Shown here: positions 1-64,000 of the stretch, in pieces
Layout: the number at the start of each line of letters is the position of its first letter
Position numbering within the stretch: the stretch's first letter is position 1
NCBI GenBank assembly: GCA_905221615.1
Contig: CAJNDT010003124.1
Location: forward strand, 618,942 to 682,941
Direction: 5' to 3'
Length of the DNA stretch: 64,000 bases
Source of the DNA: Symbiodinium sp. CCMP2592
Taxonomy: Eukaryota > Sar > Dinophyceae > Suessiales > Symbiodiniaceae
Notes under the pieces: generated by a model
What the model was told of the DNA's origin: nothing
The model's input: the letters and a program-made list of their open reading frames with translations, nothing else
Databases searched by the model: none
Made by a program: the position numbers and the translations under genes

Positions 1-1336
1 GTTCGGAAAGGCTGGCTTTATGCAGCTGCGACATCCAGCAAGTCTTGGATGCTCGCGGCCGGATCGAGGAGGCCACGGTAATACGGAATTGCGGAATTTA
101 GCTGTTTAGGGTTTAGGGGTTTGGAAACCTGGGTAATTTGTCAGAATTCCACCGGGTTCCTCCCTGCAACTATATACAATGTAGTTACCCCCAAAACCCC
201 ATTCTGACTATTAATGCCGCTGCACGAGGGTCCAACCGGTACTGTTCGGGACGAAGGGTTTAAGATGTTATTGTTTTGGGGATCGTTGAGGTCTGGTGTT
301 GAAGAGTTGGGGGTTTAGGGTTTGCCGGATGAGTACACGGGTTGGGATGGGATTCAGGTCTCGGAACCCTTAACCCTAAACCCTAAGCCTAAACCGTACT
401 GGAATCTCACTCCACCGAGGTCTCTAGGAGCACAGAAAGAGCAGTCAAAAAAGTTGTGGAGAGCTTCATGATTAATCAATATAAACCCCAGTCAATACAT
501 ACGTATTCCAATTGCCAAGACTCTGGTAATTATAAGGCATAAGACAGCTTCAGCACGCTTGAGAACAAGGATTGCTCGTAGTTAGTGCCGAACCTAAACC
601 TTAAACCGTGCACGCAGGCGGAGACTTGCTACTATGCTGCACAACTTATGGCCGGCATCCAGGCAAAGGGTTGCTGGAAATGATTTGCTTTCGGGTTCAA
701 GCGTTTAGGGCTTGTCTCCGTTGCTGTTGTTTCTGCTTCCTTGTACAACTACTCCGCTCTTGCTGCCGAAGGGGTGATGACTGATGATGATTTATACTGT
801 GGTGGGAACAGTGAATATCATGGTCATGGTGATGGTGTTTTGGTGTCTGGTTAGATAGGAAGCAAGACAGACAAGGCCAGTAGCAAGAGTTCATATGCAT
901 GTAAGTGATGTTAGGGCAGGAGACAAGACTATGATCTTCTTTATGTGCCAGAGTGTAAGGCGTGGCATCTTTAGGGCAGCATCAGGGCATCAAAGTTTTA
1001 CGGTTCAGGATTCGATATTATTTGTGGGTTTTAGGGTCACAAGCTTTAACTTCACTCGGCCGCGCATCATTGTCCAAACTCCATCCTGTTCGTCGCTGGC
1101 GCTTTCAGGACTACAACATTCTCATCCTGAATCTTCCGGTAGACGAGGTCCCACAACCCCACCATCCGGTCAACTAATTACATTAAATTAAACGCCCCAG
1201 ACTCTAGACCCTTTGATACCTCGTGGCACCGGAGAATAGGAGCTCACAACAAAAGCAACCTGGGATGTCAGCAGTGAGTTGAAGCCGTCTGTCGACCGTT
1301 CGCGAACTGTGGGGATGACGAGCCATACAAAAAACA

Positions 1337-1375
<39 letters not shown>

Positions 1376-2684
1376 GGGCCCCAAAACCCAATTCCAATTT
1401 TTTGAGGCCTCTATATTATAGAACCCTACTATAGATCCCCCAGGCTTCACACCAAGGTTTGGGGTTCAAGCGAGTTGGTCAGACACACATGAATATGTAA
1501 GAACAAACTTCGTGGTGACACGTGGATGCACGGTGTTGCGAATGATTCCTCTTTGTCCACAGTCCAGAGTCCATTCAACTTTCGGCGACTTGGTATCACT
1601 CATAGCATGTGTATGGAGGGAGAACTTCGTCTAGGAGCATGTTCAGTTGTTTCTTTGATATGCAAGCCTTTGATTTCCGCAACAATGTTGCTTCCTCTCA
1701 CACGTGAATTCGGCCAAGCGCTTGGACAGGATCTGCACTCCTTGAACATCCTTCATCGGGACCGGGCTTGCGAAGCGATGGCACCTTCTGCGCAAGCTGC
1801 ATCAGTACTGTGAGCTCAGATTTGGGCATCAGCACATCCAGTTCCATCCGGGCACATATTTCATAAGCCTGAATATCTACTGGTGCTATTCCTTAGGGCT
1901 CCTTATTGATATCATAAGATAATCTACAAAAACCCACTGCAAAATCCTATTCTACCTATTCAGGCCCTGTCTTACGCGGAGATTTGAGCTTGGATCCTCC
2001 TCTTGCAGAGCCTCGTGGAATGCAGTTCCAACAAGTCTTTCCCTAAACTCCAAAGAGCCCGAACTAGGTACTGTTTATAGACTTCAGAACCCCAAGTAGG
2101 TACTTTTTCTAGACTTTAGACCCCAAAGCTGGCACTATTTGTATACTTGGAGTTCCAGGGTTTGGGACTGTACACTGCGCCACTGCCTGCGGTTGAATGC
2201 CGGGTTATCCTTATGATGATAGCAGCCTATTCACGGAGGATGCTTCGACACTACTGACCTACTCGTGGAAGCAAGCTTGCGTCTCAAGGCCTGCTTCCGA
2301 GACCATCTACATTTGCCGTGCTTCACAATCTAAACCTGTGTCAACGGTCAGGACATAAAGCCGTCGAACTTGCTCCTGGACGCGGGGGACTTGCGCATCA
2401 CTGATTTTGGCGCGGGTCCCAGGGCTTGTGTTGTCAGGAATGCTCACAGTCACAACGTATGAACCAAGGTGATGCATACGTATTTGTATCTATGTATATA
2501 GTCTTGTATGTATTAATACATGCATGACTGTATGTTTATGTCTGCGAACTTGTGCACATGCATTGGTGTCTTTGCTAAGTCGCGCATGCCTTCAAACACA
2601 CAGACAGGCGCGCGCACACGCACACACGCATATATATATATATATGTATTTATATTTATATTTATATTTATATTTATATTTATA

Positions 2685-2726
<42 letters not shown>

Positions 2727-2737
2727 TATATAAATAA

Positions 2738-2776
<39 letters not shown>

Positions 2777-5700
2777 ATATACACACACTGCAGTGTCGAG
2801 GCAGACCCTATACCCTAAGCATTCGAAATGTAAATCCTAAACCCTAAACCGTCACGTTTCAGGTTGGTGCTGCACACTCTCCGAGAACCCACGCTCTCTT
2901 GCAGGCTGCAGAGCACTTCCGTTGCTTAGAGGAGTGGTCGTTGCGTTCAGATTTTGAGTTTAGGGCTCAATCTCTCTGAGTTCAGAAGAGCTGGAACAAT
3001 ATTTGGCCTCAGTCTTCCTGCTGTTAACCGGCGTGAATTACTGCTACTTACTCGCAGCAGGCTTGAAGGCAGATAAGCCGCACGCATACAAAGGCGACAA
3101 GTCGAGAGCACAACTCACAGCAGTAAATGCAGAAGACTTTGCATCCAGAAATGCCTACATCCAGCAAGCTCGAAATCTCAGTATCCCGGAAAGCTCAAAA
3201 CATCGTGCAACAGCCTAAGCCTTCGAACCGTGAACCCGACGGACCGTAAATCCGAATCTCTGCATCTCTAAACCCAAAGCCCAGAAGCCCTAAACCAGGA
3301 AAGCGAGACTATTTTGCATCTCCCGTCAGGGACCTTCCAGTACATGGCGCCAGAGGTTCTCAAACAGGAGCTACAGACAATGCCTCAGTCAGTCAGCCGC
3401 GGTCGCTTTTCTTTCATGGATGTATCCGCAGTCCTGTTTGTCATTGTTCCTTGATTCGAACCAAAATGGTTCCTACGGGCCCACTATACGGATGGATCTG
3501 CGAGTGGTTCATAGTCCACATGTACTGCCGTTCCTGGTCTGATGGTGTGAACATGGGCCAACGTGTCCACCATCCTTTCATCCCTGTTGCTGATGGGTTC
3601 ACCTGCGATCCTCTGACCTGTTTTGTCGACAGAATATCCCCTAATTTTACCACTAAGGGGTCACGACCCACTGTTTCGTACGGTTTGGGGCTAGAGGCAG
3701 ATCTTGCTAGGGGGGTTATGATATGCTGGCAGATGGTTGCCATAAGGGTTACTGAAACGCTGCCTGGGGGTTCCTTCTAAACGGGTTACCATACGGGTTC
3801 CTTTGAACGGGACCTGCAAGGGTTCGTTTGATTTTTGAGCTACTTCACATCATCTGTGCCACCACGGAAGACCTACCATGTTCCAAAACCGATCCAATGC
3901 GAACACGCCAGGACAGACAAGAGTTGATGAAGCCCGGAGGGTTGTACACCAGAGCTACCCTGCAAGCCTCACCGAGATAGCTACATTCACGGTTTAGGGT
4001 TCTCAAGTCTGAAGGAGTCGAATTTATAAGTTACGGTGTTAGGTAAAGGGCTAGGCGTTTGGGGTTCAGGGCCGGGAAATGAACTTGGCATGTGGACTTG
4101 TTGAAGCAGAACTTCGGACAACCACCACGAAATATTTAGCAAAAGTCATAAACTATGGCAGCCACAACATGCACCCTACCACCCAGATGATGTCTAAGGA
4201 CCACTGCCGTGGACCTCTGGAGTGTGCTGCGCTAAGTTAAGTGCAGCCAAAGAGGATTTTCAACGAACTCCGTTTCTCATGCCCACAGGAATTACATCTG
4301 AACATACACCACTGAAGCGAATCCTCAGACCCTGAACCTCTACCCCTAAACTCTTAAGTAAGGCCTCGCTCTACAGCTTAAGCTGTGAACCCTATGTCGT
4401 CCTTCTCATTTCACGTAGGGAAGGGGCTTTTCGTTTAGTAGAAGTTTGGCGAGTGAGTCGGCTTCGTTTTAGGGCTCTTGGACCATGGCTGTTTACGGCC
4501 TCGTCTGCATTTTGCCTGGGATTTTGATGTTTTGAGGATGACTGTAGTCATAAAGTCTTCAGGCCCTATAGGGGCCCTGGGTGGCCGGCAGAGGAATGTT
4601 AGTAGGAGGTAAGATATGGGTGAGGCTGTACTTAGGTGTCCGCAGCCCTACTAGATCTGCATAGGCATACTCCCAAAGCCCGACGACTTTAAGTAGTACG
4701 TTGCGCGGCACTATCAGGATACCTCTTACCCACTTACCCAAACAGTCCTAGGTACTGTTATGGGGGATACAGACCTAAAGCACAATATTAACTCTTACTA
4801 TAGAAACCCTGCATTCTACCACATACCCAGAGGCTCCAAAGTAGTTCCTTTTTCGGATTACCTAATAAGGTTCTATATACGAAACCCAAAAAGGAACTAT
4901 TTTGGGGCCTTTGGGCAGATACTTGCACCCTTTGGGTTATTGCCCTAAACCCTAACCCCTAAACCCTAAACCCTAACCCCTAAACCCTAAACCCTAAACC
5001 CCTAAACCCTAAACCCTAAACCCTGAACCCTAAACCCTAAACCCTAAACCCTAAACCCCTAAACCCCTAAACCCCTAAACCCTAAACCTCTAGACTCTAA
5101 ACCCTAACCCCCAAACCCTAACCCCTAACCCCTAAACCCTACACCCCTAAACCCTAAGTGTCGGTCGGCTTCCAGGCTGGCGTAACGCTCCTGCAGATCT
5201 TGACTGGCAGGCATTTAGTCTCCAGCCTGGAGCTCGGAGTGAAGGGGTTCTTAGGGGTACTTAGAAATATTTTTTTAATTTTTAACCGTTATAATCCCTT
5301 AGAAAAAGCTAAAATTGAAATTTTTCAAGGGTTCTAAGTTCAGTATAGGGTTGTTGAGGGTATAATTACCCTATGCCTCCAGGGACCTTATTATCGGGCT
5401 ATGAGGTCCTTGGAGGGATAGGGTTAGGGTAGGGGATTGGGAAGGAAGTACAGTTTCTCTTGATGTTTTCATGTGCTCCACATGTTTAGCAACGACGTCG
5501 GGGCGCAGACAGCGAAAACGAGCCCAATTATTTCGCGTTGCCCCATTTAGACTTGCCCCGAACCCCAAGCCCTGAACCCTATTCCTGTGTCTTCGGCACA
5601 TGCCCGTGAAGGGACGTTGAAAGTCGACAGCGCAAGACCAGAAATCGAAGCAGCTTTGGGTTGATGCGATTTCGCGTGTTTTGTGCTGCAACAGCATCAA

Positions 5701-7666
5701 CAAAACAAGCATGATGCCATCAGCAGGAGCAAACACAGCCAAAGGCTTTGGTCCACTGTGTGGATCCGACGAATGCCGGCCTTTTACAAAGGCCGTTTGT
5801 GGAAGACGCATTCGGAGAACCCTCAACGCTAAACCCCAAAACTCTAGAGCCTTAAACCCCTAAACGCGGCTAAACCCTTGAACCCATGCATTCGAGAGGT
5901 CCGGGCAGCTCTGGGCTGAGCCACGTGGATCCGCAGAAGGGTACGGCCCTGAAGGTGCGACGCCCCGCCACGCTATCCGGTCTCCGCTGTTGTTTTTCAC
6001 CAAGAGCTGGTGTTCTGCATGGGGGAACGTCGTTGGGTTCGTGGTGGCCTTTTTGTGGTGGTTCGGATTATAATAAAAGGCCCATTACAAGCTTTGTTCT
6101 GGGGGTGTCTGGGGATGGAGGGCTCGGGTGATACTCAGAGATCCCAATGTCCCTTAGTTAATGAAGGAATCTACCTTAAACTATAGGAGCCTTAATAATA
6201 CTTGGTTTACCGTATCTTCCTTAATTCAGGGGGTGTTGGGATTGCTGGGTAGGCTGGTTCAGAACTGCGTCAGGCTTCTGTTCAAAGTGTGAACTGATGG
6301 AACGAAACTTCGATGTACTGTAACACAGGTGCCTCAGCAATCCCTAGGGATCTAAGGACTCATACATTAAGGTTTTTGGACCCAAAGACAATACTTTATA
6401 AGGCTGTTGGGCTATTTTGATCATAGGGAAGTGCAATGGGGTACAGCACACTATCAATGATGGAGTGACCTGAGGAAAAATCATGCAAGCATGTAAGCAC
6501 CCATATAAAAGGGAGCTGTTGTGCCTAGGATTCGGGGGCTTTATCACAGCACACTTTGTCGTCCTAACTCCAAGATGTGCTTAAAGAGCTTAGGGTTCAG
6601 GGAGGTTTGGAATTTCGTTTGAGGGCTGTCTCCGCTTTTTTTCATGGTATGGATGGTTCAATAAGGCCCAAGACCGAGTGCCGGTAGAAGCCGTGTAGAT
6701 CAGTTAAACTATCCGGCAAGGTCCGTGCAGATTTCGGCAATACCCATTCGTCTGTCTGTTTCCCAACCATTCCACTGTTTTGACAACGAAGTCGATCTGC
6801 AAAAAGCGCTTATCGGTTACGCCTCTTCTTGGCTGTTGTGCTTCGATGCAGAGTCCCATGCCACATGTGCCATGATTGTCAAATGCTAACTTTGCGTGGT
6901 GCAGAGTCGCATAGAAATCGCACATCATCGCTTCAAGATCCGCATTCTTATGAACTGGACATCTACTCAAGACGATGCACCTTGAGGCAAGGTCGCATTC
7001 TAAACACTTGCAAAAGGTTGTGACGGTAATTAGAGGTGGAGATCCTTTCAGCGAAGATAGGGCATCAGCCACTCGCCGCATCCTGTGTGGCAGCATGTCG
7101 CGGGGAGGCTGGTCGGAGCTGCGGGTTCGGGGCTTGAAGTTTAGGGGCTAGGTGTTAAGGTCTTAGGGTTGGCGGAAGACCACATAGCAGTTCTTCTTTG
7201 CGACAAGAATAGACTATAGTCTCCTTAGGAATTCTTTGTTTGTTCATATAAAACCCAACAGAACATTAAACACATTTATCTTGGTTCTAAGGGGGATATA
7301 GTATAGTCATAGTTTAGGTACGTCCCCCACTCAGTAATAGTTGATTACTATTCATAATATAGATATAGTAGGACCTTAATGGTAGCCCTATTCTAGACTC
7401 TTACTGTATGGGGGCCGTACCTAAGTCATAGTCATGGTGCCATGCGTTCTGTGTTCATCTAACGCGGCGGTCAGGTCAGAAGTCAGCTCTGGGTTGATTC
7501 AGACCTTCCAAAATCCCTTAATTAAGGAATATACCTTAAATTATACTAGGACCCCTAATAAGATTTAAGGTATATTCCTTAATTAAGGGATTTTGGAAGG
7601 TCTGGGGATCTGGAGTTTACGCCCGGTTTGTCGAGTGCTTTCCATATGGGAGTTTCCGAAAATTAG
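1..7666 (+). CDS. Ser/Thr protein kinase, 11 exons, 5' end outside window
   Basis: Proposed exons: 1-71, 618-662, 1730-1759, 2352-2415, 2905-2931, 3330-3387, 4199-4223, 5176-5206, 7036-7111, 7475-7501, 7600-7666; every junction keeps frame. The spliced product shows kinase subdomains in order: [20 protein letters not shown] (hinge/helix E), [15 protein letters not shown] (catalytic loop, catalytic Asp and Asn present), ITDFGA (metal-binding Asp), [11 protein letters not shown] (P+1/APE), [18 protein letters not shown] (helix F), then [18 protein letters not shown] (helix G). DFG to APE is 22 residues, a normal activation segment. The Gly loop and ATP-binding Lys would lie upstream. The ten donors are four GT, three GC and three GA; all acceptors are AG. 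Helix-H Arg is not obvious, and the last exon runs into an inverted repeat at 7643 that may give the stop (TAG at 7664) or hide a further splice. Family within the Ser/Thr kinases is not resolved. Motifs are seen directly; splicing is inferred. Confidence 0.85.
1336..1370. repeat. AT microsatellite
   Basis: (TA)n run in a kinase intron. Confidence 0.9.
2629..2775. repeat. AT / TTTATA microsatellite
   Basis: (TA)n interrupted by TTTATA repeats, in the kinase intron 2416-2904. Confidence 0.9.
4821..4920. mobile_element. Inverted repeat, family GGCCCCAAAGTAGTTCC
   Basis: Ends CATACCCAGAGGCTCCAAAG and CTATTTTGGGGCCTTTGGGC; inner CTTTTT/AAAAAGG arms. Related copies at 34066, 34262 and 37281. In kinase intron 4224-5175. 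Confidence 0.65.
4935..5158. repeat. CCCTAAA telomere-like array
   Basis: About 220 bp of CCCTAAA/CCCCTAAA units directly before the kinase exon at 5176. Intronic, so an interstitial rather than terminal array. Confidence 0.95.
7314..7424. mobile_element. MITE-like inverted repeat with 8-bp target duplication
   Basis: Ends TTAGGTACG / CGTACCTAA, flanked on both sides by the 8-bp direct repeat GTCATAGT (7306-7313 and 7425-7432). Internal sequence CCCCCACTCAGTAATAG is shared with elements at 10214 and 58683. It lies in a kinase intron. An 8-bp duplication is typical of hAT-type DNA transposons; no transposase is encoded, so non-autonomous. Confidence 0.75.
7502..7599 (+). mobile_element. Introner-like inverted repeat forming a GA-AG intron (family GACCTTCC)
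   Basis: Palindromic unit with arms of about 40 bp, starting GACCTTCCAAAATCCC and ending with its complement GGGATTTTGGAAG. The pairing extends to 7500-7604. It is exactly the last kinase intron: GA donor at 7502, AG acceptor at 7598-7599. Removing it joins GLIQ to SGDLEF in frame. A second copy of the family lies at 26909-27071. Confidence 0.75.
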
Positions 7667-7754
7667 GGGTGCCTTTTTGCTGGGTTCCTTATGATAAGGA
7701 TCCTACTATTTAGGGTACTATATTAGGGTCCCCTCTCTGCGGAAACTCCCATAT
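7643..7754. mobile_element. Inverted repeat, family CCATATGGGAGTTTCCG
   Basis: Left arm CATATGGGAGTTTCCGAAAA, right arm its complement ending CTCCCATATG, with an AT-rich centre carrying TTATGATAAGGATCC. It abuts the last supported kinase exon. Related copies: 11241, 12020, 27141, 34520, 43750. Confidence 0.7.
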
Positions 7755-9432
7755 GATTTATGACATGGCAAGCAATGACAATGAAAACGAATTGCATGCC
7801 ACTAGGCGGTGACAGGTGAAATCAAATTATGCTGAAGCCCATATATCTGTGTATATATATATATATATATGCAGAAAATGTGTTCTCTATTTTATTGTAT
7901 GTATACATAAACCAAATATACATGTCAAACACCTAAATCACCACAGACAAGTAGTCATAATCAGAATGCATTACAAGGGCAAGAGAATCAAGAGAAGGTA
8001 TCATGATGTGACCTGAGCATGTTTTCATGCTGAGGCGGGCAATTAGTTTCTGAGCCGTGTTTGTTCGGTTTGCATTTGTGGAAGATGCGCAGCAACTTCC
8101 TGAAGGAGTGGATTCAGTGTAGTTGGTTTAGTTTACGGGTTAGGTTGTGCTTGTTCTTGCGTCATGCTCTCATTTTCCCAACCGTTTCGCACGGTCGGCA
8201 GCGGCGGTAGAGGTGGAGGCGAGGGGGTGCCCAAGTGAAGTGACAGTGGGGATTGGTTTTGTGACAGCGTTGATGATGTCGTCGTTCTTGTGTTCATTGT
8301 TGTTGATGGTTGCCCCTGTCCAAGTCGACGCACCGCTGATGGAAGAAAACAAGCCCTAACAGAGTCCTGAAGCCCAGAGGAGTTTTCGACATCGGCCCGT
8401 TTTCTCCGGGGGCGCTGCCACCAGCGAAACGCAAGGGCCCGTGTTAGCAGCTCACAGTTCTCGCCAGCGCTACTATGTCCATCGTCAGCATTATCGCTAC
8501 GATTATCCTTGCCGCCGAAAGCAGCAGTACTGTACCACAGTTATTAAACAAGTCTACGACAAACGATCTTAGTCTAGCCGCCAGGCTGATGATGGAGGTG
8601 ACTGCTTTGTGATTTTGTAGTGTTGGTACGGTTACACCCGTGGTCCGCGGGATGTCAGCATGGACCAAAGTCATAATGGATCAGAGCCAGGAGATGCCAC
8701 TCGCTTTCTTTCAACTGTTCAGTTCCTACGCTCCGCGGATATGTACATACATACATACATGCATGCATGCATACATACTTACATACATACATACACACAC
8801 GCTTTTTTGGTACATGGAGCCTTAAGGTGTTCACCCGTACTTTTTTAACTTTGGCATTCACCCTCTCGATACCGGGACACCCCGGAGCCTGTACTGAATT
8901 TGCCAACGAACGAAGCGCCAGCTGGAAATGTGCCTGCTCGGTTTAAAACCATCCAGCCATGAACTCGAGTGTCTCAACTATCCCCGAAGCTTGAACTGCG
9001 ATCAAACAGTATAATGTTATATTCTGCTGTTTATACCATGTATGGCTGTATCATCTGTATACCTACCTATTTATCTACCTATCTATCTTTCTATCCGAAA
9101 CATGCCCCTTCGGTCCTACGATATTGTGGACTCGTGATGTCTATACACATATCTGTATATCTAGAAATATAAGTATATATATATATATATATATATACAT
9201 ACCCGAATACATATGCTTCATGCTGGGAGAAGCAAGCGACCTAGGTGCCCGATTCGATGACGACAGGCCTTAGGGTGTTTGGGGTTTCGGGGAGCTCGTG
9301 CGGAAGCCATTTCTGCGAGTTGCACCATGACTCTTCGTGATGATACTTTTGCCTAGTGCCAGGTGACCCATGTTGCCCGCATCCGCAGTATCTATGGCTC
9401 CAGGGGTAGGCTGCAGCTGCTGGTCATGGCAG
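7667..9432. other. Spacer between kinase and nucleotidyltransferase; microsatellites
   Basis: Contains an AT run (7846-7870), CATA/TGCA tetranucleotide repeats (8745-8796), another AT run (9172-9198) and scattered TTTAGGG units. A piece around 8040-8112 can be read as exon (MRSNFLKEWIQ in one frame, VEDAQQLPEGVDSV plus stop in another) and might be the kinase 3' end, but neither frame is convincing. No other gene seen. Confidence 0.4.
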
Positions 9433-12400
9433 GTGACACACCTGAGCCTCCTGAGGGAAGGGGACCACACCGTGCTGCCTTGCCCACTATCCCTTATCCC
9501 GTAACTGGGTTCTTGTTCAGGAACTTAGTCTAAGGTATCATAATAAGGAAGCCAAATTATTTGCCATAGATTCCTACTATGGTAATTTGTTATTTCAAAG
9601 CATACTATTTACTATAGGCTCCTATTATGGTAACTTAATTCGAATCCCTTAACAAGAACCCAGGTAAGGGTGCAGCACGTCATCCGAAGGGTACTACAGG
9701 CGGCCTCTTCTGTGGAAGGGGCCGAGGTACGGGCCTTCGGCTCCTCTGTGAACGGCTTCGGTGACAGCTCCTCTGATGCTGGGCTCTTGTTGTGGCATAT
9801 AATTTAAGTTACCATAATAGGGATCTAAAGTAAGTAGTACGGTTTCCTTATTATGGTACTTGAAATTACATCCCTTAACAAGAACCCAGGATGTGGATGT
9901 AGTGCTCTCTGCGAACAAGGCTTGTTTTGCAGAGGGCTTGGGCCTGGGGAGGGTGAGCAAGAAGGACCTGGAGCCACGTGTCCTCGGGAAGCTGCGTCAG
10001 GAGCTACGAAAACGGGGATTTACCATTAACCTCTTTATCCCACAAGCCAAAGTGCCCATCATCAAGTTGAGCTTGGAGCACGCCGGAGACTGCATTGACT
10101 GTGACCTTTCTGTCAACAACTTGCTGCCAGTCTTCAACACCAAGCGCCCCAGCGTCCAACATGGCAGTGCTTTGAAGCCTTTTGAGTTGGACGAAGCCAT
10201 ACTAAACCATACTTTGGGTACTGCCCCCACTCAGTATCAGTTGGATAATACTCATAATATAGATATATTAGGTCCTTAGTAGTAGGCCTGTTATAGACTG
10301 TATGGGGGGCAGTACCCAAACCATACTAAACTCTTTACAAGTATTCCCAGAGAGGAAGTGCCAGCCTCAGCTCTGACCCAGCTTGTTTCGCTGCTATGTC
10401 TAATGCCCGGCCTAAAACCCCGATTCAAAGGGGAAAAGGAGGGACCCTTAATGGGGACCCTACCCGATAATGGGTATATAATGGCTATATTAAGGGTATA
10501 TACCTAGGGGTCCTTATTAGGGGTCCCTCCTTTTACCCCTGGACCGATACTCCCCTGGCCATAAACCTCCCGACCCAGAGCTCCGAAACCCTGAAGTCCC
10601 TAACCTTAAAACGTACTTGTAATATAGGGGCCTTAGTAATGACCTACACTATTTTGGTGGTTCCTTTTATAGTAGTATAATGGGCCCCCAAACCCTATTC
10701 TAGCTATTAAGGCCCCCATGTTAGCCCGTTTAAAGACTTCCAGTCAAGTCTTGAGCCTCTAAAGTCATAGGGACCCTCAGGGGGAGTAGGAGGGAGGGGG
10801 AGGGGGCCTTGAAGCCCATAATAAGGACATGCATAAGGAAGTATAGTCCCCTACCCCCCTCCCCCTACCCCGCCAAGGGTCTGTGTCTGAATTATCGGTA
10901 GTGTCCCTTCATAGTCTCGTTAAGATAAAAGCGTAATATGACATGTCCCACGACCCTACTCCACCTTTCAAGGTCCTGCTAAAATTGATTGAAACCATAT
11001 AAGAACGTTGAAGGAACCCTTTAAAGGAACCCCCATTCTAAGTATTGAGGCCCTTACGCCCTAACACCCTAAACGCTGAAACCCTGAAGCTTAACGCCCT
11101 AAGCCCTACCCTACGGTTGATGATATAAACCCTGCATTACCTTGATGACCTTAAACTATGGAAATCACGGTATATTCCTTACTATGGTTGATGCAGGGTT
11201 TATGTCATCGACCGTAGTTAGTATTCGGCGCACCCTAGTTATGTGGGAGTTTCCGAAAATAGGGGACCGCAATATAGTACCCTAAATAGTAGGATCCTTA
11301 TTATAAGGACCCCAAAATACGGTACCCGAATTTTCGGAAGCTTTAAACCCTAACCCCTGAACCCCTTATAGAACCCTTAATAGGAACCCTTAAAGGATCC
11401 CTTTAAAGGTACCCCCCGTTTCAGGCTCTTGAAATCCTATGCCGACTTCGACCTGCGGCTCGTGGAGATGGTGCAAACCTGCAAGGCTGCCGGCTCAACT
11501 TACCTTGGGTTAGTAGGGAATGGTTCCTCAAAGTAGGGAATAGGGCTCCTTTAAAGGGATCTTTTGGGGTTTAGGGTTCCTTTAAAGGGATCCTTACCTT
11601 TGGTTAGTAGGGAATGGTAGGGTTCCCTTATAAAGGGGTCTATAAGGGTTACTATAAGGGATCTCTGTAAGGGTACTAAAATATGGGGGCCTTAATCATC
11701 CTATAACTTACCTTTGGTTAGTAGGGAACAGGGCTCCTTTAAAGGGATCTTTTGGGGTTTAGGGTTCCTTTAAAGGGATCTTTGCCTTTGGTTTGTAGGG
11801 AATGGTAGGGTTCCTTTATAAAGGGGTCTATAAGGGCTACTATAAGGGATCTCTATAAGGGTACTATGATATAGGGGCCTTATTAATAATCCTATATCTT
11901 ACCTTTGGCTAGTAGCGAATGGAAGAATTGTTAATAGTAGTTATATTTGTACCCCATTCCTCCATTCCTTACTAGCAAAAGGTAAATCAACGAAGCAATG
12001 AGGCTGTTCTGCAATACTTGGGATTCCAGGAAATTAGGGGTACCGTATTTAGCCGTATGTTTGGGTCCTTATACGAAGAAGGACCCTACTATTTAGGATA
12101 CTACATTAGGGTCCCCTGGTTTCGGAAACTCCCACTTAGCAGCAGAGTAGGTAAATCTTAACGTTTTGGGGTCTATACAATCCTAGAAGGTGCACTTTTT
12201 TGGTCTCGGGTACCCAGCCTCTAAGCATGTGGGAGTTTTTGAATACGGGGCCCTTGTACAATCGAGCTTGCCAACGGTGGAAACCCCATCTCCTAAAACC
12301 CGATCCGTAAACCTCATCAATCCCTTGGCGCTAGCTTCAAGGTCCTACCCTTCCCTTTTGGAGGGTACCTAATTTCATGCTTCGGATCTGTTATTTAGCA

Positions 12401-15400
12401 GATTACCTACCCTAAAGGGTAGGGTAATGTAGGAACCTGATTAAGAACCCTGGGGCTTTCTTAGGGCTCTTTTTATGGAATCTACTATTTTAAGCTTATT
12501 GATCGAGGGTTTCTTGATCAGATTCCTACATTATTATAGTATTATAGTACCCTTATAGATCCCTTATAGTAGCCCTTATAGACCCCTTTAAAGGAACCCT
12601 AACAAAGGCCCAAACTCCCGACCGCAGGCCTCAAGAGGAGGTCCGAAGGCGCAGAGGGTCCCAAGATACTACAGCTACGATGATGATATACATCCTCGGG
12701 TTCCTTTAAAGCTGTCAGGGTACCTTTAAGGGGTTCCTTGAAGGGACCTATAGAGTTTTAGGGTTACGGTTTAGGGTTGATGATATACATCCTGCATTCC
12801 CTGATGAAAGGGCCCTAAACTTTAAACTATGGGAATTATGGCTTATTTCTTATTATGGGTAATGCAGCTTTATATCATCAGGCATATTATGAATTAGGCC
12901 CATAACAGCTTCCTAATCCTGGTTTTGGGGTGTCCTAGTTTAAATCCATCACAGTAGTATACACGGACCCTCTTGGAATTCATTGATATTATAAACCCCC
13001 GCAATCTACACTCATACTATACACTACCCGCAGAATCCTATTCCAGCCATCACAGGCCACGATGACTTCTGAACCCTCAATAGTTACACGAACCCTGTCC
13101 TGCGCTCTGTTTCTAAACCCTCAACCCCAGGCCCTTGACCCCTCCACTTTTAACCCGAAGACCCTAACAAGGCCCTAACACCCTAAACCCTGAACCCTAA
13201 ACCTTCAACCCTAAGCCCTTAACCCTCAACGTTCAACCCTAAGCTCCAAACCCTGAGAGAAGGCCTGGGCCAGAGACGAGGGCGTGCATGGTGCAGACCG
13301 TGGAAACCTGTCATCCTATGCCTTCACGCCGCTCGGTGAGGTCGATGGGAAGTAAGTTTTACAGGGTTTAGGACCTTCAGGATTTACAGGGTTGAAGTTT
13401 AGAGTTCAGGGCTTAGGGTTTAGAGTTGGGTTTAAAGGGTTTAGCTTTAAAGCTTTAGTGTTCAGGGTTAAGGGTTTAGAGGGTTTAGGGCTTAGAGCTC
13501 CTTCCATAGTTACTGCGGCAGCAGGAGCAGTCACTAGGCCTTCAAGTCGGCGGGAGGCAGAGCTGGGCTTTTGAATTGAGCTGTTTACTTCATCCCTACA
13601 CCCTACGCCCTAAGTATTCCAGATCTTGTGAAGCTATTTGTTGTTTCCAATGCTGTCCTCACTCTTCGCGGTTCCTTGTTTGTCCGCAGAGTTCGCAGAG
13701 TGCTGCAGCGGCAGCAGTCACAGGAGCTGGGGATGCCGATCTTTCCAATGAAGATTAAGCCCTAAATTTACTCATGGTAGTGTACAGTGACCCTTCAGCA
13801 GAACTCTGCTGAAATTTCGCTGAAGTGATTCCAGGTCTCCTCACATATTGCAGCCTCCCTGGAGCAGAAACCAAATGTGTTTAGCAGAGACATGTCTACA
13901 ATTCGAGAATCCTTGCGGACGAAAGGAAGCCTAAGAGGGGCTGAGGTTCAAATACCCTAGCGGGAATCAGTATAAAGGTATAAGACCCCTACTCTCAACC
14001 TATCCCCTCAACCCTAACCCAAGGAACCCTAGACAATCGAAGCCGATGCCCTGGCTTCGAGGCTCATGGTTATTTTCTACATGCAAATGCGCGGGGTGCT
14101 GCCGTGCTTACAAAGAGAGGCGCTCTTGAACCCAGTGTGGTACTCTGAAGGTGGACAAAGGTACAATGTAGCCATGGAGGACTGGGCCGGCATAGTAAAC
14201 AGCCTTAAACCCTAAAAACCGAAACCCTAACCCTGTACCGACCGCAGGTTGGAACTGATGTGCGAACAGTGGGTTTGGGTGCTCATTTTCTGCTGCATCT
14301 TGTCCAGCGAACCGAAACACCACGCTAAGCCCCTAGGCACCAGAACACCACCGCTGAACCTTTGAGTTCTAAATCCCTGAACCCAAACGCGCCCGGCAGA
14401 CGTCACAGAAAGATGCCGATGCAGGATGACGGCGACTGCAGCCACCCTGGTGGTCCTGTTAGTTTCCCTGACTTTGCACGATTCTACCATGACGAGTTCG
14501 ACTGGGGCGAGCGGGTCGTGTCTGTACGAACTGGAGAGAGTGCTCCTCCCGAGGTGCACCCGGGGTTTATTAATTACGTAAGGGGTACCACAATCAGGGC
14601 TCCGTTTGACAAGGGTTCGACTATTTTCGGTCTTTCGTTTGGGTTCTTTGTTTTCCGAATTTTGGTTGAACTTGCACTGATAAGCAAGCCGAATCCCCAA
14701 GCCATTTGTAGTTGCTATAAGTTCCACAGCCGTAAAGCTTTCATTAGCAGCTGTAAACGAGTTTGGGTGTGCCGGGAGTCGGGAGTGGGAAAGGACAAAA
14801 AACAATGCTACCGAATTGAGGCAGCCCTTGTCCATGTCCATAATACAAACAACACCCATACCGGTGCGATTGAACTCTTCAACTCCAAAACCCATGCCCT
14901 TCCACCCTAAACTGAGCTTTGGAGTACAATATGTTTCTTCTTCTTTCTGTAAGGAACCATTATGAAGTTAAGAGTTTACATTTTTTCTGCCCGGTTACTT
15001 AAAAGCCCAGTGAAACCCTTCAACCCTAAGCCCCTCAACCCAAAACTCTCACAGCATCTTCTTATGGCTCGAAGCCACAGATGGTCGTCAACGAAGGAAA
15101 CCCCCAGTGTACCCTTATATAGGGTTGAAGGGATTTGAGTTCGAGGCTTAGGGATGAACGGCCTTAACCCTGCTGAAACCATCAGCGCGGCAGATTTTAA
15201 ATCCAACGCTATGTGGGTCCTCTAACTTCCCCTATGCTTGCGGTCGTTTTTGCTGTCGACGGGCTTTTGCATTCCCAGGCCCCGAAGTACTTGAAGGCTC
15301 ATGGGACTTAGTAAGTAAGGTTATAAGTAGGTCATAATTAGGACAACCCCAGTTAGGGGACTTATAACCCCAATTATAACCTACTTACTAAGTCCCATGA

Positions 15401-16488
15401 TCCTCTAAGTATGAGCTCCGTGGAACCCAGAGGAGATGACTGGAAAACCCCCGACTGTCGGCAGGAGTACCCCGATCTGAAGATGAAGCCCAGAAGCGGC
15501 ATCACTGATGAAGAGTGGGATTACTTCCTGCACATCGAGGACGCATCTGTGTTAGGGTTTAGGGTTTAGGGTGTTGTTGTCTTCATGTCCATGCCGGCAT
15601 GTCTTTACGTACCGCTGCACATAGCAGTAAAGCTCGTGTGTGTTTCGAAGCCTCTGCTTGGTGACGATGATCATCTTCACTGCGACTGTTGCTGCCTCGA
15701 CTGCATTTGCATACGGATAAGTGGTAGGACGTATAAACGCTAAGCCCATATAGCAGTACTATCAGCATAGTTCAGGGTTAAGCGTAGGGTTTGAGCTCTC
15801 AGCTCTTGACTCATTTTTTTGGGTTTTGGGCTTCAGAGTTTTGGGACTCGGGGCCTAAATTCGGAATTTTGGGTTTAGGGTTTAAGAATTCAAGCCTCGC
15901 CGGAGGTGCTCTGGAGCATCCTCGGGTTGCAGGTTGTAGGGTTTAGGGTGCAGGGTGTTCTGGATGTATTCGCGTTTAGTGACGCAAGTAAGTTTGAAAG
16001 CTCCGTTGTTGGCATCATGTCTGCTTCTAGCAACAGTCACGCGCGACGCTACATGTTTATTACAATGTCACCTAGAGAAAGGAGACGTTTCAGTTTGAGA
16101 CAGAAGCCCTAACTTCAACCGCTACGCTTCCTACCACCCCGACTACCGAACCCTAAACCCTATAAACCCTAAACCCTATACATAAATCCCAAACCCTATA
16201 AACCCTATGCCAACAACCCTAAACCCCCAACCCTAAACCCTAAACCCCCAACCCTAAACCCCTAAACCCCTAAACCCTAAACCCCCAAACCCAAGAGTCT
16301 CAAAGCCACCTTCCAGGATCCCTTCGACACGCAGCGCAACTTGAATTGCGTCCTTGCTCCGGGCAGCAACTACCGACTGTGGGAGGTCTCTCCGGGATCA
16401 TGGCCCAGTTGAGGGTTGAAGATGATCTTAGATAGTGCCCCCATTCTGCAACAGTTGGATAACATTTTTAGTGTAGGTGTACATAATT

Positions 16489-16533
<45 letters not shown>

Positions 16534-16556
16534 GCATATACATGCTCAACATATTC

Positions 16557-16587
<31 letters not shown>

Positions 16588-17200
16588 TATATATATATAT
16601 ATATATATACGTTAGTCATCGTTGATCTCCGCTCTACAGGAAAGTGGAACCATGCTATTCAAACATCCTGCTAGACGCTCTCATCCTGACTAGTTCTATG
16701 AAGCAAACACAACAGCAACAAAATCACCCCAATGCCTCCAGTTCTCGGCCCTTGATGTGAAGTCCTTTTACTACTCATGCAGGATATATCCGAACCCAGC
16801 ATTGTTTCCGAACACCCCCTTTTTTGAACCCAAGTCGAAGTGGTTATTGGGAGGCTCTCGGCAGAGCAAAGCGGCAGCGTCGGTGGGTAGGGCGATCCGG
16901 GCCAAGGAAGGCAGGCTGACAGAGGCGTGGCCCCGGAAATTAAAGTTTGTTGGGCTTCGGGTTGAGCATGCAGGGTTTACCTGAACCTAAATAACCTACT
17001 TGTCAGGGTTCCTCGTTATGTTTCCTTATGGGTAATGTCCTTTATAGAAGTTGAAAAGATCGTTTTCTGAAGGGATGTTTACGTTGTTGTCAGACACCAC
17101 CTAGGTAATCGGGCTACTAGGGTGAGCTGCAAAGTTTGCACTTCAGGACCTGATGTCGGCCGGCGCGGTTTCCAGAATGAGTGGCAGCTGGCAAGATTGA
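9433..17200 (+). CDS. Cid1/TUTase-like nucleotidyltransferase (non-canonical poly(A)/poly(U) polymerase)
   Basis: Proposed exons: 9433-9500, 9664-9774, 9890-10143, 11425-11485, 13263-13327, 14062-14176, 14248-14268, 14425-14537, 15431-15539, 16317-16385, 16865-16924, 17147-17200 (TGA 17198-17200). Frames agree at every junction. The Pol-beta nucleotidyltransferase signature is split by an intron: FGSSVNGFGDSSS joined to DVDVVL gives GS-x(n)-SDVD with two catalytic Asp; the third is in IDCDLSVNN. Then follow AKVPIIK, KLLKSYADFDLR, AWARDEGVHGADRGNLSSYAF joined to TLMVIFYMQMRGVLPCLQ, FARFYHDEFDWG, and the PAP-associated signature LHIE joined to DPFDTQRNL. Family members add U or A to RNA 3' ends in mRNA or small-RNA turnover; the substrate cannot be told here. 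Donors are three GT, four GC and four GA. The first exon may extend upstream with more 5' exons; the 21-nt exon 7 is the least certain. Confidence 0.88.
9501..9663 (+). mobile_element. Introner-like element forming a GT-AG intron (family CTGGGTTCTTGTT)
   Basis: Element 9505-9663 begins CTGGGTTCTTGTT and ends AACAAGAACCCAG. It is flanked by the 4-bp duplication GTAA (9501-9504 and 9664-9667). The first GTAA gives the donor GT; the element's terminal CAG gives the acceptor. Removing 9501-9663 restores an uninterrupted frame (...IPYP then VRVQHVIRR...) in the nucleotidyltransferase gene. Confidence 0.88.
9775..9889 (+). mobile_element. Introner-like element forming a GA-AG intron (family CTGGGTTCTTGTT)
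   Basis: Second copy of the same family in the next intron: starts CTGGGCTCTTGTT at 9779 and ends AACAAGAACCCAG at 9889. The 4-bp duplication is GATG (9775-9778 and 9890-9893). The first GATG gives a GA donor. Removal reconstitutes the catalytic SDVDV motif exactly, which fixes the intron boundaries. Confidence 0.88.
10214..10319. mobile_element. MITE-like inverted repeat with 8-bp target duplication
   Basis: Ends TTGGGTACTGCCCCC / GGGGGCAGTACCCAA, flanked by ACCATACT on both sides (10206-10213 and 10320-10327). Same family as 7314-7424. It lies within the third nucleotidyltransferase intron (10144-11424). Confidence 0.8.
10429..10550. repeat. Inverted repeat in intron
   Basis: Arms AAAGGGGAAAAGGAGGGACCC and GGGTCCCTCCTTTTACCCC around an AT-rich centre. 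Located in the third nucleotidyltransferase intron. Confidence 0.6.
10621..10732. mobile_element. Inverted repeat, family TATAGGGGCCTTAATA
   Basis: Ends TATAGGGGCCTTAGTAA and TATTAAGGCCCCCAT, with an internal block TATAATGGGCCCCCAAACC. Related copies at 41966, 45028 and 45563 keep the same block order, so this is a dispersed family. Confidence 0.6.
10770..10876. repeat. GC-rich hairpin
   Basis: Left arm GGGGGAGTAGGAGGGAGGGG pairs with right arm CCCCTACCCCCCTCCCCCTA; loop includes CCCATAATAAGGACATGC. Purine/pyrimidine strand asymmetry could also allow unusual DNA structure. Confidence 0.6.
11115..11213. mobile_element. Inverted repeat, family GGTTGATGATATAAA
   Basis: Ends GGTTGATGATATAAACCCTG and CAGGGTTTATGTCATCGACC. 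Copies at 12775 and 19315 share ends and the internal ACTATGG...TATTCCTTA blocks. Confidence 0.65.
11241..11344. mobile_element. Inverted repeat, family CCATATGGGAGTTTCCG
   Basis: Left arm ATGTGGGAGTTTCCGAAAAT, right end TTTTCGGAAGCTTTAA (degenerate). Internal ACCCTAAATAGTAGGATCC is shared with the copies at 7643, 26750 and 43750. In intron. Confidence 0.6.
11500..11995. repeat. Near-tandem duplication with inverted terminal copy
   Basis: The motif ACCTTTGGTTAGTAGGGAAT recurs at about 11511, 11592, 11708, 11787 and 11901, and in inverted form at 11955-11990. Two units of roughly 200 bp (about 11510-11705 and 11706-11900) share GGCTCCTTTAAAGGGATC and TATAAGGGATCTCT blocks. Part is repeated inverted at 12541-12602. 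All within the fourth nucleotidyltransferase intron (11486-13262). Confidence 0.65.
12020..12136. mobile_element. Inverted repeat, family CCATATGGGAGTTTCCG (left end eroded)
   Basis: Right end TTTCGGAAACTCCCACTTA and internal GGACCCTACTATTTAGG match family copies; the left arm is degenerate (ATTCCAGGAAATTAGGGGTA). In intron. Confidence 0.5.
12775..12882. mobile_element. Inverted repeat, family GGTTGATGATATAAA
   Basis: Ends GGTTGATGATATACATCCTG and a degenerate complement CAGCTTTATATCATCAGGC. Same family as 11115 and 19315; in the fourth nucleotidyltransferase intron. Confidence 0.6.
13118..13257. repeat. Degenerate CCCTAAA telomere-like array
   Basis: Runs of CCCTAAACCCTGAACCCTAA with mutations, just upstream of the exon at 13263. 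An example of the telomere-like filler found in most introns here. Confidence 0.7.
15287..15409. mobile_element. Inverted repeat, family GGGACTTAGTAAGTAGG, intronic
   Basis: Starts GTACTTGAAGG and ends CCTCTAAG; inner arms GGGACTTAGTAAGTAAGG and CCTACTTACTAAGTCCC. GT at the left and AG at the right edge mean it could itself be an intron around a tiny exon (15279-15286). My preferred model has it lying inside intron 14538-15430. Copies at 18706, 27437, 42382 and 61600. Confidence 0.65.
16139..16292. repeat. CCCTAAA telomere-like array
   Basis: Mostly CCCTAAA and CCCCTAAA units with CCCTATA variants, ending 24 bp before the exon that encodes DPFD. Intronic. Confidence 0.85.
16486..16608. repeat. 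AT and TATG microsatellite
   Basis: (TA)n with GTATGTATG units, in the intron between 16386 and 16864. Confidence 0.9.
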
Positions 17201-18132
17201 CTTTGCTCCCAAGTCAAGCTCAAGGTGTTCCGGGTGTAGGTAGGACGTATGGGAACTATCGCGAACTCTTATTATGTATCTGTGTGGTGCCTAGAAGACC
17301 TAGAATCCTATATTATGTTCGAGTTCACAGTACGTGCGGCTCCATAGTAGTTCTGTTGAGGCTTCATATTTAAAATCCTATAAGGTACGTCCCGAAAGAA
17401 GCTATATACTACTATGGAGCCTATGTGCATAGCAGCTTCGACACTGACTGCGTGGCATCGGTTCTTACGGGCTGAACTCTTTCAGTTGCCTGAGGGTAAT
17501 AAGGCAGCTCAACATCCGGAAACTGGATTGAATATGAGGGGTAACTATGGGTGCTTGATCCCTAACTAGACTGTGGCCAAACGAGAGTTTCATCTGCCAG
17601 GAACCAGACTTCCGGTGGATCAAACCGTTGATTGTCTGCCCTTCCCGGTCTCCAAACTTCCGCATGCCCCTCAATTTGTCCACTCAGCGGTTTCGAGTTT
17701 AGGATTTATCGCTTGGCCTCTCTGGTGTCGTGTCATCGATTCGACGGCATTCTTGTGAATTTGCTTCCCTGTCAGCACTATCTGTTGTACCTCGTCGCTT
17801 GCTTTGTATGATAAGCGGAACAATAGTAAAATTTAGAGCACATTCCATAATCAAGCGGTCTGGGAGTCTGCCGCTTCGGCTTTATTGTCCATATTATACA
17901 TATTGGTCGGACTGCGAAAAAACGTGGCACTGGCAGCGACTGCAACTTACAGGGGCTTCACGTGGAGTGTTAAGTGTTTCATGGGGGCAAGCAAGAAGGG
18001 ATCTGTCATGAACCACAAAAAACAGGGGCCGAAATAATTACCAATACCATTTCCGGGGGTTCCTCAGTGTTAGTATAGTATAATGGGCCCTAACACCCCA
18101 TTCTAAGTGTTAAGGCACCTACAGTAAGATAA
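17201..18132. other. Spacer with two inverted-repeat remnants
   Basis: No exon with recognisable motif. Holds an inverted repeat at 17337-17421 (arms CGGCTCCATAGTAG / CTACTATGGAGCC) and a piece of the TATAATGGGCCC family near 18075-18115. Small ORFs here have no features I recognise. Confidence 0.5.
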
Positions 18133-20399
18133 GCAGACAAAAGGGGCAAGGTTGATTGTGACCTTCGGGCACATGCCTGCAACAAGAGCGTTTGGCCGAT
18201 GCCAGCCGCCTTCAACGCAAAAAATGCCTGCCGCGGTTTAGGGTTCCGGGTTTAGGATTCAGGCAGGATTTAGGGTTTAGAATTTAGGGTGTAGGGTTTA
18301 GGGTTATAGTTGCTTTTCTGATATCCCATGCCGGTGTGTTCGGGAACTGCTCACAACTAGCTATTGCCCGTGCGCTCGTGTTCAGTACCCTTCGCAGGCA
18401 AACTGGCTTATTGTTGTGATAGCCGTGGAGCACTGGAACTTGTAAAGCCCCTTCTAATTAAGCCCCTAAACCCTGAAGCCTAAACCGTAAGCTCTCAACC
18501 TTGGAACTCGAAGACAGTATGAAGGCTTCATAGAGTTCGGCTTCACCCCGTTTCTGTGTACCCTGAACCCCCTAAAACCCCAAAGCCCCAAGCCGTAAAA
18601 CCCGAAAACCTGAAACCCTCAACCCCAAGGCCCGAAAACCTAAAGCCTCAAAGCCCTGAGCCGTAAACCCTAAGACCCATTAGTGGTGGGTCGGCTTACC
18701 AAACTTGAAAGGGCAGGGGACTTAGTAAGTAGGTTATCATTAGGGCTATAATTGGGATAATACCACGTAGGGTACTGACAACTTTACTTTAACCTCGCTA
18801 TAACCTACTTACAAGTCCCCTGCCCCTCCAAGAACTCGTCCGTCCATGGGAGGTCGAAAGGTGGCAAGGGCGGCAAGTTCGGCAAAGGCACCGAATGGGT
18901 TTTCACGAAACATGCCTCACATGTGTTAGTATGTCATGTATACAGTGTATACGGTAACGTAGAGTACATGACATAACATGAAATAGTGTATTTAATAACA
19001 AAAAACATAACATAGATAAATATTTTATGACATAGTGTATTTAATAACCAAAACATAACATAGAGAATTATTTTTGTTTTATATGATGTACCGTATGATG
19101 AAGAGGACGTTCGGCTCCTGTCTCTGGTAGCAACGTCTCGCAAAGGCGCCAAAGGGGGCGGCAAACCCGGCAAAGGCAAATTTAGCGCCTCAGCTGACAA
19201 AATGGCAGCGACCTGGGGTTCACCCCAAGGGTCCAAACGGTTTAAGGTTTTGGGTTTAGGGTTTAGGGTTTAGGGACGGTTAAGGGTTTAGGGTTTAGGG
19301 TTTAGGGTTTAGGGTTGGCTGATGATATAAATCCTGCACTACCTTCAGGACCCGAAACTATGGGAATTATGCTATATTCCTTATTATGGGTAATGCAGGT
19401 TTTACATCATCAACCGAAGGACCCAATAATTAAGTACTCGGTTTTAGGATAGTAGTTATGTAGGTTAGGATTTTGGAGAGTATATGATTATTATTGTAGG
19501 TACTTGGACCCTTGGGGTTCAGGGTTTAGAGGTCTGGAAGATTTGGAGTTAGAGTTTATAAGTTTTAAAGGTCTAGAAGATTTAGTGTTGGAGGTTATAA
19601 AGGCTTGGGATATGTCGGGCCTCGGGCTTCCCGGTCTTAGGACATTGAGGGTTAAGGGTTCAGATTTACAAGGTAATGTCATCTAGCAGTAGCAATAGTA
19701 GCAGCAATCGGCAGTACTACGGTAGTTGTAGACTTGGGAAGAGCGATAGACAGTAACTGCTGTTTTCGAAGGATAACGCATTTGGTGCTAGTAATCACGG
19801 GACGTAGAACCGTACTGGTTGTGATCGCATATGGAGACATCAGAACCTTCCAGTAGTTGGCAGGTATGCGGGCAGGTATCTGCTTTGTACGGAGCTACAA
19901 AGATCCCGTCTCACATCCTTCGTTCTTCGTGGAGAATCCGGAGGTTTTCGTGGGCCAGTTAAGATGCGTCGAGCCCTCAACCCAAAATACCTTCGAGAAG
20001 AGATACAGATCAGGGCTTGTGCGGGCCATCGCCAACTCCAGTCTACAGATTTGTCGGGTTTAGGGCTTTGGTTCTTGAACTAGCTCAGCAACAACTGCTT
20101 GAACAGTCTACTCTGCTGTGCACATGTCTGTAGGGGGTACAAGCAATTTCTCCAGTGTGCCCTCAAGCCGAGGCTCAAAAACCCACATCGGACACCCCAT
20201 CCCAATCACATTCCCTGAGAGCTGCATACAATACGACCCTCATACCCTGAACCCCAGCACCCAATGCCAGAACCCAAACCCTAAACTCGAATCCCTATAG
20301 ACCAACCCCGAGAGTCATACGAATTATGACAATAACAAAAAGATGAAGAAATCTAAATTGTACATAAGCAATTATTGCTATTATTACTATTACTACTAT

Positions 20400-20485
<86 letters not shown>

Positions 20486-20640
20486 TTACTATTATTATTA
20501 TTAGTATTATTTCTATTATTACTACTAAAGGCTCTCAAGCTCAGCACTTCCAAGGTGGAACCCCCGGGCCTCTCAGCGTTTTTCGCCCTGGTCCTCCCGC
20601 GGGCATGCCGAAGGGCGGCAAGGGATGGGCAAAGCCGGCG
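18133..20640 (+). CDS. Exons of a Gly/Lys-rich protein, function unknown
   Basis: Candidate exons: 18133-18234 (frame DKRGKVDCDLRAH..., donor GTTTAGGG), 18829-18915 (SKGGKGGKFGKGTEWVF), about 19120-19235 (SRKGAKGGGKPGKGKFSA) and about 20550-20640 (GPPAGMPKGGKGWAKP). They share a strand and an unusual GGK/GKG composition, which is why I group them. The intron before 18829 is an inverted-repeat element that may use a GC donor near 18697. Joining phases are not all resolved and missing exons are likely. Basic Gly-rich regions often bind nucleic acid, but that is only a suggestion. Confidence 0.45.
18706..18828. mobile_element. Inverted repeat, family GGGACTTAGTAAGTAGG
   Basis: Left AACTTGAAAGGGCAGGGGAC, right GTCCCCTGCCCCTCCAAG, followed directly by coding-like AACTCGTCC. 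The terminal AG could serve as acceptor. Confidence 0.65.
18970..19075. repeat. Two direct copies of a 50-60 bp AT-rich unit
   Basis: TAGTGTATTTAATAAC followed by AAAACATAACATAGA occurs near 18978 and 19034. Likely within an intron of the Gly/Lys-rich gene. Confidence 0.7.
19236..19415. mobile_element. TTTAGGG array plus inverted repeat, family GGTTGATGATATAAA
   Basis: TTTAGGG array 19236-19314, then an element 19315-19415 with ends GGCTGATGATATAAATCCTG and GCAGGTTTTACATCATCAACC minus its last base. Same family as 11115 and 12775. Confidence 0.65.
20377..20525. repeat. (TAC)n / (ATT)n microsatellite
   Basis: About 35 TAC repeats flanked by TATTAT units. Long poly-Leu and poly-Ser reading frames across it are artefacts of the repeat. 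Confidence 0.95.
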
Positions 20641-20724
20641 ATTTTGCTGGGTTTTGGATTACAGGATTGAGGGTTTAGGATTTCGGGGTTAGGTTCTAGG
20701 GTGTAGGGTTTAGGATTTATCAAG

Positions 20725-20998
20725 GGTTTCCCTACGCGTGCTCCCTCTACTTTCGTGCTGCAAAGATTTGTGCATTCCACCTCGCGGTGCAAGGAGGAGT
20801 TGAGGCAGCACGGATGTATTCAAAACCAGGCAGCACGCACTTTTTTGACGAATGCTCCGAGATTTTGTGGTTTAGGGAAGTTTTGGCTTTATCTAAAGAT
20901 ACTGCATTCCACTTCAACGTTTTGTGCGCTACAGAGGCAGCACGCAAAAATCTTTGGAGCACGCAGTGCGAGGCAGCATGCGTAGGGAAACCGTTGAA
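20725..20998. repeat. Imperfect long palindrome, about 270 bp
   Basis: Ends GGGTTTCCCTACGCGTGCT and GCATGCGTAGGGAAACC pair, and pairing continues through GTGCTGCAAAGATTTGTGC / GCACGCAAAAATCTTTGGAGC. Both strands therefore give similar short ORFs. Unlike the other elements it is GC-normal and lacks a TTATTA centre. Confidence 0.65.
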
Positions 20999-21580
20999 TT
21001 TAGGGGTATAGAGTTTAGGGTTTAGGATTTAGATTCTAGGTTTAGGAAGAGGAGATGTCTATAGTTTACAATTTTGGCACTTCAGAATCGCTGACAACCC
21101 TGCGGACTGCGTCGAAACCCTCTGTCTCAAACAGATTCTAAGCCCTCACTCACTTGCACACTCCCAAGTTTCAAAGCCTGATCCCTACACCTTAATTCCT
21201 AAACCCTATAAACCCTAAAGCTCTAAACCCCATAAACCCTATACACCCTAAACCCCATAACCCTAAAACCCTAAACCCTAACCCTGTAATCCTGAACCCT
21301 AAAAACCCCGAACCCCTGATCCCTATTCAACCCCGAAAGCCAGGATGCCCCGAGGCCAGAAAGACGGGAACGGTCGGTGAGCCCAGCATTACTGGGCTCT
21401 GGGTTTGGGTTTGGGGGTTTAGGGTTTGAGGTTTGGGGTTCAGGGCTCTGGGTCTAAGGTTTGCGGAGTTTAGGGTTTGGGGTTGTAGGGTTTTTGGCTG
21501 TTAGTCGCGAGCATAAAAAATGGTGTACACATAGTTTCTGCAAGCCTGCCTGTACCGATACCCATTTTTATAGACTTGAC

Positions 21581-21688
21581 CGTAAGGGTCCATGTACCCA
21601 AATAGTGTCTACTTTGGGCGCAATGTACCAAGTATGGGGAGTACTTTAAGGCCACAATATAAACTATTTGGGTACATGTACCCTTAGG
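21581..21688. mobile_element. Inverted repeat, family AAGGGTCCATGTACCC
   Basis: Ends AAGGGTCCATGTACCCAAAT and ATTTGGGTACATGTACCCTT. Copies at 32258 (degenerate), 35791 and 61331. Confidence 0.65.
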
Positions 21689-22121
21689 CTGAGCCTTATA
21701 TAGCTTACGTATCCGTAAGCCAATGCCGTAGAATCCTTGCCTCGAATCTCTAGACCTTAAACAGCTGGCACGCTGAGATCCTAAACTGTCTACAGTAGAA
21801 GCCGAAAAGCTCGATCCTTAAGAGTAACGTATAGGGAATCCCAGCACTATTTGGCCTTAACCTGGTTTCCAACTTTATGGGGTCTAGTCTACACCCTGAA
21901 GTTTACGAGCTGTTGCTTGTATTAGATCTCAGGGTTTTTGAACCCTAAACCCTAGACCCTATGGACGTAGCCATTTTGGCTCAAGTCCTGGCTCCGATTG
22001 AGTCAAGCGATTTCATCCATGAGATTTAATCTAGATTATAAGGTTTGCTCAGACTGACATTACAGATTGCAGTTCACTTGAATATGTGCACTTGATCTGC
22101 TTTTAATTGAATCTGTGTGCC
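21689..22121. other. Non-coding spacer before the long ORF
   Basis: Holds a partial repeat related to the AGCCAGAAAGTTGGAAC family (about 21795-21880) and a few CCCTAAA units. No promoter motif that I can recognise. Confidence 0.4.
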
Positions 22122-22382
22122 ATGAGTAAACTGTTGGGACTCCCTTCGCGCGTCTATGCCCACGTCCTCATCTTCGAGGTGAGAGTCGCTCCTATTAGAC
22201 AGTGGCTTCGAGCTGCCGTCCAGGATGTCGTCAACGACGTTGGAGCACGGAAAGGCCGCGACGCAATCGACTGCAATTGGACAGTCAATGGAATCGCTGA
22301 AATCCTTTTGGCGTATCTGATGGCATTTAACTATGCTACGGTTCGCAAAGGACTTCGCGGCGTCGACCTGCCTGCCCGTTAA
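22122..22382 (+). CDS. Upstream in-frame ORF segment, possibly the 5' part of the next ORF
   Basis: Starts ATG AGT AAA CTG and runs to TAA at 22380-22382. It is in the same frame as the 1007-codon ORF starting at 22404, separated by one stop and seven codons. Both have similar G/C-rich codon use, suggesting one longer frame cut by a single nonsense codon, or two adjacent ORFs. No domain recognised; residues such as FEVRVAPIRQWLRAAVQDVV look like ordinary folded protein. Confidence 0.45.
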   Translation: MSKLLGLPSRVYAHVLIFEVRVAPIRQWLRAAVQDVVNDVGARKGRDAIDCNWTVNGIAEILLAYLMAFNYATVRKGLRGVDLPAR

Positions 22383-22403
22383 GGTCAATGGCATCGAAGC
22401 TGC

Positions 22404-25400
22404 ATGAGGCTCTACGACCCGAAGAGATTGTACCCGCTGCACCTGGCAAAGGTTTTCCACCATTGCTTTAAGCCTAGTACTGTGCTTAAAAGCATGAACA
22501 TGCCTGGCGATTCGACAGTCATGATCGTGGAGGACGATGCCGTCGCAGGAGTTGGCAACGCTGGCGATGACGGATACGTCGCGCCTGTTGATGCTGCTGC
22601 GCAAAGGCAAGCCGCATTGGGTGTGGTGAACAATGGAGTGAACCGGAGAGCTGAGTTGGATTACAACGTTGCGGTCGAAACGGAGCACTACGTGCGGGAG
22701 ATCACCGATGTTCTGATGGAGATGCAGGTCCGGGACGGCCACACGGACAGAGTGATAGCGGTAAGTATGGAAATACGCAGAGAGATGGGGTTGTTTCTCC
22801 AATACGACCCCTCTCCGGCGGATGGCCTGCGAAACGCCCTGGTGACTCCCATCGTGCAGAGCCTGGACGACCGACAGATAGACCATGCCCAGATCCTCGC
22901 CAAACCACACAGAAGTTGGGTGGATGGTCTCTATGCGAGACTGTTCCGGGCGGTCGAACGAATCCGCCTGACCGTCTCGGAAGGGGAGTACGCCCTGGAC
23001 CTTGGTGAGTTGGCGGGCGGGACCTGCCTCATGGATGGTGGAAGAGGCTCGGGGCGCCGGCCGTGGAGAACTTCGACGCCCATGATAGGACCAAGCGGCC
23101 CTCGATCTACGCGCACTACGCACACCTATGTTGAAATGGGGCCCGGGGGAAGGGCACGAGCCAGCTCTCACCCCTTCACCGCAGGGGAACCTACCACTAC
23201 TGAGGAAGCAGTGGGGATCGTCTGCAGGGTCCTCAACCTCCACGAGGTCTCCGATACACCGGGGGTCGTTCCGGGCTTTCTACCAGCAGGCTTCCAAAGG
23301 CGGTTGGTGGATGTGATGCTGCCCATGTCCGACCGGGGGAGGCGGCTTATGCATGACTCGTTGGGTGCCTGCCTGGGCCGCCTGGGGGATGAGCTCGAGG
23401 AAATCATGGTCTCCCTTCCTCCGGCCGTGGCGCCCTCCCAGGCTTCTGGATCTACTCCAACACCAGCTGCGTCCTCTACAAGACGACCCAGCACGGCGCC
23501 TACAGCACGACCCGGGACACCGACACCAACGAGCCGACCGATATCTGCCCCATCTTCCTCGAGGCGGCCTCCTACAAGACCGACTGCTAGGTCGAGAACA
23601 CCGGCTCGACACACCTCCTCCGCAGCAAGCCACGGGACAGAGGGGGAGAGGGTGGATGAGCCACCAGAGGCGGTGGCGGTCGACCTTGAGTCGAAGTATG
23701 TCGAGGTGCCAGTGGAAATGGATGACTCTGAGGATGAGCTACTGATGCAACTCACCGTTTCCGTGAGTGAGGGGACCGAAGCTGCTACAGCAGAGGAAGA
23801 GTCGGACGAAGTACACCTCGTACAGACCAACACTGACCGACGACCAGAACCAAAAACCGCACCAGGGGGGCGGAGACCGCAACCAAGACACGCCAACTCA
23901 CCGGAAGAGGACATGCAGGAGGACCGGGAAAGGGAGCATAGCCGCTCTCGCTCGCCTCCCGTGAGTGATGCTTCGAACATCCTGAACAGTAGATGGTGGG
24001 CAGGGGCTGAGCTGAGACTGGACCTTCTTTTCAATTCAGGAGGCGGTGGACCCAGAATGCTCGGCTACCTTGAGGGCTTAATACAAAACCGAGGGGTTCG
24101 GAGTTACATGTCGTTCTGCGAGCCCTTCCTGATGCACCTCCAGGCGCTTATCCGCAACCCCGAGGAGATGGAGCTGCTCACCGCGGACGTGGAGTGGGCT
24201 CTCATGGTAGAAAACTACATGTGGGAGCAGTGGTCGGAACCACTGATGTCTCTGCCCGAGTGCACGATCCGCGAGTCGGTTGGCATCTTCGCTGCCGTGG
24301 ATGGTATTAGGCCGGGGGACCACACCTACACGATCCTCACGAGAGTGGACCCAAGTACCCTGGCGGCATCGCCAGATCCCGCCGAATCGTATTCGTCATG
24401 CCCGTCCTCCTCCTCGCCGTCGTCGGCCTCCAGGGGAGAGCAAGAGGGAACCAGTCTCATGCAATCCTCGCTCCGATGGCCCCAGGTAGGCGGACTCATG
24501 CAGGTGGTCCAAAGCCTGGATATCAAGCTGTGTGGCTTGCCGGTTCAAGCCAGGGTGAGGCGGGCTATCCAGCTCTTGGACTGGCTACGACGTCATTACA
24601 GTTCCCGAGGAGATCGTTCCCACCTACCGGAAGCGGCGGAGAGCTTGGAAGCAATGCTGACGTCACATGCAGTGGCAGATGAGGGGGCTTGTTCTCTTGG
24701 TGAGTCGGACAATGAGGAGGGATTCTGGCTCCAGACTTGGTGGGACCAACTCAGGTCTCTTTTACCGCCCGCAGGTGCACTGGAGCCTGCCCCGACTCTC
24801 CTGCACGACAGTGAGTCCACGGGCCTTGTGGAAGACAACCAACAGGACTTGGAGCCAGAAAGTGACGCGAGCCGGGCAAGTACGCAGGAGTGGCTTGCGC
24901 AGGAAGAAGAAAGGGCCCTGAGGGAGGATGAGCGACTCTTTGACGCCTACATGGCTGAGCAGGCGGCGGAGCGGGCGGAAATGCTAGACCGTGAGCGGTT
25001 GAAGGGTGCAAAGCTTCAAGACTGGGAGGACTGGGCGGTCAACGACGAGTTGAACAACGGTAACAGGCCGGCTCGGAAAAGGGCTCGCCTGGAGGTGGAA
25101 ACCTTCTTGTCAGGGGACGCAGACATGGCTTCGAGCAGCACCACGATCAGCCTACCAGCATGCGGATCGGTGAGACTGACGCTCCATCTACCACAAACAC
25201 AGGAGGATGTGGATAGCACGGCCAGCACGGTGCCCGCCGGGGGAATTGAGCACACGGAGCCTGATGTCGCACGTGCTGGTGGAGTAGGCGAGGTCACATG
25301 GACGTCGGAGCACGCCAAGGAGGCAGATCGTGACGAACCAGGCGGTGATGCTCGACCTGCGTGGCCGGCTGGCATGCTTCGTGATGGTGATGGATCTGAT

Positions 25401-25427
25401 CTACCTCTGCCTGATTCGGGGCCCTGA
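22404..25427 (+). CDS. Large protein of unknown function (1007 codons), RS-like and Ser/Pro/Thr-rich
   Basis: Uninterrupted ORF, in sharp contrast with the tiny exons around it. In order: a mixed N-terminal region (residues 1-330), a Ser/Thr/Pro/Arg-rich low-complexity stretch (about 340-415), acidic segments, an RS-like patch (EREHSRSRSPP, about 510-520), a Trp-containing segment (about 530-640), a Ser run, a helical-looking segment with VRRAIQLLDWLRRHYSS (about 710-730), and an acidic Ala/Glu-rich helix (EEERALREDERLFDAYMAEQ, about 835-855). Stretches such as 23958-24042 and about 24699-24774 begin GTGAGT and end CAG, so retained introns are possible. Lack of introns and length suggest a retrogene or a mobile-element ORF. 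I recognise no catalytic domain. A 389-codon antisense ORF (22074-23243) overlaps but is probably a shadow of the G/C-rich codons. Confidence 0.65.
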   Translation: MRLYDPKRLYPLHLAKVFHHCFKPSTVLKSMNMPGDSTVMIVEDDAVAGVGNAGDDGYVAPVDAAAQRQAALGVVNNGVNRRAELDYNVAVETEHYVREITDVLMEMQVRDGHTDRVIAVSMEIRREMGLFLQYDPSPADGLRNALVTPIVQSLDDRQIDHAQILAKPHRSWVDGLYARLFRAVERIRLTVSEGEYALDLGELAGGTCLMDGGRGSGRRPWRTSTPMIGPSGPRSTRTTHTYVEMGPGGRARASSHPFTAGEPTTTEEAVGIVCRVLNLHEVSDTPGVVPGFLPAGFQRRLVDVMLPMSDRGRRLMHDSLGACLGRLGDELEEIMVSLPPAVAPSQASGSTPTPAASSTRRPSTAPTARPGTPTPTSRPISAPSSSRRPPTRPTARSRTPARHTSSAASHGTEGERVDEPPEAVAVDLESKYVEVPVEMDDSEDELLMQLTVSVSEGTEAATAEEESDEVHLVQTNTDRRPEPKTAPGGRRPQPRHANSPEEDMQEDREREHSRSRSPPVSDASNILNSRWWAGAELRLDLLFNSGGGGPRMLGYLEGLIQNRGVRSYMSFCEPFLMHLQALIRNPEEMELLTADVEWALMVENYMWEQWSEPLMSLPECTIRESVGIFAAVDGIRPGDHTYTILTRVDPSTLAASPDPAESYSSCPSSSSPSSASRGEQEGTSLMQSSLRWPQVGGLMQVVQSLDIKLCGLPVQARVRRAIQLLDWLRRHYSSRGDRSHLPEAAESLEAMLTSHAVADEGACSLGESDNEEGFWLQTWWDQLRSLLPPAGALEPAPTLLHDSESTGLVEDNQQDLEPESDASRASTQEWLAQEEERALREDERLFDAYMAEQAAERAEMLDRERLKGAKLQDWEDWAVNDELNNGNRPARKRARLEVETFLSGDADMASSSTTISLPACGSVRLTLHLPQTQEDVDSTASTVPAGGIEHTEPDVARAGGVGEVTWTSEHAKEADRDEPGGDARPAWPAGMLRDGDGSDLPLPDSGP

Positions 25428-26885
25428 GAAGGTAGGAATGTGCAACGGTACATCTTCTGGGACGGGGTTTGTGTCCGTGTCTGGTGTGAGTTTAAGCTGT
25501 GGAAAGGTAGCACTGAACAACGGACCGGAAGCATGTATGCTGGAAATTCTGTCGTCTGCCAGTAGATCTGATGTGCTGAATCGGAGTTGGGGGATGCAAA
25601 CAGGTCTGTCGGCGAGCTTGGGGGAGTAGACATGCAGTTGTCGAACGAGCTTTCGCTACTTCGGGTTCCTTAGTACAAGTGAGTCCGCCGGCCCAGCTTC
25701 CGAGGGGGAGAGCAAGCCGTGATGTTTTGTACTATGGGTGAGCAGTTTTGAAGGTGCATCGCAGTTGCAGAGGGTGGCTCTCCCGAGCACATGTCTGGGC
25801 ATTTTCCGCTTGTACAATCTATGTGGTCGCGAGACACACCCAGCGGAATCCCGCTTCCCGGAACGTTCAGTCGAGCAGACGGAAAAGGGTCGTCCAAAAA
25901 AATACAAGACCCTATGGACCCTAAACCTAACCCCTGGACCCTAGACCCTAGACCCTAAACCCTACCTTCACCCTGAACAATCTACCTTTTTAGAGTTCCT
26001 TATTATGATTTGTTGATAAGAGTCCTCAAAAAGGTAGGTTGTTTGGGGTTAAGGTAGACCCTATACCTCGTGTTTCACGACCTTGCAGGGGAGTCTTCGG
26101 GGTTTGTTTCCCTGGGCAAAGGGCCTTCCCAAATGCGGTGTTCGCTCTTCATCTCCCCTTACGGGTTCCCCTACCTTAAGGACGACATGAACCCGAAAAA
26201 GGGTTCAAGGTTCATATACCATATAGGGTTTCATACCAGTAGTATATGGATATAGGGCCGCTACTTTTCAGGGTCATTTGGTCCTTCAGGCAAGGGTTCC
26301 TTTAAGGGCTCCAGGGTTAGGATTTCGGGTTTAGTATAGGGCCGCAGGTTCGTTTCAGGGTCGCTGCGGTTCAACAGTAACTCCCATGAGCCGGATTACC
26401 TCCCTAGTAGAAGCCAGAAAGTCGGAACATGGCTTCAGGAGGATTCGCGCTAGGATCCCTTCTACTTTACCTGAGGGGCATGGGGATCATGATGTTCCAA
26501 CTTTCGGGTCTCTACTATATGTCGTGTTTTTTCGGGCTAGCTCAGTGCACTGCAGGGGAACTGATTCCGAGAGCTCGAGGTCAGGGTTCGGGCTTCGGGC
26601 GCTTCAGAGTTAAGAGCTGGGGTAAGCCCTTCTTTAGGGGCGTACATAGTTACCCTACGCTATTTTCTTTTTGGGTGGGCTCCTTATTAAAGTTACAGTA
26701 TTATGGGCCCAAAAACTCCAAAACCAAACCCAACTAAAGTGAAGCCCTAATATAGTACCCTAAATAGTAGGATCCTTATTATAAGGACCCCCAAATAGGT
26801 AGCCCTAATTTTTGGACACTCCTATAGACTCCGCCTCTCAAGGCCCTCTCGCGTGGATGAGGTCCCAGATCCGGGTCCACTTGAC
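25428..26885. other. Spacer with hairpins, no supported gene
   Basis: Contains a short hairpin (25978-26041, arms CAATCTACCTTTTT / AAAAAGGTAGGTTG), an inverted repeat 26407-26516 of the AGAAGCCAGAAAG family, and a half copy of the GGAGTTTCCG family (about 26750-26820). A piece at 26091-26130 after TTGCAG may be exon (GESSGFVSLGKG) but is weak. Confidence 0.5.
26407..26516. mobile_element. Inverted repeat, family AGAAGCCAGAAAGTTGGAACAT
   Basis: Arms GTAGAAGCCAGAAAGTCGGA and the near complement ending ACTTTCGGGTCTCTAC. Close relative at 42992-43099; degraded relatives near 21795 and 45365. Confidence 0.65.
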
Positions 26886-27143
26886 GAAGGCCCTTTTGGG
26901 GCGGCTCGGACCTTCCAAAATCCCTTAAAGTAAGCAATATATACCTTAAGTCATAATAGGATCCCTCATATGATTTAAGGTATAGATTCCTCAATTAATA
27001 CCTTAAGTTATAATAGGATCCCTACGTAATATTATTTAAGGTATATTCCTTAATTAAAGGATTTTTGGAAGGCTCCTGGTGGGTTTTACCATGAACTTGG
27101 CGTTCACACGATTTTGCGACGCCTTCGGAGCCCTTCAACTAAA
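26886..27143 (+). CDS. Two candidate exons joined across an introner-like element
   Basis: About 26886-26908 and upstream (VDEVPDPGPLDEGPFGAAR) joins in frame to 27072-27143 (LLVGFTMNLAFTRFCDAF...). The intron would be the inverted repeat 26909-27071 (GA...AG). No family recognised; too short to assign. Confidence 0.45.
26909..27071 (+). mobile_element. Introner-like inverted repeat (family GACCTTCC), GA-AG
   Basis: Starts GACCTTCCAAAATCCCTTAA and ends GATTTTTGGAAG, the same edges as the kinase intron at 7502-7599. Its centre contains two copies of a TTAAG.TATAATAGGATCCCT block, so it is internally duplicated. GCTC occurs on both sides (26904-26907 and 27072-27075), a possible target duplication. 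Confidence 0.65.
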
Positions 27144-27251
27144 TGGGAGTTTCCGAACATAGGGGACCCTAAAAAAGGTACCCTAAATAGTAGTTTCCTT
27201 ACCTTAAGGACCCCAAGCTAAGGCACCCCTAATTTTCGGAAACTGCCAAAT
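27141..27251. mobile_element. Inverted repeat, family CCATATGGGAGTTTCCG
   Basis: Ends AAATGGGAGTTTCCGAACAT and TTTTCGGAAACTGCCAAAT, internal CCCTAAATAGTAG. Directly abuts the exon ending near 27143. Confidence 0.65.
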
Positions 27252-27436
27252 GATGCAGTTCTCTACATGCAGCAAGCTCACATTCACGTACGAAGCCTCA
27301 AGCCCCTCAAGCCCGAGCCCGAAGCACTTGAAGTCCTACTCAACCCCGAAAACCCAGACCCCCAAGCTCATCAGACAATGCTTTAGAAGCTAAAGCCCGA
27401 AGTTGCTGAGCCCGATACGGGTTTAGGGTTTACTCT

Positions 27437-27550
27437 GAAGGGCAGGGGACTTAATAAGTAGCTTATAAGTAGAGTTGAAAATACCCTAAATGGAGTTACC
27501 CCAATTTATAACCCTACTCGTAACCTACTTACTAAGTCCCCTGCCCCTCC
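27437..27550. mobile_element. Inverted repeat, family GGGACTTAGTAAGTAGG
   Basis: Arms GGGCAGGGGACTTAATAAGT and ACTTACTAAGTCCCCTGCCC, preceded by TTTAGGG units and followed by CTCCAAG. Confidence 0.7.
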
Positions 27551-27555
27551 AAGTA

Positions 27556-27680
27556 GGGTTCTTCTGTTTTGAAGGCCTCGTCTTGGAGATCCAGAACTTC
27601 GTAGAGGAGAGGGGAGGTGGCCAAGTTGAAGGAGGCCGGCATTGCCTTCGTGGGCCTTGCTTTACACATGGAGTGTTGGG
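27556..27680 (+). CDS. Candidate exon, unassigned
   Basis: Open frame FFCFEGLVLEIQNFVEERGG right after the terminal CTCCAAG of an inverted-repeat element. Codon usage is coding-like; no family recognised. Confidence 0.35.
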
Positions 27681-28117
27681 AGTACCCGAAACCCTAAACC
27701 CTTTGTGGCGTTGAACGTCAGAACTGGGATTTTAGAGAGTTCTGTGTTTGTGAGGCCTGGGATTGTCGGGATCGTGGACTTCTCTGGCCTCCCTGTGTAG
27801 GCAAGACAGCCTAACTTTGGGGCCGTAACAATTAGAAAACGGCTTTGCGACCCATTATATGATGCTCATAGTCAGGAACCCCAAAACAGTATAGGTATTT
27901 ATTTAGGCCAATATAATACAGCCGTGACGTTTTCAAGCCTTCTGCGCAGTCTCGCACCCTGGTAAGACTCCTTCGGTATAGAGGTCGGGTTAATTTACAA
28001 TGCTGTTCTGGGGGGTTCTGTAGCATAATTAGTTATTGTATACTGCGCCCCAAAGCCCTGTTGCAGCTATTCAGGCCCCTACAATACATTCTGATCGCCA
28101 CCGGGAGCTGATCTTGC

Positions 28118-28172
28118 AGGTAACATTGAAGCCAACAAGCTCCTCGTTGCCCTTCACGCAGGAATGGCAATC
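28118..28172 (+). CDS. Candidate exon, unassigned
   Basis: After acceptor TTGCAG: frame NIEANKLLVALHAGMAIP. Coding-like, no homology recognised. Confidence 0.35.
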
Positions 28173-28816
28173 CCCAATACCCCTAAACCCCAACAGCCCT
28201 AGCCCATCGAAGCAAGAATGACGCATCGAAGAGTGCCGAAGATGGGGTCCATGTTTTCCGACTAAAAGCTGCTGTGGTGTCGAAGTGCATTTGGGTACGG
28301 AGGTATGTAGGTAAGTAGGTAGGTAGGTAGGTCGGGGGGTGGGTGTTTAGAGATTCTTTTCAGCTCGCTACGAAGGAGCATGACAAAGTCCAACATTCGA
28401 CATGATGTAGTCACTTCAGGAACAACCCACTTTCACGAGCTCGCTCATTATTCTCTCAGCTTCCAGCTGTTGGAGGTCAAATTGGGGCGCAATTTCATGG
28501 CATCAAGCGCCTTGGTTTGTACTTCATCCTAAGCCCGTGACACCAGGAGAAGTAGTCAACATGCCGGTAGTGATTTTGCATGCCGTAGTGTTTTCACTGC
28601 GGCCAAACACTGATCATCAGCATCATCATGAACCTCATCATCACCATCGTCTTATATGGTTGTGTTCTTGTACGTCTCTTCTTCCTCAACATCAGCATCT
28701 CCACCATGAGCCGGACAATTTCTTCATGCAATATTGCCTTCAACCCGAAAATGTAGCTGAGGGCGATCGCTTTCCAGGTGTTTCGCGTCAGCCTCGCACG
28801 CAAGCCTCAGTGCCAC

Positions 28817-28896
28817 AGGTTTTCGTAAAGCAAGGGATGCAGAGTTTCCTCGAGCGGTACTGGTTCCAGACTGATCTGATGCACCGGCTCACTTTA
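28817..28896 (+). CDS. Candidate exon, unassigned
   Basis: After acceptor CCACAG: frame VFVKQGMQSFLERYWFQTDL. A longer open frame spans the region, but only this part looks like protein. Confidence 0.3.
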
Positions 28897-29088
28897 GGTT
28901 TGTTCTGCCTCCCTTCTGCGTTTTCAATGTCAAGACGTACGAACCGGCCCCAACATTTTGTTATCGGAGCGGCCCGGTTCAAGCGAGAGAAGCAGGGCCA
29001 TCTGACTCTCGTCGTATCACAGAGAACTGTCCAACTCGTCAGGCTGACGACCAAAGCAACGATTGGCCGAGCACATGCTGTTAAAAGA

Positions 29089-29120
<32 letters not shown>

Positions 29121-29245
29121 AACTACTTGGAGGGTCGGGGGACTTTGTAAGTAGGTAGTAAGTAGACTTATAAGTAGCGTAACAGGGACCCTAATTGGGG
29201 TTATGGTGCTTAGAAGTCCTTAAAATAACCAGTTACACCCCCCCC

Positions 29246-29246
<1 letters not shown>

Positions 29247-29311
<65 letters not shown>

Positions 29312-29462
29312 ACCCCACCCACCCCCCCCCCCACCCCCCCCCCCCACCCACCACCCACCCCCACCCCACCACCCACCCACCCCCACCACCCCCACCACCC
29401 CACCCCCACCACCCCCACCCCCCCCACCACCCCCACCACCACCACCACCACCACCACAACCA
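29247..29462. repeat. 65-base poly(C) tract followed by C/A-rich repeat
   Basis: Uninterrupted C from 29247 to 29311, then CCCCACC and CCA repeats to about 29460. Poly-Pro, poly-Gly and poly-Trp ORFs across it are repeat artefacts. Length may be an assembly estimate. Confidence 0.95.
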
Positions 29463-30206
29463 CCGCCACTGCTAGTAAGTTCCTACTACTACAGCTGCTA
29501 CTCTTACTCGCACTTGCTGCAACCCAGCCGGCACATACCTCCGAAATTCCTGATGCAATTTTGATTTGCCAGAGACCCGAAACCAGCCGCCCAGAACTGA
29601 ATCATTATCCCACAAGTTGCCCCGGTACATCTGATTTATGGTGGGGATCGCCAAGTCCATGCTTTAGTCATTGTGGTTGCCCTCGAAAGACCCCAGCTCT
29701 CCTAAAGCCAACCGCCCCCCCGCCCCCCCCCCCGCCCAGGAAATCGCAGCTTAAACCGCACTTTGACATCGTGGATGTTGGCGGCGGCAAGCTACCGGGC
29801 TGATTTTGGGCTAAAGAAGGGGCCTTGATAACTAGAATAGGGTTCATTTAAATTGGTCCATAAGGGCTTTCAAACGCTGTTAGAAAATATGAGGATTCAG
29901 CATAGTGCTTAACAATTAGAATATTATGGTTTTGGGCCCATTATATTTTTTTATATGAAGGATCCCCAAAAATAGTCTTGGTAATGATGCAGGCCCATAC
30001 AGTAGCATCGTTGTTACCCTGTCTGTCTGTTTTTCGCTTTTCTCAAACCCTGTAAGTAGTTATTCGTTCGCGGAGGATGTTGACCAGTAATTACGGTTGT
30101 TGTTTCATTCAGTCATCGTCGCCGCAGCAGCAGCAGCAGCAGCAGTCGCAGTAGCAGTAGCAGTAGCAGCGGAGCAGGAGGAGCAGGGGGGGGGGGGGGC
30201 AGTATT

Positions 30207-30257
<51 letters not shown>

Positions 30258-32137
30258 CAGGAGGAGTAGTACTAGTAGTAGTAGAAGAGTAGAGGTGGTG
30301 AGGGTCTCGGCGGCAGCAGTAGTAGCTTTATTTCCCGTGGTCAAGCACCCTTGCATGTCCCGGGTGATGTAAAAGGCATGCGATCGCTGTGATTTACCGG
30401 GTGTCTAGGGTTTAGGGCAGGGTGTCCCTGTAGTTTCACAAGTTGTTTCAAGCAGCTTGTCGTGTTTAAGGGGTAAGCATTGTTCAGACGAGTGGACTTG
30501 AATTGAACTGGTGTTTCGAACAACTTGCCCTCTGTACGAACTAGAACGCATGGAAGCCCACTTGCATGCGAGTCTATCTTCTGCATTGTGGAGAAAGGGT
30601 CTGCACTCCACGCCTTTAAGTTGTGTTTCCAAGGAATCTTCCCAGCCCAAAACCCGAAACCCCTAAACTCAACCCTAAACTAAACTCCATACCCGAATCT
30701 TGCACGAATGACGGCCGCGCTTTCTCGACAGTTCCACAGACGCCCGTCCCCTGATCTAACTTGGGGGCCGCATAAATTGGCAAGTGTGTTGCCTTCCAGC
30801 CCCTACATAAGGTTTAAACGGTTAGGGGTTCAGGGTTTGTGGTATATACATAGTTTGGTATACTAGTGTAGACCCTGAAACCCTCGTACAAGAACGAAGG
30901 GGCCTAGTGGAGCCCTTGCTTAACAAACCTTCCCGATTCAGACTGGAATAGCGAGCCTATAGTGTGCTTGCTACAGGTACTCTTCACTGTGTTTCCCTCG
31001 ACCCTCCACCTGCGACTTTGAAGGGCTAGACTAGGCCCTGGTGCCTCTTTAGCCTAAATGGACCCTAAGCGAAACCGTATCTAAAGCCCAAGTCTTCAAC
31101 CCTGAAGCCCTGAACCCCTAAACCTCTAAACCCGAAACCTGAAACCCCAAAACCGAGGTACTGGGTACGGCAACTGGGCTTCGACGGGCCGATTCCCGAT
31201 GATGCTTAGCTGAGAGACTTAGGAACTATGGGCTTCTTTCGGGCATGTCAAGGCCTTTGGGTATTAGGGTTAGGGCTTGCAGAATTTGGGGTTTATGGGC
31301 GTTAAGAGCTGAGGGTTTTCGGAGAGTTCAGCAATCTTCCTTGATGGGATTCGGGTTTTGGTTGTTTACTGGCGGGTTTACATCTTGTCGCGGGACGCTT
31401 CCAGGGCTTCGGGGATGTGAAGACAGACGTAGGCGCACTGGACTACTCCAATCTTCCTTGTATCTGCACCCTTTGCACAGGTGTTCCTGCTATCAGATTC
31501 ATTCAGAAAAGAAGGTGCGGAGAAACACGACATGCTACCGGAGGGCACAAGTTAAATGGTTGCATCTAAAGAACCTAAAGATGATGATGATGATGGAGGG
31601 CCAGGAGGCGACAATGAGGAATATGATGGCGACTATGAATCTTCATGATGGGAACTATGATGAATGTTGCACCTGGAAATAGCGATGAAGGTCATCATGA
31701 TGATGCATGTGAAGACGAATGTTGATGAAAGGCTGATGGCGATGCAAGCTGCAGAAGCAACACAAATCATAAGGATATCACACTTATCAGCATCATTGCG
31801 GTGGCAGCGCGGACAACGACGATAGGCATGAGATGTATACATTGATGGCGCGTATGATGGGGGGCACATTACCCCTGCCTCAGCAGCAGCAGCCGCAGCA
31901 GAAGTATCAACCTCGTCGCCGCCGGGTCGGCACCATTCGTTTCTACTGCTGGCATTCTGTTTCTATTGCTGTTATAGACTACGGATCCATGTGGAGAGCC
32001 CGATAAACCCGAGACCTGCAGGCATGCACACCGATTTCGGGTTCAGTTTGGGACAACAGATTCAACTATATGTCCATCTGTCTGCATCTGGCGATCCACC
32101 GCTCCACCGGGCATCTATCTCTCTACCAATCTAGTAT
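29463..32137. other. Long non-coding stretch
   Basis: Apart from the microsatellite at 30119-30292 I see TTTAGGG/CCCTAAA units, ATG/GAT trinucleotide-rich DNA (31570-31870) and no exon with a recognisable motif. A short frame near 29757-29803 (HFDIVDVGGGKLPG, then stop) could be a terminal exon but is unsupported. Confidence 0.5.
30119..30292. repeat. (AGC)n, poly(G) and (AGT)n microsatellite
   Basis: CAGCAG units, a run of 13 G, then about 15 AGT repeats. ORFs here are artefacts. Confidence 0.95.
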
Positions 32138-33405
32138 GTGTCTATCGGTCCGGAAAGTTCTTCCGCACCGCGCAAGGAAGTTCCTGGGGCAGAGGAGCAT
32201 GCTTCGCGTGGGGTCTTGGACTTGAGGGCTCAGGTAGTATACCCAAAGGGCTATCCGCTATCCATGTGCCCAAATAGGGTCCCTTTAGGAGTTCCTTTAA
32301 GGGTTTGTTTCAGGGTTCTATAGGGTTGAAGGTATAAGGAGCCATGTGCCCAAACAATACATGCGTTGGCCGTAAAGTAGTCCCTTTTTAGGTACTTTGG
32401 GGCCAACGTATGAGCACATTCACCCATAGGGATAGGGGCTAAGTGGTTTGTGCTTACGGGAAGGGCTCTAAGTTTAGGGATGAGGGACGGTTAGTAATTA
32501 ACAGTAGCCCGGTATAGTTCCCAGCATTCATGGGTTTTTTTGGAGCCTGTGCAAAACATGTTCCCGGGAGTACTGTGTGCATCGCATGGTCATGACTGCA
32601 CCCGAGTTTGGGCAAACACGCTACTTCAAGATGGAATGCTGATGTGCAGCACAAACCGCGTCTCGGCGCCCAGAGCGCTGAGGACTCTGCAGAAACGTTC
32701 CTTCAAGTCGCAAGTGGACCCAGGCAATAGCGTGATTGTTGATTAGTCCTCCAGCTCCTTACAGCTGGGTGCCCTGATTTCGCAAGCTGTAGGGCCCTGT
32801 ATTGAGAATCCCACTGTTCATTTAGGGTCTGCGTAGAATATTCTGAATGCAGCGATGCGGGATATACGAAAACACTCCTGCATCACTTCACGTGCTTGTT
32901 GCACATTTTAATCCCTAAATTGTGCGCTGTCACTTTTTGGGTGAAGGGCGCAGTCTCAACATCTTAAAGGCTTCGGCTTAGCTTAGTAGGGAATGGGGAA
33001 TGGGTTTAGGGACTACTTTATGGGAATATGGAATCAATCGAGATTCGAGGTCATAGGGTTTAGGAGGGCATTCGGTTTTATGGGCTTTAGGGTTTAGGTT
33101 TTAGGGTTTGGGGTTTAGGGCCTGAGGGCATGCATCATTGTACTAAGTTGGGTAAGGATTGTAGTGCAATTTCCAAGCTGTCTAGTTCATGTACTTACCA
33201 TGTCGGCTTGAATAAGTAAAAACACACGCTGTTGTGATAGGGTTCCGTGATAGAGCTGTAACCATCTACATACCCCAAGACCCTATTCTAGTTACTTTAA
33301 GTATCAGGTTTCCTATGTTAGCAGCCGCTCGGTGCCGAAGGAGAGCCAGGATGCGCTGGACGAGCCTGCCGACGATGTAGCAACTTGTCAGGAAACTGAC
33401 CTGAA
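32138..33405 (+). CDS. Candidate exons of an unassigned acidic protein
   Basis: About 32155-32232 (EVPGAEEHASRGVLDLRAQ, then GTAGTA donor) and about 33320-33405 (SVPKESQDALDEPADDVATC). Both are hydrophilic and coding-like on the + strand; linkage between them is not shown. Confidence 0.35.
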
Positions 33406-33408
33406 GCC

Positions 33409-33607
33409 CAAACCCTAAACCCGACACGCGAAACCCTAAACCCTAAACCCTTAACCCGAAACCCGAAACCCTAAACCCGAAACCCGAAACCTTAAACCCT
33501 AAACCCGAAACCCTAAACCCGAAACCCTAAACCCGAAACCCTAAACCCGAAACCCTAAACCCTAAACCCGAAACCCTAAACCCTAAACCCGAAACCCTCA
33601 ACCAAAA
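33409..33607. repeat. CCCTAAA / CCCGAAA telomere-like array
   Basis: About 200 bp of alternating CCCTAAA and CCCGAAA heptamers, C-rich strand on +. It faces the opposite-orientation array at 33719-34043. Confidence 0.95.
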
Positions 33608-33685
33608 GCGTCTAAACTCTAAACCTCCAGGGCTCTGAAAAGAACGGCGATAGAAGCCGCCGCATGCACCCGAGGATCTGAACCG

Positions 33686-34214
33686 ATTGTCAACATAATG
33701 GTCCCTTTTGGGGTCCTTAGGGGTTTAGGGTTTAGGGTTTAGGGTTTAGGGGTTAGGGTTTAGGGTTTAGGGGTTTAGGGTTTAGGGTTTAGGGGTTAGG
33801 GGTTAGGGTTTAGGCTTTAGGGGTTTAGGGTTTAGGGTTTAGGGTTTAGGGGTTAGGGTTTAGGGTTTAGGGGTTTAGGGTTTAGGGTTTAGGGTTTAGG
33901 GGTTAGGGTTTAGGGTTTAGGGTTTAGGGGTTAGGGTTTAGGGTTTAGGGTTTAGGGGTTTAGGGTTTAGGGTTTAGGGGTTAGGGTTTAGGGTTTAGGG
34001 GTTAGGGTTTAGGGTTTAGGGGTTAGGGGTTAGGGTTTAGGGCAATAACCCAAAGGGTCCTAAGTATCTACCCTAAGGCCCCAAAGTAGTTCCTTTTTGA
34101 GGTTCGTATATAGAATCCTAAAAGGTAATCACAAAAAGGAACTACTTTGGGGCCTATGGGTAATACGGCACCTAATATTTAAGGTACACAAAAAGGGACC
34201 ATATTATTGACAAC
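33686..34214. mobile_element. Composite inverted-repeat element enclosing a TTTAGGG array and a second element
   Basis: Outer arms GATTGTCAACATAATGGTCC (33686) and GGACCATATTATTGACAAC (ending 34214) define one element. Inside are a 325-bp TTTAGGG array (33719-34043) and a complete GGCCCCAAAGTAGTTCC-family inverted repeat (34066-34170). The outer family has a simple copy at 42174-42292. Confidence 0.65.
33719..34043. repeat. TTTAGGG telomere-like array
   Basis: Nearly uninterrupted TTTAGGG and TTAGGGG units, G-rich strand on +. The longest array in the window. Confidence 0.97.
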
Positions 34215-34261
34215 TACCCATCTATGCACTGATTTCGCGATGTAGGGCTGCTCGGATGAGA

Positions 34262-34358
34262 GGTACCCAAAGGCCCCAAAGTAGTTCTTTTTTGGGGTTC
34301 GTATATAGAATCTTATTAGGTAATCCCAAAAAGGAACTACTTCGGGGCCTCTGGGTAG
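34262..34358. mobile_element. Inverted repeat, family GGCCCCAAAGTAGTTCC
   Basis: Arms GTACCCAAAGGCCCCAAAGT and CTTCGGGGCCTCTGGGTAG, with GT and AG at the extreme ends. About 92 bp from the end of the copy at 34066-34170 and in the same orientation. Confidence 0.7.
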
Positions 34359-34519
34359 AGTAAGCTAGGACTTAAATCCAACACTCTGAATTGCTTTTAG
34401 ATCTTCCGGCCCCCAAAAGCAACCTGCGTGTAGGGTTGGGCGCTTGGGTTTCGGTACGCTGTGGAGCTTTGCAGTTCTAGACTTAAGGCCTCAACTGTTC
34501 CAAACCCTATAAGCCCTAT

Positions 34520-34750
34520 ACAGGAGTTTCCGAAAATTAGGGGTACCCTATTTTGGGGTTGATATAATTAGTCTGGATCCTACATTCGGGTCCTGGGAGT
34601 TAGGATTAGGGGGACCCTTGGGGATATAGACCCTCTCAATAAGGCCCCGTTTAAGAGAGCCAGAAGTAGGGTTCAGAAGGGGTACCCTTTAAGGGGTCTC
34701 CCAAATAATACTACCTAGGTCCCCTTCTTTATTTTCGGAAACTCCCATAT
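34520..34750. mobile_element. Long member of the GGAGTTTCCG inverted-repeat family
   Basis: Ends CAGGAGTTTCCGAAAATTAG and TATTTTCGGAAACTCCCATA; 231 bp, twice the usual size because the centre is longer. Confidence 0.65.
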
Positions 34751-34756
34751 AAACCC

Positions 34757-34826
34757 TCAGGGTTGCACGGACGAGGTCGAGGATCCCTACGTGGCCGAAT
34801 CTTTCCAAGAGGAGGCGCGGAGAAAG
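34757..34826 (+). CDS. Candidate exon, unassigned
   Basis: After CCTCAG: frame GCTDEVEDPYVAESFQEEAR, then donor GTTTAGGG. A good example of an exon ending directly on a telomere-like repeat. Confidence 0.4.
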
Positions 34827-34957
34827 GGTTTAGGGTTTAGGGCTTAGGGTTTATGGTTTGGGGTTTAGGGTTTAGGGTTTAGGGTTTAGGGTTTAGGGGT
34901 TTAGGGTTTAGGGTTTAGGGGTTTAGGGTTTGGGATTTAGGGTTTGGGGAGGGTGCA
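34827..34957. repeat. TTTAGGG telomere-like array
   Basis: TTTAGGG units starting at the donor of the preceding candidate exon. Confidence 0.95.
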
Positions 34958-35551
34958 AGCAGATAGAGGCAGGACTTTGCGACAGTTTCGGGCTGTTTCA
35001 TGGTTTACAATCAAGATTAGGACTCTTGCCAAGCTTGTAACCCCAATGTTCGCATGACAGGACGACCATATTCCCCCAGGCGTTACGTTACTTCTAAATA
35101 GCTCAAGCATTGTCGGCGATTCGACATAGATCTTCATCAGGCTGCACGTGAAATGCGAGCTCGGCATGTCCGGGAACGTGTTCAAGGTCTCACGGATGGA
35201 GCCCCAAGAGACAGTTGCCGACATATAAGGAAGGGTCCGGAATGTCACCAAATCCTAGACTACGACCTGAGATTCTGAGTCCTAGACTATGAACTGAGAT
35301 TCTGTAGATAGATACTTTTGCAAGATCCCCTGGCCTCGCGCCGCCGCCAATGGAATGTGGGGGCAAGTCTGCTGCGTCAACTGCGTTAACCGGGCAGATG
35401 AAGGATCGCAGGAAGCTGTGGTAACTGCAGCCTCCGCCACGAGCCTTTGTCATAGTTGAGTAACATGTCAAGTTTTTATTAAGTACCTAAACCCAATAGG
35501 AATACAAGCTGAAACTCATAATACTATTCCTAAACCCTAAACCTTTAACTC

Positions 35552-35610
35552 TAGGAGCGAAGTGGTCCCCATGGTAATCACTGGTTCTGATGACCTGCTG
35601 GTCCGGCAGC
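35552..35610 (+). CDS. WD40-like exon
   Basis: Frame EVVPMVITGSDDLLVRQLWL resembles the end of a WD40 blade (TGSDD-x-VR-x-W). A GC donor near 35606 is possible. Only one blade is seen, so this is a single-exon guess. Confidence 0.35.
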
Positions 35611-35790
35611 TCTGGCTTTCGAAACTTTTCGGTTTACGGGGGCCCAGTGAGACCGGCAGGGCTACTTGTGATAAAGGTTTGGGGTTTAAGGTTTAGGGGT
35701 TTAGGGTTTAAGGTTTAGGGTTTAAGGTTTAGGGTTTAAGGTTTAGGGGTTTAGGCTTGAAGGTCTAGGTGTCTAGAGTTTAGGGTTGCA

Positions 35791-35903
35791 CCCTAATAAG
35801 GGTCCACGTGCCCAAAGAGTATCTACTGTGGCCTTAAAGTCGTCCCTATATAGGTACTTTGTGACCAAAGTATATACTGTTTGCGTACATGGACCCTTAG
35901 GGT
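35791..35903. mobile_element. Inverted repeat, family AAGGGTCCATGTACCC
   Basis: Ends CCCTAATAAGGGTCCACGTG and GTACATGGACCCTTAGGG, preceded by a TTTAGGG array (35677-35775). Confidence 0.7.
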
Positions 35904-36521
35904 AACAACATTAGTATTCAGCAGCACAATATCGATCATTATGGTAACCGTCATCATCACCAGCATCATCATCAACAACTTTATGGCAGTAGCATGTATC
36001 ATTAGCGCGCTATCATGATCTTGGCTTGGAGCAGACAGGCAACGGTGTAGCCGTTGTCCCGATGTGATATCGGGAACAGAGGCACAGGTAGTTTCATGTA
36101 AATACACACACAGTTCACAAACACACACGCAACTAGTTACATCATTTTCAGACCAAGGTGTGGAACACTGACCATAAAACTTTGAGATGGTTCCATCGCC
36201 TTCTAATGGTAGCATCCGCCGTCTTGCAGTGTCCTTCGTGCCTGTTGTGGCCGTAGTCTCATTGCCAGGTTAGTGTTACTGATGATGACGCTTTTAGTGT
36301 TGGTGGTGCTGATCCCTGGCATGCAGTTCGAAGAGCAAACCCCGCAAAACCATCCCTGGTATATAGAAGCCTTAAAAAGTACCATAACACCCCCCCTACT
36401 AAGAGCCCCCCCCCCCCCCCCCCGCAGAATACAACTTTATAGAAAACCTGCCCTAAACCCTGTACTAATTAAGCCCCCCCATATTACATAGAACCCTAAA
36501 CCCTGTACTAAGCCCCCCAGA

Positions 36522-36525
<4 letters not shown>

Positions 36526-36569
<44 letters not shown>

Positions 36570-36592
36570 TCATATATATATATATATATAGA
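36526..36592. repeat. AT microsatellite
   Basis: (TA)n interrupted once by TGGTCA; a short poly(C) run lies at about 36406-36423. Confidence 0.95.
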
Positions 36593-36602
36593 ACCCTCCA
36601 AA

Positions 36603-36690
36603 GGGGCCCATGATCCGAGGCTCGAGGGAAATTGGAACCGAGTGGAAGATTCCAAGTTCATGGCTGCGGTCTCTGGGCTCGGAAGTTACG
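36603..36690 (+). CDS. Candidate exon, unassigned
   Basis: Frame PPKGPMIRGSREIGTEWKIP followed by SSWLRSLGSEVTIPR, ending at GTATAC where an inverted-repeat element starts. A second frame is also open, so this is uncertain. Confidence 0.3.
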
Positions 36691-36811
36691 ATACCTAGAG
36701 TATACCCTAACCTACCAAAACCTACCCAAAAAAGTAGGGTTCCTATAAACTCCAGATTAGGGTTTAGAATAAGAAGCTACAAAAAGGTGGGGTTTGGTAG
36801 GTTAAGGTATA
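36691..36811. mobile_element. Inverted repeat, ends TATACCCTAACCTACC
   Basis: Arms TATACCCTAACCTACCAAA and TTTGGTAGGTTAAGGTATA. Only copy of this family noticed in the window. Confidence 0.7.
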
Positions 36812-37062
36812 GGGCTTAGGCTGCAGGGTGCGAGGGTTTAGGGTTCTAGGGTTTTCGGTTTAGGGCTTCTTTGGGGTTAAAAATGCCTTCATAGTTGTGT
36901 TTTGGGGTTTAGGGTTTCTCTGGAGCTACAATACCTTCATACTTTTTTGGGGGCCCTGCTCCTTAACGGAACCAGAGAATTAAAGTCTGTACGGATTTTA
37001 GGACCCATTCCTTAAAGGAGCCAATACAAAATAGAAGTGTATACTTGTACTTTATAAACCCC

Positions 37063-37212
37063 TAAAACCCATAAACCCCTAAAGCCCATAAACCCCGAAA
37101 GCCCATAAACCCCGAAAACCCATAAACCCCGAAAGCCCATAAACCCCGAAAACCCATAAACCCCTAAAGCCCATAAACCCCGAAAACCCATAAACCCCTA
37201 AAGTCCATAAAC
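37063..37212. repeat. Tandem repeat AAACCCCGAAAGCCCAT
   Basis: About nine units of 16-17 bp (TAAACCCCGAAARCCCA), a higher-order derivative of the CCCTAAA heptamer. Confidence 0.9.
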
Positions 37213-37280
37213 CGCTAGACTTCTTGGCCCTAGAACCATGGAGCCCTTAGAACCATGGAGACCCTAACCTAAGACTCCCT

Positions 37281-37390
37281 GGTTCCTATAGTCTCCATTG
37301 TAGTTCCTTTTTTTGGGTTTAACCAAATATATAATTAGGATCCTATAAGGTAACCCCAAAAAGGAACTACAATGGAGACTATAGGTTACC
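37281..37390. mobile_element. Inverted repeat, family GGCCCCAAAGTAGTTCC variant
   Basis: Arms GGTTCCTATAGTCTCCATTG and CAATGGAGACTATAGGTTAC around TTGTAGTTCC...GGAACTAC inner arms. Confidence 0.7.
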
Positions 37391-38404
37391 TAGACCCCAC
37401 TACCCTCTATTGTAGCCCAAATACCCACTATTAAGGACCACAAGGGCTCTATTTAAGGGTACTTGGGGGTCCTGGTACTCCCAAAGCCCAGGTCTTTGCT
37501 CAGAAGATCAGCTGGGCCAAGAGGTCCTTGGTTGGGGCTTGGGGTTTAGGATTCCAGCGTGTGGGGTGTAGGGTTGAGGGTTCCAGGGCGTAGCGTTTAG
37601 GGTTCCAGGGTGTAGGGTTTAGGGTTGTGTGGTTTGGGGTTTGGGGTTTAGGGTGTGTAGGGTTTTGCGGGTGTGTAGGAGATATAGGGGGATGTAGGGC
37701 ACATAGGGTAACTAGGGTATGTAGTGTATGTAGGGTTTAGGGGATCTAGGGTGTATAGGGGATATACGGGATATAGGGAACATAGGGGACGTAGTGCATA
37801 TGGGGTACATTTAGGGTTTAGGGTTTTAGGTCGCAGGCTTTTCGGGCTTAGGCTTGGAGGTTGGGGTTCAGGCTTTAAGTTCAGTTCTTTGGGGGGTTTA
37901 CGGGCCTTTTAGGGGTTTTGGGATGAGCGTTTAGGGTTGGGTTCAGGGTTTAGGGTTCAGGGTTTAGGGTGTTCAGGGAGAGAAAGAGAGGCAGCCGCGA
38001 GTGTCTCTGTGACTCGGTGTGCTAGTCTGCGGGGACTTGCGGGCACAGAGTGTGTCATGCTGTCCCAAATAAGCTCCAAAGCCTAAAACCTAAACCGTAA
38101 ACTGCCTACAGAAAACACCGGTGAAGACTGTTTAAAGCAACCGAGCAGCCTTGAAACATAAATTAAAAGGTTGGGGCTGCACTGCCTTGGACCTGACGCA
38201 TTGACCAGGATGCTCCTCTTGCACAGTCTGAATGGTTAGGGAGTACAGAGGTTCCGGGTTTCGGGTTTAGTAAAGGGTTTTCGGGTTTTCATGGCGCCAC
38301 CCCCAAGCCTGAAACACGAAGCCTAAACTCTCAATATTGCACCGGCAACCCTAAAAGTCCTAACCGTACGCCTGTAGAGTTTTCGAGCAGAAATTGCCGC
38401 ACAG

Positions 38405-39703
38405 GTTTAAATCGCCACCCGTTGACATAACGGTGGTGAGCTCCGACAAGATTGCCGTGGAAGTGGAGGGAGAGAAGCTCACAGCTTGGTGCCTGGGATC
38501 TCTTGGGCCTTGAAGCTTTTGACTTCGTAGCTGAGTGGATACACTTTACACCTTTTTGGGAAAATATTACCCACTGTAAAACTGAAGGTGTACTTGCCCA
38601 CTATAAAACTGAAAGTGTACACTTTTGGGGGCTTATGAACTCAGCAACTAGGTTGAGGGTTCAGAGTGGAGGGCTGGTTAGAGCTTGGGGAGTTTAGTGT
38701 TTAGGCTGAGTGGCTTGTGGGGCTTGGGTTTCTTTCCTGTTGTTCTTTGCGGTTGGGGATTTGGGGAGTGTAGGCGTTCGGGTGATTCGGGTGGCAGGTT
38801 TTCTTATTCCGATGATATTCCTAAACGGTTGTTCTGTGCTTATCGTTTCCCACAGAGTCCGAGCGATAATCACTTAGGTTCAACGACAAGGATGAGCTTG
38901 TTTGGGACGACGGCGACGTTTGGCAGAAGCAGCCAGAGACGAACGTGAAAGAATCCACACGACGAACCCTCACGATGAAAAAGGGTGAGTAGATGTGAGT
39001 ACTAATTCGTAATCTGTACTTTGATACGGCCTTTTTTGTATATTCCCGGAGGCTCTGAGGATAGTTGTGAAAGGGTTTTCTTCAGGCAAATTCCACACCT
39101 CAGTACTGCGAAAAGCAGTGGTCTGGTCCTGATTCCTTTCACGTTTCACTCGGCAATGCACCGACTGCTCACAGAGACAAAACCAGTCTTTCAGATTGGC
39201 AGAATTAGGTCTCATGTAGAGCCGTAGGCACGTGATCCCCGCCGGAAGTTTCCTGGTGAACCCAGAACGGTGCCGTGATTACCGCAAGGTGGTGCTCTGA
39301 ACCATTCAACACACTCACATTGCGCGCTTGCATTAGGGCCTTCTGTCGAGCATGGCGCTATGTAGGCTTTTAGGGTTGTTCAAACGTCGCAGAGTTTAAG
39401 GTGTCTGTTAGGGAGAAGCGGCGGGAATTCTCTACACATAGGGCAGCCAGAAGACTTTCGTCGAGGAAAGGGTGTGTCTTGATTTGAGTAGTTTGTCTTT
39501 GTCTTTTGGGCTGCCTTCGTTGTGTTTTGAGCGCATAAAACCTCGAAAACTTCCTACCGCCCTGGATTTGTGGACAGCCTCCCTAAACCCTTAACCCGAC
39601 ACTCTAAACCGTCTGGCAGGGTTCCTGGGACCAGCCGATGGATGACCCACCTGCTGACGCTGTGGCGGAAGACGACGACGAGTTCCTCCGCCAGCTCTAC
39701 TAA
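38405..39703 (+). CDS. 3' exons of an unassigned gene with a WDDGDVW motif, ending in TAA
   Basis: Exon 38405-38488 (PPVDITVVSSDKIAVEVEGE) joins in frame to 38878-38984 through a GT-AG intron, giving KLTAWFNDKDELVWDDGDVW, then donor GTGAGT. The last exon 39620-39703 (GSWDQPMDDPPADAVAEDDD, then EFLRQLY and TAA) is acidic and looks like a protein C-terminus. Its phase does not fit directly after 38984, so an exon between them is missing. I recognise the motif as a short, Trp/Asp-rich beta-like repeat but cannot name the family. Earlier exons may include pieces at 37478-37530 and 37990-38080. Confidence 0.55.
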
Positions 39704-41560
39704 TTGAATAATTACATAAGTACATTGGGAATATCGTATGCCTTGTATGTACATGTACACATACAGATACTTGAAAATATACGTACACACACATGCATAC
39801 TACTATATAGTTATAGTTAGGTATACAGATACACGTATACACATACGAAGACATATATACAGCCATAGACACACGTATATGTGTGTATACATATACGCAC
39901 TTGTATATAATTGTTAGTTTTATGTGTGTATCTTTGTATTATTATGTTCATCATCTTATGTATTCTGTGTTATAAGTTCTAACTCACTGTTATAGACGTA
40001 TCTTACCTGGTTTCGTTTCTAGACTTGACAGGGCTTTAATTTCCTGTGAGTTTACATAGAGGATGATGACACGCATTCTAGAGGGGTCTGGAATGTTTTG
40101 AACGTGTTCTGAAGGGTCGTGTTTCTGTATCTCTGTCTGAAATCCAGCGCCATGGAGCTGAGTCAACAGCGCCTCCACAGTTCGTAACTCCTAGCCGAAC
40201 TCCTTGCATACAGTTTGATCCTGTACGGATCCTGCACCATAGCGCTACCGGCTGAAGACACCAATAACATGGATCTGACATTTGCGAGGCATCGGTCTTG
40301 GATATGTTCAGAAAGTTCGCTTCTAGACTTACTTAGTGTTATGTCAATCTCTGGTGCTAACTCTAGTCAGAGTGCAAGTGGCTCAAAATATGATAAGAAT
40401 AGGAAGAAAATCGGAATCCTGGTTTTTTCGGAAATACAAATAAAACAGGAGAAAAATAGGATCTGCCCGCACTCCCCGCACCACTTTCCGCCCTGCGGCC
40501 CTGTGTTATGTTCCTATTACCCCTAGTTTTCCCTACATGTCGTATTGTTCCCCTATTTTCTCAAAGTTTATTCCTATGTTTCTTCTAGGTTTCTCCTAAT
40601 GTTATTCCAATTTTTATTCTATGTTATTCCTTTTTTTCTCTTATTGAATGTCCTTTCCTATGTTTTCCTATGTTGTTATTTCCTATTTCCCATAAATCCT
40701 TCAGTCCTGTTTGTTTCACTTGTTCTCCTATTTCTGGAAGGTTTCTCTAGACATGGCACTCCTGAGATTGACAAAAACATAGTGTACAACTCTAGCTACA
40801 CATGTCTTTTGAGGGCTCCGGAAATTCGGCCCCTTGTTGGAGCAGCCCGCAACCCAGCAGTTCCCAGGTACACCCAGTCTTTGCTGCGGCGCGTGGAGGA
40901 CTGCTCACCGGAAAGTCTTGGCTTAACTCTGCTCCCTCGTGCCAGTGCATATGGTCATTAGTGATGTCGTGTTCCAATGTGCAACTGCGATGAAGACGAC
41001 AATGATGGTGATACTACTGCTCATGAACATCATGACAGTGATGATGCCGACGATGGTGATGATGTTCACGCCGACGATGACCGGATCGTTGTCGAAGTCA
41101 TTGCGTTGCCGATGCTGATAATGCCGCTGCTTTTGTTGTTCTTGGTATTAGTGTTGTCATTGTGTTGTTGTTTTGTTGTTTCTTGATTGATTTCGTGGTG
41201 GTTGTGGCGGTGGTGATGGTGACGTTGGCGGTTTTGTGTTTGCGATGTTCGTGATATTGATGGTTTTGGTGATCTTGGTGGTCTCGGTGTTTGTCGTGCT
41301 GGTTGTCGTGCTCGGGTCTTGCTTGACCATGATGTTGCTTATGACGATGAAAATAAAGATGATGAATATGGTGATGGTGATGCTGGTGACTATGATAATG
41401 ATGTTGGTTCTTATGATTGACGAAGGTGATGAACCGACTGAAACGCTGATGTTCAGTTACTTGTAGATGCACCTCGATTGCGGACCATGGTCGTGATCAT
41501 CAGTCTGCTCACTACGTGAGCGTCCGTCTTCATCCCGCGATCTTCTACAAAGGTTTCAGG
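39704..41560. other. Intergenic stretch, microsatellites, no supported gene
   Basis: AT/AC-rich simple sequence at 39720-39910, T-rich TCCTATGTTT repeats at 40500-40740, and GAT/ATG-rich DNA at 40990-41460. A frame near 40805-40920 after TTTGAG is open in two registers but shows no family. Confidence 0.5.
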
Positions 41561-41564
41561 TCTC

Positions 41565-41748
41565 CAAGCACCCAGATCCAGAACTAGGTAGGCCTTTGGG
41601 ATCTTTCATAGTTTTCCTTCTTGGGCCCAAGAGGATCTGATTTACGAATCTTGCTCAAGGTCTTTGAAGGCCCAAGCGAGACAAGAAATCCTCTCAGAAG
41701 CCGAAGAAGCCCCGAGCTGGACTCCCCGACTTGTCGCAAAGGCTTTCG
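41565..41748 (+). CDS. Two candidate exons of an unassigned gene
   Basis: Exon 41565-41592 joins through a GTAGGC donor to 41658-41748, giving SLKAQARQEILSEAEEAPSW and then TPRLVAK, with a GC donor after. Frames agree; no family recognised. The exon at 42504-42600 (LQQELADVLAAKGLREEAPR) may belong to the same gene. Confidence 0.4.
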
Positions 41749-41965
41749 GCTCTTTAAGGTTCGCGGTTGAGGCTTAAGGAGTTTTAGTTTCGGGGTTTTA
41801 GAGTTTTTTATTTGGGTTTTGGGTTTATTGGTTTAGGGTATAAGATTTAGGGCAGAGTTTTGGATTTTTGGCGTTTTTCACGGCGAAGCCTTCAGCTTTG
41901 AAGGCGAACCCCGAGACTCCGAAGCCCTACGACCCTTGGCCCTCAAGCTTAAGGGCTTAGGGATC

Positions 41966-42095
41966 TACTATGGGGGGGGCCTTAATAGTTACCTATACTA
42001 ATTACTTTTTGGGGTTCCTTATTGTATTTATGGTATTATGGGCCCCTAATGGGCCCCAAAACCCTATTCTAATTGTTAAGGCCCCTGTATTATGC
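41966..42095. mobile_element. Inverted repeat, family TATAGGGGCCTTAATA
   Basis: Ends GGGGGGGGCCTTAATAGTTA and AATTGTTAAGGCCCCTGTAT, internal GGGCCCCAAAACCCTATTCT. Confidence 0.65.
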
Positions 42096-42173
42096 CCGGG
42101 CCCAACACCTTCCTAGCTGTGAAGCTGTAGCTCGCAGCCTCTTCAGCTGGGTGTCTGCCATGGAGGTCAACTT

Positions 42174-42292
42174 GGGTGGTTGTCGAAATTATTGTCCCTT
42201 TTTGGGTACCCTAAACATTAGTTGCCGTATTAAAGTATGAAAGTCAGGACCCAAAAAGGGACCCTAATATTGAAAACCACCCACTTAAGTAT
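42174..42292. mobile_element. Inverted repeat, family GGTTGTC...GTCCCTTTTTGGG
   Basis: Ends GGGTGGTTGTCGAAATTATT and AATATTGAAAACCACCC; inner GTCCCTTTTTGGGT / ACCCAAAAAGGGAC arms. Simple version of the composite element at 33686-34214. Confidence 0.7.
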
Positions 42293-42381
42293 CCACAAGA
42301 TACTCCTATTGTGGCAAGTGAACTTGTGCAGTCAAGAACACAGAACCCTAAGCCCAAAATCCTTGAACTGAAGCCTACTTA

Positions 42382-42500
42382 AAGGATCCGGGGACTTAGT
42401 AACTAGGGTTATTAATAAGGTATCTATATTTATTATTACTTGTAACCCCAATTAGGGTACTTATAGCCCTATTTACTAAGTCCCCTGATCCTCCAAGTAC
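42382..42500. mobile_element. Inverted repeat, family GGGACTTAGTAAGTAGG
   Basis: Left GGATCCGGGGACTTAGTAAC, right ACTAAGTCCCCTGATCCTCC then AAGTAC. Just upstream of the candidate exon at 42504. Confidence 0.65.
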
Positions 42501-42503
42501 AGT

Positions 42504-42600
42504 GAGAGGATCTACAGCAAGAGTTGGCGGACGTGTTGGCTGCCAAAGGCCTTCGGGAAGAGGCGCCTCGGAAAGTGGTAGTTTTGCATGAGTTCAAGGC
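42504..42600 (+). CDS. Candidate exon, unassigned
   Basis: Frame LQQELADVLAAKGLREEAPR then KVVVLHEFKALGLQ; coding-like helical protein. An in-frame TGA lies just upstream, so the exon must start after 42500. Confidence 0.4.
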
Positions 42601-42991
42601 ATTAGGGCTTCAGAGATGTAGGTGCTTAGGGTGTCGGACTTGGGTGGTTTTGGGTGTAGGATGTTTGTCCCCTAAAACCCTAACCCCTCTTATGGTGCTT
42701 GGTTTTTTTTAGACACCTCCGCGCTTTGGTCTTAGCTAGTCAGCGCCTCAGAAGTGCGGGCGGGAGGTACATCGGATGGAGCACTGCTTCTGGAGATTTT
42801 CCTTAAACCCTAACCTTTAAACCCAAAACCCTAAACCCTGAACCGGGTTGTTGTCAAACTCGAAGAGACTGTTAGACATATCGTTTTGGTCGGTTTCATC
42901 TGAAGGGCGCTTCAGAGCTAAGCTCCTCAAGCCGCACACTTGTCGAAGGCACGGGGCTCTTCGGCCCCTATAAACCCTGAACCTTAAATAG

Positions 42992-43099
42992 CAATAGCCA
43001 GAAAGTTGGAACATCATTATCCTCATGCCCTTAAGGTAAAGTATAAGGGATCCTAGCACTAATCCTCCTAAAGTGATGTTCCAACTTTCTGGCTTCTAC
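42992..43099. mobile_element. Inverted repeat, family AGAAGCCAGAAAGTTGGAACAT
   Basis: Arms AGCCAGAAAGTTGGAACATC and GATGTTCCAACTTTCTGGCT are perfectly complementary over 20 bases. Confidence 0.75.
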
Positions 43100-43106
43100 T
43101 CAAAGC

Positions 43107-43430
43107 AAGACTCGCCCTGTCCGCCGTGCAGGATCTTCCTTCGAGCAAAGCGAGGTGGAGGGCCGGTGTGTCTTGACATGCAGTATCCTAGAGGCTCCAT
43201 ATACAGTACCTTTATGGAATGAGGTCCCAAAAGACCATCCATATTATGGCTTTGGGGACCTAATACGATAATGGTACTATATATGGAGCCTCTGGGTATG
43301 CGGCTGGAGGACTTCCGCCTTTCCAGGTTTGGGGCTGTTAGAGCTAGATTTCGGGAAAGGATTTCGAGTTTCGAGCTGAGGGATGTAGATTTCGGGATCG
43401 GGTCGGGAAGAATTTCGAGCTGAGAGGTTT
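43107..43430 (+). CDS. Candidate coding segment interrupted by an inverted-repeat element
   Basis: Upstream frame TRPVRRAGSSFEQSEVEGRC then VLTC; downstream frame MRLEDFRLSRFGAVRARFRE and further to a TGA. Removing 43187-43295 and one copy of GTAT gives one continuous frame. No family recognised. The element has no AG at its right end, so as it stands it would disrupt the frame unless other splice sites are used. Confidence 0.4.
43187..43295. mobile_element. Inverted repeat with 4-bp target duplication GTAT
   Basis: Ends CCTAGAGGCTCCATATA and TATATGGAGCCTCTGG, flanked by GTAT at 43183-43186 and 43296-43299. The 4-bp duplication starting with GT is like the introner insertions at 9501 and 9775. 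Confidence 0.75.
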
Positions 43431-43749
43431 AGACAGGATTTTAAGGTAAAGGCTAAGCCTCATTCGTACCAGTCGCCGGAATTGCAGTCGTGGTCGACGT
43501 CGTTGTCCTCAACGTCGTCTAGGAGTGCGTGTGGGACCTAGTAGGAGTCGTAGCAGCTGCAGCATCATCACCATCATCGTCATAGCCATTTATCATGCAT
43601 CCTTTCTCCGGTGACAAGCATTGTGAGCCTGTTCATGTTGTCCACTTGCTGAAACCATCAGCCGGCCATCCAGATCCCTAGCCCCTTCGTTGTTCACGTA
43701 TACACTGTACATAAATACAGGTTCACAAAGATGTGGATTAAGTTAACGC

Positions 43750-43861
43750 CCATATGGGAGTTTCCGAAAATAGGGGACCCTCATAGAGTACCCTAAATAG
43801 TAGGGTCCTTACTGTAAGGATCCCTAAATAAGGTACCCCTATTTTCGGAAACGCCCATATC
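43750..43861. mobile_element. Inverted repeat, family CCATATGGGAGTTTCCG
   Basis: Ends CCATATGGGAGTTTCCGAAA and TTTTCGGAAACGCCCATATC, internal CCCTAAATAGTAGGGTCC. Confidence 0.75.
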
Positions 43862-46368
43862 CACCACCACTCAGGCCTTCCTGCAAGATGTTCTGGCAAG
43901 ATAAGCGTCCTGGACGCACTAAGGCCTTAGGATTTCAGGTGTAGGCCCTGGGCTTTGTGGTTTAGGCCGCAGGGTTTGGAGTTTAGATGTTTGGTCTTGG
44001 CTTCCCCTTCATGGCTCGGGTTTCCGGGTTTCGGGCCCTCATGGCCGGGCTAGAGGGTCAGGATCCCAAGCTTTACGTTGGGCCTTGGCGAAACTATGTT
44101 GGTGTTTCGCATTCTACTTACAGTTGGAGTATAGTATACCCCCAAGCCCTATTCTCATTATGTAAAGCCCCCACACTCCATGATGAACAGACGATGGTAG
44201 CGGAAAGGAAGTGTTGAGTTTCTTGTTCGCTCGTGGTTGTACTGAAGCATCCCCTTCGACTTTGGCTTTTTGTGCTGTAACCCTGCGCAGGAAGCCCGTG
44301 CAATGAGGTTCCACCTTGACCTTTGCAACTACTGGCGTTGGGATGAAGGTTGTATGCTTTCCGCCGAATGACTGATCTTTGTTCATACAGTTCCCAAAGT
44401 TTCACGTCTGCAGGGCTTGGAGATTTCACAGCATTCGGCATGCATCTGGAGCATTTGCACATGAAGCTTATTTGAAGATAACTTCGTGGCCAACAAGTGG
44501 AAGTAACTATTGAAAGACAGCGATAAGCACCGATAGCTACTGACATCACATCGTCGTTTGCCTAGTGTCTAGAGTACCTTGGTTAGACATGACATGCCCC
44601 CAAACCTTGTTCGAGTTACTTGGCTCGTTGCCGCAGCTTGGACAGTCTAACATTTGCCTGTGACTTCCGCACTAGTCAGGTTCTCACGATGCAGGCTCCT
44701 CTTTTGCTATCTGATACCCATTATGCTATATCTTTAATAAAGAACCCCCCCCCCAAAAAAAAAAAAAAAGAAGAATAGTATGGGTAATTATTATACTATC
44801 TGACCCCCCCAAAGCCCAATGCTCAAAATCTTATCCTGGAGCCTTGGAACCTTGAACCCATATCTGCCCGTTCCCTCGGCCACGTTCTCGAAGCCTCCTA
44901 AACCCTAAAGCCCTAAAACCCGAAAGCCTTAAAGCCCTAAGCCAAAATCCTGAGGTGCCTGCCCATGCTTTTCGCTCAGCCTCCTCTGGGCCTCGGCACC
45001 GGTTCTGTGATGCACGATAGCTGCAGCTAATATAGGGGCTCAATATGATCACCTATTCTAGTTTGGGGCTTCATTATTATAGTTATAGTATAATGGGCCC
45101 CAAAAGCCTATTCTAAATATTAAGGCCCCTATGTTACAGGCTATAGGACTGCAGGGTGTCATGATTGCAGATGGCTTAGTTTTTTCCGGTAAAGGGCTTG
45201 GTGACAGAAACACTGCAGTTACCCTCGCGGACCAATGTCAGCCGCTATGCAGGCTATGGAATAACAAACCCCACCCTTAATCAGGAGTGTAATGAGAATC
45301 CGGTATTACGGCCGTGATAGAAAAGGTGAACATGGCCTAGGGGCTTACATACATTAAACCCCATAAAATTGGAAACCGGATTGAGGCCAAATAGTGCTGG
45401 GCTGGGACTACCTATACTTTACTCTTTAGGATTGAGGCTATTGGGTTTCCAACTTTTGGGCTTCTACTGTAATTGGAAGGTGTCGACACAAATGCCTCCA
45501 GGAGCTGATGAGCCGCGAAAAAAACGCTCTTTGCAGCTGCAGGGGCGTTTGGGTTAATGCAGTGGCCTAAATGATTACCTATGCTCTCTTGGGGGTCCTT
45601 ATTATGATTATAGTATGATACAACCCGAAACCCAATTCTAATTGATTAAGGCCCCTACATGAAGGATGTTTTGTGTTGGTGTTTAGGCATCAGGTTGAGA
45701 TGTTAAGGTAAATCTTTGATGTTGCTTGTGGGCTTTCAGTGTTTAGGGTTTGCGGGGTGTTGAATCTGTTCCAAAACGAAATGAGATGCTTGCAGACATT
45801 TCGCCTTTGACGGGGGTAGCAGCAACAGCCCCAACATCCGAGAAACTGCACCGCACCCTCCATCTCGCTCCTTGAAGCTTTAAAACACATTAACATGCTC
45901 TGAAGTGCCAAGCCTCACGGACATGTCGATCAGCGTCATAGAGCCCCAGACAAACGAAAAGTAACGAAGTTTTGATTTTGGGCACAGCCGACATTTAGAA
46001 TTTTAAACGATAAAAGCTTGTGCTGGTCAATGGTGGGGTCGGCAAAATCCGTGCAAAATTCTCACCCTAAAACTTAGACCCTAAAACCCTAAATCCTCAA
46101 ACCCTAAACCGCCTAAACCTTAAACCGTCAAAGCTACGAGCACCCTCGGCCACCTCACCGTGAGTGGGCGCCCCGCCGCAGGTCGCTGCACTCCTGGCCG
46201 AGATTGAGAGGCCTCTCACGTGTTTAGGGTCCAGGGTTTTTAGCGTTTAGGGCTTTAAAGTTTCAGGATTTGGGCTTTAGGGCTGTAGAATTTCAGTATT
46301 TAGGGCTCAAGGCTTTGGGTGAAAGTTTAAGGAGATGATCTGCCGGATTCCAGTGCCTCTTAGGGTTT
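43862..46368. other. Repeat-rich DNA with weak exon candidates
   Basis: Inverted repeats of the TATAGGGGCC family at 45028-45136 and 45563-45660, a degenerate AGCCAGAAAG-type repeat at about 45365-45475, and C/A homopolymers at 44745-44770. Weak exon candidates: 45203-45249 (TETLQLPSRTNVSRYA), 45493-45548 and 46182-46210 (VAALLAEIER, GC donor). None is assigned. Confidence 0.4.
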
Positions 46369-46373
46369 AGGGT
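46369..46373 (+). repeat. Target-site duplication, 5' copy (AGGGT)
   Basis: AGGGT immediately before the 5' LTR, part of TAGGGTTTAGGGT. Matches 57825-57829 after the 3' LTR. Confidence 0.75.
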
Positions 46374-46538
46374 TGTGAAATTTCCCTGTCTTGAAGCGCC
46401 GTGTTGACATGTCCTCATGCGAGCGTAGTTTTTGTGTTAGTTCTGAACGCACCCTGTACGACAGACGTCTTGGGCTCAGACCAAAAAGTGTGCTCGTTTG
46501 TGTGGTTGGACACTCACTAATCCAGTTCCTGCTTCAAA
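46374..46538 (+). repeat. 5' LTR of the copia element, 165 bp
   Basis: TGTGAAATTTCCCTGTC ... CCTGCTTCAAA. By eye identical over 165 bp to 57660-57824. The ends TGTGAA and TTCAAA are nearly complementary. If the canonical TG...CA rule is applied the LTR would end at 46536 but then no target duplication is seen. Confidence 0.92.
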
Positions 46539-46539
46539 C

Positions 46540-46551
46540 TGGTAGCGGAGC
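46540..46551 (+). promoter_or_regulatory. Primer binding site, initiator-Met tRNA type
   Basis: TGGTAGCGGAGC one base after the 5' LTR. It is close to the complement of eukaryotic initiator tRNA-Met 3' ends (TGGTAGCAGAGG or TGGTATCAGAGC), as commonly used by copia elements. Confidence 0.7.
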
Positions 46552-46658
46552 TGTGAGGACAACCACTAGTGTTTCACCCCCGTTGAGCCTGTGGTCCGGG
46601 GTCCGTTGGGTAGTGTAGTGATAGTCGCGGCGCAAAGGCCCCTTCTATCCTCGAAGCC

Positions 46659-49600
46659 ATGAGCGTGGCAGGTTTGCGTTACCAGCCCAATCTCTGGTCA
46701 CAGAACCTGAGCCCTGCAGAAACCAAAAGCGGGTCGTACATATACGACGGTACGGCTGCTGGCTTCCATGATTGGTGCTTCCGGACACAGATCCGTGTGC
46801 TGCAGCATAAGGAGAAGCAGCGGCGCGAAGCTCTTAAGGACCTGCGTTTTGCCGAGTCGGCAAGGGCCAAGAGCGAGTCACCAAGGAAGTGGCGTGGCAG
46901 GGCAAGTCAGGGGACCAGTGCGTCGCCCACAGATGGTGATGGAAGCAGCGGTATACCCGCCAGTCCGTCCAGCGCAAAACGGACTAAGCCCGCGTCCGAG
47001 GCAGAAGATGAGGATGCGGAGTCGCTACCGTCGCACCCCAGCCAAGTGGCGGGCGACGATGAGCAAGAGCCGGACACAGATCCGGCGGTGTACACCTTGC
47101 AAGACGTCAAGGACGAGTCGCTCGACATGAGCGAATGCGTTAGCAAGATCCTAGAGGGTCTCCGAGGAGATGCCTTTTGCATCGCTCGCGACGTCGGCCT
47201 GGAACGTCTGCTTCGCCATGACGGCGTCGACTACCTGATAGAAGAAATCAGGAGGCAAGCCTTCCCTCTTCAATCCGAAGAGGCGTCCGAACTTTTCCGT
47301 CAGGGACAGCTCCTGACGGGCCCACTTGCAAAGCAACCCGGCGAGCCTATGTTGTCTTACATAGCCCGCCGAAAGCGGTGGTGGTCGACCTTGCGTGAGC
47401 TGGATCCTGATATCCGCCTTTCTGAAGCAATGAGGGCTAATCTCCTTGTTGAGCTTTCAGGGTTGGAAAGGTCCGAGCAGCTAATGGTCAAGACCGCCGC
47501 CCGCGTACACAGCGTGGATGAGTACGCACGCGTCCTTGTTCAGCATCACTCAGTGGTGCACATGAAGGAACGTCTTCTTACCCAGAAGGACCCTAGTGGC
47601 CCAGGTAAGACCTGGAGACGTTTCGACGCTAAGCCCCAATACCCTAAGTTCGGCTATATGGGGTATGATGGTAGTGCCGCAGAGTATGGTTACCAGGAAC
47701 AACAGGAATCCGCGGAAGGCTACGGTGACGGCTACGGCGAAGAAGCATACCAGGCCACAGCGTCTGGGGGAGATGATGCGGATGAATGGATTGATGATGA
47801 GGATCTAGCATTGCAACTCAACGCCTATACGGCAGTGGCATATGAAGCTGAGATTGACGATTTGGATGATTCCTATGCCGAGTCAGTTCAGCTTGCGTAC
47901 GCGGCACAGACCGCCTTTGCCCAGGCGAAAGGAAAAGGAAAGGGGAAGAACAAGGGCAAGTCCCCCGGAAAATCCGGAGGGAAGGTCGTGCGTAGCAATT
48001 TGACCATTGCTGACCGTAAGGCCAAGTTAGCAGAGCTTAAGGCAAAGAGTAGGTGCCTGAAGTGCGGTGTGATCGGCCATTGGGCCGGAGATGCTGCCTG
48101 CAAGTTTAGCGGTAAGGGCAATGGCCCCAAGGGCACCACAACCCCAGCACAGTCTGGGGGAACTGCCAACGCAGCCGCAAAGTCGGCGACGCCGAAGCCT
48201 CAGGCGTATTTCGCCGCAGTGGAGGAGGATGACACAGAGTGTGTCCATCTGTCGAATGCGAGCGCTGGTAGGCTCGAGGGTTACCCAGCCAACCTTGAGC
48301 TGACTCCCTCAAAGACCAATACCGGCAAAGGCCGCGGCAATGAAACCCTCTTCTCACCACAGCTTCGGCGCACAGCCGCCGCTGGGATCATGCGTGACAG
48401 CCCGCCTGAGGGTTCCGATCGCGTTTTCTCCTTTGGTCAGCATAAGGGTCTGACTTATGAGCGTGTCTTGTATACGTTTCCTGGGTATGTTCTTTGGGGA
48501 CGCACGCAGAAGTGCCCATCCATAAATTTGGCCGATTTCTTGGATTGGGTCACGGAGTACTTTGATGTGCGTGATGATAACCCCATTAGCATCACGAGAA
48601 GGGATGTCCCTCTCAGCCAGGAACCCCCGCCTGAACCCTTTCAGCCCGAGGTTCGCCTCGCCGCGTCAGCTGCTCCGTCCAGCGAAGGCCCCCGGAAATG
48701 CCGGGGAGGTTGCAAGGAGTTCAACAAGTCGGGGAGTAACGCATACATAGACATGCGGACCTGTAAGAAATGCGGCACCGTCACCAAGACGAAGAAAGAG
48801 AAGCCTGTCATAGACCAGGCCACATGCCCCCACACCTCCACCGAGAGGTCGGGTAGCAGTAGGAAGACCTCCCGCATTAAGTGCAAGCTTTGTGGGATGC
48901 TTCTAGATGAGCAGCCGCAGACCGAGCGAAAGGCTAGGGATGACGCAGCCACAGTGCTGCGGGAGTCCAACACCCTGGACTTCGATCTTCTGCGCAGCAT
49001 AGTCGGCAGCACGGGGGATAGCCTCCCCGTAGAGGTAGTAGTTCCGGCTATTGCCCAGTTTCAAGAGACCATAGAGGGTCACTTCGTAACCGAGCCCGTG
49101 ATATCCCGCGGTGACCTTCTCGCATACCTGCAAGAGGCCTTAGACGATCACTCTGCGCCATCGACCAACAACAGTTGGGAAGTGGCGTCGGCGAGATCGC
49201 GCTCCTCGAGGGCCTCCGCGACGAGGCACGCCTTCGTGGCTTTCACTGAGGGGGTCACAGATATCCATCCGGCTTTGGTTGATTTGCCCGTAGTAAATAT
49301 CTACGAGGATAAGCACGTATACGCCGTGTTGGATGAGGGCTGTAACTCGACTGTTCACGGTAGCGATTGGATAGCAAACGCGGCGGGGAAACTTGCGAAC
49401 TTCGGTTACAGCACGAGGTTTAAACCTGAGGGCAATCGTACCTTCAAGGGTCTTAGCGGCGCTACCGAGACCTTGGGTAGCAGGACCATACCTTTCTCTA
49501 TAATGGGATTGGAGCAGGACTTGAGAGTTCCGGGCGTCCTTGATTCACATGAGATTAAGGGTACAGCCCCTCTCCTTTTGTCCCTTTACGCGCAGGCCCA

Positions 49601-52600
49601 GCTTGGTATAACCAAAGATCTTCGGTTTGGTGAGTGTGGTGTTCGACTTCCTTCTGAGGATAGCATCATTAGGATCAAGCTGTGTCGGACACATGACTCA
49701 GGGCTGTTATGCATAAACATAACAGAAGGCTTGACCCAGGTGAAACAACCCCGTCTCATAAAGAGCTTCCAAATTCCCTCGCCGCCAGTTCCTATATTTA
49801 GGTCTGCCGCCGCCTTAGCTCACTCAGAGTCCGTGAGCGGATCACCCCGAGATGCAACAGCGGCAGATGACGCAGTGGCAACAAGTCGCAGTCACAGTAC
49901 TGTAGATGCAGGCCATGGTCATAGCACTGTAGGCGTAGGCCACGGTCACAGCTTTACAACGACAGCTGAGAATCGCAACAACACCAAGCGACGCATAAGC
50001 GTAGCGTTTCCGAACCATTGCATGGTAGGCACGTCCGTAGGAGACACGGAGCCCGCCGCGATGGCTGCAGCAGAGGGGCAGCTGCCTAAGAAGGCGCCCC
50101 CGACGGCAAAGGCTGCACCGAAGGTTCTTGCAGCGCCGGACCCTGGCCACAGTGCCATGGCGAAGTCACCAGCGGTCGGCCACAGTGCCGCACCGGCAGG
50201 AGGCACCTTTTCCGCGCCTGCGCCTAAGGCGCCGCCTGGAAGTGGATTGCCCAAGAAGGCGCCTCCCACGGAGAAGGCCAGGCCTGGGGATAGCCCAGGA
50301 ATCCCGCCAGCAGCTCGTGCCACAGTGCACCCGAAGGAGATTGCAAGAGGGCACCGCGAGCTGGCCGAGTTTGATGCGGTTGTGAAGAAGGACCCGCATG
50401 GCAGGCCCCTGGTTATAATGGCAGGTGGAGGACCCCACGGTCCGGAGCTCGACACGCCTCTCCCAGCATCCGTGTATAATCCGGATTTGGCCTTGCAGCC
50501 GTATTATGCGGGGGACACAGCGAACCCGGACATCATTATTGATGTTTTTACCTGGGGCTATGAGCACCATGCCTGGCTGCAACGCGTCAGAGGGAAGTGG
50601 ACAGCAGCCGAGCTCTTCGCACAGCACGAAGAGATGGAAACGCATGCGACCACGACGTATGCATCTGCCACCAGCTATATGCTGGTGATGTTGGACATGG
50701 TGTGGCTAAAGGACGATCGCAAAGACGATCTGACGCCTGCCGAAGCCCAGCAGCGCAACGATGAACAGCGCGACCGCACAAAGCATGTTGGGTCAAACCC
50801 CGATATAATTCGGGAGCACGCAGACCATCCCAATTTGATTGCCCACGTCAGGCACATCGTGGCGAACGTCCTCGACGCCAAGGATGCTGGGATTCGGTCC
50901 ATAGCCGTGCATGTTGTTTGCAAGGCCAACAGACATAGATCTGTTGCGGCGGGTATCCTTACCCATGCAACGCTTTTGGAGCTTGTGCCAGATTGCTCCG
51001 TCAGCCTCACTCACATGAGTGCAGCGAACAGTTGGCCGTTCATGGGCAGCAAAGCGTGCAAAGGGCAGTGCCCCAAGTGTTTGCACCGCGCCCCTGGCAT
51101 AGCCCAGGAGGTTGAGGAACTTACGAGGTTCTTCTTCGACGCCGTCCGCACAGACGGACCGGAGGACAATGAGTGCATCCTTGTCGTGGAGCCGCAGTGT
51201 GCACGCCCTGATGATCAGTCTACATATGCTGAGCGGTTTCATGAACGCCTGCTTGCAGAGGGCCGCATACAGGCACCGGTGACGGGGGTAGGTCCCCTTG
51301 ATAGGCCTCCCCTGGCAGGCGAAACCGCGTGCCAGGCTGCAACCCGCATGGGGCTGGTCGGCAAGACACATACATCGTATGTGGCCAAGTTCGATCCCAA
51401 CTCGCTCACTGCGGCGATGAATCGCGCACAGGGCACAGCCCCTGGAGGACGCTTGCCTTCGGTTACCTTTAGCTCGGGTCCTAACCCTGCTAGTTCTAGC
51501 GTAGGTGCGTCAGCCAAGGGCGGAGCGGCCCCCATAGGGGGACCGAAGGACCCACCGGCACCGCCGCCGGCAAAGTCCGGTGGGGCACAGGACCGCGCAG
51601 CGACGCCGACAGGGTCGTCGGCTCGGATTCGCAGGCTCGAGGCCGAGGTCCACGACCTCACCGATGCGAATCGCTGCCAAGAAAGCACTGTAAGTGACTT
51701 GAGAGAGGCCCTCAGCAATGTGAAGCGGCAGCGCGATAATGCGTATGATCGGCTGCAGGACATGCGCGAGAGGGCAGAAGACGCGGAACGCCGGGCCGAT
51801 AGGGCCGAGGTGGAGCTTAAGAGGCTCACACGCCGCTCCAGATCGCGTCGCAGGCGGAGGGATAGTTCCTCCTCGAGCAGGGGCCATCACCGTGACCGCA
51901 CCCGAGAAAGGCGGCGAATGGACTCCAGGCCTCGGGATAGGTCCGAGGCTCCGACACGCCAACGCACCTCCCGTTGGGGTCGCGTCCGCGACCCAGGCGA
52001 CGACCGTGCGGATCGGGACACAGCTCCCGAGCGCGAGCGCATTCGTGCAGGCCAGGACACAGCTCCCGCGCGTGAGCGCACGAATCCTCGCCCCTCTGCA
52101 CGGCCGGAGGTGGAGTATGAGCCCGACAAAGGCAAGGGCAAAGGCAAGGCTGCACCCCACAGTGTGTACGACGAGGTCGAGTACGACGATGGCACAGGTG
52201 CAGGTGACTGGGATCCACCGGGACCCAGGAGCAGCCTTGGAGGCAGCAGGCGCCCGCCTGAACCGCCGGAGCCACCGCGCTTCCGAGGCAGTGCTGGTTA
52301 CCATAGGTTCCCAGAGCGCGAGAATCCGCACCGCCCCATGACAGCAAAAGAGTCATGGTGGTATTTCCACGGCGATAGGCCGTCGGACGAGTGGAATGAC
52401 GCGGAATGGGCAGAATTCCGTCGTCAGTTTCCGAAGCCCCCAGGGCAAGGCAAGCTCGTCGAAATCGACGAGAGGATCCCGGCCATCGACGTTGGTGCCA
52501 TTGGACTCAGCCCCGACACAGGTTTCGGGTGGAACAGGCGCATCGTGTTCCAGGACTTTCCTGATGGTGTGCTGACCGCCCTATACGAGGTGATGTGCGA

Positions 52601-55600
52601 GAAGCAGGCGCCAGCGTGCTGGATCGGTCCATATGCACCGAGGCGCTTCTGGGCTGGTGACAAAAATCACCATGAGCTCAGCGAACGGCACAACATAAAG
52701 TGCACTGTGGTCACCCGCCACACAGGCCGTTCGTATAAGCCGACGGGCAAGCTACGGGACATAGATCCCATAGGATATTTGTTTTCCCATCTGGACCCCT
52801 CCGACGGCACCAGTTGGACGTATGAAGGCGCATGCTTTCCGCCGGGGTCAGACTCCGAGAAGTTGCCCACCGAAACCGGTGGAGCCGAGCAGGCCTGCCC
52901 GACGCAGGAGCCGACAGAAGACGGCGCATACGTCGCGCTTTGGGTCTTTCCCTTGGCGTTCGACGCGGCCACGGTGCCCCATCAGATCGAGGACACAGAT
53001 GCCTTGAGTGCCGTGTATATCCCGGGCACAGACCCGCGGGCGTCGCGCATTGCCACCTCTGCCGGCCCGGGCACAGTCCCGGAGGGTGACGTTTCACCCA
53101 TGGAGGAGGACGGAGCAGAGCGCGATGCAGCATACATGGCCGTCTGCAGTGGGGAGTGGGTAGGACAAGCCAGCCAGATTTCTTTTCCAAGCCCTGATCC
53201 TCCCGAAGACCTGCCCCACAGTAGCAGCGCAGCCTCTGGGCCCTCAGCCGCTAGCTTAAAGAAGCTTAGCAAGGCCCAGTCCAAGTACCTCACCTCAAGC
53301 CTTACCGAAATGGTAGCGGGAGACGAAGTCTTAAAGGCAATCGTGTACAACGCTGCCATGCGAGAAGCTGATCACCTGATTAGATTGCATGAACCCTCGG
53401 CACAGGTCCTCGCGAGCGTGATCAACGAGAGGCAGAACGGGCCACCGGGCCTCGTGGTTGCCAGGTTTGAGACTTCCACAGAGGAGTTGTGTTTGGAGCT
53501 TGAGTGTGTAGCCGATACCCTCAACATTCCGATCATATTGGTTACCCCGAACGGCTATCCAATGCTTGAGGACACTGTTACCTTGAGGGGAGACATGCAT
53601 ATCTCAGGCATAGGCCCAGAGATTGGAAAGGCTTTGGACCTCTTCCAAGCATGGTCAGAGTCTTACGGGTATATACCCCGTAGCTATGTTGATACGGATA
53701 GTACTGACTTTTGGAACCTTTGTCGTACCATTTCTGAGGAGTACTATATCAACGCATTTAGCCGAACTTGCTTTGTCGGCGACGCCCAGGACACAGATCC
53801 TGAGGACATCAGCGAAGCAGAGCTGGTGCCCGACGCTGAGATGCCTCAGCGAGGTGTCCCTGATGGGATGGACGATGCCGGTGGCGCACTGACGCCCGAG
53901 GAGAGAGAACGCCTCATTTTGGAACAATTCCCGTTTCCCGGAACTCCGAACACAGAGGCAGAGCGCCGAGCGGCGTGGAGATCGTTACCGCAACGAGTCC
54001 GGGTAGCTATAAGGCGCCTGCACCGATCGTTTGGCCATCTGCCAAACGCAGTCCTAATACAGGTTCTGAAGCAGGCCCGGGCGAGCAAAGATTTCATCGC
54101 CGCTGCCGGACTTTACAAGTGTAAGGTCTGCCTGGACACAGCTCCAGTGCCCAGGCACCATCCTGTCGCAGGTGATAGCGTGTTTCCAAAGGAATTCAAC
54201 CATACTATAGGAATGGATGCGCTAGAGGTCAAGGACTTCTTCGGAAATCGCTATACTGCTGTCAATATAGTTGACATGGGAACCAGTTTCCAGCAAGTTG
54301 TGCTCGTGAAATCTGGGGGTGGTAACCCAAGTGCCCGCCAGTGTGTGAAATGCCTGATTGACAGGTGGATCAGCTGGGCTGGACATCCCAAAGTCATAAC
54401 CACTGACAGAGGGACGCACTTCAGGGGAGAATTTTCAGAGTATTTGGCACAGCATGGTATAATCCATAAGAACGCCCCTCTCGAGAGTCCGCAGACTATT
54501 GGAAAGGTCGAACGTCATGGTGGACTTGCTAAGGCCATCATTAGAAAAGTCGCGCAGGAGACTCAGCCCTCGAATATCGAGGAGATGGAGGCGGTCGTTA
54601 CCGAGAGTGTTACTACTAAGAACGAGCTTAGTAGGCACCAAGGGTTTAGCCCAGCACAACACGTGTTGGGAAAGCAGCCTCGAACACCGGGTTCCGTGCT
54701 AGATGAATCCGAAAGCCTTGGTACATTGTTCACCAAGTATGATGAGACGAGTGTATACTACATTCGGCACAGAGCACGGCAGGAAGCCAAAAAGGCCTTT
54801 GTGCATTTAGAGACTTCCCGCAAAGTGGCCAAAGCGTTACAGCGTAATGCAGCCCCTCTAGACACTGATTATAAGGTTGGTGATTTAGTTATCTACCGTC
54901 GGGACAACGTCCCTGGCAGCCCAGGTGTCGTGTGGTCCACGGTTAGCCGCGTCATAGGACGTGAGGCAGAGAATGCGTACTGGGTATTACACGAGAATAT
55001 CCCTGTACTTGTGAACGCTAGGAAGATGCGCCCAGCTGATGAAATCGAAGTTGCAGCGCACCGCGTTTTGGCAGGTGAACCAGTGCTTCCGGAAGCCATC
55101 GTACATGGGCCGGAACAAAGGTTCCAGGATGAGCGCGTAGCGGATCCGGTCACAGCACCAGCGACGCCACGTCCAGTGGCTGCAGCTGCCCCGCTTACAC
55201 CGGCAGTCGCGCACGATGTGCCTATGCCAGCACCATCGACGCCAGCGATGATGCCCGGCACACCGATGCCAGCGCCATCTACCCCTGCAAGGTTTCGCGC
55301 CAAAGATAAGACGGGCGAAACCGCCCGGTCGCGATCGCCAGTAGGAGGCCGTGATGACGCACTAGTTGCAGAAGAGCTTGATCAAGTAGAGATCATGGCA
55401 AAAGGCCTGATAGATGCTCAGGGTTTTTCTCCAGATGAGTGTCTGGCCCTCCTTCGCGCTTATGACCGCGACCGACGCGAGGCGTACACGCGCCCGCTCC
55501 TGGATGATGGAGATCCCGGGAGCATAGCCCTCGCGGTGGGAGTATATCGACACGGTGGTCTTGTTGGTGTCTCTGGACCAACGCGCGAGAGACCGTCGTT

Positions 55601-55850
55601 CGCCATGTACCTCAACCACTATCTCTTGCATCACAGTATGCAAGCCGGTCACCATCTTCCACAGTGGAGTAGCGTTCAGCTTACCAACAGAGGCGCAGAG
55701 GCCCATAGAGACCTAGCGAACACTCCTGGCTCGTATAACTACACTATAGGTGTGGGCGAGTATCGTGGAGGCGGCCTATGGGTGGAAGAAGCCACGGGTA
55801 CAACTCCCGTGCGTATTCGAAAACACGACAATGTATGGCACCGTCCATGA
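46659..55850 (+). CDS. Copia Gag-protease-integrase polyprotein with extra domains (3063 codons)
   Basis: Starts ATG AGC GTG GCA GG. In order: Gag-like helical region (about 1-440); zinc knuckle CLKCGVIGHWAGDAAC (about 466-481, CX2CX4HX6C); FSFGQHKGLTYERVL (about 590, resembling the exonuclease X C-terminal module); CxxC pairs in a ribbon-like segment (about 690-745); retropepsin-like AVLDEGCNSTVHG (about 890, DEG for the usual DTG/DSG); GHSA/GHGHS Ala/Pro-rich linker; a RapZ-C-like domain with CKANRHRSVAAG (about 1370-1430); a coiled coil then RS/RD-rich tract (about 1650-1790); integrase with HHCC (about 2454-2490) and catalytic D (MDALEV, about 2519), D (TTDRGTHF, about 2582), E (GKVERHGG, about 2617); and a 2OG-Fe oxygenase-like HRDLANT...GGGLWVE segment (about 3014-3045). 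The frame ends at 55850 while homology continues in the +1 frame. Confidence 0.93.
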   Translation: MSVAGLRYQPNLWSQNLSPAETKSGSYIYDGTAAGFHDWCFRTQIRVLQHKEKQRREALKDLRFAESARAKSESPRKWRGRASQGTSASPTDGDGSSGIPASPSSAKRTKPASEAEDEDAESLPSHPSQVAGDDEQEPDTDPAVYTLQDVKDESLDMSECVSKILEGLRGDAFCIARDVGLERLLRHDGVDYLIEEIRRQAFPLQSEEASELFRQGQLLTGPLAKQPGEPMLSYIARRKRWWSTLRELDPDIRLSEAMRANLLVELSGLERSEQLMVKTAARVHSVDEYARVLVQHHSVVHMKERLLTQKDPSGPGKTWRRFDAKPQYPKFGYMGYDGSAAEYGYQEQQESAEGYGDGYGEEAYQATASGGDDADEWIDDEDLALQLNAYTAVAYEAEIDDLDDSYAESVQLAYAAQTAFAQAKGKGKGKNKGKSPGKSGGKVVRSNLTIADRKAKLAELKAKSRCLKCGVIGHWAGDAACKFSGKGNGPKGTTTPAQSGGTANAAAKSATPKPQAYFAAVEEDDTECVHLSNASAGRLEGYPANLELTPSKTNTGKGRGNETLFSPQLRRTAAAGIMRDSPPEGSDRVFSFGQHKGLTYERVLYTFPGYVLWGRTQKCPSINLADFLDWVTEYFDVRDDNPISITRRDVPLSQEPPPEPFQPEVRLAASAAPSSEGPRKCRGGCKEFNKSGSNAYIDMRTCKKCGTVTKTKKEKPVIDQATCPHTSTERSGSSRKTSRIKCKLCGMLLDEQPQTERKARDDAATVLRESNTLDFDLLRSIVGSTGDSLPVEVVVPAIAQFQETIEGHFVTEPVISRGDLLAYLQEALDDHSAPSTNNSWEVASARSRSSRASATRHAFVAFTEGVTDIHPALVDLPVVNIYEDKHVYAVLDEGCNSTVHGSDWIANAAGKLANFGYSTRFKPEGNRTFKGLSGATETLGSRTIPFSIMGLEQDLRVPGVLDSHEIKGTAPLLLSLYAQAQLGITKDLRFGECGVRLPSEDSIIRIKLCRTHDSGLLCINITEGLTQVKQPRLIKSFQIPSPPVPIFRSAAALAHSESVSGSPRDATAADDAVATSRSHSTVDAGHGHSTVGVGHGHSFTTTAENRNNTKRRISVAFPNHCMVGTSVGDTEPAAMAAAEGQLPKKAPPTAKAAPKVLAAPDPGHSAMAKSPAVGHSAAPAGGTFSAPAPKAPPGSGLPKKAPPTEKARPGDSPGIPPAARATVHPKEIARGHRELAEFDAVVKKDPHGRPLVIMAGGGPHGPELDTPLPASVYNPDLALQPYYAGDTANPDIIIDVFTWGYEHHAWLQRVRGKWTAAELFAQHEEMETHATTTYASATSYMLVMLDMVWLKDDRKDDLTPAEAQQRNDEQRDRTKHVGSNPDIIREHADHPNLIAHVRHIVANVLDAKDAGIRSIAVHVVCKANRHRSVAAGILTHATLLELVPDCSVSLTHMSAANSWPFMGSKACKGQCPKCLHRAPGIAQEVEELTRFFFDAVRTDGPEDNECILVVEPQCARPDDQSTYAERFHERLLAEGRIQAPVTGVGPLDRPPLAGETACQAATRMGLVGKTHTSYVAKFDPNSLTAAMNRAQGTAPGGRLPSVTFSSGPNPASSSVGASAKGGAAPIGGPKDPPAPPPAKSGGAQDRAATPTGSSARIRRLEAEVHDLTDANRCQESTVSDLREALSNVKRQRDNAYDRLQDMRERAEDAERRADRAEVELKRLTRRSRSRRRRRDSSSSSRGHHRDRTRERRRMDSRPRDRSEAPTRQRTSRWGRVRDPGDDRADRDTAPERERIRAGQDTAPARERTNPRPSARPEVEYEPDKGKGKGKAAPHSVYDEVEYDDGTGAGDWDPPGPRSSLGGSRRPPEPPEPPRFRGSAGYHRFPERENPHRPMTAKESWWYFHGDRPSDEWNDAEWAEFRRQFPKPPGQGKLVEIDERIPAIDVGAIGLSPDTGFGWNRRIVFQDFPDGVLTALYEVMCEKQAPACWIGPYAPRRFWAGDKNHHELSERHNIKCTVVTRHTGRSYKPTGKLRDIDPIGYLFSHLDPSDGTSWTYEGACFPPGSDSEKLPTETGGAEQACPTQEPTEDGAYVALWVFPLAFDAATVPHQIEDTDALSAVYIPGTDPRASRIATSAGPGTVPEGDVSPMEEDGAERDAAYMAVCSGEWVGQASQISFPSPDPPEDLPHSSSAASGPSAASLKKLSKAQSKYLTSSLTEMVAGDEVLKAIVYNAAMREADHLIRLHEPSAQVLASVINERQNGPPGLVVARFETSTEELCLELECVADTLNIPIILVTPNGYPMLEDTVTLRGDMHISGIGPEIGKALDLFQAWSESYGYIPRSYVDTDSTDFWNLCRTISEEYYINAFSRTCFVGDAQDTDPEDISEAELVPDAEMPQRGVPDGMDDAGGALTPEERERLILEQFPFPGTPNTEAERRAAWRSLPQRVRVAIRRLHRSFGHLPNAVLIQVLKQARASKDFIAAAGLYKCKVCLDTAPVPRHHPVAGDSVFPKEFNHTIGMDALEVKDFFGNRYTAVNIVDMGTSFQQVVLVKSGGGNPSARQCVKCLIDRWISWAGHPKVITTDRGTHFRGEFSEYLAQHGIIHKNAPLESPQTIGKVERHGGLAKAIIRKVAQETQPSNIEEMEAVVTESVTTKNELSRHQGFSPAQHVLGKQPRTPGSVLDESESLGTLFTKYDETSVYYIRHRARQEAKKAFVHLETSRKVAKALQRNAAPLDTDYKVGDLVIYRRDNVPGSPGVVWSTVSRVIGREAENAYWVLHENIPVLVNARKMRPADEIEVAAHRVLAGEPVLPEAIVHGPEQRFQDERVADPVTAPATPRPVAAAAPLTPAVAHDVPMPAPSTPAMMPGTPMPAPSTPARFRAKDKTGETARSRSPVGGRDDALVAEELDQVEIMAKGLIDAQGFSPDECLALLRAYDRDRREAYTRPLLDDGDPGSIALAVGVYRHGGLVGVSGPTRERPSFAMYLNHYLLHHSMQAGHHLPQWSSVQLTNRGAEAHRDLANTPGSYNYTIGVGEYRGGGLWVEEATGTTPVRIRKHDNVWHRP

Positions 55851-57519
55851 TACTAAGAACAAGGTTCTTAAGTTTCGCCCGAAGGACGTGCACATGGTCG
55901 CACCGTTTGTAGGAGAAAGATACAGTCTCTCCGCATACACGGTGAGTGACCTCGGTAAGTTGTCTAAAGATGACATACAGCTTTTGTCGGATCTAGGCTA
56001 CCCCATATATAGGGATGCGCCCAATACCTTTGGCAGAAAAGGCGATGGGATATACACCATGGGTCACTCTGATCTCCCCATCGAGACGTTCCTAGAGCGC
56101 ATCCACGTGTACGGGATTAAGGAAATCGTAGATTGCAGAAGCCACCCGTACAGTGTTCGGCATCCACAAAACAATTGTGATGAGCTTTCCGCCACATGCT
56201 TTGCAAAAGGGGTTGTGTACAGTCACGCCCCCGAGTTAGGCAACAGGAATCGGGGCGGGATTGAAGCCAACATGCAAACAGACCAAGGGCTCTGTACGAT
56301 CGCTAGAATAGTTAGCGAGGCTCACGATGACTTTCACCGAATACTTCTGTTGTGTTCGGAGGCCAGTTGGCGGCGATGCCATCGGCGAAATATCGCCCAG
56401 CACATATGGCTCGAGCATTCGAAACTTACAGAGCACATACGTGCTAACGGACTGCCAGAAGCCCATCCGTGTCAATACATTCCTGAGGAAGACGACGGAC
56501 TGGCAGCAGCATCGCACACAGCTGCGATTGGCACGACAGTGCCGGCAGTTGAGCCCTCGGATAGTCGAGAGGCGGAATCCAAGGCCTTCGCTCTCACCCC
56601 TCATGGGGAAGACGCCTTCGGCTCTAATGTCGATGTTGGCTACATGGCCTCGCTCCTGGATTACCATAAGGCCCCTGTAGAAGTACAGCTGGGGCTGGAT
56701 GCTGCCATGAAGACTGAATGGCAGAAGTACACTGAATTCAACGCAGTGGTCCCTTGCACAGACAAGGAGTTTAAGGAGCTTACAAAGGCTGGCCACGTGT
56801 GTATCCCCACCAAATGGGTTCTTACCGATAAGAATGAACACCTAAAGGGGACAGCAGCATACACTCCCAAGTGGAAAGCACGCTTGGTCGCATGTGGAAA
56901 CTTCGAGCATATCTCGAATGAGGAGGATATCAGGGCAGACAGCCCCACAGCCGAGCCGGAAGGTATAGCCCTTCTGTGTTCATGGGCGGTTTCGTTGGCC
57001 CTGCGGCTCAAAGCAGCCGATATAACGAACGCATACTTCCAAGGGAAACCCCTTGAGCGCCTCCTCATTCTTCGGGTTCCCAAACACCCTAAGGGTGTGC
57101 CCGATGCAGAGATTCAGCGAGCCGGGTATATGATTGCCCGAGTACCCGTGTACGGCACCACCGACGCGGGTCGAAACCTTTACCTCCGTATAAAGGAGAG
57201 TTGCCGAGAATTTGGCTTAAATGCCTCGCAAATTCTGTCAGCCCTGTACTATATCACAGGAGAAGGTGGTCGTTTGTGCGCTTGCTTGTGCACCCACGTG
57301 GATGCTTTCCTGTGGGCTGCTACCGCCGAAGGCGAGCCGGCTATCCAGAATCTGCTGGATAAGTTTAAGATCGGTCGCATAGAGACTGAGAAGTTCCGTT
57401 TCTGCGGACGCGAGTATGTGCAAAGCGCAAACCGCGTAGTAGCACTGGCGTTAGGAGATGCGGATAGGCCGATCACGTACAGCGCTAAGAGTACCGAAAG
57501 CACTCCGCTTCGCGATTGA
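55800..57519 (+). CDS. Copia reverse-transcriptase ORF with DUF488 domain (RT changed at catalytic site, no RNase H)
   Basis: Frame +1 to the upstream ORF. It has no convincing start of its own: the open frame reaches back to a GTG at 55750 inside the first ORF, so it is read by frameshift or separated by an indel. Residue positions count from that GTG. First comes the tail of the oxygenase-like segment (GTVHDTKNKVLKFRP), then a DUF488 domain at 56046-56420 (IYTMGHSDLPIETFLERI, VDCRSHP, HAPELG, LLLCSEASWRRCHRRNIA; about 100-225). Then the copia RT core: WKARLVACGNFE, AADITNAYFQG (first catalytic Asp), ARVPVYGTTDAGRNLYL and THVDAFLWA. The usual xVDD is HVDA at 57295-57306, so the last catalytic Asp is Ala. 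The ORF stops at TGA 57517-57519, before any RNase H. Confidence 0.9.
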
Positions 57520-57647
57520 AGAACTCAGCCTAGAGCCTTGAGTCGCCGCACTCGGCTCGGTTGACTGCGCAAGCTCCCGGTATAATCCGGTGAAGTAGGT
57601 TTGGTCCAAAGCGATCAAATTCGAGCATGATTCGGACGTCACACTAC

Positions 57648-57659
57648 AGATAAGACGGG
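57648..57659 (+). promoter_or_regulatory. Possible polypurine tract
   Basis: AGATAAGACGGG directly before the 3' LTR; purine-rich but interrupted by T and C, so weak. Confidence 0.35.
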
Positions 57660-57824
57660 TGTGAAATTTCCCTGTCTTGAAGCGCCGTGTTGACATGTCC
57701 TCATGCGAGCGTAGTTTTTGTGTTAGTTCTGAACGCACCCTGTACGACAGACGTCTTGGGCTCAGACCAAAAAGTGTGCTCGTTTGTGTGGTTGGACACT
57801 CACTAATCCAGTTCCTGCTTCAAA
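57660..57824 (+). repeat. 3' LTR of the copia element, 165 bp
   Basis: Identical by eye to 46374-46538; followed by AGGGT (57825-57829), the second target-duplication copy, which continues into TTTAGGG repeats. Confidence 0.92.
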
Positions 57825-58075
57825 AGGGTTTAGGGTAAGTTCGAGTTCGGGTTAAGGGATCAGGCATCAAGCCGCGTTTAGGGTTTAGGGTTTAGGGTTT
57901 AGTTTAGGGTTTAGGCTTTAAATCAAGCCTCAAGTCCTTAGGGGGGTTTGGTGGGTTGGACGAGACATGTGACATGATCTTGAAATGGGTTGATGGGGCG
58001 GTCTAGAAATGCATTCTAGCATAGGCTGCTGCTGTTCTTGAACTTAGGCTGTTGTTCGCTTACTTGGTGTTTCAG

Positions 58076-58470
58076 AAGACTCAAAAGAACAAAAATAGCC
58101 CTCCCGAAGCTCATCTCTGCCACATGCGCAGGTACTGTCCGTTTGGAGACGAGTCCCGGCCGTCCTACCTCTCGCAAGTTTGCTGGGGCCATGTGCTCAG
58201 ACACAGGCTCTTACTATGAAGTAGCACTTAAACCCTAAACCCTAAGCCCAATCTACAACTGCAGGTTTTAGTGGATTTCGTTGTAAACTCAATGAATGCA
58301 AGGACTCAGCTGTCCAGTCGCTTGACTTCCTGCGTCTCGACAAGGGCACCGAACCCCATGACCTGCAAATGAGCAGATCAGGTTTCCTGCGCCAACTGGT
58401 GGAGCCTTCCGCGCAAAGGGCTACGGCTGCCACAGCTCTTGCAACGAGCCCAGCAGATATGAGGAGATGA
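58076..58470 (+). CDS. Two terminal exons of an unrecognised gene
   Basis: Exon 58076-58206 (KLISATCAGTVRLETSPGRP, TSRKFAGAMCSDT) joins through a 58-bp GC-AG intron (58207-58264) to 58265-58470 (GFSGFRCKLNECKDSAVQSL ... RQLVEPSAQRATAATALATS) and ends in TGA at 58468-58470. Phase is consistent and the alternative frame hits a stop. Several Cys (C, C, C) are present but no clear zinc-binding spacing. Family not recognised. It lies only 250 bp after the retrotransposon, so the element may sit in an upstream intron of this gene. Confidence 0.55.
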
Positions 58471-59455
58471 TGGTTTAGTAGTAAACTGTAGTTACATGTT
58501 CAAAGTTATTTGAAGGTCGCTTTTCCGGATTGGCCAGGATTTCGCACCGTTTGCTTTTCAGGCAGGCTGATGTCTTCATACACCCTGGGCCATTTCAGGC
58601 TTCTTCGGCCCAGATTCCGTCTTTGTTGGTGCCTCTCCTGGTAACATGTTCCGATCCTGCCATATTTCCGCCTTATAGATTGGCCCCACTCAGTAATAGT
58701 TCAGAAATGTGCATAAATATAGAGATATTAGGACCTTAATCGTAGCGCTATTATAGACTCTTACTGTACGGGGGCAGTACCTAACTTATGGAGAAATAAA
58801 CCTTCAAAGCCCCACAAATCGAAACCCGAAATGATGAAGCATCGGGTTCCGGGTCTGACGTGAGACTTGAGAGTTCCGTGCTTATGCCTGCGCCGTGTAG
58901 GGCTTCGGGCCCTAAACCCTGAACCCTAAACCCTAAACCCCAGGCCTTGAGTTTGGAGCGTACCGTTTCGGGCTTTGTGTTTCGGGTTTAGAGTTTCACT
59001 CCACATCTTATACCGAAAGCCCTCAACGCTAAACCCCGAGTCCCTCAACCGCTACTGCTTGCTCAACTTCGGTCTTCATGGCACTCGGCCGAGTCTCCGT
59101 TGGCAGCAGTTCGAGTGGATGCCATAAACCTTAAACCCTGAATCCACCATGACAAGGTTAATGGTAACAGTGCAACTTGACAGTATCTCGACTACGAATA
59201 CGTATACTGGTAATTACCAGTACGAAATTAGTATTCAAAGTCCCTGTCATAATCGTAGTAATCATCTCTACGACACTACAGTAAGTTTGGTTTATTCATG
59301 TCACTGGAGGTTCGTATTGTGGATTGTGATTACTGTTACTACTATTGCGACTGCTTTTGTAATTGCTTTATTTATCGAAGTCGTATTCTGTGAATCACAA
59401 AACCAATACTAGCCCCGCAAAGCCACCTTATACAGACAAGGGCAAGGACTGCTCA
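58471..59455. other. Spacer with one MITE-like copy
   Basis: Contains an element at 58683-58792 related to 7314 and 10214 (CCCACTCAGTAATAGTT ... TACGGGGGCAGTACCTAA) with an eroded left end, plus TTTAGGG/CCCTAAA units. An 87-codon ORF at 59149 (with a membrane-like WRFVLWIVITVTTIATAFVI stretch) has no supporting context. Confidence 0.45.
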
Positions 59456-61136
59456 GGGGCCGTGGCCTGGCCCGAGAAACGGGCAGAGCCATGTCGGGCG
59501 CTCTTCGCGTCTCCATCCTCGATGAGGATTTCCCGGATGTAGGGATGACGAGTTTATAGGGATTTAGGAGTTTAGGGTTTAGGGCTTTAGGTTTTTGGGA
59601 TTTTCTACAAGTGAGCGTATGGTATGGGTCTGTAGGTTGAGGGAGTTTTCGGGAGTCTCCAGGTGTGAAGGAGTCTTCGGGAGGTTGGGCTATGGGCTGA
59701 ATTAGAGGGTTTAATTTAGGGTTTAGGGTTGTGGGTTTAGGGTAGGTTTTAGGGTAGGGTTTAGGGTTTAGGGAGTTTTCGGGAGAGAGGGGCTGCTGTC
59801 ATTGAAGGCTCTGGCAGTTTAGGCTTCCCCAAGAGCTTTCAGGATTCTTGGGGCGACTGCCCATGAGATTATTTACATGGAGCCGCGGGGATTGGAGGGG
59901 TAGGGCTGGGGGAATTCTAGCATTCCCGTCCTCGGTCTGAAGGGATTTGGGGTTTGGAGGTTTGATGTTGGGAACTGAATCTGGAGTGTTTATTGGTTGT
60001 TGGCAGGGCGTTCTTGCCCTAAACGTGATGTTTTCTTCACTTTGGTTGATGGACCTTGGCTTTCTCATCTTGTTTTCCTAGGGTTCCAGTACTTTCCCGT
60101 CCCAGGCTGCACATCTTGTACTATCGAACAGCCGAAGCTCGGAGGTAAGGTGCAAGGTGACCGTAAAGATCTGAAGCCTGCTGGAGATATTGAGCTCGTT
60201 CGGACATGTGCCGACTTATCTAGGCGCCGGAATGTTTGTCAACGTTTTTCCGCAAGGTTCCTTATTGTAATTAGAGTATAATTAGCAGTGTACAGTGATC
60301 TATTGGGCTCCTAAATCCTGCTGTGGTGGCAAATGCCCGGGGCTTGTTCATGCCACACTAGGTACCCAGCAGAATGGCCGCGCCGCGAATACTAGCAATG
60401 TTCGCCCCCACGGCAGAACGTCCGGTGTCAGCCCCGAACACTAAAACTAAAGCGCAAACCCTGCAACTCAACCCCATCGCCTACACCCTCCTGAGCGTGA
60501 TGCAACCTGACGAAGTTGTTTGAGTTCGTTTTCGTTGTTGTTGAAACAAAACTTGTTTTGTGGTGTCGTGCCAGACTTCATCATGGGGTTCTGTATACTT
60601 TAGAAGCTGCCCCCACCCTGAAATAGTGACTATAAAGATTATCTTAGGGCCTTATTATACTACTTTTATACCACTAGTACAGGGTGGGGGCCCCTTCTAA
60701 TGTATACTTCCACAGACGACGACATGGACGCTGGCCAGGCCCCAGGCACTGAAGTGAAAGTCACTGTTGCTGTAGTAAGCTAGGTGTCATTATTATGAAC
60801 CCTAAACCCTACATTGTGACCGCTAAACCGTATAAACTCTAAACTTTGAACCAACTTTAATTTCAATGACATGGGGACTGAACCTTTAGTTCCGATATGC
60901 AAACCCTCAAAGCCTGGTCTCGTTTTATAAGGCCCCAGACTCGACCCGCGCAGCAGCCCTGTAAAGGATTTCTATTCTATTAGGTACCACCCCTATACTC
61001 ACTCCTTGTGGTACCCTTCCAACTAAGTAACTATATAATTAGCCAATTAGGGCCCCTAGATTAGTTGCATGGAAGCTCCAGGAGAATGCTGCCTTGGGGG
61101 AGGAGGCGGAGGGCGTGAACTTGGAGGTTCGCCAGG
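59456..61136 (+). CDS. Scattered candidate exons, unassigned
   Basis: After CTCAG at about 59456: AVAWPEKRAEPCRALFASPS (GTAGGG donor near 59539). 60102-60144: LHILYYRTAEARR (GTAAGG donor). About 60713-60775: MDAGQAPGTEVKVTVAV, an ATG-led piece following an inverted repeat. About 61069-61136: WKLQENAALGEEAEGVNLEV. Phases between them were not reconciled, so these may be several genes. Confidence 0.3.
60594..60704. mobile_element. Inverted repeat, ends GTATACTTTAGAAG
   Basis: Arms GTATACTTTAGAAGCTGCCC and GGGGCCCCTTCTAATGTATAC minus one base, inner CCCCCACCCTG / CAGGGTGGGGG perfectly paired. Followed by TTCCACAG and a coding-like ATG. Confidence 0.7.
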
Positions 61137-61330
61137 GTTTAATGCAGAAGCGGCTCCTTATTCCAATTATACTGTGATATATTATCGATATTCCTCACAG
61201 CCCCGTTCTTCTATGTAAGAAGGCCCGCATAGTTAGGCTGGAGGACAATTTCGAGCTTCCCTGAAGGATTCATGAAGGGGTTCCATAGCTTGAAGGGTTC
61301 ATTACAAGTTGTAGAGAGATATCTGTAGTT

Positions 61331-61438
61331 ACCCTGAGGGTCCATGTACTCATATTATAGTATTACAAAGGCCTTGAAGTACTCCCTATAAAGGTACATT
61401 GGGCCCAAAGTATAGCTATATGGGTACATGGACCCTTG
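61331..61438. mobile_element. Inverted repeat, family AAGGGTCCATGTACCC
   Basis: Ends GAGGGTCCATGTACTC and TGGGTACATGGACCCTTG. A loose third arm copy (GGGTACATGGACCCC) lies at 61514-61530. Confidence 0.65.
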
Positions 61439-61594
61439 AACCCTGAACCCTAAACCCATATAGAACCTTTATAGTACCCTTATAGAACCCTTATGGGAAC
61501 CCTAAACCCCTATTTGGGTACATGGACCCCTAGGGTTAGGTAACACCCAAGCTCAACTCTGAGCAGTCACGTTCTGCAGCAGCACTACTTAGAG

Positions 61595-61675
61595 GATCAT
61601 GGGACTTAGTAAGTAGGTTATAATCAGGGTTATAAGTCCCCTAAGTGGGGTTATCCTAATTATAATCAGGGCAAC
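61595..61675. mobile_element. Truncated inverted repeat, family GGGACTTAGTAAGTAGG
   Basis: Left arm ATCATGGGACTTAGTAAGTA and centre present; the right arm is missing. The compositional change of the window begins soon after, which may mark a junction. Confidence 0.55.
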
Positions 61676-61789
61676 ACAGAAGGGGGCAACACTTTGGAAA
61701 GGCAAGACCCGACCCTTCGCCCGAAGTTCGTCGAACCCCGCCGGCGTTCGCCGAACCCTCGCCGAACACCTCCCCTCCTTCGAACCTTT

Positions 61790-63150
61790 ATTATTAAATT
61801 CTAATATTATTAATATTAATTAATACTAATAATACTAATAATAACTAATTAATATTCATTTAATTATAATTAATATTAATATTAATATCAATAATACGAA
61901 TACTAATATAATACTAATAATACTAATACTAATATAATAATACTACTAATAATAACTACTAATACTAATATTAATGCTAATACTAATTTGTTTAATACTA
62001 ATACTAATTAAATCCTAATACTAATGTTACATAAATTATTATTATACTTAAATTTATTTAAATACTAGTACTTATGATACTGATATTTCAATATAATTTG
62101 TAACAACAGAACTAATAATACTAATACACTAATTAAATTAGTAATTAAATATTACTAATACTAGTATTATTAATGATGTATTAAATACAAATATTTATTA
62201 AGTCTCATATTAATAATTTTAGTAATATTTATATTCAAAAAATACAAAGGTGAAATTACAATGAATGTGAAAAACTAATAAACTAAAAAGTATTAGCAAT
62301 AATGTGCATACTTTAACCTTATCACGAATGGCTCATAGTATAATAGATTTGCATTCGAAGCCTGAATGGCTTGTATTCTTAGTCATAGATGAATAATATG
62401 GGAACCCTGTCATGAACAATTAACTTGCAGAATACTTGTTAGTGTGCTGTTCAGAGTTACTAATTGATAATCAATGTCCATACAGGCCATTGTCAATAAA
62501 GTATATTGTTTGTTAGCTATTTCTTATTATTCAATTTGTGATACTATCGCTAGTGGTAACAATTTAAACAATAATTTTTAAATAACTCATCATCAGCACA
62601 CTATTTCTCACAGGGGCCTGCCTATCACCGGTACGATCCCAATTCATATTCTAATAGTATCAATAATAAAAAAACTCAGTTTCCTGATTGCTTAATTTGG
62701 ACGCAGAACATGTGTGTCCTGGATATGCATCTATTTTCTTTGAGTGGTTCTGTATAATAATTAAGCAGCTTTATGAACTTGTGTATGATATGATGTCAAC
62801 ACTAATCAAAACATACTGCCGTATAAGTGATGAATAATTAAATACACACTTTGACTTAGCTAGATTATTCGTGGTTTTGCCTGTTGTAACACTGAATACT
62901 GGCTAACAAGAACAATAGTACTATTTTATAATCAGCAGGTTTCAGCAAGATTGAGTACAATAATATCACGATCATCCCTCTGCTTGTAACCAGAAAGAAT
63001 AAACAACAGTTGAGTCGAAAGAACAAACTTGACAATAGTGTAGCCAGAGGCTTAGGCAATTACATTGTTACTAACTGTTAGCAGCATAAAGAATGTAGTT
63101 AATAGCAACAACAAATATGAACACATATAGATACTCACCATCATCATCGT
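61790..63150. other. AT-rich region of different composition
   Basis: About 1.36 kb dominated by TAATA/ATTAAT words, with no TTTAGGG units, no inverted-repeat elements and no convincing ORF. Unlike everything before 61.7 kb. Confidence 0.8.
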
Positions 63151-63484
63151 CATCATAATCATGCGTGCTGCTGTGTCTTTTTGTTTTGGGAAGGGGGGAA
63201 GGTTCAGTCAGGGCAAGACTTCGGCTTCGCTGCAGTTGGGAGGGTTTGGGGTTTGCGAGTCTTGCAGGGTTTGGCCCGAGTCCATTGTAAGAACCCTATT
63301 CCCAAAGACCCGAAAGAAAAGAAACCAACCCCACCATGCAGCCCTCCTGAAGCCGCAAGCCCAGCCCAAGCAAGAGAGCATTCACGTCTTGGACAAGATC
63401 ATGGTGATGCTGGGAGCCCGGGCAAAGTACTCAGTGAGGGTTTCCGGGTGAGCGCCTAAGGATTCGGGTTAGGAGTTAATGGGC

Positions 63485-63769
63485 CGACCGTGAGGTCGTG
63501 CCCGGGTCTAGGAGTAAGATTTACGCTAGCCGGGTCGACCGGGAGGTCGCGCCCGTTTTTGCAAGACGTCCATCGGACGCCGGCCGTGAGGTCGTAAGAA
63601 CAGCGGCTGGGAAGCCGAGTCGTAATACGGCAAGAATTAGCAAGACGTCCATTTGGACGCCGGCCGTGAGGTCGTACGAGTAAGAGATAGCAAAGTCACT
63701 ATATGGAGAGACGGTAGGGAGTAAGGTGTAAGATCAACAGACGTCCATAGGATGCCGACCGGGCGGTCG
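63485..63769 (+). repeat. Cluster of five small hairpins, some paired as double hairpins
   Basis: Stem CGACC or CGGCC, tetraloop GTGA/GGGA/GGGC, stem GGTCG, at 63485-63498, 63536-63549, 63581-63594, 63661-63674 and 63756-63769. Three are preceded by a second hairpin, ACGTCC-x-GGACGC type, near 63565, 63645 and 63739. Stems are conserved while spacers differ. Confidence 0.8.
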
Positions 63770-64000
63770 CAAGATTAGAAAGGAGGGTCAATGCAGAGTA
63801 AGATTATTCTTCCAGCAAGCAACTAGTTACGTCGTATTGAACTGATATTATTGGCCATTGGTTGATGGTTGTTGGGTTGAGTAGTCAGTGTTACAGTGTA
63901 TAATAAGACTGTGATGTGTTTCTTGATGTGGGAATTTCAGGGCAAGACCTAACCCTGCCGAGAGCGTAAGAACCGATGACGAACGCCCCCTGATAAATAC

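Follow-up and report, generated by a model that had tools for sequence, protein, structure and literature searches.

The TUT7-like nucleotidyltransferase gene of Symbiodinium sp. CCMP2592 is very probably interrupted by two non-autonomous DNA transposons with terminal inverted repeats (TIRs), i.e. MITE-type Introners that inserted into its exons, such that the duplicated target, beginning with G[TCA], would provide the splice donor and the terminal CCCAG of the element the acceptor. Membership in a repeat family, the TIRs, the 4-bp duplications, filled and empty sites, the exact restoration of the protein and a bias in the donor together make transposon-made introns the best explanation of these segments. 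Both elements lie in the window, which denotes the whole stretch of 64,000 nucleotides analysed here, and are arranged with the exons of the gene as follows.

9426..9500, forward strand: exon 1 of the TUT7-like nucleotidyltransferase (MAGDTPEPPEG...TIPYP), from the open reading frame after excision and a gap-free match to Symbiodinium Tut7
9501..9504, forward strand: first copy of the GTAA target duplication, a direct repeat; its GT is the predicted donor of intron 1
9505..9663, forward strand: Introner element 1, 159 bp, with perfect 13-bp TIRs (13/13), ending in CCCAG, the predicted acceptor; from the TIRs and the duplication
9664..9774, forward strand: exon 2, starting with the second GTAA copy (9664-9667); from the open reading frame after excision and the Tut7 match
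9775..9778, forward strand: first copy of the GATG target duplication, a direct repeat; its GA is the predicted donor of intron 2
9779..9889, forward strand: Introner element 2, 111 bp, TIR 12/13, ending in CCCAG, the predicted acceptor; from the TIRs and the duplication
9890..10143, forward strand: exon 3, starting with the second GATG copy (9890-9893), completing SDVDV and ending ...LLPVFNTK; from the open reading frame, Pfam and the Tut7 match
10144..11424, forward strand: predicted intron 3, GC donor and CAG/G acceptor, placed via exon 4
11425..11485, forward strand: exon 4, extending at least to about the last position given, LLKSYADFDLRLVEMVQTCK, in frame

The two elements share the common TIR CTGGGTTCTTGTT/AACAAGAACCCAG, from which the left arm of element 2, CTGGGCTCTTGTT, departs by one mismatch. 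Apart from that mismatch, the preliminary description of two copies of one TIR family with exact GTAA and GATG duplications is confirmed. Five TIR matches with up to two mismatches occur inside the window, an unremarkable number that 9 of 100 shuffles reach.

Neither the segment 9501-9663 (163 bp) nor 9775-9889 (115 bp) is divisible by three, and the unspliced frames across both contain stops. Excision of both segments yields an open frame with GSSVNGFGDSSSDVDV. Pfam search of the excised frame returned PF22600 (E 2.2e-20, residues 34-147), which spans junction 2 and not junction 1, and the search against PDB matched TUT7, TUT4, MEAT1, Gld-2 and Cid1. The single homolog found among 5.8 billion proteins at E <=1e-5 comes from Symbiodinium sp. 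CCMP2456; it is a partial Tut7, 94% identical over 147 residues, and its gap-free alignment runs through both junctions. The open frame and these matches agree with the earlier assignment to a Cid1-like nucleotidyltransferase whose SDVDV motif is rebuilt on excision.

Protein search of the same genome with the window gene retrieved its own three exons and one weak match (54% over 39 residues), and no paralog with an empty site. The gene is single copy apart from that match, and therefore comes without an internal empty site. Having no second copy for internal comparison, the gene might be a disrupted pseudogene in which the insertions were simply retained; the gap-free 94% identity to Tut7 over 147 residues, the in-frame exon 4 and the occurrence of the same family in further conserved genes such as proteasome beta-2 make this very unlikely. 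In the article texts searched, we found no mention of the introns of this TUT7-like gene.

Exon 4 at 11425-11485 indicates that the gene continues past exon 3, and intron 3 is accordingly placed at 10144-11424, where it would split the last codon of exon 3. With GT in intron 1, GA in intron 2 and GC in intron 3, one TUT7-like gene appears to use three donors. Intron 3 carries an unrelated inverted repeat at 10213-10320, with 16-bp arms TTTGGGTACTGCCCCC and CCATAC on both sides, which would fit a MITE of a different family that duplicates 6 bp. It had been considered a third exonic insertion, a candidate that was dropped because exon 4 at 11425 places the repeat inside intron 3.

The family was searched in the 1.098-Gb assembly (1,098,105,373 bases, 5383 contigs). 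The exact TIR occurs 1626 + 1592 times, compared to 32 + 26 for the reversed pattern, and two perfect TIRs spaced for elements of 96-126 bp define 248 complete copies, compared to none in the reversed control; the family is therefore not due to chance. In total 109 copies were analysed, comprising 69 elements called among 87 sequences (the window plus 86 fetched loci, with no element pair in 18) and 40 further intact copies; they represent the places listed first in contig order rather than a random sample. Of the 69 elements called, 23 are flanked by an exact 4-bp duplication, compared to a mean of 0.7 and a maximum of 5 in 1000 shufflings of the pairs; repeat lengths of 2, 3 and 5 bp give 3, 2 and 1 matches. 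For the 53 sampled perfect-TIR copies, the count is 33 (shuffle mean 1.45, maximum 6), with 4 matches for a length of 3 bp, none for 5 bp and 2 for 6 bp. No exact duplication is present in 57 of the 109 copies.

Most elements measure about 96-180 bp, with a TIR of 13 bp and a TSD of 4 bp. They are short, TIR-bounded, TSD-flanked and too short to encode a transposase, as is typical of MITEs, and the 4-bp TSD is that of the Introners of the Symbiodinium microadriaticum type. The many similar copies, a share of which occupy exon positions as predicted introns, are those of an Introner family. At least 95% identity to the 111-bp consensus was found for 22 of the 53 perfect-TIR copies, eight of them fully identical, so the family has been active recently; 14 of these 22 young copies have a perfect duplication and 8 have none. 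Two copies have unusual flanks. L089 (201-312), a 99% copy, is bordered by 12-bp flanks that are perfect reverse complements and not a direct duplication, and the consensus-identical L111 (201-311) by a 6-bp direct repeat, GAATTT, instead of 4 bp.

Introners of S. microadriaticum have been described with a 4-bp TSD, TIRs, their own 3' splice site and a 5' splice site that is taken over from the TSD, with GC at 0 to 50% and GA at 0 to 40% of 5' splice sites across families (Gozashti et al. 2022; PMC9860276). Family 1 of that species resembles the window elements in all four respects, and its example at 86725-86839 measures 115 bp, equal to intron 2 here; the likeness refers to the described architecture (PMC9860276). 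Because the same architecture has been published for S. microadriaticum, both the mechanism and the kind were already known: the elements are Introners of a known kind, and the principle is in print. TE-created introns like those proposed for the window have also been reported at genomic scale for dinoflagellate Introners (Roy et al. 2023, as presented in the review PMC11453091), which are treated in PMC10522408 as well. The introner elements of Amoebophrya likewise combine inverted repeats of 8-20 nt and direct repeats of 3-5 nt at the intron ends with a hairpin; however, the non-canonical introns of Amoebophrya are described as having no clear splice motif, whereas the present family favours GT, GC or GA and ends in AG (Farhat et al. 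2021; PMC7789003). In the dinoflagellate data given in PMC10666404, GA donors make up 17-24% in five of seven species, compared to 0.1% for Amphidinium and none for Amoebophrya, and AG/G is found in 96-97% of introns in four of the seven, with 79.7% in Prorocentrum, 93.2% in Amphidinium and 56.5% in Amoebophrya.

Empty sites were compared for two copies, L011 at the DNA level and L051 at the protein level; L131 (C68) was left out of the alignments. In L011 (C36), a 121-bp element lies between two GTAT copies, and one GTAT together with the element (4+121 bp) is missing from four C1447 paralogs. The empty site reads ACAAGCAT in three of these paralogs and ACGAGTAT in one, within the uninterrupted stretches ...ACAAGCATAGC... 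and ...ACGAGTATAGC..., respectively. Protein search of the genome further revealed relatives of the L011 gene that read straight across residue 178; other relatives, on C2001, fragment near residues 182-200, which is close to and not at residue 178. In L051, which has a GACT duplication and thus a GA donor, 8 further places in the genome were retrieved, 7 of which extend across residue 115, and the three paralogs fetched, at 44, 34 and 33% identity, keep an open frame with no gap at the junction; the protein search with L051 gave no homolog. An insertion into an exon that is absent at the empty site, the mark of a new intron, was therefore observed for L011 against four paralogs and for L051 against three. 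The family offers a clean, countable case of intron birth, in which one genome holds identical 111-bp copies, exact duplications, and sites with and without the element.

Junctions of further copies were compared with protein families, using spliced ORFs chosen by eye in four batches of 10, 10, 10 and 3, in which 5, 0, 1 and 1 Pfam family matches were obtained at E <=0.001. Outside the window, homology spans the junction in L033, L054, L123 and L010, whose precise excision thus restores conserved proteins. In L033 (proteasome beta-2, GAAA, GA donor), five alignments were inspected; the two with PUP1-type chains pass the junction without a gap, and the other three have a gap of one residue close by, a few residues away at most. 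In L054 (MFS transporter, GAAA, GA donor), MFS_1 extends over residues 23-101 and hence over junction 45, with 33.1 bits, just below the cutoff of 33.4. The junction of L123 (ADP-ribosylglycohydrolase, GCTA, GC donor) falls inside the WTDDT motif. L010 (GTTG, GT donor) matched the Mlh1 C-terminus with E 3.6e-6, and in a second search with E 0.0012, ranked behind an unrelated pyridoxal kinase of slightly better score. Three copies were not counted as spanning: L003 (ankyrin, GATC/GATT), with its best stretch at 51-120, downstream of junction 40; L012 (mitochondrial carrier, GCTA), matched at 85-176, downstream of junction 21; and L004 (TMEM144, GAAG/AAAG), whose match at 25-87 barely crosses junction 27. 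In L105, some 120 bases past the element on its downstream side, a diverged copy of the family seems, by eye, to start after the DRLWCVVELATF exon, and neighbouring introns from one family may thus recur.

In several genes the element ends coincide with the predicted junctions to the base. This coincidence bears on the reading that the elements landed in pre-existing introns, where the repeat merely resides. Introns do accumulate transposons, as illustrated by the other inverted-repeat element in intron 3 of the same gene; but base-exact ends in several genes are at odds with such residence, and the intronless paralogs of L011 and L051, as filled and empty sites, disfavour it further, leaving it hardly any probability.

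For the donor, so that copies were not selected by eye, a coding-like base composition was scored for each of the 109 copies after precise excision, with the duplication unused. This score, a position-specific GC measure, is crude; its parameters were set by hand after earlier examples, and the threshold of 4 was fixed before its result. It replaced a codon-usage score trained on two long ORFs of the window, which ranked some homology-supported junctions low. Among the 24 exact-duplication copies with a score of at least 4, the duplication starts with GA, GC or GT in 16 (GA 7, GC 5, GT 4), compared to 8 of 56 readings for the remaining 28 copies taken on both strands (p 7e-6), and to 4/24 for the antisense reading of the same 24 copies. 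The comparison with the rest gave p values of 4.7e-5, 7e-6, 2.2e-6, 4.1e-4 and 4.8e-3 at thresholds of 2, 4, 6, 8 and 10, respectively. For L015 the right end was manually reset to 3161 instead of 3108, since a matching duplication is found there; a repeat of the test that left out this hand-adjusted copy together with the window copies gave 13/21 versus 8/56 (p 8e-5).

The eight coding-scoring copies that start otherwise on the chosen strand fall into several kinds. In L012 and L075 the opposite strand reads GCTA/GTTT, and in L021 (2912-3013, AGGA) a boundary shift of two bases gives a GA donor, with the duplication's own AG as acceptor and the same spliced product. The exceptions L102, L037, L044, L094 and L121 are unexplained and may be false coding calls. 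GG starts none of the 24 coding-side duplications and none of the 56 other readings, so that its absence is neutral. A genome-wide tally of the fourth base beyond each TIR was considered and dropped, as target preference and selection are inseparable in it without the coding strand.

Judged from these counts, the donor, whether GT, GC or GA, probably comes from the duplication, and the excess of 16/24 over 8/56 is what a 5' splice site derived from the TSD would be expected to leave. The lack of preferred splice borders that characterizes euglenid nonconventional and Amoebophrya non-canonical introns was not found, since the donor G[ACT] is favoured and the AG is provided by the element end. 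Intron creation by insertion of a DNA transposon, as first proposed for the window, is upheld by the filled and empty sites of L011, the paralogs of L051 and the donor statistics, and the proposal that the duplication gives the donor and the element the acceptor is supported at the sequence level by the same statistics.

The claim of a near-direct read-out of intron creation holds for the insertion and not for the recency of the two window copies. Element 2 agrees with the young 111-bp consensus at 96 of 112 alignment columns, and the length of element 1 departs from it by 48 bases; the window copies are therefore older by comparison, and are not fresh insertions. Nor was it borne out that a GA donor is usable from the moment of insertion, since the sole candidate, L118, which is the only copy that combines at least 95% identity to the consensus with a duplication starting in GA and an above-threshold coding score, comes without homology support.

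We propose that a transposase acting in trans would cut the target with a 4-bp stagger, so that four target bases become duplicated on either side of the element. The first copy, if it reads GT, GC or GA on the coding strand, would serve as the 5' splice site, and the CCCAG at the TIR end as the 3' splice site. After removal by the spliceosome, the second copy would be kept in the mRNA and restore the reading frame exactly, its leading G producing the AG/G junction. The algal Introners of Micromonas and Aureococcus are reportedly built in a comparable way (Huff et al. 2016), with one splice site from the duplication and the other from the element. These belong to other lineages than the dinoflagellate family studied here.

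The 16 donors resemble the consensus CAG/GTAAGT in 4.06 of 9 positions on average, a low value given that a fixed G+1 would by itself lead to 3.0; for the window's GA donor the figure is 2 of 9. T+6, which is supplied by the element, is found in 15 of the 16 and G+1 is present by selection of the set; AG occupies the two exon positions before the donor in only one of the 16. Element 2 with its duplications folds into a long hairpin (-47 kcal/mol, z -7.0). Both features might suggest a hairpin-guided or donor-indifferent excision of the kind described for the non-canonical introns of Amoebophrya or the nonconventional ones of euglenids, in which the exon ends are brought together by the hairpin whatever the sequence of the duplicated bases, for the donors are barely above the expected likeness, with G+1 and T+6 accounting for two positions. 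Such excision is nevertheless very improbable in our view, given the coding-side GA, GC or GT starts in 16/24 versus 8/56 elsewhere, the AG provided by the element's own end, and the use of GT, GC and GA in dinoflagellate introns reported in PMC10666404.

With the duplication as putative donor, the low resemblance to CAG/GTAAGT together with the hairpin would be compatible with the element itself positioning the donor. Tentatively, and with the balance of our judgement against it, the 5' splice site could be set by position and not by U1 pairing, the TIR stem holding any G[T/C/A] that the duplication places immediately outside the hairpin beside the CAG acceptor. If this were true, the AG/G junction of dinoflagellates and their mixture of GT, GC and GA would in part be a fossil of target-site duplication. 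The three donor dinucleotides are apparently set by the target, and the donor requirement at the birth of an intron thereby becomes testable on this family.

Elsewhere in the window, a 1014-aa open frame at 22383-25427 has no Pfam match at E <=0.001. Copia-like retrotransposon frames occupy 46614-57519; among them, a 3078-aa open frame, whose match to an integrase domain (rve) is weak and stays under the cutoff of Pfam, overlaps a 589-aa frame containing a DUF488 domain followed by a reverse transcriptase (RVT_2); parts of these frames have no Pfam match. To our knowledge, a DUF488 domain fused to a retrotransposon polyprotein is unusual. Long overlapping inverted repeats are densely clustered at 33410-34042.
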